From the NCBI RefSeq assembly GCF_009730915.1, contig NC_052471.1, forward strand, positions 30,290,185 to 30,354,184: a stretch of DNA of 64,000 nt. Reading direction: 5' to 3'. The translations under genes were made by a program, and so were the position numbers. How positions within the stretch are numbered: the first letter of the stretch is position 1; every line of letters begins with the position of its first letter. Below the pieces are notes generated by a model. It was not told the origin of the DNA and did not search any database. It was given only the letters and a program-made list of their open reading frames with translations. The stretch comes from Dioscorea cayenensis subsp. rotundata (lineage: Eukaryota > Streptophyta > Magnoliopsida > Dioscoreales > Dioscoreaceae). Of this stretch, positions 1-64,000 are shown piece after piece.

Positions 1-1008
1 GATTCCCATGTTGTTTCTTGTGTTGGGATTTGTAAATTAATTTGTGCTAAAAAGCTTGAGCTTTGCTTGTGTTTTGATCTTGTCCTTGTACAAATGGTTG
101 AGGTGTTGTTGATTGATGAATATGGATGATTTTTATATTCCAAGTGGAGTTGTATTTATTGTGGTGATTGTATGGTGATATCCTACTGCAGTAGGCTGTC
201 TCCACGGCCAGCCTGTTGAGGTGGCATGCTGACCGGCTGATTACTACGAGGGCAGGTTCAGGTGGGAGTGTAGAGTCTTAACTGGATATTCATCGGGTAG
301 TCGGAGTCACCAACTGGTGAACTGATGGGTCAATGTCAAGGACATGAGTACCTTGACGGCTCTAAACCTAGCCATGGCCACGGCGAAGGTTTAGAGAGTT
401 TTTTAGACCACGTTATGCTGGGTGAGTGTTGGGTATTGTACTTATTTATTTTAAAACCATGAAATTTGGTTGTTTTTACTTGTATTTGAAACCATGTTTT
501 GTGATTTTTGTGTTGTAAACCCTAGTTGGGGTAAAAAGGGTTTTCTTGGTATTATTATGTTATTTTAATTCTTTTGAAAACTTCTATTATATGTAATAAT
601 GTTTCTAAATTAGTATTGTTTTGGTAAAGCATTTCTTTTGATGATTTTTTATTATTATTGATGTTGGTGTATTTCTGCTAAAGTTGTGCTAATCTCTCCT
701 CAATGAGTAACTTTACTCATCCCTCTTTCTTCCTCCCAGTCTGTTGCGGGTAGTAGGTGTGACTGTGTGGCACGTACTGGGCATTTGCTATTGTTCTATC
801 TTCTGTTGTATTTCCTTCAGTTCATGTATGTTATTGTTGTCATGGAACATGTTATATGACCTATGGATCCACTAGTGTGTAGAAAACCTTGTTGCATGGT
901 TTAGTATCTAAATAACTCTTAAACTTTTGTGTATTAGCATTTCCTACTGTTGTTAGTATTATTTCCCTGTGTATTTGTGAACTTCTATATTTTTTGTATC
1001 TTATTGTT

Positions 1009-1044
<36 letters not shown>

Positions 1045-1219
1045 ACTATCGTTGTGTAACATTGTTCCTCTCTGCTCTATATCTACGATAGATATTGTTA
1101 AATTCCAGGTGTATTAATCAGTCTTGTGGCGTCCTGAGGATTGAGTGGCGAGGTATCCCTCCTCGAGATTGCTGTGATGATTGTCGTGTCCAGTGAGCCC
1201 GCGGGGTCAGGGCGTGACA
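1..1219 (+). repeat. Probable LTR fragment of a Ty3/gypsy-like retrotransposon (3' end)
   Basis: No coding sequence is visible. The stretch ends with GGGGTCAGGGCGTGACA at 1203-1219. Many plant Ty3/gypsy LTRs (Del/Tekay type) end in a similar GGGCGTGACA block, so this is read as the 3' end of an LTR whose start lies outside the window. A TTG trinucleotide run sits inside it. The second LTR and an internal domain are not visible, so class and orientation are tentative. Confidence 0.4.
1011..1044. repeat. (TTG)n microsatellite
   Basis: About eleven TTG units in an uninterrupted run inside the putative LTR. Confidence 0.9.
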
Positions 1220-1439
1220 TTATTAAACTCCATGCTTCTAGTCGGTACCGTAGACTTTAATACACAATATTTTCTTCCCTATATTATATATGTAGTATAT
1301 TCATACAACCATACTTAGTGATTCTCCATCTTTTCACCAGCTGTGCTTCACTAGCGCACCCTGTAGCTATCTATTTCAATCGCATTTCAACAATTCCTCC
1401 TTTGATTGAAGGCTCTGAACACCCAACTGAGCTCGCATC

Positions 1440-2600
1440 ACTTTGCTTCTCTGTAAGTAATGGCTTAGTAAAGATGTCCGTCAGTTGATCACCAGTGTTA
1501 CAATGATGCATTGAAATTACACCATCTCCAATAAGACATCAAATTAAATGGAACCTTACATCTATATGTTTGGTCCTTCTATGAAGAGCAGGGTTCTTAG
1601 CAACAGTAATAACTGGCTAATTATCACACCACAACACTGAAGAATTCACAATTTCTTTTTCACAATCACTCAGAATTCTCCTAAGCCACACTATTTGACA
1701 TACAACCGATGTAGCTGCAATATATTCAGCTTCAGTTGTCAACAAAGCCACCACATCTTGCTTTTTTGAACCCCAAATGACTGTACTGGGGATTTAAGTC
1801 TAAAGAACATTTTAATATTGCTCTTCTAGTCAGTCAAAGAGCCACTCCCATCACTGTTTGTGAATCCTTCCACACAAGTATCATCCTCCCTGGGAAACCA
1901 ACCACAAACCATATATTCAGTTGTCCTTGCTAAATATTTCACAACTTTCTTGATTGCACTGAGGTGTTGATTGCTTAGTTTGCACATATCCCTTGATAAA
2001 AAATTAATTGCACACCAGATGTCTGGTCTAGTGTGCACAAGATATAATAATTTGCCAATTAAGCTTTTGTACACCCTTGAATCAATTAATTCAGAATCCT
2101 CTTCTTTCAGAAACTACTCATTAACTCCCATTGGAGTTTCAGCATGTTTGCATTGCTTCATACTTAGTTGAATAAACGTATCTACTTCTTTGTGTTATGA
2201 ATATTCCTTCAGTCAACTAACACACTTCTAATCCAATAAAGAAATTCATAAGCCCCAAGTTTGACATATCAAAAACTTTCATCATATCTATCTTAAGTAC
2301 CCATATTAATGTTGCTTGAAGTAACTGTCAATCTTTCTTTACCAGTATCTCGATGCTTGCTTGAACCCATATAGAACTTTCCTTAAATGATACATTAAGT
2401 GTTCTTTTCCTTCAATTGCATATCCCTTAGGATGAGCAACATATATTTTTTCATGATTAATTTCTCCATTGAGAAATGCTGATCTAACATCAAAATAGTA
2501 AATTGGCCAACAATCTTGAGCAGTTAGAGTTAGGATAATTCTCATAATCTCAAGCCTTAGCGGAGCAAGTTGGAGTGGGGCCCACACACCAGCGTACAAC
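1440..2600 (-). mobile_element. Degenerate Ty1/copia RT-RNase H remnant
   Basis: Minus-strand translation gives disconnected but recognisable copia pol pieces in the right order. At 2339-2599 is the start of reverse transcriptase (IYYFDVRSAFLNGEI, then LYGFKQASRYW). At 1826-2074 is the RT C-terminus (SLIGKLLYLVHTRPDI). At about 1530-1780 is RNase H (VVALLTTEAEYIAATS, RRTKHIDVRFH). In-frame stops and frameshifts separate them and the catalytic YVDD region is missing. No LTRs could be paired with it. This is an old, inactive fragment. The family call is firm, the exact ends are not. Confidence 0.85.
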
Positions 2601-3660
2601 CACTAATCATATTCTCAAAAATATGTGGTTCTCACCACTTATGAAGGATTCTAATGAGGACTCAGATACCAATAAACCATTTGATTGGTATCAATTCTTC
2701 TCTTTGCTAGCAGTTGATTATACATTTGTCCATGGCGAAAGTGAAAGTATAATTAATACCTTTAATTTATATCTAAAAATGTATTTTTGAATTTGAAAAA
2801 ATAAAATAAAATTGGGCATATATATATATTTTTAACTCTATAAATTATGCACCAAGAATTTATTGTGATATTATTGAATGTGTGAATCAATAAAACTCAG
2901 AAATGACAAAGTTCTCCTGTATTAAGCTTAATGAAAACCAATAAATAGTCCAAACAAGAGGTTAATAACAAGCATAACAAGAAACTTTAAGCAAGAAGCA
3001 AACTACAATAGGATTAAATGTATGAAAATAAAGAGCCGAATGAAACTAAGACTGGTGGAACTATAGCTAATTCAGGTCTAGCCTTTTCCTAATTCTTCGT
3101 TAATTCTCCTTCCCTTTCAATTTGAAATCATAAACTGACGCAGTGGGGATATGGTTGAGGACTTGTTTAGTCTATGAATACCCAAGTCAACAACGAAGTG
3201 GAGATCTAAATCCTGTTTAGTCTAAGAATTCCCAGGAATTTAGAGGAAAAACATAACAATTTTATTTCAAATCCAAGCTACTTTCATAGCCCGAAGGCTT
3301 ACAATTAAATAGATCAACAGAAAACACTAAAAGAGAAATAAATCAAATTTTTTCCAAAAATAGAAAATTCGCGATTGACACCATAGAATAAAAATTAAAA
3401 ATCAAACATAGCGAATACCAAAAACGACGTCTCAATCAGAGATCTACAGCCTAAGATATCGATGGAGGAAATCTTTCCATAAACGGCAAAATTTCGCAGC
3501 AAACTCGTGACTTTTGCTTGTTGACCTGTTTTCCATCTAATGGGGTCCTCTGAACACCAAAATTACCCCTTTAGAAAAAATTACGAAAATGACCCCGCCT
3601 AGGTCATCGCATCCCACTTGTCCATGTAGGCGCAAGCTAGCTCATCAATCAGGTCTGCAT
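2601..3660. other. Non-coding AT-rich spacer, probably old transposon debris
   Basis: No gene is supported. The part from 3,060 to 3,660 (with GACCCCGCCTAGGTCATC near 3,591) has the higher-complexity texture of LTR or UTR sequence but could not be assigned. It is absent from the outer flank of the right inverted arm, so it marks the outer limit of the left arm. Confidence 0.5.
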
Positions 3661-3939
3661 CATAAACGAAGTAAACATTGTAAATAAACCAAATAAACCT
3701 CTAATGGAATGAAACTTTGTGCCATTACTTATAAATTAAATTAATTTCATTTTAATATCATTACTTATAAGTTTATTTATTTTATTTTGGATTTTAATTT
3801 CAGATCACAAACAAGCATGCAAACAAGCATGAAAACTACTCTTAAAAAGTTTATTTATTAGTTTAATTTAGGATTGATCACAAACCATAATGTTTGTCAT
3901 AAACAGAGTAGCTATTTGGAGACTCTTCTTAATTTCTTT

Positions 3940-6615
3940 CTAGCACAATGGCATGGGAACACCATTCCAATCCTTCAAGCATTCTAGCAATGGGTCTATA
4001 ATCTTTCCACTAGAGATGGCATTGAAAACTTTGCTGAAATCCTCCCCTGGTGTTGTTGCTGTTGTTGTTGTTGTATTCTCACCTGTCAGAAGTTCAGTAT
4101 TGAGTTCTTCCCTTACAAACCTGTAAAGAGGGTAAGATCTACACTCCTTAATCCTATTATTCACAGCAAAGTTTCCATTCTCAAAAGCAATCCTTGTACT
4201 TTCTGCTTCTTTTGGTAAAACCAGTTTCAACTCCTCTTCAAAAAGCACAATCTTTTCATTCTCCCAAGTACTGATGTTTTTTATTGCATGCTCAACAAGA
4301 ACTTGCCTTAGCTTTTGCATCAATGGGTAGGAGTTATTGCAAGGATCATCTATGTAAGAGAAGACATGTTCCTTGTTAATGACTTTGATTAAATCCTTCT
4401 CTTCATTAGCAACACCCACTTTCTTAGCCACTTGGCTCACAGTGCTCATTATAGTTTTCTTGAAATTTTCCTCCAAATGCCTCAGATCAATGGCTTGACA
4501 AAGACCAACTAAGAAAGTGGATGACATGAGCTTTAGTATCTCTATTGCTTCTGCTGTTTTCCTGGCAGAAATCAAACCCAAAGAGTTGACATCTTGGTTG
4601 TGTTGCTCTGCACTCTCGACATGATTAGTGACAGGGTTGGCCAGAGCTTGAAGCTCCGAGCAGTACGAAGCCATAGCAATTTCACCACCTTTGAGTCCAT
4701 AGTCTAAGCTTGGATTCCTTCCACCTGAGAGATTGGAAGGTAAACCATTGTTGTAGAAATCATTAACAAGCTCTGAAAACTGAGCAAACATAAGCTTCCC
4801 AATAGCAGCAAGAGCCAGACGAGTGTTGTCCATTGAGACACCAATTGGTGTCCCCTGAAAGTTACCACCAAAGAGAACCTTATTTCTTGAGACATCAATC
4901 AATGGGTTGTCATTCACAGAGTTGATCTCCCTCTCAATGGATTTTGTTGCTGCACGTATGACTTCAATCTGAGGACCGACCCATTGAGGAGAAGTACGAA
5001 GAGCATACCGGTCTTTCTTGGGATTTTGGAGTAATTGATTGATCTTCATGTATGAGCTACCTTCCAATATATGTTCCATTATGGCTGCTGCTTCAATCTG
5101 GCCTGGACTGTGTTTCAATTTATGAATGAGATGGTCAGTGTACTCTGGATTTCCTAACATAACTTCACAAAACATAGCTGAAATGATTTCTGAAAGAATT
5201 GCAAGTAAGTTAGCATCATATAAGACCATGGAAGCTAATCCAGAAGCAACAGTTGTGCCATTAACAAGCGCGATTCCTTCCTTCGGTTGCAGCTCGAAAA
5301 AGCCACTAGAGATTCCAGCAAGTTCAAAGGCCTTAGAAGCATCAATTGTTCGGCCATCAGGACCAATGGCTCTTGAGTTAGGCCGGCCAATTAGCAGTCC
5401 GACAATGTAGGATAAAGGGATGAGATCACCAGAAGCAGTGATGCTGCCTCTGAGTGGCAAACATGGTGTGATGTTAGTGTTGATAAGTCTTGTGATTGCT
5501 TCTAAGATTTCAAAACGGATGCCTGAATAACCTTGCAGAAGGCTGTTGATTCTAACCAACATTGCAGCTCTTGTTACTGCACTTGGCATCATATTGTTTG
5601 GCTCTTGCCCGGTGCTGAAAATTCCTGCATTAAGAAATCTATTGTGCAAGAGTATATATCCAAATTAGTCATTAATTTGTTATAATTATAATAATATATA
5701 ATCATACTGGAAGAATTAAAACTCATAATTCAAACTTTATTTTGTATTCTTAAGAATTAATAAGATAGTGAAGATGTTCATTATAAAAATAAAATAAAAT
5801 CAGTGCACTTGATATGAATGCATGATTTCACAATACAAGACATGTATAAGATAAGTTTCACACATCCTTTGAAGCTTTAATCATTTTTTATTTTTATTTT
5901 ATTTTATTTTTTGTTATAAAAGACAAGTGTTCCATTTAAAAAAAATATTATTGGCGTGTAGAGCCATGGATTTAATACATTACATATATATATGCCTTTA
6001 TTTTACATTGATTTGCGGTGTTAATCTTAAAGTTTGTCAAAATGAACATATACATTGAATAAAGGATTCAATGCCAATAGATCAAGAGATCATTGATATT
6101 TTTGTCTTTGTGTAACTACTGTAGAGAGTCATCCATTGTGAGAATACTTGATGAATTAAAAATAATAATTGTAAACTATGTAAATTTTCCTAAATGATTG
6201 TGTGAAAATTAATTAGAATGGTCTCTCTTTATATATATTTATTTACAGGGCTATCTATCAAAATACATAACCATGCAAAGATTATGTAAAATATGTTGGA
6301 TAACATACTTATTAATTTAGATGGAAATTAAGGTCTGGCTAACAAAGATAAAATCTAATATATAATATAAAACCATAAAAACATCCAAAAGAATTGTTTC
6401 ATCCATTTATTTATTTATTTCTATATCTTTAAAATTACAAAAAAAAAAATTAAATTTATTTAACTATAACCTTTTCTTTTTATATCTGTTAGAGATAATT
6501 AATTTTGCAAATATGTAATTTAACAAACAGAAGTAAAATAGATACAGAAATGACCCTACACCTCAATTCAAAAATTTTGCAGATGTACTGAAACAAACAT
6601 TAAAAACTATGTAAA

Positions 6616-6646
<31 letters not shown>

Positions 6647-7056
6647 AAGAAGAAGAAAAGAGAAAGAAAGATAGACCTGATAAGCTCCTGCTGAAGAGCA
6701 GTAGCCTGATTGGTTCTCCTGTGAGATGATGCACCAAAGCCAGTGATTACACCCTCATTGTTCATAACCCAATCACTGCTGGCTTTCACCCTTGCCCTTG
6801 CCTCTTCTGATAGCTCCACCTTCACTACTACTCCATCATCATCATCATCATCATCAATGGCAGCAGCAGCAGCAGCAGCAGCCACTGCAGCTACCTGAGA
6901 GACCTTCAAGTTGGCACCTTCTAACCTGACAACAGGCTTCCTGAACTCCTCCACCATCCTCTTCACTTCATCAAGATGGCTTCCGGTCATCGTCTCTGCC
7001 GTCGTATTCCAGTTCAAAGGATCATCCTTGATCACCTTCTGGCATAAGCTTTCCAT
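3940..7056 (-). CDS. PAL: PAL-like protein, left-arm copy; active-site Tyr loop deleted
   Basis: PAL family (aromatic ammonia-lyase, L-Phe to trans-cinnamate, entry to phenylpropanoids, cytosolic tetramer). Exon 1 is 7056-6677 and exon 2 is 5638-3940, with a GT-AG phase-2 intron of 1,038 bp at the conserved Arg codon; together they encode 692 aa. The MIO-forming Ala-Ser-Gly is intact at residues 195-197 (GSITASGDL). Phe follows the splice Arg (RFLNAG), the PAL rather than TAL residue. DRYALR, the second catalytic Tyr region, is kept. Odd: where the middle copy has [13 protein letters not shown], this protein reads [10 protein letters not shown]. That is seven residues shorter, with Glu in place of the catalytic Tyr (Tyr110 in parsley numbering). 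Three further deletions (6, 10 and 7 residues) lie in the core and shielding domain. The frame is open throughout, so it may be expressed, but normal lyase activity is doubtful. A CTT run follows the splice donor (6617-6657). Confidence 0.93.
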
Positions 7057-7525
7057 GACTGAATTGAAAATAAATGAAATAAGATGTACAACTGTGGTGA
7101 TCTCAGGTGATAAATTAAGAGATAGCTCTATAACTTGTAGCTGAGAAGCTTGTATACATGAAGGAGAATATTTAGAGTTATTAAACAGAGTTCGGTTTAA
7201 GATCTATTGAGTTGGTGAAAATAAATTCAGTTTGAAGAAAATTGCATGCTTCTGTCATGCTTGAAAAATAAACCCCGTTTCAAAGAGGTATAGTGGTAGC
7301 AAGTTCAAAGTGATAATAACAAGTCATTGGAAGTGGGCGTGGATTTGTAGCTAAAATCTCATGTGAATGGAGTGTTTGTCGCATTTATCAAAACAATAAT
7401 GCTAGTCACTTTATTGGGAGAACTTCTACTAGTCAAATTAAATTGTTGTGATTGTGATAAACTTAAAGGTATTTTAATATATGTGACATGCATGCTTATC
7501 CCCTAAACTTGTTATCTTGTTCAAC

Positions 7526-8560
7526 CTTTTTTATTATTATTATTTTTTTAATAATATGGATAAACCACAATTTTATTGAAATAAAAATTCAAGCAAACAA
7601 GACAGACACAAACCGAAAAATAACCATACAAAAGGAAGAAAACAAACTAAAAATCTCACAAGGGGTGAGGAATACAAAGATAAGAAAAAGAAAGGACAAT
7701 ACGGAGAAGATAGAAACTGGGTCGGCTGAGGCTACCTACTGGAGACAAAGGCCTTCCCAATCTGCAAAAAAAAAAAAGACTACTCCTGATATGAGGCGTG
7801 AGTTGTACTGCTAGAATGATATGCAAATCTTGCGCTTATGAAGTTAAGGGAGTGCTTGATCCTCTGTGAGGCTTCAAGGTTAACCTGTTGGTGAGACTTT
7901 GAATATGCGAAAAGCCAAGAGAGAAGCATATTAGCAGTCTTAGAGAATACAGAATGAAGTGGTAGAAAGTTTGAATTAAAAATGCGATTATTCCATTCTA
8001 GCCAGATATTCCAGATAATTGTTCGGGAGCTGAGATCCCACATGTTCCAATGGGTAGAATTTAGGAATGGGATCCATGAGGTTCATAAATTGGAGACTGA
8101 GGGTGGAGAAAAGTCTGGAGGAAGAATTTGTATGAAAAAGGACCAGATTCGCTCCGAGAATTCACAACCAAAAAAAAGATGTTCCACCATTTCAGAATCT
8201 TTGTGACAGAGAATGCAAGTGTTTATTGAGTTTAGATTACAACCTTTTTTGAGTAGATTTTCGAGAGTGAGAATTTTGTTTTCCCAAACAAGCCAACAGA
8301 ATAAAATGATTTTGCTTGGAGATTTGGTTTTCTAGAATTGAGGGTAAAGCTGACTGCGGATTTCTTCATCTATAAAAAATGTATAGAAGAACTTAACAGA
8401 GAAAATTCCATTTTTTCTGATGGCCAAGTGTTGAAATCCTCCAAGTCATTAGAACAGTCCGGGATTGCGTTCAATAATGTGGTGAGGTTGTCAATTGTAG
8501 TTGTTCAACCTAAATTATTGAAGATATCTCATAATCTCATTTCATTTTTTTTATTTATAA
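7526..8560 (-). mobile_element. 5'-truncated L1-type LINE (C-terminal zf-RVT region), left arm
   Basis: The minus strand shows the last part of a plant LINE ORF2. There is a zinc-finger/RNase H-like region with a Cys-x2-Cys and His motif (CILCHKDSEMVEHL) around 8,180-8,220, followed by WNIWLEWNNRIFNSNF (7,978-8,025). The 3' end has the plant-LINE signature ATTGTGGTTTATCC and an A/TA-rich tail at about 7,526-7,580. It lies upstream of the left PAL gene. The right arm carries the same insertion at 20,330-21,357, so it inserted before the inverted duplication. Confidence 0.85.
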
Positions 8561-9738
8561 ATTGAAAGCTTGATTTCCAATGGACCTGTCAACATTTAAT
8601 AAGTAAAAAAAAATGACCAGAAATGTCTTTGTTGGTAGTAGGTGAAGCCTCTTCAATATAAAATTTTGACTTAGCTAATATATATAATACTGACTTACAA
8701 GGCTGCCATATGTGTGTGTAATCATCTAATACATATTTATATAATGATATGCCAAAAAAATAGATTAAAAATATATTACTTTGAACAAGATTTTATACAT
8801 GCATGCATAGTGATACTGGTGTTTAATTAATTATCAAAGCTCATGCAAGGTGTTTTTAGAAGTGATATAAGCCATGGAAGTAATTATTTGTTTTAGGCTC
8901 TCAAATAAAATTAAATTTATTTTTAATGCTAAATATAATGCCTTGTTTTTCCCAAAAAAACATAAAATTAGCTGGAAATATGTGACAACAATTTCAATTA
9001 GAATTTATCTTTCATTCAATGCAGGTAATGGGGACTAGTTAGCAATTGAGCTGGTGGATACATATAGCATGAGCCTTTTCTATATTCAATTTAAAAATAT
9101 TAATTAATGTAGTGATCATATGAAACATAAATTTTTGGTATATTTGGAAATCTTTTTTAATTATAAGAAAAACATAAGAATTTCTATACACTTAGTATAA
9201 AATACTTAATTAAAGAGCAACCTCACTTGGAATTTGATAAAATATCACATAAGAAATAATAGAAATAAAGGTAAAATAAATAAGTAAGAATTTAAAATTT
9301 ATATCTATTTTGCTTATATAAAACTAACATTAAATATGTATGTATGTTTATATGAATATACATTTACAAAGGGATGGAACTAAGATTTATTGGGAGTGGC
9401 ACATTGCAGTTGCATCACAAAAATAAAGTTTATCATTTCATATTCCATTTTACCACCCACTAAACGTTATACATTCATACTCATTAATTTATAAAAAGAA
9501 GTAATACATGATTAAAAAAAATACTAATAATAATATACTCACTATCACTAAGTCACTCAACACTTGTGTGTCCTTGTGTCTGTATCACTCTGCTCCCAAT
9601 ATCCTGCATCACAATTCACATATATATATCCACAATCTTATTGAGTTCATAACTTAAAAACCTTGGACCACCACAATGTAAATTAGATCACAAGGTACAT
9701 TTAAAGGGTGATATTGATCACCACATTGCAAATCTCAA
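8561..9738. other. AT-rich intergenic DNA of the left arm
   Basis: No coding or RNA feature is supported. The sequence is conserved in inverted orientation at about 19,150-20,330. Confidence 0.6.
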
Positions 9739-9853
9739 GGCAAGGATGAGGGGCTTCTTCACTAATTCGGATAAGAGCTCCCGGGGGATATAAAGGCAAG
9801 CATGGGGGGCTTCCTTCTTCACTAATTCGGATAAGAGATCCTCAGGGATATAG
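9739..9853. repeat. Two-copy tandem duplication of ~57 bp
   Basis: Units 9739-9794 and 9795-9853 share GGCAAG(G/C)ATG, CTTCACTAATTCGGATAAGAG and GGGATATA. On the minus strand each encodes a similar peptide with the core LLSELVKK. The right arm has the same duplication near 19,030-19,150. No known protein was recognised. Confidence 0.75.
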
Positions 9854-10126
9854 CGCTGATCCCCCTGATTCTGTTCATGTATATGTAATATTTTCAAAGA
9901 TTGATCTTTTTTATTTTTATTTTTGAAAATAAATAGATAAACCCCACCTATTAAAATGAAAACAAGATTGATGGTAATTCTTTTCCTTTCTAAGTAAAAA
10001 AATTGAGATATCAACTTCCTCTTACAACAATAGTCTACTCTAAAAAAAACACAAGGGTCCACAAGAGAAAAATACATAAAAATACATTGAAACATATAAA
10101 GGCACAAAAATAAAACGAGAACAAAG

Positions 10127-10381
10127 GGTTCTTAGCCCAGCGGTAATGGCTCCACCACAAAAAGTGTGGTGTGGGATTTGCAAGTGTCCTAAGTTAAAGT
10201 CCCGCGAAACATATGTGATGGAGATGGTTCCCAATCTAGATACACACTTGTAGCCCATAACCTCGTGCCACTAGGTGATGGCGCAAGAGTTGAATAATCA
10301 CCTCTCAGCCTATGTGTATATTCCTGACTAATTGCACTTATTATATTTATCAAAATAAAATAAAATAATATAACAAAAATA

Positions 10382-10419
<38 letters not shown>

Positions 10420-10420
10420 G
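10127..10420 (+). mobile_element. tRNA-derived SINE, left arm
   Basis: A polymerase III A-box-like TAGCCCAGCGGT lies at 10,133-10,144. A B-box-like AGTTAAAGTCCC lies near 10,192-10,203 (AGTTCAAGTCCC in the right-arm copy, closer to the consensus). The element ends in A-rich sequence and an (AAT)n tail at 10,382-10,419. This layout is typical of plant SINEs. A short hairpin, CCACCACAAAAAGTGTGGTG, lies between the boxes. Target duplications were not found. Confidence 0.75.
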
Positions 10421-10871
10421 ACAACCACCTAGTTAAAAGACTGCATGAGAGAGCTGAAAAGAATGAATAGATATAAGTAGCACACGACTTTTTCCATGGT
10501 TGATCATCGACCTAACATGAAATAAAAGTCTTTTGTCAAAGAAATGTCAAAACAATAAGTTCATTAATTTTAATTAGTCGAGATGTTGCTTTTTAATACC
10601 TCAAAGACTCCCCTAATTGTAAAAAAAATGCAAAAAAAAATTGAGTGTTGAATAAGACTTCACATAGAGCCGTTTATTTAAGAAGAAGTGGAGAGAAATG
10701 GGAAAAAATTGTCTGATTTCTCTTAATTGTTATATTTTTTTATCCTGAAATGGAGGAGTGCTGAAAAAGACCTCACAAATTAAGAAGGCGTTTATTTCAG
10801 AAGAAATAAAAAAAAAATGGGAGAAAATAGTCACTGATTATAAATGCGAGTTCATGCGCACAACAACGTTA

Positions 10872-10873
<2 letters not shown>

Positions 10874-10905
<32 letters not shown>

Positions 10906-11016
10906 CTCATTTCTAATGCTCACTACATGATGCACAACATATATATATATATATATACATACATACACGGTATTATAATGAGTGGATTCCATATGGAAGC
11001 GGGTTCATGTACCTTA

Positions 11017-11053
<37 letters not shown>
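10874..11053. repeat. Three (AT)n microsatellites
   Basis: Pure AT runs at 10,874-10,902, 10,939-10,957 and 11,019-11,053, between the left inverted arm and the middle PAL promoter. Confidence 0.9.
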
Positions 11054-11056
<3 letters not shown>

Positions 11057-11182
11057 CTGACCATATATATACACGCATATACCAACCATGCAAAACTCAT
11101 GAGCAAATCACAACTTTTGAATGTATGGCTTCATGGCTGCCTGTACACGCTAATACTGATATTGTCTCAAGAAATGACCATC

Positions 11183-11339
11183 ACCAACCACAATGGTCAG
11201 CACTGACCGGGTCGTTCTTCCACCAACCCAAGCATAATTTGCATGCATGCTCAATTCATGAGTCAAAGCTCAACAACCTCGGCAATATCCTTCATATTGC
11301 AACCCCACCAACCCAATGATCTTAACCTCCTCTATTTAA
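11183..11339 (+). promoter_or_regulatory. Middle PAL promoter: three AC elements and TATA-like box
   Basis: The motif ACCAACC (AC-II core, a MYB-binding site known from PAL and other phenylpropanoid promoters) occurs at 11,183-11,189, 11,222-11,228 and 11,307-11,313. A TATA-like CTATTTAA lies at 11,332-11,339, about 110 bp before the ATG. A W-box core (GTCAA) is at about 11,263. The upstream DNA of the two arm PAL genes that can be seen has none of the ACCAACC copies, only ACCAACT. Confidence 0.6.
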
Positions 11340-11448
11340 CACCTCCATGCTCTTGATGATCACCTCATCACAGCTCAACTAGTTATAGCTAGCTAGCTCT
11401 TGATCACCTCATCACAGTTGTGTTATTTCATTTACTCTCAGTTCATCC

Positions 11449-13688
11449 ATGGAAAGCATTTGCCAGAAGGTGATCAAGAATGATCCTTTGAACTGGAATG
11501 CAGCAGCGGAGTCGATGGCCGGAAGCCATCTTGATGAAGTGAAGAGGATGGTGGAGGAGTTCAGGAAGCCTGTTGTCAGATTAGAAGGTGCCAACTTGAA
11601 GATCTCTCAGGTAGCTGCAGTAGCTGCTGCTGCTGCAACTGCAATTAATGATGATGATGATGATGATGATGAAAAAGTAGTGAAGGTGGAGCTCTCAGAG
11701 GAGGCCAGACCAAGAGTGAAGGCAAGCAGTGATTGGGTGATGAATAGCATGAGCAATGGAACTGATAGTTATGGTGTCACTACCGGTTTTGGCGCCACCT
11801 CTCATCGGAGAACAAAGCAGGGCTCTGCTCTTCAAACAGAGCTCATTAGGGTGAATGTTTATATATAAATGTATATATATATTATTGTATTATTCTTCAG
11901 ATAACTAAATAGAATAATTTTTCTATTTATGCAGATTTCTGAATGCTGGAATCTTTGGGAATGGTCAAGAATCAGGGAACACATTACCAGCTCCAGCAAC
12001 AAGAGCTGCAATGCTAGTCAGAATCAACACTCTCTTGCAGGGATATTCTGGCATTCGCTTTGAGATTTTAGAAGCCATCACCGGCTTGCTCAACAGTAAT
12101 GTCACACCGTGCTTGCCTCTCAGAGGGACTATCACTGCTTCTGGTGATCTTGTTCCCCTGTCCTACATTGCTGGATTGCTAACTGGTCGCCCAAACTCCA
12201 AAAGCCGTAGGTCCTGATGGCAAGAAGATTGATGCTACAAAGGCCTTTAAGCTTGCTGGAATCTCCAGTGACTTTTTTGAGTTGCAACCAAAGGAGGGTC
12301 TTGCTTTAGTTAATGGCACAGCTGTTGGTTCTGGCTTAGCTTCAATTGTTCTCTTTGAAGCTAACATTCTCGCTGTTCTCTCTGAAGTCATGTCTGCGGT
12401 GTTCTGTGAAGTTATGCAAGGAAAACCAGAGTACACTGATCACCTCACTCACAAACTGAAGCACCATCCCGGCCAGATTGAAGCGGCAGCCATCATGGAA
12501 CATATATTGGATGGTAGTTCATACATGAAGATGGCCAAGAAGATTCATGAGCTTGACCCTCTTCAGAAGCCTAAGCAAGACAGATATGCTCTTCGTACTT
12601 CTCCTCAATGGCTCGGTCCTCAGATTGAAGTCATACGTGCGGCAACAAAATCCATTGAAAGAGAGATCAACTCTGTGAATGACAACCCATTGATTGATGT
12701 CTCTAGAGATAAGGCTCTCCATGGTGGTAACTTCCAAGGGACACCAATTGGTGTCTCAATGGACAACACTCGTCTGGCTCTTGCTGCTATTGGGAAGCTT
12801 ATGTTTGCTCAGTTTTCAGAGCTTGTTAATGATTTCTACAACAATGGCTTGCCTTCCAATCTCTCAGGTGGAAGGAATCCAAGCTTAGACTATGGACTCA
12901 AAGGTGGTGAAATTGCTATGGCATCTTACTGCTCGGAGCTTCAAGCTCTGGCCAACCCTGTCACTAATCATGTCCAGAGTGCAGAGCAACACAACCAAGA
13001 TGTCAACTCTTTGGGTTTGATTTCTGCCAGAAAAACAGCAGAAGCAATAGAGATACAGAAGCTCATGTCATCCACTTTCTTAGTTGGTCTTTGTCAAGCC
13101 ATTGACTTGAGACATTTGGAGGAGAATCTCAGGAGCACTGTGAAGAACACTGTTAGCCAAGTTGCCAAGAGGGTGCTGACGGTGGGATCAAATGGAGAGG
13201 TTCATCCTGCCAGATTTTGTGAGAAAGACTTGATCAAAGTGATTGACAGGGAGTATGTCTTCTCATACATTGATGATCCTTGCAGCTACACATATCCACT
13301 GATGCAGAAACTAAGGCAAGTTCTTGTTGAGCATGCACTCAATAAAAATGCAGAGAAAGAGAAGGATGCAAGCACTTCAGTGTTTCAAAAGATTGTAGCT
13401 TTTGAAGAGGAGTTGAAGAAACTCCTGCCAAAAGAGGTGGAGAGTGCAAGGATTGCTTATGACAATGGAAACTCTGCCATTGCAAACAGGATAGTGGAGT
13501 GCAGGTCATATCCACTTTACAGTTTTGTGAGGGAAGAGCTGGGAACTGAACTTCTAACTGGTGAAAAAACAAAGTCACCGGGTGAGGAGTTTGATAAGAT
13601 CTTCATTGCCATCTCACAAGGAAAGGTGATAGACCCATTGCTGGAGTGTTTGAGGGATTGGAATGGTGCTCCATTGCCTTTGTGCTGA
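11449..13688 (+). CDS. PAL: Phenylalanine ammonia-lyase, middle copy (two single-base disruptions)
   Basis: Converts L-Phe to trans-cinnamate. Exon 1 is 11449-11849 and exon 2 is 11935-13688, separated by a short 85-bp intron; 717 aa are predicted if two extra bases are discounted, a typical plant PAL length. The catalytic loop is present ([13 protein letters not shown], Tyr108), as are the MIO triad Ala-Ser-Gly (202-204, GTITASGDL), RFLNAG with the PAL-type Phe, DRYALR and NDNPLIDVS. The C-terminus is APLPLC. Two defects are seen. (1) The A run 12,200-12,203 has one base too many, so the frame closes at SKSRRS and reopens after it. (2) At the splice donor the sequence is ATTAGGGTGAAT: the phase-2 junction needs AG|GT, but one extra G displaces GT by a base. 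Either both are assembly errors and this is the functional enzyme of the cluster, or it is a very recent pseudogene. Confidence 0.9.
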
Positions 13689-14125
13689 AAGAAATGATCT
13701 ATTATTCTCTCATTTTTCTATATTGCTAGCTATTTCTCTTGGTTTTCTCACATTTGATTTAAAATAAAATATGTAATAGCTGGATTGCATACCATGTAAT
13801 TTGTGTTATTTGTTCAAGTTCTTAATGTGAAGTAGTTTTGGGATATTTAATAATATGTTCGTGAGCGTGTGCGTGTGCGTGTGCGCGTATATACTATATA
13901 TATATAAAGTCCATATCAAACTCGAAGTACGCTCATTATATTCCTTCCAAATTAACTGAGCTCTAGCCTCTAGTGTAGCATTTACTTGAGCAGCAAACGG
14001 GTGAATGTTTTTTTTTTTTTTTTTTAAAAAAAGGAGCTACAATATTGTGTAATGAAGGAAGAGAGCAGGGCGCCAAGGCATATAACTTTAAAACAAAAGC
14101 ACATGCAAGGGAGCATGGTGCCTGC
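13689..14125. other. 3' flank of middle PAL, no further gene
   Basis: AT-rich 3' UTR and polyadenylation region, a GTGTGCGTGTGCG-type run near 13,866-13,887, and a T(18)/A(7) stretch near 14,008-14,032. No gene is supported. Confidence 0.6.
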
Positions 14126-14129
14126 TCAA

Positions 14130-17100
14130 TGGTATTTTTTTTATTTTTTTTGAAAGTGGATAAATCACAGATTTATTGAAATAAAAAACAGAAAACAACA
14201 GCAAACAACTCAGACATACTAAAAAGAAAGAAGAACAAGGGAAAGCAAAACAAAGAGGACACTACACCAGAGGTGTGAAAGTCCATAACCGACGAAATAA
14301 AAAACAACAGGAAAAAACACCAATAGAAGACCCACGATCCGGAGCTGAGGAGACGAAGACCACCAAGAGGCAGTAGAGGTCAGCTCAACAGGACCTAGAA
14401 GAGTCACTCGTGAAGATGTATTGTCGAGCCGCTAGCGAGGTCCGCTGATCTGGCGCTCAAGAAGTCGAGGGAGCGCTTGACAGACTGAATGGAATCACTG
14501 GAAACATGTTGAGTCGAGTCTTTAGCTGCAGAGCACCAATTAATAATCATATGAGAAATTTTAAAAAGAATTGATGCAGTGGAAATGAAGGTAAGATTGA
14601 AAATACGATTGTTCCTTTCCAACCAGGTATTCCAGAAAATTGTTCTGGTAAGAAGGTCTCAGAAAATGCTCACACGCACGTCAAGTGAAGGAATCCAAGT
14701 GGACCAAACCTGCTCGGTAGAATTTGGGAATGAAAGAAGGTTTAGAGTACTCATGAAAAAATCCCAAATTCTCGAGGTAAAGTCACAGTGAATCAGAAGA
14801 TGATCCACAGTTTCTGAGTCTTTAGAACACAAAACGCAGGTGTCCGTCCCAATAAGGGAATTACAGCCTTTCTTAGTGAGATTGGTCAGAGTAAGAATTT
14901 TATTGTCGCTAGCAAGCCAACAAAAGAGAGTGATCTTACTGGGACAGTCCACTTTCCAGAAGGAAGGGTACAGGGGAGTGCGCAAACCACCATCAAAAAG
15001 GAATTTGTCAAAAGATCGAACAGAGAAGTTGCCTTTACTTTCCAAGGTCCAAGTGCTCTTATCCTCTTGAGAAGAAGAACAATCGGGAAGTGATTGTAAA
15101 AGAGGTTGAAGAGCATCCGTAGAGACCTCACTAAAAAAAGATTCGAGGGAAGAGAGGTTCAGAAAAAGATGTCTAATAGTAATCCAGGGTGTCAGGCAGA
15201 TATTAAAAAGGTCATGTAAAATGTCTTTTGGAGCTCGGCCACCAAGCCAGTTGTCGAACCAGAGAAAGGTAGAGGCACCATTGTGTATGGATTTAGAAGT
15301 GCAAGCTCTAAAAGCGGGTAGGATAGGGGTGATGCCAGTCCAGAAAAAGGATTTATTTCTTGGTGGAGAATAAAAGAGAGGACCAGGGGGACCTCTACTC
15401 AAGTAATTTAGGTGAATGATTTTTTACCAACAACCTTGTTGTCCAGTAAAGATTTTCCACCACCATTTGGCGAGAAGAGCATTGTTGAAGGAATGAAGGT
15501 TAAGAATACCCCATCCACCCATACTACGAGGTCGACAAATTCTGTCCCAAGCAACTAGTCGGAGACCTTTGGAACCAAGATCCAGACCCTTCCAAAAAAA
15601 ATCTCTACGGATTTTATCTATCTCCTTAATTACCCAGGATGGTAATTTGAAGACAGACATCCAGTAGGTGGGGATTGATGAAAGAACCAAGTTGAGTAGG
15701 GTCAGATGACCACCAAGAGAAAGGTAAATGGCTTTCCAGGAGGAAAGCTTGGTCTAATCATCGAGGTTAATTTTGTCCAATCATCACGCAAGGGGCGCCT
15801 ACCGGAAATTGGGACACCAAGGTAAGTGAGAGGAAGGTAATTCCTAGCGCAATTTAGAATTGAAGCCAAGGTTGTGTTGGGTTGGTATCCAAAATTGGTT
15901 GAGTAAAGGCAGCTCTTGTTGAAGTTAATGGTAAGACCAGAGGCATCTTCATAAAGGTAGAGAATAAACTTAATAACAAGAAGGTCCTCATTGCCCCCAG
16001 CTGAGAAAATGATGAGATCATCAGCGTATTGAAGGTGACAGATGCTATCATGGGTATCAATGTGAATACCCACGAGAATTCTATTCTGTAGTGCATGCGA
16101 GAACATTGCACTAAGAGTGTCAGCCGCTAGAGCGAATAGGAGGGGGAAGAGGGGATCTCCTTGACGCAAACCACGTTTGCAGCGGATAAATCCGTGAGGC
16201 TCCCTATTTACTAGCACGCGAGCTTTGGAAGTGTGAAGAATGGTAGAGATCCAGGAAATCCAGCGGGGACTAAATCCACGAGCATGAAGAATGTCAAAGA
16301 GGAAGTTCCAATCAAGGGAGTCGAAAGCTTTGGCAAAGTCAACTTTGAAAGCATAACCAAGTACCTTGCTCTTTTGAAGATGAAAAATAAGTTCCTGGGC
16401 AGCGACAATGTTGTCAGCAATACATCTCCCTTTAATAAATGCCGATTGCGAGTCATCAACCAGTGAACTTATCACAGTACTCAGCCTATTGGCTAGAACT
16501 TTGGATAAAATTTTACAGGAAGAATTAATGAGGCTGATGGGGCGGTAATCAGAGAGATTTGCAAGAGAATTGATTTTAGCGACTAGAGCGATATGAATCC
16601 AATTGAGGCGCTCAAGGTTTGCCCTCCCATCAAAGAAATCGTTACAAAGGGAAAACAAGGAATCTTTAAATAAATCCCAGTGTTTATGAAAGAAAAAGAT
16701 GGGGAAACCATCATGGCCGGGGGCTTTGTCAGCGCTTAAGTCAAACACCGCCTGTTTGAGTTCTTCCATGGACAATGGTAAGTCCAGATTTGAGAGATCA
16801 ACTGTATCTCTAAAGTTGAACAAGTGTTGCCAGTCCATAATGAATCGGGAGGATCTAGCAGTTCCAAACAGGAGACCGAAATAATTCGAAAAGTGAATAC
16901 CAAGATTCCGGTTTCCTTCGACCCAAGAGTCATTGATGCGGATTCTAGGAATAAAGTTTTTGTTGCATCTTCCATTAGCAACAGAATGAAAGTATTTGGT
17001 ATTAGAATCACCATATTTGAGCCAAGTGATTCTGGATCGTTGTCGCCAATAGGTTTCCTCATTTCTGAGGATGGTAGAGAAATCCTAACGTAACTGGGTA

Positions 17101-17218
17101 ATTCAAGAACTCGAATCGTCGACTAGCTCGCCTCACTTGTGGAATCTAGAGAGTTAATTTCTAGGCAAAAGTAGCCAATAATGAGGTGGATAAAATGCTA
17201 AAGAGAGATAATGGAGAG
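14130..17218 (-). mobile_element. L1-type LINE, ORF2 part, 5' end lost in the gap
   Basis: Read on the minus strand, the element runs from the N gap to an A-rich tail at about 14,130-14,160 behind the signature TGTGATTTATCCACTTT. Pieces in order are: pre-RT (YFHSVANGR, about 16,960-17,000), reverse transcriptase (15,702-16,838; DKAPGHDGFPIFFF, KVDFAKAFDSLDW, the catalytic LQYADDLII), RT thumb (15,424-15,690) and C-terminal zinc finger (14,659-15,402; CVLCSKDSETVDHLL). Frameshifts near 15,700 and 15,410, a stop near 17,087 and others make it inactive. It lies tail to tail with the middle PAL gene. Confidence 0.9.
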
Positions 17219-18218
17219 NNNNNNNNNNNNNNNNNNNNNNNNNNNNNNNNNNNNNNNNNNNNNNNNNNNNNNNNNNNNNNNNNNNNNNNNNNNNNNNNNN
17301 NNNNNNNNNNNNNNNNNNNNNNNNNNNNNNNNNNNNNNNNNNNNNNNNNNNNNNNNNNNNNNNNNNNNNNNNNNNNNNNNNNNNNNNNNNNNNNNNNNNN
17401 NNNNNNNNNNNNNNNNNNNNNNNNNNNNNNNNNNNNNNNNNNNNNNNNNNNNNNNNNNNNNNNNNNNNNNNNNNNNNNNNNNNNNNNNNNNNNNNNNNNN
17501 NNNNNNNNNNNNNNNNNNNNNNNNNNNNNNNNNNNNNNNNNNNNNNNNNNNNNNNNNNNNNNNNNNNNNNNNNNNNNNNNNNNNNNNNNNNNNNNNNNNN
17601 NNNNNNNNNNNNNNNNNNNNNNNNNNNNNNNNNNNNNNNNNNNNNNNNNNNNNNNNNNNNNNNNNNNNNNNNNNNNNNNNNNNNNNNNNNNNNNNNNNNN
17701 NNNNNNNNNNNNNNNNNNNNNNNNNNNNNNNNNNNNNNNNNNNNNNNNNNNNNNNNNNNNNNNNNNNNNNNNNNNNNNNNNNNNNNNNNNNNNNNNNNNN
17801 NNNNNNNNNNNNNNNNNNNNNNNNNNNNNNNNNNNNNNNNNNNNNNNNNNNNNNNNNNNNNNNNNNNNNNNNNNNNNNNNNNNNNNNNNNNNNNNNNNNN
17901 NNNNNNNNNNNNNNNNNNNNNNNNNNNNNNNNNNNNNNNNNNNNNNNNNNNNNNNNNNNNNNNNNNNNNNNNNNNNNNNNNNNNNNNNNNNNNNNNNNNN
18001 NNNNNNNNNNNNNNNNNNNNNNNNNNNNNNNNNNNNNNNNNNNNNNNNNNNNNNNNNNNNNNNNNNNNNNNNNNNNNNNNNNNNNNNNNNNNNNNNNNNN
18101 NNNNNNNNNNNNNNNNNNNNNNNNNNNNNNNNNNNNNNNNNNNNNNNNNNNNNNNNNNNNNNNNNNNNNNNNNNNNNNNNNNNNNNNNNNNNNNNNNNNN
18201 NNNNNNNNNNNNNNNNNN
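17219..18218. other. Assembly gap (1,000 N)
   Basis: Exactly 1,000 undetermined bases, so probably a scaffold spacer of arbitrary length. It truncates the LINE on its left. Its right edge coincides with the first base of the right inverted arm. Confidence 1.
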
Positions 18219-18477
18219 AATAAACGGCTCTATGTGAGGTCTTATTCAACACTCAATTTTTTTTTGTATTTTTTTTACAATTAGGGGAGTCTTTGAGGTA
18301 TTAAAAAGCAACATCTCGACTAATTAAAATTAATGAACTTATTGTTTTGACATTTCTTTAACAAAAGACTTTTATTTCATGTTAGGTTGATGATCAACCA
18401 TGGAAAAAGTCGTGTGCTACTTACATCTATTCATTCTTTTCAGTTCTCTCATACAGTCTTTTAACTAGGTGGTTGTC

Positions 18478-18757
18478 TTATTATTATTGTTATTATTATT
18501 TATTTTTGTTATATTATTTTATTTTATTTTGATAAATATAATAAGTGCAATTAGTCAGGAATATACACATAGGCTGAGAGGTGATTATTCAACCCTTGCG
18601 CCATCACCTAGTGGCACGAGGTTATGGGCTACAAATGTGTATCTAGATTGGGAACCCATCTCCATCACATATGTTTCGCGGGACTTGAACTTAGGACACT
18701 TGTAAATCCCACACCACACTTTTTGTGGTGGAGCCATTACCGCTGGGCTAAGAACCC
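18478..18757 (-). mobile_element. tRNA-derived SINE, right arm
   Basis: Mirror copy of the left-arm SINE. On the minus strand the A-box-like TAGCCCAGCGGT, the B-box-like AGTTCAAGTCCC and a shorter (AAT)n tail are visible. Confidence 0.75.
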
Positions 18758-20329
18758 CTTGTTCTCGTTTTATTTTTTTGCTTTTATATGTTTCAATGTA
18801 TTTTTATGTATTTTTCTCTTGTGGACCCTTGTGTTTTTTTTAGAGTAGACTACTGTTGTAAGAGGAAGTTGATATCTCAATTTTTTACTTAGAAAGGAAA
18901 AGAATTACCATCAATCTTGTTTTCATTTTACTAGGTGGAATTTATCTATTTATTTTCAAAAATAAAAATAAAAAAATCAATCTTTGAAAATATTACATAT
19001 ACATGAACAGAATCAGGGGGGATCAGCGCTATATCCCTGACTCCTGAGGATCTCTTATCCGAATTAGTGAAGAAGGAAGCCCCCCATGCTTGCCTTTATA
19101 TCCCCCGGGAGCTCTTATCCGAATTAGTGAAGAAGCCCCTCATCCTTGCCTTGAGATTTGCAATGTGGTGATCAATATCATCCTTTAAATGTGCCTTGTG
19201 ATCTAATTTACATTGTGGTGGTCCAAGGTTTTTAAGTTATGAACTCAATAAGATTGTGGATATATATATGTGAATTGTGATGCAGGATATTGGGAGCAGA
19301 GTGATACAGACACAAGGACACACAAGTGTTGAGTGACTTAGTGATAGTGAGTATATTATTATTAGTATTTTTTTTTTAAACATGTATTACTTCTTTTTAT
19401 AAATTAATGAGTATGAATGTATAACGTTTAGTGGGTGGAAAATAGAATATGAAATGATAAACTTTATTTTTGTGATGCAACTGCAATGTGCCACTACCAA
19501 TAAATTTTGGTTCCATCCTTTGTGAATGTATATTCATATAAAAATACATACATATTTAATGTTTGTTTTATATATGCAAAATAGATATAAATTTTAAATT
19601 ATTACTTATTTATTTTACCTTTATTGCTATTATTTCTTATGTGATATTTTATCAAATTCCAAGTGAGGTTGCTCTTTAATTAAGTATTTTATACTAGTGT
19701 ATAGAAATTCTTATGTTTTTCTTATAATTACAAAAGGATTTCCAAATATACCAAAAATTTATGTTTCATATGATCACTACATTAATTAATATTTTTAAAT
19801 TGAATATAGAAAAGGCTCATGCTATATATATCCACCAGCTCAATTGCTAACTAGTCCCCATTACCTGCATTGAATGAAAGATAAATTCTAATTGAAATTG
19901 TTGGCACATATTTCCAGCTAATTTTATGTTTTTTTGGGAAAAAACAAGCCATTATATTTAGCATTAAAGATAAATTTAATTTTATTTGAGAGGCTAAAAC
20001 AAATAATTGCTTCCATGGCTTATATCACTTCTAAAAACACCTTGCATGAGCCTTGATAATTAATTAAACACCAGTATCACTATGCATGCATGTATAAAAT
20101 CTTGTTCAAAGTAATATATTTTTAATCTATTTTTACGGCATATCATTATATAAATATGTATTAGATGATTACACACACATATGGCAGCCTTGTAAGTTAG
20201 TATTATATATATTAGCTAAGTCAATATTTTATATTGAAGAGGTCTTCACCTACTACCAACAAAGACATTTATGGTCATTTTTTTTTACTTATTAAATGTT
20301 GACAGGTCCATTGGAAATCAAGCTTTCAG

Positions 20330-21357
20330 TTTATAAATAAAAAAATGAAATGAGATTATGAGATATCTTCAATAATTTAGGTTGAACAACTACAATTGAC
20401 AACCTCACCACATTATTGAACGCAATCCCGGACTTTCTAATGACTTGGAGGATTTCAACACTTGGCCATCTGAAAAAATGGAATTTTCTCTGTTAAGTCC
20501 TTTTATAAATTTTTAATAGATGAAGGAATCCACAGTCAGCTTTACCCTCAATTCTAGAAAACCAAATCTCCAAGTAAAATCATTTTATTCTGTTGGCTTG
20601 TTTGGGAAAACAAAATTCTCACTCTCGAAAATCTACTCAAAAAAGGTTGTAATCTAAACTCAATAAACACTTGCATTCTCTGTCACAAAGATTCTGAAAT
20701 GGTGGAACATCTTTTTCTTGGCTGTGAATTCTCGGAGCGAATCTGGTCCTTTTTCATACAAATTCTTCCTCCAGACTTTTCTCCACCCTCAGTCTCCAAT
20801 TTATGGACCTCATGGATCCCATTCCTAAATTCTATCCATTGGAACATGTGGGATCTCAGCTAACGAACAATTATCTGGAATATCTGGCTAGAATGGAATA
20901 ATCGCATTTTTAATTCAAACTTTCTACCACTTCATTCTGTATTCTCTAAGACTGTTAATATGTTTCTCTCTTGGCTTTTCGCAGATTCAAAGTCTCACCA
21001 ACAGGCTAACCTTGAAGCCCCACAAAGGATCAAGCATTCCCTCAACTTCATAAGCGCAAGATTTGCATATCATTCTAGCAGTACAATTCACGCCTCATAT
21101 CAGGAGTAGTCTGCAGATTGGGAAGGCCTTTGTCTCCAGTGAGGGTAGCCTCAGCCCGACCCAGTTTCTATCTTCTCCGTATTGTCCTTTCTTTTTCTTT
21201 ATCTTTGTATTCCTCACCCCTTGTGAGATTTTTAGTTTGTTTCCTTCCTTTTGTATGGTTATTTTTCGGTTTGTGTCTGTCTTGTTTGCTTGAATTTTTA
21301 TTTCAATAAATTTATGGTTTATCCATATTATTAAAAAAATAATAATAATAAAAAAAG
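20330..21357 (+). mobile_element. 5'-truncated L1-type LINE, right arm
   Basis: Mirror copy of the left-arm LINE. In plus orientation it has the Cys/His zinc-finger region near 20,670-20,720, then IWNIWLEWNNRIFNSNF near 20,870-20,920, and a 3' end with ATTTATGGTTTATCC followed by an A/TA-rich tail at about 21,333-21,357. It lies directly upstream of the right PAL gene promoter. Confidence 0.85.
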
Positions 21358-21826
21358 GTTGAACAAGATAACAAGTTTAGGGGATAAGCATGCATGTCAC
21401 ATATATTAAAATACCTTTAAGTTTATCACAATCACAACAATTTAATTTGACTAGTACAAGTTCTCCCAATAAAGTGACTAGCATTATTGTTTTGATAAAT
21501 GCGACAAACACTCCATTCACATGAGATTTTAGCTACAAATCCACGCCCACTTCCAATGACTTGTTATTATCACTTTGAACTTGCTACCACTATACCTCTT
21601 TGAAACGGGGTTTATTTTTCAAGCATGACAGAAGCATGCAATTTTCTTCAAACTGAATTTATTTTCACCAACTCAATATATCTTAAACCGAACTCTGTTT
21701 AATAACTCTAAATATTCTCCTTCATGTATACAAGCTTCTCAGCTACTAGTTATAGAGATATCTCTTAATTTATCACCTGAGATCACCACAGTTGTACATC
21801 TTATTTCATTTATTTTCAATTCAGCC

Positions 21827-24800
21827 ATGGAAAGCTTATGCCAGAAGGTGATCAAGGATGATCCTTTGAACTGGAATACGACGGCAGAGACGATGACCGG
21901 AAGCCATCTTGATGAAGTGAAGAGGATGGTGGAGGAGTTCAGGAAGCCTGTTGTCAGGTTAGAAGGTGCCAACTTGAAGGTCTCTCAGGTAGCTGCAGTG
22001 GCTGCTGCTGCTGCTGTTGCCATTGATGATGATGATGGAGTAGTAGTGAAGGTGGAGCTATCAGAAGAGGCAAGGGCAAGGGTGAAAGCCAGCAGTGATT
22101 GGGTTATGAACAATGAGGGTGTAATCACTGGCTTTGGTGCATCATCTCACAGGAGAACCAATCAGGCTACTGCTCTTCAGCAGGAGCTTATCAGGTCTAT
22201 CTTTCTTTCTCTTTTCTTCTTCTTCTTCTTCTTCTTCTTCTTATTATTATTATTATTATTATTTACATAGTTTTTAATATTTGTTTCAGTACCTCTGCAA
22301 AATTTTTGAATTGAGGTGTAGGGTCTTTTCTGTATCTATTTTACTTCTGTTTGTTAAAGTAAATATTTGCAAAATTATCTCTAACAGATATAAAAAGAAA
22401 AGGTTATAGTTAAATAAATTTAAATTTTTTTTTTTGTAATTTTAAAGATATAGAAATAAATAAATAAATAAATGGATGAAACAATTCTTTTGGATGTTTT
22501 TATGGTTTATATTATATATTAGATTTTTTTTTTTTTTAATCTTTGTTAGCCAGACCTTAATTTCCATCTAAATTAATAAATATGTTATCCAACATATTTT
22601 ACATAATCTTTGCATGGTTATGTATTTTGATAGATAGCCCTGTAAATAAATATATATAAAGAGACCATTCTAATTAATTTTCACACAATCATTTAGGAAA
22701 ATTTACATAGTTTACAATTATTATTTTTAATTCATCAAGTATTCTCACAATGGATGACTCTCTACAGTAGTTAAACAAAGACAAAAATATCAATGATCTC
22801 TTGATTAATTGGCATTGAATCCTTTATTCAAGGTACATGTTCATTTTGACAAACTTTAAAATTAACACCGCAAATCAATGGAAAGTGAAGGCACATATAT
22901 GTAAGGTATTAAATCCATGGCTATACATGGCAATAATTTTTTTTTTAAAATGGAACACTTGTCTTTTATAACAAAAAATAAAATAAAATAAAAATAAAAA
23001 ATGATTAAAGCTTCAAAGGATGTGTGAAACTTATCTTATACATGTCTTGTATTGTGAAATCATGCATTCATATCAAGAGCACTGATTATTTTTTTTTTTA
23101 TAATGAACATTCACTATCTTATTAATTCTTAAGAATACAAAATAAAGTTTGAATTATGAGTTTTAATTCTTCCAGTATGATTATATATTATTATAATTAT
23201 AACAAATTAATGACTAATTTGGATATATACTCTTGCACAATAGATTTCTTAATGCAGGAATTTTCAGCACCGGGCAAGAGCCAAACAATATGATGCCAAG
23301 TGCAGTAACAAGAGCTGCAATGTTGGTTAGAATCAACAGCCTTCTGCAAGGTTATTCAGGCATCCGTTTTGAAATCTTAGAGGCAATCACAAGACTTATC
23401 AACACTAACATCACACCATGTTTGCCAGTCAGAGGCAGCATCACCGCTTCCGGTGATCTTATTCCTTTATCCTACATTGTCGGACTGCTAATTGGCCGGC
23501 CTAACTCAAGAGCCATTGGTCCTGATGGCCGAACAATTGATGCTTCTAAGGCCTTTGAACTTGCTGGAATCTCTAGTGGCTTTTTCGAGCTGCAACCGAA
23601 GGAAGGAATCGCGCTTGTTAATGGCACAACTGTTGCTTCTGGATTAGCTTCCATGGTCTTATATGATGCCAACTTACTTGCAATTCTTTCAGAAATCATG
23701 TCAGCTATGTTTTGTGAAGTTATGTTAGGAAATCCAGAGTACACTGACCATCTCATTCATAAATTGAAACACAGTCCAGGCCAGATTGAAGCAGCAGCCA
23801 TAATGGAACATATATTGGAAGGTAGCTCATACATGAAGATCAATCAATTACTCCAAAATCCCAAGAGAGACCGGTATGCTCTTCGTACTTCTCCTCAATG
23901 GCTCGGTCCTCAGATTGAAGTCATACGTGCAGCAACAAAATCCATTGAGAGGGAGATCAACTCTGTGAATGACAACCCATTGATTGATGTCTCAAGAAAT
24001 AAGGTTCTCTTTGGTGGTAACTTTCAGGGGACACCAATTGGTGTCTCAATGGACAACACTCGTCTGGCTCTTGCTGCTATTGGGAAGCTTATGTTTGCTC
24101 AGTTTTCAGAGCTTGTTAATGATTTCTACAACAATGGTTTACCTTCCAATCTCTCAGGTGGAAGGAATCCAAGCTTAGACTATGGACTCAAAGGTGGTGA
24201 AATTGCTATGGCTTCGTACTGCTCGGAGCTTCAAGCTCTGGCCAACCCTGTCACTAATCATGTCGAGAGTGCAGAGCAACACAACCAAGATGTCAACTCT
24301 TTGGGTTTGATTTCTGCCAGGAAAACAGCAGAAGCAATAGAGATACTAAAGCTCATGTCATCCACTTTCTTAGTTGGTCTTTGTCAAGCCATTGATCTGA
24401 GGGCATTTGGAGGAAAAATTTCAAGAAAAACTATAATGAGCACTGTGAGCCAAGTGGCCAAGAAAGTGGGTGTTGCTAATGAAGAGAAGGATTTAATCAA
24501 AAGTCATTAACAAGGAACATGTCTTCTCTTACATAGATGATCCTTGCAATAACTCCTACCCATTGATGCAAAAGCTAAGGCAAGTTCTTGTTGAGCATGC
24601 AATAAAAAACATCAGTACTTGGGAGAATGAAAAGATTGTGCTTTTTGAAGAGGAGTTGAAACTGGTTTTACCAAAAGAAGCAGAAAGTACAGGGATTGCT
24701 TTTGAGAATGGAAACTTTGCTGTGAATAATAGGATTAAGGAGTGTAGATCTTACCCTCTTTACAGGTTTGTAAGGGAAGAACTCAATACTGAACTTCTGA

Positions 24801-24946
24801 CAGGTGAGAATACAACAACAACAACAGCAACAACACCAGGGGAGGATTTCAACAAAGTTTTCAATGCCATTTCTAGTGGAAAGATTATAGACCCATTGCT
24901 AGAATGCTTGAAGGATTGGAATGGTGTTCCCATGCCATTGTGCTAG
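21827..24946 (+). pseudogene. PAL: PAL-like protein, right-arm copy; frame broken by +1 insertions
   Basis: Exon 1 is 21827-22194 and exon 2 is 23244-24946, with a GT-AG phase-2 intron of 1,049 bp at the conserved Arg codon. It shares with the left-arm copy the lost Tyr loop ([11 protein letters not shown]), the three other deletions and the intact Ala-Ser-Gly. Exon 2 is four bases longer than in the left copy because of four one-base insertions: GGG at 24,401-24,403, A runs at 24,414-24,418 and 24,426-24,430, and an A run at 24,499-24,502. The first three change about ten residues and restore the frame. The fourth ends the protein at LIKSH, and the rest of the gene continues in another frame from 24,563. 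Without the insertions it would be 688 aa. All four are in base runs, so base-calling error is as likely as true decay. Substitutions against the left copy include Leu to Val before RGS and Val to Leu after SPQW. Confidence 0.9.
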
Positions 24947-25252
24947 AAAGAAATTAAGAAGAGTCTCCAATTAGCTACTCTGTTTATGACAAACATTATG
25001 GTTTGTGATCAATCCTAAATTAAACTAATAAATAAACTTTTTAAGAGTAGTTTTCATGCTTGTTTGCATGCTTGTTTGTGATCTGAAATTAAAATCCAAA
25101 ATAAAATAAATAAGCTTATAAGTAATGATTTTTAAAATGAAATTAATTTAATTTATAAGTAATGTCATAAAGTTTCATTCCATGTTTCCATTAGAGGTTT
25201 ATTTCGTTTATTTATAGAGTCTATGACTTTTTTTTATGTATATTATCTTTTT

Positions 25253-25261
25253 ACAAAGTAA
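25253..25261. repeat. Target-site duplication of the 5.6-kb LINE (left copy)
   Basis: ACAAAGTAA directly abuts the (ATAA)n-type tail of the LINE and is repeated at 30,853-30,861 beyond its other end. Confidence 0.75.
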
Positions 25262-25465
25262 TTATTTATTTATTTATTTATTTATTTTGAAAAAAGTGGA
25301 TAAATCACGTTCATTAAAAAAGAAACACCAAAAGGAGCAGAGGCTCAAACAAAATAAACCACCAGAAGTGGTTGAGAAAACAACAGACACAACGAAAGCC
25401 AGAGAGAAAGAAGGGGAAAACACCTAAAGGAAGGGAAACTCCTTTAGGGATACAAGTAAAAAAGA

Positions 25466-28400
25466 CTAAATCTCCCCCGGGGAAGAAGGTCTCGATGACG
25501 GGGCATCCTGCACCACATCTCTGGAACTCAGGAAATCAAGACTCCTCTTTATCTTTGACACAGGTTCCTCAAGTTTCGCCTTTTTAGCTTCAGAGGCTGC
25601 ATCGAACCATGAAATTATCATGCAAATAATCTTTAAAATAATTGCAACAGTCGAAAGGCAATCGGAATTAAAGATACGAGCATTTCTTTCAAGCCAGATA
25701 TTCCAATTAATAGCTCTCACAAGCAAATCCCAAAATGGGATTAGATTTTTAGACAGATTGCTTCTCCAGTTTCCCCAGAGGTCCGAGAGGGATCTAGGGG
25801 AAAGAAAGATCCCAAAAAGTTGTCCAAAAAAATTCCAGATATGCGAGGCGAAGGAGCAATGGAGAAGGAGATGATCAGCCATTTCAATTGCCGCGTGACA
25901 CATCACACAAGTAGCAGAATGAAGGAAATTGCATCTACGCAAAGCTAAGTTATCCAGTGTCAAGATCTTGTAATCCCAGGCAAGCCAGTTGAACAAATTA
26001 ATTTTTTCCGGGCATATGCTTTTCAAGATAATAGGTGACTTGGAACACCTCAACCAGCCGTCATTCAAAAAATTGTAGAAAGATTTGACTAAGAAACTGC
26101 CATTGGCCGTGAGGGACCAACGTTTTTCATCATGCTCCGAAGAGGAAAGCGCAATGGCTCTATTGATAAGAGTGCTCCACTCAGGGGAGTTGCTCAAAGG
26201 AGACACCGAATTGCTGCTCAAATAATCCCGAATCGTGATCTCCCTAAGAGTGGAAAGTTGGAACAAATGAGGCCAGATGTCTGCAGGAGCACGCCCATCC
26301 ACCCAATTCTCCAGCCAAAAGAGCGTGGAAGCCCCATTCCGAGTGATGGAGATTAAATTTTTTCTAAAAGCAGGGAGGGAGTGCAAGATACCATTCCAGA
26401 AGAAGGATCGCCTTCTACAAGGTTTATGGTACAGGTTCCACATTGGGGAGTTCCGATAGTAATTTTCGCGTAGAATATCCTTGCCACACCAACGGGTCTC
26501 AGAAGCAATCTTCCACCACTATTTGCCCAGAAGGGCATTGTTAAAAGTATGTAAATTCAAAATTCCCCAACCTCCTTGCTCTTTAGAACGACACAGTCTA
26601 GTCCAGGAAACCAGTCTTATTTTGCTCTGATGATTGTCCGGTCCTGACCAGAGAAAATCTCTGCGAATCTTATCGATACCCTTAATAACCCAGGAAGGAA
26701 GTTTAAATATCGACATCCAGTAGGTGGGGATGGCAGTAAGCACTGAGTTAATCAGTGTGAGCCTCCCCCCTAGGGATAGTAATTTAGATTTCCAAGAACC
26801 GAGCCTCAGTCGAATTTTGTTAATTAGAATATCCCAATCCTGTCTTCTTAGTCTTCCCCCTGAAATAGGTATGCCGAGATAGGTAATCGGAAGGGAACCA
26901 GAGGCACAATGAATAGTCCTGGCCTGGGAAATAAGAGGAACCTGATTTCTCAGAGCAGCATATAGGCAAGTTTTATCCGAATTTACCTTGAGTTCTGAAA
27001 TGCCCTCAAACATATAGAGAATGAGTTTGATGATTCGCAGATCTTCATCGCCCCCATTAGTAAGTATGAGAAGATCATCAGCATATTGCAGATGACACAT
27101 CTTGATCCCAGAGCCACCAAGGACCACCCCATGAAGAATTCCAGAATTCAGAGCATTGTTAATCATAGCACTAAGAACATCAACCGCAAGAGCAAAGAGG
27201 AGAGGTGAGAGAGGATCTCCCTGTCTTAGACCTCTGCGATATCTGATGTAACCACTTTGGCTGCCATTGATGAGAAATTTCGCTTTGGTAGAGGTAAGAA
27301 TAGAGTTAATCCAACCTATCCATTTATCACTAAAACCCCTAGCATGTAGGAGCTCCAAAAGAAATTCCCAATCCACCGTGTCAAAGGCTTTTGCAAAATC
27401 CACTTTAAGAATCAGTCCAGGGGACCTATGTTTTTGCATATAGAAGATGAGTTCGTTGGCAGTGATAATATTATCAGTGATGCATCTCCCTTTAATGAAT
27501 GCCGACTGGGTCTCATCGATCAAAATGTTGATCTTAGATCTTAGTCTGTTTGCTAAGATTTTGGATATGATTTTAAGGGAGGAGTTAATCAAACTAATTT
27601 GACGAAAATGCGAAGGGTTCTCCGGGCTTTGGTTTATGGGGATAAGAACAATGTTGGCCCAATTGATTCTTTCTAAATTGGCTCTCCCCCAGTAGAAGTC
27701 CTCACAAAGCTTGAAGATGTCGTCCTTGACAATCGCCCAATATTTCTGAAAGAAGAAGATCGGGAAACCATCCGGACCAGGCGCTTTGTCCGCATTTAAG
27801 TCAAAAACTGCCCGTCTAATTTCCTCATGAGTGAAAGGATTGTCAAGTGAAGAGAGGTCGTGCTGGAATTTAGGGCCAAGTAAAAATTGCCAGTTAATTT
27901 TGAAGCGAAAATCTTGAGTTGAGCCACAAAGGTTATGATAGTAGGCAGTGAAGGAATCCCCTATTCTTTTTGTATCCGTGACTCGAATATTGTTATGAGT
28001 AATCCAAGGAATAAAATTCCTGTTCTTCCGACCGTTGGCCACTGAATGAAAAAAACTGGTATTTTCGTCTCCTTCTTGAAGCCAGGATACCCTAGCTCGC
28101 TGCTTCCAGTAAATCTCCTCATGATTGAGGATTTGGAATAACTCTGATCTCAAGGATGAATCTCTGGCAATCTCAACATCAGTGAGGAGGCGAGTTTCTT
28201 TCAAGTTATCCAGGAGATCAATTTCATGCAATAAGGCCAGCTTGTTAAGCTTAATCGAACCAAAATCTGTTTTAGCCCAGTACTTAAGCTGCTTTCTGGT
28301 ATTAGCGATCTTCTTGGCCAGGATGAAGGCCCCACATCCCTGGAAATGATGCGAGCACCACCAGTCCTGATTGTGGTCCTGAAGATGCTCAGCCAAGCAC

Positions 28401-29142
28401 CAAGTTCGTTCAAAGCGGAATGGGCGCTGAACAGGAGAATGATCCCCCGCTTCAAGTCTAATGGGCACATGATCAGAGCTAAGTCTAGGAAGACAATTTT
28501 GAGTAGTTTTGGTGAAAAGCGAAATCCAATGAAGATTGACAAGGAAGCGGTCCATTTAATCCAAATTGGATTGCTTTGACCATTAGTCCAAGTAAAACGC
28601 TTCCCAAACGATGGAGGCTCAACAAGATGGAGGTCCCTAATAAGCATTTGTGCTTGCCTAATGCCATCAAGATTAGGGAAACTATTAGACTTGTCACTAT
28701 GGTTGAAAATGGAATTAAAATCCCCACAGATAACCCTTGGGGCATCCCCTCCAGGCTGGCAAATTCTGATTTCATTCCAAAAGTCAGATTTCAAGTGACG
28801 TGAGTTTGGCCCGTAAACAGTGGTACAGACCCAGCGAACTTCATTGGATTTGCTTCTGAATTCAACATAGAGGCAAAATAAGCCTTGAAAGATCATTTGA
28901 CCCACATGCAAATTATTGTTCCAACCAATAATCATTCCACCCGCAGATCCTAAGGCCGGAGTGTAAACAAATTGGTCAAGACGGGTCCCACCAATAGATC
29001 TCCAAATGGAAGGGTTAATAGAACTAAGTTTGGACTCTTGGATGCAACATATGTCAGCGTGATGAATTTGTAAAAAGTCTCTAACTAGGAAGCGCTTAGA
29101 AGATCTTCCTAAACCCCTAACATTCCAGTTGATAATATTCAT
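25466..29142 (-). pseudogene. LINE ORF2: endonuclease-reverse transcriptase, two lesions
   Basis: Starts at 29,142 with MNIINWNVRGLGR. The AP-type endonuclease shows WNVRGL, IQESK, VYGPN, GDFNSI and later SSDHVPI. Reverse transcriptase (26,519-28,555) shows DKAPGPDGFPIFFF, KVDFAKAFDTVDW, RRGLRQGDPLSPLLFAL and the catalytic LQYADDLLIL. The C-terminal part (25,466-26,443) has the zinc finger CVMCHAAIEMADHLLLHC and WNIWLERNARIFN, typical of plant L1 elements. It would drive target-primed reverse transcription. One base is missing near 28,555 (IWIK, then the frame changes to DRFLVN). A TAG at 26,519-26,521 replaces a codon just after NALLGK, where the family usually has Trp. Both lesions are single-base events. 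Confidence 0.9.
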
Positions 29143-29169
29143 AAGAAAACTAATTAGGACCAGAAGCGG

Positions 29170-30823
29170 AACCTAGACTCGAGGTTCCACCTGAACAAGG
29201 AACAGTCGATCTAATTGATTCAAGCATGCGTAAATGTGATAAGCAATTATCTTTATGGTGCAGCGAATCAAAAGAGATACCACAAGCATTGCAATAATTA
29301 ATTAATTGCAGATCATTCCAGTCATTTATAAGAAGAAGGGTGGAAGAAGTACCTTCCGGAGGCGTGCTAGATGTCCCCTTTTTCTTAGTAGATCTGGGTG
29401 GTTGTGGAATGAATCCTGCTTCCTCATTCCATCTTGAAGATGGTTTCTTCCTACGTTCACTTCGTCTAGTACCCAGGGAGGGGTCCTCCGTTTATCCCGA
29501 TTTGAGCAATCTTTTGACTTTCTCCTCAAAGTCTGATTCTGAGTCGTCCTCCTCCCTACTACCAAGGCTTTCCCCCTCTTGTCCAAATCCGTCCGTCAAC
29601 TGATCAGTAGGATCATGCAGCTTCTCATCTAGGAGATTCTCCTCACTCCATAGTTCCAATTTCTCATGCTGGTTAGGCACATCGTTCAACAAGGAACGAG
29701 AAACAAGTACTTTAGAGAATATGGATGGAACAAGGGTCCATAAGCCATGAAGATAAGTCCACTTGAAATTCGGGGGTGGAGGGAGATTAGAGGGAGGATG
29801 ATCTGGATTACTGTAGCTATCAATTTCCTCTACAACATCCCCACTATCAGATTGGGCCAGATTATGGGAACTAAAGTTGGCGGGTTCCAGAGGAACCTCC
29901 GAAATCAGGCCCACCGGATCAGTTCCAGTTGAGTTAATGGCAAGTTTATCCAATGAGAGGCTTGGCCCAAGAAGAGAAGGCCCAGGTATATGAGTCCCCA
30001 TCTCAGCTCCAGGGACACGAGCAACCTTCTCACACCCAGGATCATTGGCGGGCTCCAAAGGAACAATGGGGCCCAGCAAAGCGTGGCCCAGCAAAGACTG
30101 GTCCGAAGAGCCCAAAGCAAGGCTATCAACATCGGCTGAGGGGCAACCGTCGCATTCTAGGTTAACACGTGGTCCGCCATGGTTGTCCGCCAACAACCTA
30201 GGATCCTCGGCCAATACATGTGCGACAGCGCGATGCTTATCTTGATTATTGTGTAGCGACCGTGCCAAAGCATGCGACGTCGGGGGACCGGAGGATAATA
30301 CCTCTTTCGAGGGGCCATCGGTCCGACGGCATTCCATCCCGGACTCATCCGGTTCTGACCTCCGAAAGCCGGAGATCCCGGGAGCGGAGCTCACCGGACG
30401 AATCCCAGCGTCGAAGTTCAGTGCCCCGGGAGCCATGCTCACCGGCCGGGCTTGTTTTGGAGGCTTCGTAGAGACCCCGGGAGTAGTGCTCTCCGGCCGA
30501 GTCAGAAGTTTCTGTGCTCGAGGCCTCCATGTCTGAGCAGTCTTCTGCGACGCTGGTAGGCGATCGGGAGGTCGTTTATCAGTTCTATCAATCTCCAGTC
30601 CTTGAGCATCCACCACCACCTTCCCCTTAGCATCTCGACCATGATCAGCGGCAGCGATTGATTGATCAGGATTGGATCTCGGTTCGATATCCTCCGGACG
30701 TGGCGAAGAATAAGCATATTTTTCCAGGTCGCGTCGAAACGTCAGGAAAGGAAGTCGATTATCCGTGATGAGAACCACAAACTTGCGCATGCCAAAGCTC
30801 AGAACAATCTCATGTGGAAGCAC
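29170..30823 (-). pseudogene. LINE ORF1 (RNA-binding-type protein), N-terminus missing
   Basis: The open frame 30,823-29,492 is rich in Pro, Ser and Asp and lacks the N-terminal DUF4283-like domain usual in plant LINE ORF1. It starts without an ATG at the element's 5' edge. It contains imperfect repeats of the type RPxSxxPG (around 30,400-30,530). After a frameshift near 29,490 the frame continues to about 29,170, with a Cys-x2-Cys and His/Cys cluster (YCNACGISFDSLHHKDNC) like the zinc knuckle expected at the end of ORF1. The product would coat LINE RNA. The call rests on position before ORF2 and on the Cys cluster, not on strong sequence identity. Confidence 0.6.
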
Positions 30824-30852
30824 AACATGATGGCGACACCGAAATCAGCACA

Positions 30853-30861
30853 ACAAAGTAA
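30853..30861. repeat. Target-site duplication of the 5.6-kb LINE (right copy)
   Basis: ACAAAGTAA, identical to 25,253-25,261. Confidence 0.75.
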
Positions 30862-30939
30862 ATTTTCCAACGTCATTTATCTTACCTTCTTCCTTCACAC
30901 AAGGTTTTTTAATGAATAAAATATTAATTTTTAACCACC

Positions 30940-31545
30940 ATGCGCATTGTGTCCAGATGATCCCAAAATAACATTTTTAAAATCTTAAACAATTATTCCA
31001 TAACCACTTGTGATATCTTCCATCTATTAATAAATTGGATAAATTATTTTTATTAATATTTTTTTTATATTTATCACATTTTTATGGAATTTCATTTTTC
31101 TTTTTTACTAAAATCATACAAAAGATGTGAAGATAATTTTCCCAGCATGTTAAACATATGAGTTCTACATTCATAATAATTTTTAAATTACTTGCACCTA
31201 TAAAAGCTTTCAAGCATTCATTTTTTATAAACCTTAATTAATTATTTGAGACGTTTTGGGGGAAAAAATATTATGAGATATTGGAGTAAACAAAAAAAAG
31301 AGATAAATGAGTGTAATTTACTCCAATGATATTTTATAATAACTTATTTCATTCGGAAAAACAAATGATTAAGCACAGTTCTTCTTTCATCTTTGTTAAA
31401 CTCAAATAAAATGATTTTAATTTGATTAAATCTAATGATGTTTTTCTTAATAATTTTTTTTTAAATGAAATATCATTTATTTATTTTGTATATTATAATT
31501 TAAATAAAATTTGCATTATTTTAATAACTTTATTTTTTTTTAATG
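30940..31545 (+). repeat. Diverged copy of the 45-51 kb tandem-repeat unit (first part)
   Basis: Matches the unit that begins near 45,060, with shared blocks such as TTATGAGATATTGGAGTAAAC, TACTCCAATGATATTTTATAA and AAAGCTTTCA. The copy is interrupted and resumes at about 37,365-37,490, so a LINE end and the hAT element inserted into it. Confidence 0.75.
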
Positions 31546-31655
31546 CAGTGGAGGTAGTTTGTAGACTTTATTTAAAATGGAGGAGAATTTTTCAGCTATC
31601 AGGCGTTGTATTTAGTTCTCAAGGCCTTTTCTGTGTGCAGAGGAAAAAGCTGATG
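31546..31655 (+). mobile_element. LINE fragment, first piece, split by the hAT element
   Basis: This piece and 37,160-37,375 become continuous when the hAT and one copy of its 8-bp duplication are removed. The second piece ends in a plant-LINE 3' signature. The first piece carries no recognisable domain. Confidence 0.45.
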
Positions 31656-31663
31656 ATGGTTAT

Positions 31664-31850
31664 TAGGGCTGTTCAAAAAAACCGGTTAAACCGTAAACCG
31701 GACCGGACCGGTTTTATTTGAACCGCCGGTCCGGTTCCAACCGGTTTCATTATTAACCGGTCCGGTCCGGTTTTGGAACCGGTTCCAAACCGGTCCGGTC
31801 CGGTTCCAGTTTTCGGAACCGCGGTCCAAACCGGACCGGACCGGTTTATG
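31664..31850. repeat. 5' TIR and CCGGTCC subterminal repeats of the hAT
   Basis: TIR TAGGGCTGTTCA followed by a dense cluster of CCGGTCCGGT and its complement in both orientations. Such subterminal clusters are transposase-binding sites in characterised hAT elements. That role is inferred here. Confidence 0.85.
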
Positions 31851-32837
31851 TATAAATCTAAAATCTGTAAATATATTTATTATGTTATATGGTTTTTTAC
31901 TTTTTACTTTTTAGGTTTTATAAATTTATACTTTTCAGTTTTCAGTTTTCACCGGTTCAGAAGCCTCAGAGAGCAAAAACTAAAAAGTAAAAGCTCTTCT
32001 CAATGTTCTCATTTCTCAGAGTTCTCTGCCTCCGAAACCAAGGGACCGACTGACCGAGACTTCGAATCTCCGGCTCCGCCACTCAGCCTCCGGCCTCTCC
32101 CAGTCTCCCTGATCCCTCTCACTCTCCTCCGCGATCGCTCTCTGGTCTTTCTCTACCCCTCTCGCTCTCTCTCTCTTTCTTCAAAGTTGAAGATTTCGAT
32201 CGAAAGGTATCTTTTGACTCTTGATTGTGTTCTTTTCTTTTCTCGATGATTGATTTAGTACTGAATGGGTTATTGTTACAATCGACGGATGATTCGAGGA
32301 TTTCCGCTTGTTTTTGGTTTAGTTTGGTGTTTTGGCGATTGGCTTTGGTTAAAGCAATTTAGGTTGGGGACTTAGGGTTTTGCCTTTTTGGTGATCGATC
32401 CAAGCTTGATCTTCTGTTTGTGTTTAGTGTTTAGTGATGGTGATTCACCGATTTTTCAGATTTTGTTTACTGTTTAGTGTTTACTGTTTATGATTTATTG
32501 TTTTCTATATTCATTGAAAGTTTAAAATGCATTCTCTTGGACCTTATCACCTTTTCTCTTTTCTATAATCTTTTCTTCTCTTAATCATTAAAGAAAAGAA
32601 TGGAATGCAGGCAATTGGTTGGAAACTTGGAAGTTGGAACTACATGTGGTATTGTTTTGGTAGATTATTTACTCATTCTAATTTCTAGGTATCATGTATA
32701 ATTCTGAATTTCTGACTAATCCAATTAAATTTGCAATGTTTCCACTTTACTTCTTTGGACTGGTCATTGTACCACTATGTTGCTGTCTAATTTCTAATTT
32801 CTAACTTGATTGTTTTATAATTGGTTTAGCAAACTTG

Positions 32838-34752
32838 ATGGCTGAAGAAAATCAAGTTACATCTAGAAATGTAACAGAGACAGCGTCAAGTGTTGTTTCA
32901 AGAAAGAGAAAATCTTCTTTGCGTTCCGATGTTTGGGAAGATTTCAAAGAAATAGAAGGGACTGATAGGGTTGAATGTAAACACTGCAAGAAGAATTATA
33001 AGTGTGATAAGAGCAAAAATGGCACTAGTACTTTGCGTAAGCATATAGGAAAGTGCACGAAGAACCCAAATAATGATAGCAAAAGCCAAAAAACTCTAGC
33101 CTTTGACAAGGTAGATGGAACTGATGGTAAGTTGGTGACCGTGAATTTTGATCCTAAAGTTTGTAGAATGGCTTGTGCCGAGTACATAGTGTGCGGGGAG
33201 CTACCATTTAGGCATGTTGAAAATGTGGCATTCAAGGCATTTTGTTTCAAGCTACAACCTAAGTTTAAGCCACCATCTCGGGCAACTGTGGCTAGAGATT
33301 GTTACCAACTGTACTTGGACATGAAGACAAAATTGTGTAAGAGTATGAAGAAGCATAGAGTTTCCTTGACCACAGACACTTGGAGATCCATTCAGAATAT
33401 CAACTATATGTGTGTCACAGCGCATTTTATTGACAAGGGTTAGGTTTTGCATAAGAGAATCATCAACTTTTTTCAAGTTCCAAATCACAAGGGGGAGACC
33501 ATTAGTAGAGAGCTTGAGACATGCATGCGGGAATGGAAGATCAAAAAACTATGCTCTATCACAGTTGATAATGCATCGTCTAATGATGCGACGACTAAAG
33601 CAGATTTGAGGAGGAAATTGTGTTATGCTACAAGTTCTATTGTTTTGGAGCCAAAAATTTCTACACTTAAGATGTGGTGCTCACATCATCAATTTGATTG
33701 TGAATGAAGGTTTGAAGGAGATCGAGAAGTCTGTTTCTTCCATAAGGCTTGCTTGCAAATTTGTGCGGTCTTCAACAGTGAGACAACATTTATTTGAAGA
33801 ATGTTGTGAAAGAGAAAAAATTGAAACAAAAGCCTTATTGTGTTTAGATGTGGCCACTAGGTGGAATTCAACCTATCTTATGTTGGATACAGCAATAAGA
33901 TTCCAAAAGGCATTTGATGGGATGGTTGGCGATGGGAATTATGATAATTATTTCATAGAAGAAGATCAACAACCACCTACTGATGATGATTGGGAGCATG
34001 CAAGGGAATATACAGAGTTTCTGAAGACTTTTTATATGGCTACTAAAAAGTTTAGTGGGTCATCATATACAACATCAAACTTATTTCTTCCAGAAATATT
34101 TGATATTTCCCAAAAGTTGGATAAGATGATAAATCAACCAGATGAGAATCCCACACATTGTATGATGGCTATTAGAATGAAGCAAAAGTTTGACAAGTAT
34201 TGGGGGGATGCAGAGAAAATTAGTGATGTGTTGTTTGTGGCTTTTGTTCTTGATCCAAGGTTCAAGTTCAAATTACTTAGACATTTTTATGCTAAATGTC
34301 GAAAACCACAAGATTATATTGAAGCTTTGTGCCAAAAAATTGAGAAGTTGCTTAAAGGATTTGTTCAAACTTGTATAACAAAGAAAAATCCACGATCCTC
34401 AAATGATAAGCAAAAATACACAAAAGTGCTCCGATTGAAGTTGAGGAACAAGAATCGATCTTTTTGGCTTGAATATGCGAGATCTCAAGACTCTTCATCA
34501 AGTAAGCATGAAGTCGATAAATACTTGAATGATAGTTGTGAACCATACACTCTGCAATTTGATATTCTCGGTTGGTGGAGGTTGAATGGTCACAAGTACC
34601 CAATCTTGTCGCATAGCTCGGGAGTTATTAAGTGTTCAAGTTTCTACAGTTTCTTCTGAATCTGCCTTTTCTGGTGGTGGTAGAATTCTTGATTCATTTA
34701 GGAGTTCTTTACATCCAAGGATGGTTGAGACGTTGATGTGTTCGCGTGATTG
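32838..34752 (+). pseudogene. hAT transposase (BED finger, RNase H-like fold, hATC), inactivated
   Basis: Starts at ATG 32,838, just after a probable intron acceptor at 32,829. The BED zinc finger (CKHCKKNY, then LRKHIGKC) is at about residues 47-75. TTDTWRS, VDNASSND, CGAHIINLIVNEG and DVATRWNSTY mark the catalytic domain in the usual order. The C-terminal dimerisation domain shows DILGWWRLNGHKYP and, in another frame, VSSESAFSGGGRILD. Breaks are TAG at 33,441-33,443 (probably from a Trp codon, since the same frame continues), a frameshift near 33,670 and a second near 34,615. It is related to the Ac-like and plant SLEEPER-type BED proteins. Its intact relatives cut and paste elements with 8-bp target duplications, matching the element ends here. 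Confidence 0.92.
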
Positions 34753-35195
34753 AGTTTGCTTGCCATTGCGTCTTCCACCTATTATAGGCACGAAGAATGC
34801 AGGAGAAGAGTTGGACAACTTATTGCATTCTCAAACAATTTTTGGCGAGGTTATTTTTCAAAACCTCATTCTTATTTATTTTATAATTTTGTTTACTAAA
34901 CTTTTTAAACTTGTTGTTTTTCTTCCCTGCTTATAACAATTTTTCAGAAATGGACGCTTAATGTCAACCGTTCACATTCACTTGGGGAACAATTACCTTC
35001 CATAATCTCGAAGAGGATGATAGTGAAGGGGACTCGCATTAATCTTTGTTGTGTTGTGTTTGCTCTAGCTATTTTCTTGTGGACTTCACCTATGCTTTCT
35101 GAATTTTTCCAGCATTATGAGTTTGTGGTTGTGTGGGCTTGATTCATCAGCATATCTAATGAATTTTCATCAAGGATTGAAGTTCATCAATTCAT

Positions 35196-35255
35196 TGTAT
35201 TTTCAAGGATCACATCCGAGATTTTCTTGTGCAATCAGAAGAATTTTCTGCACAG
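35196..35255 (+). pseudogene. Captured exon fragment resembling exportin-1 (XPO1/CRM1) C-terminus
   Basis: The frame reads FKDHIRDFLVQSEEFSAQ, closely matching the C-terminal segment of plant exportin-1, the nuclear export receptor. It ends at CAG followed by GTATG, a good splice donor. It lies inside the hAT element in the same orientation as the transposase. No other exportin exon is visible nearby. Confidence 0.75.
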
Positions 35256-35313
35256 GTATGTTTATCATGTTACTTCTCTCTGTGGTTTATTAGTCTATCT
35301 AATGAATTTGCAG

Positions 35314-35409
35314 GTTATATTAGCTACAAACATTGCTGAGACATCAGTAACAATCCATGGAATCAAATATGTTGTTGATCCTGGATTGGTCAAGGCCCGA
35401 AATATTTGA
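35314..35409 (+). pseudogene. Captured DEAH-box RNA helicase exon fragment (first copy)
   Basis: Preceded by an acceptor (TTTGCAG) at 35,307-35,313, the frame reads VILATNIAETSVTI, then GIKYVVDPGLVKAR and a stop. This is the ATNIAETS motif region of spliceosomal DEAH-box helicases (Prp2/16/22 family). The reading phase at the acceptor is 0, the same as the upstream exportin-like donor, so splicing would join the two in frame. Confidence 0.82.
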
Positions 35410-36156
35410 AATCAGGAATTCTTTATGATTAATGTTCTCATGACTATTTTAAATGTCATTACATTCGAAAAGTGTAAAGCATAGTGTATATTTACTTCCT
35501 GTTGGTTTGTTTAGACATTATGAATCCTGTTTTCTGAAATCTATTTTGTCTGGAATTGTATAATAATCACCTAGTACAGGGAGGATGTCTCTGTTGAGTC
35601 TGGTTTGTGTCATTTCTTTGATCAGTGTTTTGAATTAGTGTTGTCCCAGAATTACATAAAACTTGGTGTTCATTTATTTTTCATAATTAATTAGCTTCTA
35701 AAAAGGAAAAACATTTTATGTTTCCTTTTTTGTTATTCTAGGGAAACATATGATGTTTGGAAAGCTTTATTTTCTGGGTGTGAATCAAATTTGACAAATT
35801 ATGTTGTTAAGTCTATTGCTTCATTTGGGTGTGGTTGATAATATTTTTGCAGTTTTGTGAGTGCCTATGAAACCTATATATTGACTCGATGACATATTTC
35901 TATCTATCATAATATTTCTTGTTCTCTTTAAATTTCCTTTTAAGTGATGTTGCAAATTTCGAGAGTCACTTGAACTAAAAGCAATCTCGATTGTAATATA
36001 AAGTTCTAAAGATAAGCCCCAGCTTTGTGACTATCTTTGTTTACTAAGTATTTGAATAAGACCTCATAAAATGTTTAGTTATTCTCTTCGATAATCATTT
36101 GAAGGCTTAAAACTTGTCGTCACTATGATTTGTGTTACTGTGTATACTGGGTACTG

Positions 36157-36444
36157 AAGTCACTCGGAGTGAGCATCTTGGGAAGTTTGATCCTAGCTTC
36201 GAGGAACCCGAGGAGTTGAAATGTGTGCAACTCGTGGAATTTGATAGTCGATGAGAATCGCCATTACATACTGTTGATGAAGTTGTTCCATTGAAGTCAC
36301 ACATTGTGAAGTACCCAATTTCGGTGAAGGATAATGGTGATGTTGAACCTCTTCCTGGCTGGGTCTTATTCCCTGATGTTGGTGGCAAAGTTCTACAGCA
36401 GCCTTCCTCCTTTTCTACTTCCCTTCCTTCCGAATTAACAACGT
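36157..36444 (+). pseudogene. Captured phospholipase D C-terminal fragment
   Basis: The translation runs from TEVTRSEHLGKF to a natural end, ELTT plus stop at 36,442-36,444. Within it are EELKCVQLV, HIVKYPISVKDNGDV, PLPGW and FPDVGGKVL, matching the C-terminal tail of plant phospholipase D (beta/gamma/delta type), which ends in LTT. A frameshift around 36,230-36,280 breaks the middle. The catalytic HKD motifs are not included. Confidence 0.75.
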
Positions 36445-36801
36445 AATGCATCATTGATTCACTGCATGAACAGGCTCTCACCCAAATTTATTTCGCTTGC
36501 TGATTGTGATTTATTAGTGTTCTCGAAGTGGTTGTGGCAAATGTGATTTGATTATAAAGTATTTATCATTATCGGAGTGGATTTGTGTGGATTTTATTGT
36601 AATTTGTGGAAGTTTATGTTGGATTTATAATACAAACCAAGCTCATATATGTAAAATGTAAATCAATTTCAGAAATTTGCGGTGCCACTCTGATGAAATG
36701 CATTTGCCTGTTTTTGTTTCAGAATGAGAAGATACCATGAATGGTAGCTTCACAGTCACTAGCTTGTATTCCTGTTGTGCAGCGTTTGGTGGATCAGAAT
36801 C

Positions 36802-36858
36802 GTTGATCCTGGATTGGTTAAGGCCCGTTCATACAATCCAGTTACAGGAATGGATAAC
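36802..36858 (+). pseudogene. Captured DEAH-box RNA helicase fragment (second copy)
   Basis: The frame reads VDPGLVKARSYNPVTGMDNL, which continues the helicase exon past the point where the first copy stops. The first 26 bp repeat 35,374-35,399 with a single mismatch. The two pieces therefore derive from one exon, separated by about 1.4 kb that includes the phospholipase D fragment. Confidence 0.78.
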
Positions 36859-36939
36859 TTAGTGTTCTTTCGAACTAGCTCATTTCATTTTCTAGTGATT
36901 TGACATATATGGATATGGATATGGATATGGTTGAGGCCT

Positions 36940-37151
36940 TTTACTGAACTGGACCGGACCGGACCGGACCAAACTGGTCCAAACGGTCCAAACCGGAACC
37001 GGACCGGACCGGACCGGTTCAAAACGGTTTGGACCGGTCCGGGTTTCTCTGTTATTTGGTCCGGTCCGGTCCCAATAATAAAAAAACCGTTTAACCGGTC
37101 CGGTCCGGTTTTGGACCGGTCCGGTCCGGTTTTGGACCGTGCACAGCCCTA
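36940..37151. repeat. 3' TIR and GGACCGG subterminal repeats of the hAT
   Basis: Mirror of the 5' end: dense GGACCGG/CCGGTCC clusters, then TGCACAGCCCTA, the inverted complement of the 5' TIR with one mismatch. Confidence 0.85.
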
Positions 37152-37159
37152 ATGGTTAT

Positions 37160-37375
37160 GAGAACTTCACCAATTAGTCTATGCTACTTGCTTTGTCCGT
37201 GGATCTACTAGTTGGCTTTCGTCGTCTGGGGGATCTTTTGGTTTTTCACTCGCTGGCTCTCACCATGCCATATGGTCTTGTTTTTTGTTTAGTTGTTGCT
37301 TTTCGTTTCTGTACTGTGGTTCATGTTTTTAATGCAATTGTGGTTTATCCACTTTATAAAAAAAATACCAAGATA
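37160..37375 (+). mobile_element. LINE 3' end, second piece, split by the hAT element
   Basis: Contains the plant-LINE 3' signature TGTGGTTTATCCACTTT followed by A-rich sequence at about 37,338-37,372. Directly after it the 45-kb-type repeat unit resumes. Confidence 0.55.
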
Positions 37376-37523
37376 TTTTTATTTAATTTTATTATTTTCA
37401 AATTCTTTTGAAAAACACTTTTGATTTTTATAAAAATGATAGAAAATTTGCTATTAAAGGTTTGATCACAACATCTAAAACTAATTCATTTCTAAATTTC
37501 CGATGAAATAATAATAGTTAGTA

Positions 37524-37842
37524 CTCCTTCCATTCCTTTTTATTTGTCACATTTATTTAATTCACATCTATTAAGAAAAGTCGGTTAAAGTTAGTTTGTT
37601 ACCTATATTTTATAAGAATTTTCATTACTTTCTAAAACTACCCCTATTTAAAAATCCACTTGTGGAGTATATAATTTAATGCTTAGTTGATTATGATTTA
37701 TTGAAAATTGAACAAGTACATTAAATTAAAAGGTAAATTTGGAAAAAAAATTATTTAATGCTGCACAAAATTTCTAATGTGACAAGTAAAAAAGAACAGA
37801 GAATAACTCCGAAACGTGACAAGTAAAAATGAACGGAGCGAG
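37524..37842. mobile_element. Stowaway-like MITE (Tc1/mariner class)
   Basis: 319 bp with terminal inverted repeats of about 27 bp (left CTCCTTCCATTC..., right complement CTCGCTCCGTTC..., both continuing to TTGTCAC) and TA on both sides (37,522-37,523 and 37,843-37,844). CTCC(C/T)TCC ends and TA targets are the Stowaway hallmark. Non-coding. Confidence 0.85.
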
Positions 37843-37884
37843 TATATTCTTATTCAATTAAAATTATTATTGTTGTTGTTAAAC

Positions 37885-38265
37885 TACACCAAAAGAGGGC
37901 TTTTGAGCCGGTTTTCAAGACTCACTTGATCTAACAGTTTAGTTCCCTTTAAGACGATTTTAACCGCTATAGATATAACTTTGATTTTTTCACACACCCT
38001 AAACCATCTCATATCAAGCTGGCTATGCACTTTAGAGCAGATTTATATCAACCGTTGGGGTAATTTTTATTCCGCCTCTATATCTAAAAATTTTTTATCC
38101 CTCCCAAAAAGTTTTAGAGGCGGTTATAACCACATCTATACCTAATAATTTCTTATCCCTCAATAATTTTAGAATTGATTATATATAATCATCTCTAAAA
38201 CTATTATTTTTCTAACATGTTCATATTTTAGAGGCGGTTATAACCACCTCTAAATTTGTAAAATT
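37885..38265. repeat. CACTA-like terminal and subterminal repeat block
   Basis: Starts with ACTACACCAAAAGAGGGC, similar to CACTA transposon ends. It then has repeated near-palindromes around TAGAGGCGGTTATAACC at 38,116-38,132 and 38,230-38,246, with partial copies between. The partner end was not found. Assignment is tentative. Confidence 0.45.
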
Positions 38266-38752
38266 GAATTGAATTTTAATTTATTTTTCTACTAATAATA
38301 AATAAATTTGTTTAACTGTAAATAAAAAACATGAATCTTTCAATACATTCAAAAGTATTCAAAATTCAATTTCATTGACTTTTATTGACAAATAATGAGC
38401 TCAAGTGCAATGTATTTTGATTAATAGCAAAATATGCAGAGTTTTACACTGTTTGTCTACTTTTATTACAATTTTTTTTTTGTTTGCTTAATTACACAAG
38501 GAAAAAAAGCTTTGTGTATCCTCTTAATCTTCAACTCTCTCGATCTTCAACCATGAATTCCCCTACACAAGTAAACAAACATTATCAAATAAAGAGCTAT
38601 AATTGTAATTAAAATCAAATAAAGAATTGTTAAATGCTAAATTAAAAAATACATACCCTGCATAGTTCAAAATCATAATGGCAACATAAATATAAGGGGT
38701 ATATGAAAAGAATCTAGAAGAAACCTTGCACCTAGGAATGGTTCAAAGAGCT

Positions 38753-38757
38753 TGAAG
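38753..38757. repeat. Target-site duplication of copia element (left)
   Basis: TGAAG, repeated at 43,968-43,972. Confidence 0.85.
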
Positions 38758-39283
38758 TGTAGGAAATATACTACTGAATAGCATGCAAACACTACAAACT
38801 ATAGTATGCAAAACACAAACTACAATAATAATTCAAAACAACAGTTAGAAATTTCCAGCCTGGGGTAGGCGTGCGTAAGCACTGCCCTAACGCTGAATTG
38901 GCCTCCCTCGTGCAGGATTTTCCGGCCTCACTCCAAGCGCAGGATACACTAACCCGTGAAGGAAGAACTCTCGTAGCCTAGCACGTTCGGCGTCGAGATA
39001 TCCCAAGCGCACCCACAAGGTTCAGGCAAAGAACCACAGAATGAGAACAAAATATTTGGGTTTTCCAGGCACGCAAAAAGCACACCCGGTTCCAGGCACG
39101 CAGAAAGCACACCAGGAAGAAAGAGAATATGAGAGAAGAAGTAAGCAAGCAAGTGTGTTTTTGGTTCATGGTTTAGGCATGTATTTATAGCAAGGAATTC
39201 TTTAGCAACTCTCTCCACTAGGCAATGTGGGACTAAAGGTTTGAGTGTAAAACATGTGGGACCCACAAGACCCATATCCAACA
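38758..39283 (-). repeat. 3' LTR of the copia element (526 bp)
   Basis: In element orientation it starts TGTTGGATATGGG and ends TTTCCTACA. A TATA box (GCTATAAATAC, near 39,181-39,191) lies inside, marking the U3/R promoter. Confidence 0.9.
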
Positions 39284-39918
39284 ATCCCCCACTACACTCA
39301 TAACCTAAGTACGACCAACAATGATAGCAGATGCAACAAAGATTTTGGGAAGATAATCAATCAAAAATATATGATCAAAAGAATAAGAGATGAACCGCCT
39401 GAACCTTGGGTTTTCACTTGATCAAGCCAAGGTGTCTTTGAAGACTTGAACCTCAACTTTTCATTAGAGTTTCCAACTGATAGAGACAGTAGTGAACTGA
39501 GTTCTTGAACTACAACTCCTTGAATCAGAATTCAACTTTAATGATGATCTTGTGATTGCTCTTGGATAAACGGGGTTGGCGCGTTATTGGCCATGCGCTC
39601 GATATCATTTCATGGAGATTATTAGAGAGTTAGCCTGCTGACTCTCATAGCTGCGGCCTGACAGCTATCTCCAAATAGGTGAGATCTCCAGAGATATTTG
39701 TAGTGTAATATCTCGCTTAACCAGCATTTGATCTCATTAAGAGCTATGCTCAACCTTTACACCACTACATGAGAGCACACGTCATAGGAATGGGGTTAAA
39801 AGTACATATCTCAAATATGCATACAGTGCTCTCCCAGTCAACCAATCAATAGCTTCCCCTTGAACTTCTATCCTGGGATCTCCATTCAAAGAAGTAGGGT
39901 CACTATTGTTATTGACCT

Positions 39919-41285
39919 TTATGGGCTTAGCCCCATTCCCCTCGACGCCTCGGCTATCATTTGTCTCGATAAGCCTTTAGTCAGGCAATCTGCTAGATTT
40001 AGCTTTGACTTTATGTAATCAATACTCACAACGTTGTGCTTCAGATGTCTCCATACTGACTTGTGGCGGATCCGCATATGCCTGTTCATTTTATCGTTAG
40101 TACTTTCACGTTTGCACAATTCAATAGCAGATTTAGAATCACAATGTATAGCAATAGGAGGTATAGGAGAACACATAACAGGAATCTCAGAAAGTAAATT
40201 TCTAATCCACTCAGCCTCTGTACATGTGATAGGAGTATCCTCAATCATGAAGGTGACAAAATCATCACCTAGGTTCCTTTCTACTCTACCTCTCTTGCTT
40301 CTTCTAGGTTCCTGAACATGAATAGGAACTGATCCAGAAGCAGAACTAGAGGTAAAAGGGACAGAAGGACTGGGATTGGAGGCTGATCTCAGAGGGAAGA
40401 TGTTCTCAAAGTATACAGCATCTCTAGCTTCAATGATGGTGTTTCTAGTTATTTCACTCACCTCTGAGTTAATAACTAGGAATCTTCCAACATTGCTATC
40501 TAGAGCATACCCTACAAACACTGCATCTAAGGTTTTAGGGCCTATCTTTCGGGTTCTAAGATTAGGGATCTTAACCTTAGCTAGACACCCCCACACTTTG
40601 AAGTAGTTGAGCTGTGGGGCTCTTCCTTTCCAAAGTTCATAGGGTGTTGAGCTACGGTCCTTAAAAGGAATCCTATTTTGGATAAAACAAGCTGAGAGCA
40701 AAGCCTCCCCCCACAAGTTCTCGGGTACACCAGAACTTAATAGCATGGCATTTACCATGTCCATCAATGTCTTGTTTTTCCTTTCAGCAACCCCATTGGA
40801 CTCAGGAGTGTAAGGAGCAGTAAACTCATGCACAATCCCGTTCTGTTCACAGAATGAAGACATAGCATTAGAAGTATACTCTCCACCTCTATTAGATCTA
40901 AGAACCTTAACGGTCTTGCCTAGCTGGTTCTCAGCTTCGGCTTTGAAAATCATGAACTTGCTAAGGGCTTCATCTTTGGATTTGATCAGATAGGTATAGC
41001 AGAATTGGGAATGATCATCGATAAAGGTAATGAAATAACGGTTTCCCGCTCTGGTGGGAGGTCTATAAGAATCACAAATATCACTGTGGATCAAATCAAG
41101 AACTTCAGAATTACGGTGAATGCGAGGAAAAGGTTTCTTGGGTAATTTGGCTTGAACACGAGTTTGACATTTAGAAACTTGATCAATCTTGGATTTAGGG
41201 AATCGAGTTCAAGGTTCATCAACCTTCTAATGGATCCAAAGTTTATATGACCCAATCTTCCATGCCAAAACATCGGAAGATTCAA
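39919..41285 (-). pseudogene. copia pol: integrase joined directly to RNase H, reverse transcriptase deleted
   Basis: From 41,285 the pre-integrase zinc-binding remnant (FWHGRLGHINFGSIRRLM) leads, after frameshifts, into a 391-residue open frame (41,094-39,919). That frame contains the integrase core: FIDDHSQF, RSNRGGEY, ESNGVAERKN, LWGEA. The second catalytic position reads Asn where the family has Asp (usually SD.GGEY). After FMIEDTPITCTEA the protein passes straight to EWIRNLL and the RNase H segment (IHCDSKSAIELCK, HMRIRHKSVW, KLNLADCLTKGL). The whole reverse transcriptase is missing, yet the frame stays open across the junction. It cannot support its own retrotransposition. Confidence 0.9.
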
Positions 41286-41487
41286 TATTTAAGACAACGA
41301 AGAAGAAGAAAGATAATCGAACTTTCATTGATAGATAAATTAGAAGGTTCACATACATTGAGCTTCAGAGCAGTCACCACGGATACAAAAACCTTTACCA
41401 ACAAAAAGATTACTCCTGGAGATTACAAGACAGTTTGACTCAAGTACAATCTTATAACCTGGGATCGAATCAAAAGGGAACCAATAA

Positions 41488-42761
41488 TTAGATTTTTTTC
41501 CTAATGTCTTTGTACATATCGAACGCTCTAACGAGTGAGAACTTTTCGCATGTCATCTTCAAATCAATCCGTCCTCTCCCTAACACGTGTGCTACTGAGC
41601 CATTTCCAAGAGTCACACATCCTCCACTTGAGACCTGATAAGTGGAGAACCAGAAACGGTCAGTGCAAACGTGGACGTTAGCACCAAAATCAAGGAACCA
41701 CTCTAGGTTTTGACAAGTCAAATTGACAGAAGGAATGAAAGATACTGACCTAAAGAATGTCCCAGAGGAGGGTTCACCCATCTCAAGTACATTTACTTGC
41801 GGTTTGGGTGGACCGGAGTTTTTGCTGACAGGTTCAGTCTTACGGAAGAAGCAATCACGAGCAACATGGTTTGTCTTACCACAAACAAAACAGTGTTTAG
41901 GACTTTTCTCATAAGGTTTAGAAGTAGAAGATTTGGGTTGCTGAGAGGTTTGAGAACGAGAATGGGTTGGCTTGCCCTTGGCCTTAAAGGATTTCCCTTT
42001 AGGGAAAAACTGACGACCTCTATCAGAAGAGTGGGAATTCCTAGAGCTTTTAGAGCTATTAGGGCTATCACTATGTTCAGCTAGATAAACCCGGCCTTTA
42101 GGAGGATCTACACCCTTAGAGAAGATTCGGTTGGCTTCCTTAATTCTAATGGTGTTGTAAACTCCTACAAGGTCCAAGGAATCAATCTTGTGTCTAAGTT
42201 CATTTGCAAAGCCTGACCAAGAAGGTGGTAGCTTGTTCAGGAGAATGGACACAATGTGGCTCTCATTGTACGCATGCCACACTTCTCTATGGCACTAAGG
42301 TAGTCCCTGAAAGGTGTGAATCGTTCTCCCATCTCTACTCGCTCTACCATCTTGTAGTTTTCAAACTCTATGCTCAGGTGGCTAATCCTAGTAGCATTAT
42401 CAGGGCCATACTCCTTTTCTATGGCACTCCATATATCCTTAGCAGTCTTATAATCAAAGTATTTGTCATAAAAGGCGATCGGAAAAGAATGCTAAGAATT
42501 CTATGCGGCAGAGTGGAAAATCGATCTCTTGAGAGTTTTTACTAGGAGTTAAGGAGCTAGATGTTTGGTCTCGATCGAGATGGATAATCGGCGAAGTCCA
42601 CTAGGGATCAAGATCGAGGAATCAGAATCAGAGGATAGAGTAAGAGCTGTGGATACTCCTAAGGTGTACAACCAAAATTCAGCCTGATGTTTCCACCTCC
42701 TAAAGTTCACCTTCACCGTCAAACTTCGCAGCGGGTTTACCGAAAGTATCGAGTTGTGCAT
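41488..42761 (-). pseudogene. copia gag and protease, degenerate
   Basis: The N-terminal gag piece is at 42,761-42,549 (NFRRWKHQAEFWLYTLG). The main frame at 42,282-41,488 has LNKLPPSWSGFANELRH, a basic Ser-rich linker and a CCHC zinc knuckle (CFVCGKTNHVARDC, about residues 130-143). The protease motif is WFLDFGANVHVC; copia proteases have Asp-Ser-Gly here, so the Ser is replaced. Frame breaks near 42,290-42,550 separate the two parts. Confidence 0.85.
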
Positions 42762-43057
42762 CCATGTGTGTGTAATGTATGTTAATCGTGTTCAAGGTCT
42801 ACTAATGTGACACAAGCAAGTTTTTAATGTCGCGAAATTGATTTGCGAGAAATACACATCTAGTAGAACTATATGTACTAGAATATGAGATACATGATAT
42901 TATATGTATGAATATAGTATACTGGGATATCTATGTATAAAATATAGTCTATAGTATTATGCGTACAAAATATAATATCGCAGAATATGCTTATAAAAAT
43001 ACGTGAAATATATTTATGGCTAAACAGTTTTATGTATAAGACACAATTCAGTTAGAA

Positions 43058-43967
43058 TGTAGGAAATATACTCATCTGAATAGCATCGCAAACACTACAA
43101 ACTATAGTATGCAAAACACAAACTACAATAATAATTCAAAACAACAGTTAGAAATTTCCAGCCTGGGGTAGGCGTAGCGTAAGCACCGCCCCCTACCGTT
43201 GAATTGGCCTCCCTCGTGCGTGATTTTCCGCACTCACTCCAAGCGCAGAGGATACACTAACCCGGGAAGGAAGAACTCTCGTAGCCCTAGACATTCAGGG
43301 CGCTGAGATATCCCAAGCGCACCCACAAGGTTCAGGCAAAGAACCACAGAATGAGAACAAAATATTTGGGTTTTCCGAGCACGCAAAAGACACCCTGCCT
43401 GTGCACGCGTAAAGCACACCCGGAAGAAAGAGAATATGAGAGAAGAAGTAAGCAAGCAAGTGTGTTTTTGGTTCATGGTTTAGGCATGTATTTATAGCAA
43501 GGAATTCTTTAGCAACTTTCTCCACTAGGCAATGTGGGATGCTATTCAGTAGTATATTTCCTACATTCTAACGCTGAATTGGCCTCCCTCGTGCAGGATT
43601 TTCCGGCCTCACCCAAGCCAGAGGATACACTAACCCGCTGAAGGAAGAACTCTCGTAGCTCTAGCACGCTCGGCCGAGATATCCCAAGCGCACTCCACAA
43701 GGTCTCGTGCAAAGAACCACGTGAATGAGAACAAAAATATTTGGGTTTTCTAGCACGCAAAAAGCACACCCGGGCTCTGCACGCAGTTAGACACCGGAAG
43801 AAAAGAGAATATAGAGAGTAAGAAGCAAGTAAAGTTGTGTTTTTGGTTCATGGTTTAGGCATGTATTTATAGCGAGGAATTCTTTAGCAACTCTCTCCAC
43901 TTTAAGCGATATGGGACTAAAGGTTTGAGTGTAAAACATGTGGGACCCACAGGACCCACATCCAACA
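43058..43967 (-). repeat. Composite 5' LTR of the copia element
   Basis: 43,058-43,539 matches most of the 3' LTR from its TGTAGG end. 43,540-43,565 is an inverted 26-bp copy of that LTR terminus (TTTCCTACA orientation). From about 43,569 to 43,967 LTR sequence resumes internally and runs to the TCCAACA end, beside the TGAAG target duplication. Confidence 0.85.
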
Positions 43968-44054
43968 TGAAGTGCATCAAATAGTTTTTTAAAAAAAAAC
44001 ATCAAAACAAGTACTCTTGATAGATTAAAGCTATAAAGACTACCAAGAAATTCT

Positions 44055-44330
44055 AATCATAGACCTAAAACGAGCGTGACGTCTTCTGCCCTGAATGCTA
44101 GCATGTTTTCCCTTATCCTAAACTGTTTGTTGCGATCATCGTAGACCTGTAGCAGCACGTCAAGAACCCCTCTCTCTTGAATCACAGGTCGACATCCATC
44201 ATATGGGCAAAAGGTATTCCACAAAGAATCTCCCAATGGCGCATGTTCATCTCCTACTTCAATTTTGTGAGTGTTTCCACAACCGGGTCAGGTAACACCT
44301 TGCATTCACTAGTGTGGTCTCCATTTTCAG
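44055..44330 (-). pseudogene. Remnant of a transposon-associated DUF1985/plant-mobile-domain-like protein
   Basis: Minus-strand translation gives TLTKLK, stop, then RHWEILCGIPFAHMMDVD and, in a neighbouring frame, VLDVLLQVYDDRNKQFRI, then LAFRAEDVTLVLGL. This pattern resembles the N-terminal domain of Ulp1-protease or plant-mobile-domain proteins carried by plant MULE and CACTA elements. It is broken by a stop and a frameshift. It may belong to the same element as the CACTA-like block before the copia insertion. Confidence 0.35.
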
Positions 44331-44339
44331 TTGTTATGA

Positions 44340-45049
44340 AAAAATAGCACATAATCAGTCATCGGCGGAACGATCAAAATATTATTATACACTGAAACAA
44401 ACAAATAATACACAGAATGAGAAACAAACTTTACCAAATACACAATAGAGAATTTCGGATTTTACACAAGAGCTGCCTAATAATACCGGGGAAATAAACA
44501 ACTGCACTGCAGAGACTAAAACTGGCAAACTTTCAAACATGAGACACCATTCAAGCGATAGAGAATCGTCTCCTAGGCATACCATCTCACCTTTCGACTT
44601 GGTAATTAATTCCTTGAAAGGATATTGTCGATAAAACTAGCTCGAATACTTTGAACGAGAAACCAATTCCACAGACAACTCGAAGCCCGACTTTCGCAAG
44701 ACAAATGACTACTGGAAAGAGTCTCTCCACCCGGCTTCAGCATAATAAGAAGAAAGCGAAATAGTGCAAATGTCCATGAGCGGTTCCTGAGGAGGGGAGG
44801 GTTTGAGAGTAATTTCAATGGATATTTGAATGTGGGATAAGAAGCAAAGGCAAACTGATAATTTTTCACACTACTTAAGAGCATATTCTCCTCTGTTATT
44901 ATCATCAGAACGAAAAAAAGAAAAAGAATTGGGTTTAAAAAAAGGGATTTTTATGGAATAGGTAAATTAAGAGCGATTTATTTGAGATACTCCAATTTTA
45001 GAGGGATTAATAGTTACTTCCCTGTATATATTTATATCAACCTAGTGAC
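44340..45049. other. Spacer without recognised gene
   Basis: Only short open frames with no recognisable motif. It may include decayed transposon sequence. Confidence 0.5.
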
Positions 45050-47690
45050 CTAGTCTACAATGAGAATCTAACATTATCTTTTAATGTACGTATCTCACCA
45101 TGCTCATTATACACAAGATGATACCAAAATATTATCTTTAAAATTTTAAGCGATTACTCAATGGCTACCCATTCATTCGTTTCACTACTCCATTAGTCTC
45201 CGTATTTATCACATATTCATGTCATTTCTCTTTCTTTATTAAAGCCTTACAAAAGTTGTGAAGACAAGCTGCCCAACATAATAAGCATGTGAGTTCTTCA
45301 TTAATAAGATATAAATAAATTACTTGCACTTATAAAAGCTTTCATTCTTTGTAAAACTAAATAATTATTTAGGATGCTATATTTTTTGGTGGAAAAAATA
45401 TTATGAGATGTTGGAGTAAACAAAAAGAAACATAAATGATGGTAATTACTCCAACGGTGTTTTATAATTACTTATTTTATTTTTAAGAAAATAATTTCAC
45501 AATTTCCTACTTGCATTTTTTTTGTTAAACCTAAATAAAATATTTTTTTATTAAATTTAATAATGTTTTTATTAATAAAAGGTTTATTTTAAACTAATAT
45601 CATTTATTTAGTTTATATATCATAATTTAAGTAAAAACCCCTTTATTTTTTAACTTTTTTTTATGGTTTGAATCTAGTTTGTTGATTTAATTAAAAACTA
45701 TATCAAGATATTTCTATTTAACCTAATTATTTTCAAATTTTTTTAAAGAATGACTTTTAATTTTTTATAAAAAATGATAGAAAATTTGCTATAAAATGTC
45801 TAATTACAACATATAAAATTAATTTATTTCCCGTTATATCTTTCAATGGGTTGGGTTTGGACTGGAGTAAGACTTGCTCTTCTCTTAACAGTGACCATAC
45901 TTGCCCAAGCTTGACTAGAAATATGCATTTATATTTTTTTAATTTTATTAATAAATAAGAATTAAATTTTATTTTAAAATAAGGTTTAAATTTAAGAAAT
46001 AAATTTAATAACATTTTAAATCAAAATGAGTTTTGATAAAGAAAATTAAATTGTATTAAAATTGGTCAAGTTTAAATTATAAATTATTTAATTTTATGAT
46101 AAATAATTATCAATAATAAATTTATTTAATTTATTTATATATAATTTGAGGTGTGCAATGCCCAAGCCAAAAACATTACAAGTAAAGCTCAACTCATTTC
46201 ATAAACATTTTTTTTTTATTCCTTAATCCAAGACCAAGCAACATACTAAATATTTTTGTTCTAACCCTCTCATTTTTTTTAAGCAGGCTTTTGAGCTTAA
46301 GCAAACATCCCAACCTTATCAGTTCTACGTATAATGTAAATCTTATTAAATAATAACAATAATAATTTTTATTGTTACAAAATCAGTAACCTCTCATAAT
46401 AAATTGTCTTTGTGTAACTACAGTCATAAATGCGAAAAAACAGAAACAGAAAAATTAGGTTAATGTCATGAAGGGCATCCTTAACCTCTTTGGATTAAGC
46501 GGTTTGGGTTTGGCTGATCAGAGAAATGGGTCTTCCAATTAGGATGATGTCTACACTAGGGTTGGACACAATACTTTTTTCTTTTCAGGTGCTCATTTCT
46601 TTATGCTTTAGGTGTTGATATTCTGTGTTATCTTCTGCTATGTTTCTTAGAATTCCATGCTCACGTTTTATTTTTACTCAAACTATAATACAATGAATTT
46701 TAAGTATCTACACATCATCTTACATTAAAAAAATGCTTGATAATTGAAAAATATATTTACAAATATAAATAGTTCACGTAAAGAATCAACATCAAATATC
46801 AATATACACTATATATGTTGAAGGCACATTGGTCCAACTCTAATATTTATTTAATTATTAGTAATTTTCTAATTAAATAAACATACAGGTTTTATTCTAT
46901 TTTTTTATAGATATTGATAGTATAAAATATAACATATTTGTATATATCTGATTCTGATCCTAAATATTTTTTCGATTTTTGGGCTCAACGGAACAAAGAA
47001 TCGAGTTCATCATCGAGGTCGAGGAGCATTTACAACCCTAGCGGACATCACAAAGATATAAGAATTGGATGGCTTAAAGATTGGGAGTAAAAGAAATGGG
47101 AGAGTATGTGTGGGTTGTGTAGGAAATGATCACATTTTTATTTCACAAGGTTTCATATTACTTATAATTTTTTTCTTTTTTTCTTAATTTTATATTACTT
47201 ATAGGCTTATAACCCATTGTTAATTATTCTAACAATTTACATATCTAATAATTTTCAACATAATTATATTTTTTTCAATAACTAAATAAGAAATTTATAA
47301 AAATAAAATAGTGCGATATAGAAATATTTAAAAAAAATCAATAGTCATAAGAAAAAAATTAGAGATATGCCTCTTTTATATGTTGTGACTTCTTTTACTG
47401 TTATCTTTTATTGTGTTTTCATATATCCTATGTTTAAATTTTATTTTATTTGATTATAATTTATTTATTTAAAAAATATAAAATAAATTATTCAACATCA
47501 TTTTTTTCAACACCCTTTTCTTTCAACCATTGATAATAGACGGGTGATAGTACAATTAACTCCTATATTCCATTCTTTTTTTTAAATATGGTCAAGTATT
47601 TAAAGTGCCTATAGTAGTTCTTCCACATTGTCAAAATAATAATAATAAATAAATAAAATTTTAAAAATAAAAATAAAAAGGAATCTCTTC
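45050..47690 (+). repeat. Tandem repeat unit A (~2.65 kb, AT-rich)
   Basis: Non-coding AT-rich unit. Landmarks shared with the next unit in the same order and spacing are ATCTAACATTATCTTTTAAT, GAGATGTTGGAGTAAACAAA, GTGTGCAATGCCCAA, GATGATGTCTACA and TGTAGGAAATGAT. Several imperfect poly-A/T tracts are present. Confidence 0.85.
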
Positions 47691-48952
47691 TTCACCCAAC
47701 CTATAATAAATCTAACATTATCTTTTAATATATGAATCACACCATTTTCATTATATGCCAGACAATCCCATCCGTTATATCACTCCATTCGTTTCACTAC
47801 TCCATATTTTATCACATTTTCATGTAATTTCTCTTTCTTTATTAAAACCTTACAAAAGTTGTGAAGACAAGCTTCCCAACATAATAAACATGTGAGTTCT
47901 TCATTCATAATAAGATTTAAATTACTTGCACTTATAAAAGCTTTCATTCTTTGTAAAACTTAAATAATTATTTAGGATGCTATATTTTTTGGGGGAAAAA
48001 ATATTATGAGATGTTGGAGTAAACAAAAAGAAATATAAATGATGGTAATTACTCCAATGATGTTTTATAATTACTTATTTTATTTTTTAAAAAAAATGCA
48101 AATTCCTACTTGCATTTTTATTAAACCTAAATAATAAAATGATTTTTTTTTATTAAATTTAATAATGTTTTTATTAATAAAAGGTTTATTTTAAATTAAT
48201 ATAATTTATTTAGTTTATATGTTATAATTTAAGTATAATTTTGTTTATTTTTTAACTTTATTTTTATGGTTTGAATCTAGTTTGTTAATTTAATTTAAAA
48301 CGATATCAAGATATTTATATTTAACGTTATTATTTTCAAATTCTTTTAAATAATGACTTTTGATTTTTATAAAAATTATATAAAATTTGCACTAAAATGT
48401 CTAATTACAACATATAAAATTAATTTATTTCTAATTAGACCTCTCAATGGGCTGGGTTTGGATCGATGTAAGACTCTCTTTAAACAGTGACCATGCTTGC
48501 CCAAGCTTGACTTACTCAATTATTTAACTCTATATTTTTGTCCAAAACCAATGCATATTTTTTAAAATTTTATTAATAAATAAGAATTAAATTTTATTTT
48601 AAAATAAGGTTTAAATTTAAGAAAATAAATTTAATAACAAATTAAATCAAATTGAGTTTTGATAAAAAAATTAAATTGTATTAAAATTGTTCAAGTTTAA
48701 ATTATAAATTATTTAATTTTATGATAAATAATTATCAATAATAAATTTATTTATTTTATTTTTATATAATTTGGGGTGTGCAATGCCCAAACCTAAAACA
48801 TCATAAGTAAAGCTCAACTCATTTTATAAACTTTTTTTTTTATTCTTTAATCGAAAAATTGACAACATGCTTAGTATTTTTGTCCTAACCCTCTTATTTT
48901 TTAGTAGGCTTTTGAACTTAAGCAAACATCCCAACTTTATCAATTCTTATTA

Positions 48953-48994
<42 letters not shown>

Positions 48995-50394
48995 TTTTAT
49001 TGTTACAAAATCAATAACCTCTCATAATAAATTGTCTTTGTGTAATTACAGCCATAGATGTAAAAAAACTGAAATACAAAAATTAGGTCAACGGCAGGAA
49101 GCAAAGCCTTACTCTCGTTGGGTCTAGTGGTTTGGGCGCGTATGATCAGAGAGGTGCTTCTTCCAATTCGGATGATGTCTACATTTAGGTTGGCCACAAT
49201 ACTTCAAGTGCTCATGTCTTTATGCTTTGGGTGTTGAGATTCTGTGTTATCCTCTACTATGTTTCTTACAATCCCATGCTCAAGTTTTATTTTTTACTCA
49301 AACTATAATACAATGAATATAAGAAAAAAACTTATAATACAATGAATATAAGGAAAAAAAAACTTGATAATTGAGAAACATATTTACAAATATAAATACT
49401 TGACATATTAAAGACCGAACATTAAATATCAATATACACTATATTTGTTGAAGGCACATTGACCCAATATTAATGTTTATTTAATTATTAATAATTTATT
49501 AATTAAATAAATAATATGGACTTTTATTTAATTTTTGTATAGATATTGATAACAACATACACACTTCCCTCTCTCAAAAAAAAAAATATATATATATATA
49601 TATAAATTAAGTATTTAATATTTCTAGGTGAGGAAGGTATTCCCCAACCACGATTTCAACCGGAAAGTTTTTTCCATCCCCAGCCTTGGACGGAATAAAG
49701 AATCAGATTTTCCCTTGGGCCCAAGGTCCATTCACAATCCTAGTGTACATCACCAAATATAGGAATTGGATGGTTTAAGGATTGGATGGTTTAAGGCTCG
49801 GGAGTTAGAAGCAATGGAAAAGTATGTGTTGCCTGTGTAGGAAATGATAAAATTTTTATTTCACACCCTTCAAGGATTCATATTACTTATGGTTTTTTTT
49901 TTTGTTTTTTTTTATGAATTTAATATTACTTATAGGCTTATAACCAATTGTTATTCAAACAATTTACATGATCTAATAATTTTCAACATAATTATAATTT
50001 TTTAATAACTAAATAAAAAATTTATAAAAATACCGTAGGCCGATATAAATATATTAGAAAAAAGGGTCAAAAGTCAAAAAAAAAATTGGGAATAGGTTTT
50101 TTATGTGTTATATAACTCCTCTTACTGTTATATTTTGTTATTTTCTATTCAGGTTTTATTTTACTTGATTATAATTTATTTTATTTAAAATAAATATAAA
50201 ATACATTCTGCAACACCATTTATTTCAACATTTTTTTCCTTCAGCTGTTGATAATAGGTGAAAATAGTACAATTAACCCCCATATTCCACTCCTTTTTTT
50301 AAGTATGATCAAGCATTTGAAATGCCTATAGTAATTCTTCCACATTGTTGAAATAATAATAATAATAAATAAAATTAAAAATAAAAAATAAAAG
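47691..50394 (+). repeat. Tandem repeat unit B (~2.7 kb, AT-rich)
   Basis: Head-to-tail copy of unit A, diverged by substitutions and small indels. It contains an (AAT)n microsatellite at about 48,954-48,993 and an (AT)n run near 49,586-49,604. Confidence 0.85.
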
Positions 50395-51200
50395 GGAATT
50401 TCTTCTTCACCAAACCTAGAATATATCTAACATTATATTTTAATGTATGAACTATGAACCACACCATATTCATTATACGCAGACAATCCCATCCATTGTA
50501 TCACTCCATGTGTTTTTATCCACATTATCACACGCACACCAAAAATAAATAAATAAATAAATAAAACAAAATAAAACAAAGCAAAACAAAACTCTTTACT
50601 TAGCCTATAATGAAATATAACATAATCTTTTAATGTACGTATCTTACTATACTCATAATACGCAAGATGATCCCAAAATATTATCTTTAAAATTTTAAAC
50701 GATTACTCAATGACCACCCATTATATCACTCCATTCGTTTCACTACTCCATGTTTATCACATTTTTATGTAATTTCTCTTTTTTTTTTTTAATTAAAACC
50801 TTGCCAACAGTATATGAAAACATGGAGTTCTTCATCCATAGTAACGTTTAAATTGCCTACACTTATCAAGCTTTTTCTTTGTAAAACTTAAATAATTATT
50901 TAGAATGCTATATTTTTTAGGGGGAAAAATATCATGAGATGTTGGAGTAAACAAAAAGAAACATAAATGATTGTAATTACTCCAATGATGTTTTATAATT
51001 ACTTATTTTATTTTATAAAAAATAATTTTGCAATTTCCTACTTGCATCTTTGTTAAACCTAAATAAAAAATGATTTTTTTTTATTAAATTTAATAATGTT
51101 TTTATTAAGAAAAAGATTTATTTTAAATGAATATCATTTATTTATTATATGTACTATAATTTAAGTAAATTTTATTTATTTATTTTATTAAGTTTATTGA
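50395..51200 (+). repeat. Tandem repeat, truncated third unit(s)
   Basis: 50,395-50,510 restarts the unit, breaks off in A-rich (AAAT/AAAAC)n sequence, and a fresh start at about 50,600 continues the first ~600 bp of the unit to about 51,200. Confidence 0.75.
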
Positions 51201-51728
51201 TTTAATTAAAAGATCATATATATTATTAAAGTAGATGTATAATCTACTCGAAGAGCGTTCTGATGAACAATTTTAATAACATTTAAAGTTTTTATTTATA
51301 TTACTTATAATATTATTGAAACAAATATTACTTTACTACGATTATAATTATTTATCTGATAAATATCAATAAGCTTTTAAAATCCAAAAGTATAAAAATA
51401 ATTTTTATAATATGAAATTGTTTAATTATATTATTTTTATATATGATATTACATCAAAAACTTCCATAAAAATTTTTAAAACTCGAGTGGGAGGGAGAAT
51501 CCGTCCCAAATGATAACTGATTATCTCATCACTAGGGCATTTTGGATAAAAAACAAATTATATAAAATTTAATCACTAACAATAGTATTAGTGATTTGGT
51601 CCTATTTGTAAAAAACACTAGTGTTTTTTTGTCCTATTTGTAAAAATTACAAGAAAATCTCAAGTCATCAAAGCAGAGACTTTTTGAGAGGCCGGTTTCT
51701 TCGTCTTCACGGGCTCCGACAGTGAACC
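51201..51728. other. AT-rich spacer and 5' region of prefoldin 6
   Basis: No gene before 51,729. The last ~80 bp become GC-richer and probably hold the 5' UTR. No clear TATA box was identified. Confidence 0.5.
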
Positions 51729-54700
51729 ATGGCGTCGGCGTCGGCGATCAAAAGAGCTTCAGCGCGATCTCGAAAACCCAAGCCAACGCCCTCAGCAAAA
51801 TCCAGAAAGGCAAGCATCCTTCTCCTTCTCCTTCCCTTCAAATTTCCAAACCCTAACTCCAAGTGACTTCACCCATCCATCTCTCTCTACTCTCTCTTCC
51901 TCTTCAGACATCTCCAAGAACCATCAAGTGAGGAAGCAGTACACCATCCAGCTTGGAGAGAACGAACTTGTTCTCAAGGTCAGCCGCCTTTTTTCTCTTC
52001 GATTTGGTTGATGAAAGCTCTGGTTTTTCTCCTTTTAGATCGTTGGGTTGTGTGATTGTAGGAGTTGGATCTTTTGAAAGAGGATGCGAACGTGTACAAG
52101 CTGATTGGACCGGTGCTTGTGAAGCAAGACCTTGCCGAGGCCAGAGGCAACGTCGGCAAGCGCATTGAATACATCTCTGCCGAGCTGTGAGATTCTCAGA
52201 CTTTTAGTCTGTATTTTTTTTCTTTGTTTTATTAGGGGTTTACCAATTTGAACTATGTTTGCAGGAAGAGGTTGGAGGGAACTTTACAGGATTTGGAGGA
52301 CAAGCAAAACAGCAAGAAGGAGTCGGTGAGTGTATATTTCTTTTTGGTTTTGCAAACATGTTTTTTGTTGTGTTCTATTATTTTTCCTAACTTTATATGT
52401 TAGTTTAATTTGCTTATTTTGGGTCAAGTGATGTATTTTTGATGATGAATTTGAGTACTATGCATTGCTAGAAATCTCTATTAAGGTAGTGTTTTGGATT
52501 TGTAACTCAAAACTAAATAGGATTTATGATTATTATCCAATAATGAATTTGTTCTAGTACATATTCTTAGCACTTAAGTGTTGGTTAATTATATGCTTTG
52601 ATGCCTAACTACCCCATTAGGATTAGGGAATATCAAGTTCCTTGAGCCAATGCTTCCCTTAGTTATTACAATGCTTATTTTGAGTCAAGTGATGGAATTA
52701 TGTTGATGAATTTGGCTCCTAGGATGGGTTGTTAAAATTGTTCAACCACCTATGTGGTATTTTACCAGGATGGAGGATCTTGGTAGGAACACAGTGGTGA
52801 CATAGTAACAATAAGCCATGGCTCGAAACAAGGAATTATATGTGTTATGGATGGATGGTAACGAATACTGATGGGAGTTTCTGTGATTAAGTTCCAATTG
52901 TTCGTCTTCAAGAGCCAAATAATTGATTTTGTATATCGTTTAATAAAAATTTATTATTCTTTTTTGTTACAAGCATAAAATAAACTTATCATCAGGTTTA
53001 TCTTTATGAGTTACTTTCTCCATCCAGTGATGACCTCTGGCCATTGTGTAATCATCTGCTTAAATACAACAAAAAGTCTATTGTTTTTATTTCCACGTTT
53101 GGTTTACAGTTCATTGCTCAATCATTTAATAACATATGACAGCTACTCCAACAACAAGGTTTATTACCGGATGACTTTAGTTGATTTGTTTCTGATTTCT
53201 ATTTTTACTGCCACCAATGAAATATGAGATTATTGCTGTCATGACTCATAATCGTCAATATTATGTTATGTAACATACCATCTTGGTCCCCTAATGTGAC
53301 ATTTACAAGTTGGTAGATACCATCAAGTGGTTTATACGTTTGTCTCCTACTACTTGCATGTTATTGTAATTAAGTGAATTGTATCATGACTTGCACTACA
53401 ATTAAACCCATAACGCAATTGTGAATGATCCTATTCTTTTTATTTTTACTTTTTTTATTCTTTATGACACACACCACATAGTCAAGCAGTTCATTACGTT
53501 TTCTCCTATTTATATTGTAACATAACTTTGATTCAAAATAAATTAAGAAAATGAAGTTATTGTAATTTTTAAAAATTTCATCCTTCCACCTAGAGGCTTC
53601 TTCAACAAAAAATAATTTTGATCGTCTCTTTGAATATATTTTTCTGTCAGAGTTGCAAAGCCTCATACCTTCTATGGCTCTTTCCATACAAAATAAGAGA
53701 GATGAAAGTATGTCCCTTGTTTGTTTAGACCTAGAGTTGAAACACTTTTGATTATGATTCTTCATAGGCCATGATTATCTTTAATGTGGCCCTTGATGCA
53801 TACTTCTGATGAGTTGATAACACACGTGATTATCGCTCTTAACATGTTCCCTATAAGTGTGGGGAAGTCTCATGTATCCTATGTTTTTTTCCTAACAAGG
53901 TAAGAGAGTGAAAGTATGCTACTTGTTGGCCCAGTCCTAGAGGTCATTTGCCTGATTGCTTATGGGAATAGCAGTTGTTAGAAAAGAAAAACATCTTGAT
54001 TCTGTTGGCCATGTGGCAAATGTTGTATAGTTTGCTTGTTACATTTGATAAGTCTATTATGGAACAAAGTTCAGTCATTCCTAGGTGATATTGACAGCCT
54101 CTTTTGAAACTGCCTCTTGGGTTCATTGTTTGATCTTGATTTATAGTTGTGGAGCTGCCCCTTGTCTTTACAAGCCCAAATCTTGAACATCAGTTAGATC
54201 TTTGGCTAGTTTTTAGGTTTTATTTTTTTATTTCTTATTTTTGGGTCGCTGGCTATGTTTGTTTGCTTTTGTCCATATTATCAAAACATGTGAGAGACTA
54301 GGTTAAGTAGGGTAGATACAAGAAAAGATCCATGTGTCAAAGGAAAGGCCTCTTCCCAATTCTAAGATGCATTTTGACTTTTCACTGAAAACAAGTAGGT
54401 ATATTTTGATTGATTGCTCTGTGATAATTAATTGTAATTCTTGGAAGGAGCCATTTGGTTCGTCCACTTTGAGTAAATTCACAGTTTCATTCATATATGT
54501 TATTACCATTTCTTTTCTTTTTTTTTTTAAACAATAGCTATTGTTTCCGACACTTGACCTTTAATTCTTTCCATGAATCCGATTGCCATGCCAAAGTCTA
54601 CTAGAGAAAATCAATTATTTTGGCTTTATTATAAGGTTTAAATCAAAATCAAAATCAAAATAAACAGTGCCCTTATATGTAAGCCTTCGAGAACTGATAA

Positions 54701-55245
54701 GAGTGTGCTCACTTATTGTCTTTGTATGTGTGTTGGACGAGATGCCACACATTTTCTTTCATACCTATAAAACAAGTGTGCATGTGAATAGCAGTGGTGG
54801 CAACTTGGCAGTTTTGGTGGAGGGGAGTGTCATCTGGAGTAACAGACTGAGAATCCTGTTCCTGCCTTTTCCCCGATTTTTATTAGATTTGGGATCCTTG
54901 TTCCCAACTTTGCCACAAAATAACATGAATTTTCAGGTCAGGTTTAGGCACATCCCTGCAGGGCAGGGGGCTAGATTGTCATTCCCAGTGGTCAGCATAT
55001 GTTTGGTGGGTTATGGCTTTAATAGAAGAACATAAGCAATTTCCCTCACTGGTACAATGAAATGAACAAATGAAAAATCTATTTATTGTGCACAGGTCAA
55101 ATCTGTTTCATTCTGACATGAAAATATTTACTGATCATTGAAAAACTTTTCATGCAGTAATAAGTTAATAACTATTTTTTTTAATGCTTTGCAGATATTT
55201 AAATTACGACAGAAGATGGAAACTATACAGGCTGGGAAATCTTAG
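51729..55245 (+). CDS. PFD6: Prefoldin subunit 6 (two +1 bases in exon 1)
   Basis: Beta-type subunit of the hexameric prefoldin co-chaperone, which delivers unfolded tubulin and actin to the CCT chaperonin in the cytosol. Exons are 51729-51809, 51908-51978, 52062-52186, 52265-52325 and 55195-55245, giving 128 aa after correction, a normal length. Phases fit at every junction. Recognisable segments are KNHQVRKQYTIQLGENELVLK, NVYKLIGPVLVKQDLAEA, KRIEYISAEL and LQDLEDKQNSKKES, ending IFKLRQKMETIQAGKS; two coiled-coil helices flank the beta hairpin as in the family. Intron 1 has a GC donor (AAAG|GCAAGC). Intron 4 is 2.9 kb. Exon 1 has one extra A in 51,750-51,753 and one extra C in 51,777-51,779. 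Without them it reads IKELQRDLENQANALSKIQK, as the family requires. Sequencing error is the simplest reading. Confidence 0.93.
52326..55194 (+). other. Large intron 4 of prefoldin 6
   Basis: 2,869 bp, GT-AG. No embedded gene or intact mobile element was recognised. Short open frames inside it have no supporting motif. Confidence 0.75.
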
Positions 55246-55659
55246 CTCTAGAATGGTTGTCACAGCAAATTTCATCCATCTTGCCTGTGTTGTCCCCCTT
55301 GTCAGCATTTCTCCCTTGTATAATGAGAATGCTTTTGGTAGTTTATTAAACTATAACTTCTATTGATTGTATTGTGGTTTTCCCCGGAGTTACTGATATG
55401 CAACATCAATTTCTGAGTTAGTTCAAGTGTTTGGAAAAGCTGATTCAAGGCTGACTTTAACTTATTTGGGAAGAGTTTGATATTTATGGTTTTTCAAAAA
55501 ATAGAGTTTTATTTATAAGGATTAAATCATTTTTATTTTGGTAATGCAGTGATTTGTTCAATGTGGTCTTCGCACTTTTAAAATATTTAATATATTATTT
55601 ATTTATTAATTTATTTTGTTTACTTTGACTCATATTGGAATATGTGATTTGTTTTTAAT

Positions 55660-55790
55660 TTTAAAAAACTTTATTGTGTTTCCAGTCACGTTAATTTTAT
55701 TCAAATTATAATACAATGAATTTTAAGTATATACACATCTTCCTCATCAATACAAAAATTTACAATATACATTAAAAAATAAGAGTATTA
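55660..55790 (+). repeat. Short fragment of the 45-51 kb repeat unit
   Basis: The stretch around 55,690-55,740 (ATAATACAATGAATTTTAAG, then ACACATC) matches unit A near 46,665-46,715. It shows the repeat is dispersed as well as tandem. Confidence 0.6.
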
Positions 55791-55837
55791 AAAAAAAATC
55801 AATCAATAATAATTAATATATGTGAATCCTTGATTGG

Positions 55838-56788
55838 CTAATTGTCCACTGAATTCGTTCCCCCTCTGCTCTTAATCCACGGATGCCCTGTTTTCAATAA
55901 TTATAAAGTTAATTAAAAAACTAATTTAAAATTAATTAATTAATGAAATAAATCAATAAATAAAATAATAAAAGATGATAAGAGAAAAAGCTTACTGAGG
56001 ACTTGCTCTGCCGAGAACCTTCTAGAAACGTCCTTGCAAATCATCCTCCTGAGAAGATCCTTGGCCGCCGGCGAGACCCTATGGAAAACCCTAGAAGGAA
56101 ACCTCAAGTTCCCCCGCCGCACCGCCTCAAAGATCTCCGCCGCCGTCTCGCCGTGAAACGGCGGTGCGCCTCCCAACATTATATACAAAACCACGCCGGC
56201 GCTCCACACATCCACCTTCTCCCCATACTCCTCTCCCCTCACCACCTCCGGCGCCACATAGTACGGTGTACCAACAAGCCCCTTCATCACGCCGCCGCCG
56301 TCTTCTCCGATCCACCCCGCCGATCCGAAATCCAACAGCCGGATCCTCCCCTCGGCGTCGAACACCACATTCTCCGGCTTCACATCTCGATGCACCACTC
56401 CTCTCCGATGACACGCTGCGATCGCCTCCATTAGATCCCCAATCACCATCGCCGCCTCCGGCTCCGAGATCGGGGAACTCTCATCCTCGATTCGATCGAA
56501 GAGATCTGGACCGGTGCAGAGGTCGAGGACGAGATGGATCAAGCATCGTCCTCGTAATCGGCGTGGATCTGGACGGCGAGAGGGTTTCCGGCTGCGGCGA
56601 GGCGGTGGAGCTTGGCTTCTTTGGATGCTAGATCGAAATCGAGATGGGTCAGTGAGGAGTGTCTTATCGATGGATTTCACGGCGAATGTTTCGCCGGAGA
56701 TCCGGGAAGAGCATCGGAAGACGGCTCCGAACCTCCCCCGGCCGACGAGGGCGGCGATCTCGTAGTCCTGGTTCAACTGAGCGCTCAT
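55838..56788 (-). CDS. PPCK: Phosphoenolpyruvate carboxylase kinase (PPCK)
   Basis: Small Ser/Thr kinase that phosphorylates the N-terminal Ser of PEP carboxylase in the cytosol and relieves malate inhibition. It consists of little more than a kinase domain and is controlled mainly at transcript level. ATG is at 56,788. Exon 1 is 56788-55996 and exon 2 is 55887-55838, with a GT-AG phase-1 intron at the position usual for PPCK; 280 aa are predicted. Motifs: GRGRFGAV (16-23), catalytic Lys in AVKSIDK (38), HRDVKPENV, DFGSAGW, GTPYYVAPEV, DVWSAGVVLYIMLGG and RRFSAEQVL; exon 2 starts with the HPWI motif. No EF-hands or autoinhibitory tail, unlike CDPKs. Exon 1 is GC-rich. One extra base in 56,646-56,648 and one missing base near 56,544 put about 35 residues out of frame; the alternative frame reads EAKLHRLAAAGNPLAVQIH, as expected for the family. 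The two lesions compensate. Confidence 0.93.
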
Positions 56789-56847
56789 AGACTTCGATTC
56801 GTTTGATGGTTTTTTAAGCAATGCGTTATGCGTTGGTGAATGGTGGT

Positions 56848-56858
56848 GATATTTATAG
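56848..56858 (-). promoter_or_regulatory. TATA box of PPCK
   Basis: CTATAAATATC on the minus strand, about 60-70 bp upstream of the ATG, which predicts a short leader of about 30-40 nt. Confidence 0.65.
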
Positions 56859-56859
56859 T

Positions 56860-59800
56860 TAGAAATTTCAAAATAAAGAGCGAAACGGGAACAAATAGAA
56901 ATTGACCACGTGGCCTAAAAACTCAGCCAGTCATCGTTGTCCTCTGTGGACCTTGACCTTAATGTACCACAATGACTTGGAATTTTCAAACTTATAAAGG
57001 GTACTTCTTCATTAAAATAAATTATACATCTAAAATGCATTCATTTGTATATAAAATAAATTTTTATATATGTAAATAAATAAAAAATAAAAATTTTTAT
57101 TTTTAATAACAAACAACAAACTATCTAATGACACTAAACCCGTATAGTATTCATATTATTACCGAAGTGACAGATTTAAACATCAGCTCATGTAAAGTGA
57201 AAGTATAGATATATTGAAATATTAATTCTACATTTGTACATATCTTTAACGTGATTTATTTATATTTTATTTATTAAAATAACGTGGTGGCAAGTAATTT
57301 TGAGCAATATATATCATATAAATTAGCGGATGTGTTAATAATTTGAGTAAATATTAATGGATGTATCTCACTCTAATATATATATATATATATATTTCAA
57401 TAATCTCTATCTTTTAATTATTCTGTTACTCAAGTTCAGCTATTTTAGGGGAAAAAATAAATTAATTAGTAGTGCAGATATTTGATAAGTATATATAAAT
57501 ATAGAATTTTTGTCATTTATTAGTAAATATATTTCGCTGCAAACAAATGAGAAAATTAATTTCAATGTACTTAATTAGTTTAATAATTAATTAAGGTTGT
57601 TGTTAACTGACGTCAAGGGTGATAAACATTAAAAACCTTTTAAAATTAATTTTGGAAATTATATATGTATGGAGTCTATTGACTCCCAATTGGTCAGAGT
57701 TTTGATCCAAATGTTCCATTCTACAAGATTGGAAACTGGTCAATTTTGTTGTAATTCGATTGATTGATTTATTTATTAATTACTAAATTGAATTTGATAT
57801 TTAGTGAGTTGTATGTTATACCAAGAAAATATTCTACTTTTTTATAAATAAAATATATACGATTTTGATTTTTAATGAATGGCTCCAAGTAGAAAAGAAG
57901 ACAAAATAAAACTTAAATCCAACATCTCAAATTTTCCAACCATAAAATTCTATTTGATGGCATTGAACATGTGTTATTTATTTATTTATTTATTTATTTA
58001 TAGTAATTAAAAAATAAAAGAAAAACATATAAATGGTTCTTAAATTTTGGAAGGTCGATTGAGCAGAAGAGATTGATGAATTGATGGTTTAGTTGGATCT
58101 CGATCTTTATAGGAATTTTGACGCCCAAAAACAAAGATTAAATTTTAGTGAATGACACACGGTAGCACGTTCAATTCTCAGTTATGCACACATCTCTAAT
58201 TGGATATGTAATTATTGCATTTGTTAAAAAACCATTCTTATTAATTTAATCTCAATATTTAGGAGAAGTCACAAATTGAATTATTGTATAGTGCAGTATT
58301 GTTCACTAATTCAGTGTTTAGTAGGTCCCTTATGAAAGAAGCCGTATTCTGCACCTTTTTAAGGCTATGATAAAGTGAATTTACTATCATGGGATTACGA
58401 TCTATAATATATCATTTGGGGTATATGTGGTTGGTCATTGTTATTCTGCACATTAGCATGTCTCATATAGTAACTTTTTAAAGATCCTTAAGCCACCGAA
58501 ACTAATTGGTGCACTTTCGGACACGTTTGTTCCTTTGACAACATTTGTTGTTTTGTATACTAATTATATATTCTATCCTATTTATATTGGGAAGGTTTGG
58601 AGGTAAGAGAATTCTAATGTCTTTGTTAGTTCAGTATGTAGAAAAAGTTTTATCTTTGTGCTTATGATTAGATCAGAGTTTTTATAAAAACAAAATTAAA
58701 CATTCTTTCAACTTCGTTTTTAGAGGATTTTTGTGGGATTTTGTGTTGATGAACCTATTCCTTCCTGTGATACATTTTTGGAATCATTATAAAATGTTTT
58801 AATTTAGATAAATTTCTGTTTTACCAATTGATTTTAAAAGTAATTTTTGGAACCCAAAAATCTTATTATATTAGGGTTGTGTATGGTTGGCCATATTGAA
58901 ATCAAATTGTGGACCAGATAAAGCAACAGATTTTTCTGCACTGTATAATTCAATTAGAATTCTAAATTTTAAATATTAATTTTGATAGATATCAATTCTA
59001 TTTACTTCTTCTGTTCAAATTGTCCGTCATGGTAAGTATGGAGAATAAATAAGTAAAGTATTCATTTGAGGTAACTCTTTTTAAAAATTTTGCCGTGATA
59101 AATTTTAAAAACATAATTCAATAGATTCGGTTCCGTAATAACTATTACAGAACCAAGACATGGTTCATTTTTAACCATGATTTATAAATTTTATTATTTA
59201 TTTATTATATAATATAGACTTTAAGTTCAGAAAATAATAGTAATTAAATGAATTTAATTTCAACTAATTAGTAAAAAAAATTAATTTGAACAGAATCAAA
59301 TAGAATAATTTTGTGAACTTGAAAATTGGAGAATTTTACAGTTGGTTTATTGACACAAGAGACTTCATCTCTTTTTATAATAATAGTAGTGGTAGTAGGA
59401 AAAAAATATATATCTCCATGAGTTTAGATTGGTTTTTAAAAAACTTTATTTGAATTTCCTATGAATATGTTGTGAGAACACTCTTGTTATTGACTTATAT
59501 ATTAATAATTTTTGTTTATTATTATCAGGTCCTCATATAAAAATTGTTCAAAAACTTAATTTATATAAAATGAGGGTATAAATAGGTTGAGATATTAACT
59601 CTCGATATATGCACTTTTCTGATGTGTTGTATTCAAAATATAATGATTACGGTATATATATATATATACAATTAAAAAATAGGTGAAGGAGTACATGACC
59701 GGATACATAAGTCAGAATAGAAAAATGGAGTCCGAGCAGGACCACAAGGAGTCTCAAGATGGAGCAATAAAGCATTTGTTTAATTTCATATTTTACCAAA

Positions 59801-61565
59801 GTATATGGAATCTTTCATTTTTCACTTTTAAATATGAGAGATAAATTGTAGAATTTAACCAGGCCTAATAAAAATGAACTAAATTGAGCTATAATAATGT
59901 TTTTCAGAACAAGTCAACCCCATCAACCAAAGTCATTATATATATAAAATCTCAAATATATGGAGAAAAAGTACAATGAGTGATAAGTGTCTCACTTTAA
60001 AATTTTTGTATAAAATAAAAATAAATAAATAGAGATGGATCGATTACGATAGAATTATCGATCTCCTAAAGATTTATTAACTTGACAAACTTCACTTGGG
60101 GTATTGAAAGTCCGTCACGTAAACATTTAGAAAATTTGTAAGAACTATACCAAGTTAATAAGTTTTTCATCTCGATATAACTATCGAGGGAAGGGATACA
60201 ACTCTTTTTCATAGAGGGACTGATCACATCGGATCGATTTAACTAAAGCAAGTATCATAAACAAGACTTGAGCTTCATAAATAGTGCCTATATGATATTG
60301 CTATAATACACAAGTGCAGGGTTTTTAATTTTGTGCATGCCCATCCACTACCTAAGTAACAATCAATTGCCCAGTAACTTCATTCTTTGACATTAACTAT
60401 TAACAAATAACAAACTTATAATTAATCTTTCTTGTTTTTTATTTAAACTTGTGAACAAAATGGTGATTCAAATTGGGCAAAATTCTCAAAAATTTACCGA
60501 CATTTCAAGTGGAAAGTAACAAAAGTTTCCTTGAAGTACAAAAGTTGGACATTGTCGGCGCTTATTATAAGTTATATACTTATATTCACTGATTCTGTGA
60601 AGAAAAAAAGGCGCACAAAATAAAAACAATTAAAACAGTGCTCAAATCCAAATGCCGGAAAGTTTCAAGATTGTGTTTTCTTGACTTCTTGTCCTCTCAT
60701 TTTCACTCTCTTCTTTATGTCTCTTTATTTACATACATTATATATTCATCATATGTTTTCTCATTCTAAAGATAATAATTAAAGCATGGTAACAGAAGAC
60801 TTTTGGTTGAGTGATGATGATTCATTTCTTAATTCTCTTGCTATGAGTCATTTTATATTTTTTTTTTCTTTTTCTTAAATGAAATGTGAACTTATTTTGC
60901 CTACCATTTGGAAAATGCAAACAAATGCATCTAAATTTCTGTTTTGTGATGATTGATAAATTTAGTGGATGTGGAAATTTATTTATTTAAAGAAAGTGAT
61001 TTGATTGATCATTTTATCATATGGTTAATGAAATGAAATATGTTTAATAATTCAGAAACATGAAACATAGATCATTGTTATTAGATAAAGATTGAAAAGA
61101 ATAAAAATAATAAAATGAAGAATATTAACCAGAATTAGTTTTTAATATTAAATGTTTTTTAATTAGTTGTTGTATGTGTTTTTTAACATCTTTCGTGCAA
61201 TAGACAAGGTTGCTGAACTATATAACTTTTTGTATATTTTTTAAAATTATTTATATTATTTTTTAAATTTTTTTTTATGATCCGGAGTATATGACTTTTG
61301 GAGCTTGCTGTAATAAATATTTGTGGTTTATTATTATTTTAATATATATATCATTTAAGGAAACTAATAAACAAATGAACTATGAAATGATTTTGTAATT
61401 GGTTCAAATGAGAGATTCCAAAGTAAGTTGAAAATTGAAACATTTTCAACTAAATTCTAATGGTTTGTTGACTTTAGAGAAAAGAAAAGCCCAAAGAGTG
61501 AAGTAAACAGAAGGGTTTAGGAAATTAGCTCCAAATAGCAAATGGTGGAACATTTCAAAGTAGAA

Positions 61566-61608
<43 letters not shown>

Positions 61609-62370
61609 TACATGGATGTTGATTGTATTCTATTTCCATGGCACCTTAAACCAGAAGAAAACAAAAAGATATAATTGAAAGAACTAAATAATATATTGAC
61701 AAAAATCTTAATTTTATCAAAAAAAAAAATAATAACAAAAACCAGACCAAATTATATGGTCCCTTCATTTGGTTTTTAACAAAAAATAATTAATTATAAG
61801 AGAAATTTTGCGTGCATACTAAAATAAATAATTGCTGCTGTGTTTTTCTCCAAAAATATACTTCTTTGTATAAATCCAAATTATAATAATTTTTTGTAAA
61901 ATCATACATTGACAATCAATCACAAAAACTAGCAAACGATGATAAATAAAAAGAAATAAAAAATATTTTTTAAAAAAAATTCAAAAATTTTCAAAAGAAA
62001 ATTACCGGAGAAAATGATATTGCAATATATTAAAAATTAAATACAATTATGACTGTTTAATTTATAAAAATTATTTTATCATAATAAAATCTTAAAATAT
62101 ATTTAAATAATCTCTAATTCAATTACAAATCTAGTGTAGTTTTATACCATATTTTTAATTTAAAAAATCACATAAATTTTAACATGAAAATTTCGGATCA
62201 ATTTTAAGAGAAGAAGAAATTGAATCACAAACTCTACAAACTCAAGCACGGCCTTTTATTAGTATAAGTAGTTTTCATAGTCTTTTTTTGACATGACAAA
62301 ACTGTCCCTTTGATCAATCAAACTAAACCATGGTTAAGTTAAACAAGAAGTTCATAATTAAGTAATTAAT
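56860..62370. other. Long AT-rich intergenic region
   Basis: No gene, RNA gene or intact element was recognised. It contains simple repeats, for example (AT)n at about 57,378-57,397 and (TTA)n at 61,567-61,608. A 30-codon open frame at 60,786 is listed as a finding. Confidence 0.6.
61567..61608. repeat. (TTA)n microsatellite
   Basis: About fourteen TTA units, about 1 kb upstream of the MYB gene. Confidence 0.95.
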
Positions 62371-62375
62371 CAAGC

Positions 62376-62385
62376 TTATAAAAAA
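62376..62385 (+). promoter_or_regulatory. Candidate TATA box of the MYB gene
   Basis: TTATAAAAAA, about 230 bp upstream of the conserved start. Transcription from here would include an upstream in-frame ATG at 62,427. The (TA)n tract at 62,526-62,545 is an alternative core promoter closer to the conserved ATG. Confidence 0.45.
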
Positions 62386-62606
62386 CAAGAGCATACTCAT
62401 AACCCTTCCCTTGCTAAGGGCCACACATGGACTTCTTTCTTTTATATTTATGGCACGTTGCTTTTATCCTCTTCTTTAGTTCTTTTTCTTATATTTTATA
62501 TCTCTATATAATAATAATAATAATATATATATATATATATATATGTGCACACACATACATACATACAGAAACAGAGACACAGAGAGAAAGAGAGAAGAAG
62601 AAGAAG

Positions 62607-63640
62607 ATGGTGAGAGCTCCATGCTGTGAAAAAATGGGGTTGAAGAAGGGACCATGGACACCAGAAGAAGATCAAATATTAGTTTCTCATATTCAGAGAT
62701 TTGGACATGAGAACTGGAGAGCTCTTCCCAAACAAGCAGGTTCTTTTCTCTCTCAACTTTGTTTTTCTTATTCCTTTTTAGTTCCCTTTTTGTTTCAGTT
62801 CATAACTTGTTTAACATCAATATATATATATATAGGACTCTTGAGATGTGGAAAGAGTTGCAGGCTGAGATGGACAAACTACTTAAGACCAGATATCAAA
62901 AGAGGAAATTTCAGCAGAGAAGAAGAGGACTACATAATTACTTTGCATCAACTTCTTGGCAACAGGTACTCAAAATTTTTAACTTTTTTTTTTTGGTTTA
63001 TTTATGAGATTTTCTTACTGTTTTGATCTTGGTTTTTAGTGTTTGTTTAATGCCCCACTCTTTGTCCTAACTTAAGATTCTCATGACATTGAAATCAGAA
63101 GCATTGGACTCATTGTCCAATAATTATAAAACATATTCATGAACCTTGAGATCCAGATTGTACATATAATATGTTTGTATTTATATTATAAAGTTGTTTT
63201 TTTTTTAAAGTATAATCATCATCATTAATTATTAATTATTAATTATTAATTATTAATTATTAATTATTATTATATCTCTTTGTAGATGGTCTGCTATTGC
63301 AGCAAAATTACCAGGAAGAACAGATAATGAGATTAAGAATGTGTGGCACACTCATTTGAAGAAGAGAGTTAAACAAGGCGAAAAACCGATGAAATTGTTG
63401 CCGAATTCATCGATGAGTGATACCGATGGATCATCTTCTTCATGCACTGAATTTTCTGCTATTGTTAACAGAGATCCTGCAGAAAGTCTGGAGTTTGAAA
63501 AGAGTCTCAGGTCTGATGCATTGTCATTTGAAAGCAGAAATATTAGTCATGTTGATGCAGTGTCTAATGGTGATGAAATTAGTTTTTGGTTGAAAATTTT
63601 CATGGAATCTGGAAATATCCAGGAATTACCTGAAATATAA
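62607..63640 (+). CDS. R2R3-MYB transcription factor, subgroup 2-like (MYB13/14/15 type)
   Basis: Nuclear DNA-binding regulator. Exons are 62607-62739, 62836-62965 and 63286-63640, with GT-AG introns in the two positions and phases (1 and 2) conserved in plant R2R3-MYBs; 205 aa. The start is chosen at [18 protein letters not shown], the canonical N-terminus. R2 (about 14-61) has Trp-spaced helices ([35 protein letters not shown]). R3 (about 67-112) has [29 protein letters not shown] and [11 protein letters not shown]. The VWHTHLKK ending and the C-terminal [12 protein letters not shown], similar to the IDESFW motif, point to subgroup 2, whose members act in cold, defence and phenylpropanoid control. 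No bHLH-interaction signature was noticed in R3. Intron 2 contains a heptanucleotide repeat. The reading frame is intact. Confidence 0.93.
63233..63272. repeat. (ATTAATT)n repeat in MYB intron 2
   Basis: About six copies of a 7-bp unit ending about 14 bp before the 3' splice site of intron 2. Confidence 0.85.
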
Positions 63641-64000
63641 TTACTGTTTCTGCAACTCTTTGTTCATTCTAATGTTCAATTTTGGCGGCTGAAAAAATTA
63701 TAATCACTTTGTTTTCTTTATTATTGAAAGTTCCACAAAGTTAGAAATAAGTGATCAAGAAGACAATCAGCATCTCTTGTGAGTCATACAAAGACTCAAA
63801 AAAGAAGAAAAAAAAAAAGATTAGTGCTGATTGAAAATGAAGTTCTTGAAAGATAAGGTTGTACTGGAAATTCAAAAGAAGAGTTTTGTGAACTGTTCTA
63901 GTGATTATATGCTTATAATTGACAGCTAAACTGGTAAAAAAAAGCAAATTACTGAATTAAAAGTAATCAAGAGTTTTTACATGAGCAAAAACAGAATAGA
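63641..64000. other. 3' flank of the MYB gene
   Basis: Probable 3' UTR and AT-rich downstream sequence. No gene is supported. Confidence 0.6.

Follow-up and report, generated by a model that had tools for sequence, protein, structure and literature searches.

How does a hAT transposon come to hold pieces of three unrelated host genes downstream of its own transposase gene? The question is raised by an element in a 64,000-nucleotide stretch of the yam genome (C1:30290185-30354184, hereafter the window), for which a first-pass annotation had proposed a multi-gene capture that also keeps a transposase. The 584-Mb genome (2,249 contigs) was searched, and the window copy of the element was compared with three cargo-bearing sister copies, E021, E022 and E023. 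In our judgement it is highly probable that the locus is a Pack-type hAT in which the non-coding part 3′ of the transposase was remade in three rounds, each with DNA copied from an unlinked host gene. The proposal of three unrelated host genes is borne out by donors on contigs C8, C18 and C2; the capture was sequential and nested and did not take place in a single event.

The whole element is 5,488 bp long (31664..37151, plus strand), has the TIRs TAGGGCTGT and ACAGCCCTA with CCGGT-rich subterminal repeats, and is flanked by the perfect 8-bp target-site duplication (TSD) ATGGTTAT at 31656..31663 on the left and 37152..37159 on the right. Its native right end with the subterminal repeats (36951..37151, plus strand) is common to cargo-free copies. 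The transposase gene is present on the plus strand in two open pieces: 32838..33443, which carries a BED zinc finger (Pfam zf-BED, E 3.2e-6) and ends at an in-frame stop, and 33610..34659, which lies in a different frame and matches hAT-like_RNase-H (E 2e-21) and Dimer_Tnp_hAT (E 1.2e-5). These three Pfam matches above cut-off, to the BED finger, the RNase-H fold and the hAT dimerisation region, together with the 8-bp TSD and short TIR, place the element in the hAT superfamily. The gene had been described as kept, and it is, in broken form: no full-length transposase frame occurs in any of the eight hAT copies examined (8/8), the longest having 520 codons (E022). Helitrons have neither TIR nor TSD, and membership in that group was rejected for an element with a TIR and an 8-bp TSD. 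Pack-MULE membership was rejected as well, the TSD being 8 bp and the transposase hAT; Pack-MULE TSDs measure 9-11 bp according to the text available from one report (PMC3310237).

Other features of the window include a LINE-like element on the minus strand (26519-30844), in which reverse transcriptase (RVT_1) and endonuclease (Exo_endo_phos) matches fall in different frames; its third frame (29495-30844) gave no Pfam match. Remnants like those of an LTR retrotransposon, also on the minus strand (39919-42294), match integrase core, SH3-like, Pol_BBD and zinc knuckle domains. A 26-nt sequence near TTTAGAGGCGGTTATAACCACCTCTA is repeated at 38113-38254, both directly and in inverted form, and is perhaps part of another small transposon.

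The search of the same genome yielded one close donor for each piece of cargo: the XPO1 (exportin-1) gene on C8, a DEAH-box helicase gene on C18 and a phospholipase D (PLD) gene on C2. Host gene fragments thus lie between the TIRs and their donor loci lie elsewhere (C8, C18, C2), as is characteristic of Pack-TYPE elements (Pack-hATs). Introns included, the donors cover 35195-36918 of the window except for 15 bases. All captured pieces are on the plus strand. The first is the XPO1 piece (35195..35277; 97.6% to the C8 gene over 83 bp), which consists of the exon end FKDHIRDFLVQSEEFSAQ and the beginning of the next intron; the 20 residues of 35196-35255 match exportin-1/CRM1 PDB chains, weakly when taken alone (9/9 matches, E 0.02-0.044). 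It is followed by helicase piece 1 (35283..35399; 95.7% to the C18 gene over 117 bp), an intron end plus part of an exon; 35314-35406 matches 58 distinct PDB sequences at E<=0.01, the best being PRP2 (4.8e-8). The identity of the helicase piece in the window copy rests on such PDB matches to PRP2, DHX8 and relatives. The largest piece is the 3′ part of PLD (35407..36798; 94.7% to the C2 gene), comprising the last intron, the last coding exon and 3′ non-coding DNA; its stretch 36258-36443 matches Pfam PLD_C (E 3e-12) and, in one PDB match, PLD alpha 1 (E 3.3e-5). A whole-genome PLD search gave three matches: the window, the C2 donor and the sister copy on C16. Helicase piece 2 (36802..36918; C18 gene) agrees with the donor at 98% over 36802-36854 and at 90% over 36851-36918. 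It opens with 26 nt already present at the end of helicase piece 1, and it has a 49-bp deletion that is common to the window copy, E021 and E022. Upstream of all these, a short filler similar to the end of the intron that precedes the helicase exon occupies 35154..35166 (plus strand), where E022 and E023 have other sequence.

The first-pass annotation had placed exportin-1 at 35,196-35,255, the DEAH-box helicase at 35,314-35,409 and 36,802-36,858, and the PLD C-terminus at 36,157-36,444, all in one orientation with intron-like DNA between them. The gene assignments and the common orientation agree with our results, and the coordinates describe the coding parts; they understate the extent of the captured DNA, which is longer, the DNA between the coding parts being donor intron and 3′ non-coding DNA. 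Protein searches, which it had named as a possible source of refutation, matched all three families (PDB, Pfam), and aligning the interior to the genome, which it had recommended, provided donor loci and capture breakpoints.

Beside the parts matching the cargo, the donor stretches contain further open pieces of the same genes. Six donor exon pieces were scanned against Pfam: the PLD piece matches PLD_C and three XPO1 pieces match CRM1_C, while one helicase piece matches Helicase_C only below the curated cut-off and the other has no match. Since introns are present within the cargo, the template was genomic DNA, and since the donor genes are still in place, the cargo was copied and not cut. 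Three other candidate donors were less similar and were rejected. An XPO1 relative on C237 (90%) does not match the 3′ part that was captured; C3:11977002 has a disrupted relative of the helicase gene (84%; 94% over 54 bp), and C6:20474125 a further DEAH gene (82% over 76 bp). The C3:11977002 region (L049) is ~84% identical to the helicase donor over 1.4 kb and matches the cargo copies in the helicase part only.

Ten further loci were read, three of them extended; nine have long stretches of the element backbone, and L034 matches only from window position 35108 onward. Donor positions for XPO1, helicase and PLD are given below as coordinates of stitched donor stretches. Five of five cargo-free loci (L024-L027 and L034) have 527-529 bp of native DNA at the capture site, and the partial copies L032 and L033 showed no cargo match. 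In one cargo-free copy, L027, 40 bp match the XPO1 donor stretch (85%, E 2.7e-4) at a place that does not belong to the captured part; this match is taken as chance in AT-rich DNA.

From left to right, E021 (on C16) reads XPO1 13931-13849, helicase 14712-14828, PLD, helicase 14803-14855, helicase 14905-15416, XPO1 13050-12860 and the native end, that is, XPO1[helicase[PLD]helicase]XPO1. The window copy is alike and is without the outer right part: at that place E021 has a further ~740 bp, made up of a helicase 3′ part and an XPO1 3′ part, and the corresponding deletion junction, specific to the window copy, lies at 36943..36944. E021 in turn is without PLD 13767-14513, the gap being occupied by a 29-bp helicase filler. 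E022 (C3:5.6 Mb) begins with the same XPO1 piece as E021 and continues with helicase 14712-14828, then 14343-14855 and 14905-14939; no PLD match was found in it. Its XPO1 3′ part was not found, a scan of ~9.9 kb beyond the cargo allowing one mismatch gave no right terminus, and with the right end missing no TSD was found. As the right XPO1 part and native end were not found, the nest in E022 is open on that side, the left XPO1/helicase border being the one that was found. E023 (C3:15.16 Mb) has a longer donor-collinear stretch of XPO1 (13953->12860) and no helicase or PLD match inside the element. Three insertions interrupt the XPO1 piece of E023 (~C3:15160240-15163075); their overlaps of 8-9 bp resemble target duplications and are of the kind expected from later transposon insertions. 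The flank of E023 also aligns with the helicase donor stretch over 155 columns at 68%; neither the element nor the captured part is involved in this match.

From these arrangements the order of capture can be read as XPO1, then helicase replacing part of XPO1, then PLD inside helicase. E023 has XPO1 sequence (donor 13848-13051) that was not found in E021, E022 or the window copy, and E022 has helicase sequence (14343-14802) that was not found in E021 or the window copy; both are continuous with their neighbours in donor order. The order follows because no deletion could bring donor sequence back in its original succession. Furthermore, E021 and E023 have in common the XPO1 3′ junction, with about two dozen filler bases before the native sequence, so XPO1 was captured once; the 49-bp helicase deletion common to all three helicase-bearing copies likewise means that the helicase was captured once. 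Given an E022-like ancestor, PLD probably replaced helicase 14343-14802 (~0.46 kb); alternatively, PLD was inserted into a simpler helicase piece and duplicated 26 bp of it. The window copy/E021 pair and E022 have the five bases AAATA in common following helicase 14828, which might be a relic of the E022-like state. This run is short and the PLD donor could supply part of it, and the order is therefore not based on it.

A tree of the backbone (31664-35112, 9 rows) joins the window copy, E021 and E022 with 100/100 support, and these with E023 again with 100/100. It agrees with the first two capture steps and does not resolve the branching of the window copy, E021 and E022. The suggested grouping of the window copy with E021 rests on common cargo features; a single substitution in the helicase exon, as well as the filler that precedes XPO1, occurs in these two and not in E022.

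The long-block identities to the donors, gaps counted, are 86% for XPO1 (E023), 88% (E021) and 90% (E022) for the helicase, and 95% (window copy) and 98% (E021) for PLD, and this increase from XPO1 through helicase to PLD fits the proposed order. The substitution distances are 0.054 for XPO1 in E023 (915 sites), 0.035-0.053 for the helicase (117 sites), and 0.017 (E021, 608 sites) and 0.032 (window copy, 1,362 sites) for PLD. For the 83-bp XPO1 block the distance to the donor is only 0.025, as compared to 0.035-0.053 for the 117-bp helicase block, so short blocks alone do not give the order.

Capture junctions have matches of 0-4 bp or short fillers, some of them copied from nearby. A TATT match is found at the XPO1 5′ end; starting from the arrangement in E023, a short deletion at this match could produce the XPO1 5′ border of the window copy. 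The ends of the 49-bp helicase deletion have a TGGA match.

The cargo has moved together with the element. Perfect 8-bp TSDs flank the window copy (ATGGTTAT), E021 (ATTGTTAG) and E023 (GTTCTGTT), and all are different; three cargo copies at different sites with three different TSDs mean that the cargo was mobilised, which is the second characteristic of a Pack-hAT. Since the PLD cargo is common to the window copy and E021 at different sites, the element moved after the third capture. Later nested insertion of the donor-like sequence, which the earlier annotation had raised against its own reading, is at odds with the fact that sister copies share the cargo while E021 and E023 have TSDs of their own. 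The transposase behind the movement may have been provided in trans, or may still have been intact then.

The XPO1 capture also left a trace in much shorter elements. With the 3′ cargo of E021 as a query, at least 35 loci match over XPO1 tail, filler and native junction, a lower bound because 40 of 137 candidates were scored. Six of these short derivatives (L056-L061) were read; all six are 498-523 bp long with a perfect 8-bp TSD, and all six retain the XPO1 capture scar. They are built of element bases 1 to ~185, the XPO1 tail, the same filler as in E021 and E023, and the native right end. Their XPO1 tail reaches donor position 15642 (donor sense coordinates), past the stop codon, and cargo-free copies match this tail only in and beside its TA-repeat part. 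Being short and present in many copies, with the TIR and TSD of the parent, the derivatives are MITEs. The shared scar leads us to infer that one internal deletion of an XPO1-bearing element founded the ~500-bp MITE family. A tree of the first 185 nt (14 copies) does not place the MITEs, none of its 11 inner branches being starred.

How, then, could three unlinked genes have entered one element? In the first step, 1.1 kb copied from the XPO1 gene took the place of ~530 bp of native sequence. In the second, ~0.8 kb within the XPO1 piece gave way to DNA of the DEAH-helicase gene, and in the third, 1.37 kb of the PLD 3′ end entered the helicase piece, probably replacing ~0.46 kb. The element transposed together with its cargo; separately, an internal deletion keeping the XPO1 scar would have given rise to the ~500-bp MITE family. 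Behind each step may lie a double-strand break in the element, whose repair drew on an ectopic template for DNA synthesis and involved template switching. The captures lie 3′ of the transposase, and the transposase region and the element ends were left in place. Break repair in the non-coding 3′ part, copying unlinked genes, is the most likely capture mechanism. It has been suggested that capture may stem from replication errors in the repair of excision breaks (PMC3260210, as far as its available text goes), and the accessible part of another report argues for gap filling or fork switching (PMC8277862).

Fork switching during replication is a possible, though rather doubtful, route for the yam element too. 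The inverted CCGGT subterminal repeats could stall forks, the helicase piece of E022 jumps back within one donor from 14828 to 14343, and such a model is proposed, in the part of the report available, for multicopy animal Pack-TIRs (PMC8277862). However, the junctions alone cannot separate this route from break repair, and end resection accounts no less well for the deletions seen at each step.

A ready-made three-gene chimera captured at once, parts of which were later lost by E022 and E023, would explain why the window copy and E021 have nearly the whole arrangement in common. It would have E023 and E022 regain by loss what loss cannot restore, namely XPO1 13848-13051 and helicase 14343-14802, which extend beyond what the other copies hold; short of two gene conversions from the donor genes, the copies contradict it, and we consider it very improbable. 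Very improbable, too, is end bypass or neighbouring insertion, in which hAT ends flanking a gene are mobilised together. Mobilisation by neighbouring insertions is a route proposed for plant Pack-TYPE elements in the text seen of one study (PMC8903248), and end bypass is named in that of another (PMC8277862). Yet when the whole element was compared, at a minimum match length of 40 bp, with the four donor stretches L028-L031, each 8.5-9.5 kb long, they matched in cargo segments only, with no element ends. The original ends and transposase stayed in place, and the donors are on C8, C18 and C2 whereas the cargo-bearing elements are on C1, C16 and C3. The capture series argues for internal repair as against the mobilising of neighbouring ends. 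Finally, a Helitron or Pack-MULE that brought the three pieces into the hAT later, attractive in that multiple independent pieces with introns are usual cargo of such elements (for Pack-MULEs, see the available part of PMC8277862), is scarcely credible, because 527-529 bp of native hAT DNA are missing at the site and not duplicated, the cargo borders inspected by eye have neither target duplication nor terminal structure, and the stepwise build-up through E023, E022 and E021 contradicts it, E023 most directly.

Within the preferred reading of successive break repair, one may go further and suppose that the 3′ part is a standing capture pocket, repeatedly broken and refilled from unlinked genes while the transposase region and the two ends remain where they are, in which each refill becomes the next breakage site, and from which the XPO1 tail was amplified as a MITE. 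This extension is speculative, and we hold it to be unlikely. If it were true, host gene 3′ DNA would have been spread genome-wide in tens of copies.

One and the same genome retains copies without cargo, all three donor genes, two intermediate states and the final one. Because these stages are kept together, each capture can be given a direction, and one can read from the copies what was lost, what was gained and how the junction was formed in sequence. In addition, a captured host fragment passed into a multi-copy MITE family. How cut-and-paste transposons acquire fragments was called unknown or not yet understood in 2011 and 2012 (PMC3260210, PMC3310237), and the origin of Pack-MULEs was called perplexing in an abstract of 2021 (PMC8277862), as worded in the portions of these papers available. 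The main text of a 2026 review of plant gene capture has no word beginning hAT. In the open-access literature searched, partly in excerpt, no nested, ordered capture series in a hAT was found described, which is not proof of absence.

Capture by a hAT beside its transposase, taken at first for a rarity, is less unusual than supposed and already known from grapevine. Hatvine-6, reported in 2008, comprises hATs with a common transposase and variable genic exons and introns (PMC2528002). Judged by its description in the accessible text, it resembles the yam element in the common transposase and TIRs and in variable regions matching genic exons and introns; it differs in that no nested order or intermediate copies are given there.

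The maize Pack-hATs have, like the yam element, hAT TIRs, an 8-bp TSD and host coding DNA between the ends. In the part of the study available, however, Pack-TYPE elements are defined as non-autonomous, whereas the yam element retains a broken transposase gene, and its cargo comes from three donors and is nested (PMC8903248). The maize elements Ds2 and Ds-l4, of which 2 and 9 are reported, respectively, are hATs with an intron-containing genic filler copied from another chromosome. According to the report on them, as far as available, Ds2 lost much of the Ac interior and the Ds-l4 elements share little beyond the TIR, while the yam capture sits 3′ of a still-present transposase gene (PMC3260210).

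The animal Pack-TIRs are comparable in that DNA was copied ectopically into the interior of TIR elements, in many cases with short microhomology. Of 370 such elements, 208 are hAT; gap-filling and FoSTeST models were put forward for them, and one hAT Pack-TIR amplified to three sites with distinct TSDs, as stated in the available portion of the report (PMC8277862). In contrast to these animal cases, the yam element is a plant hAT with three unlinked donors used in succession and with a MITE family that carries the scar of the first capture.
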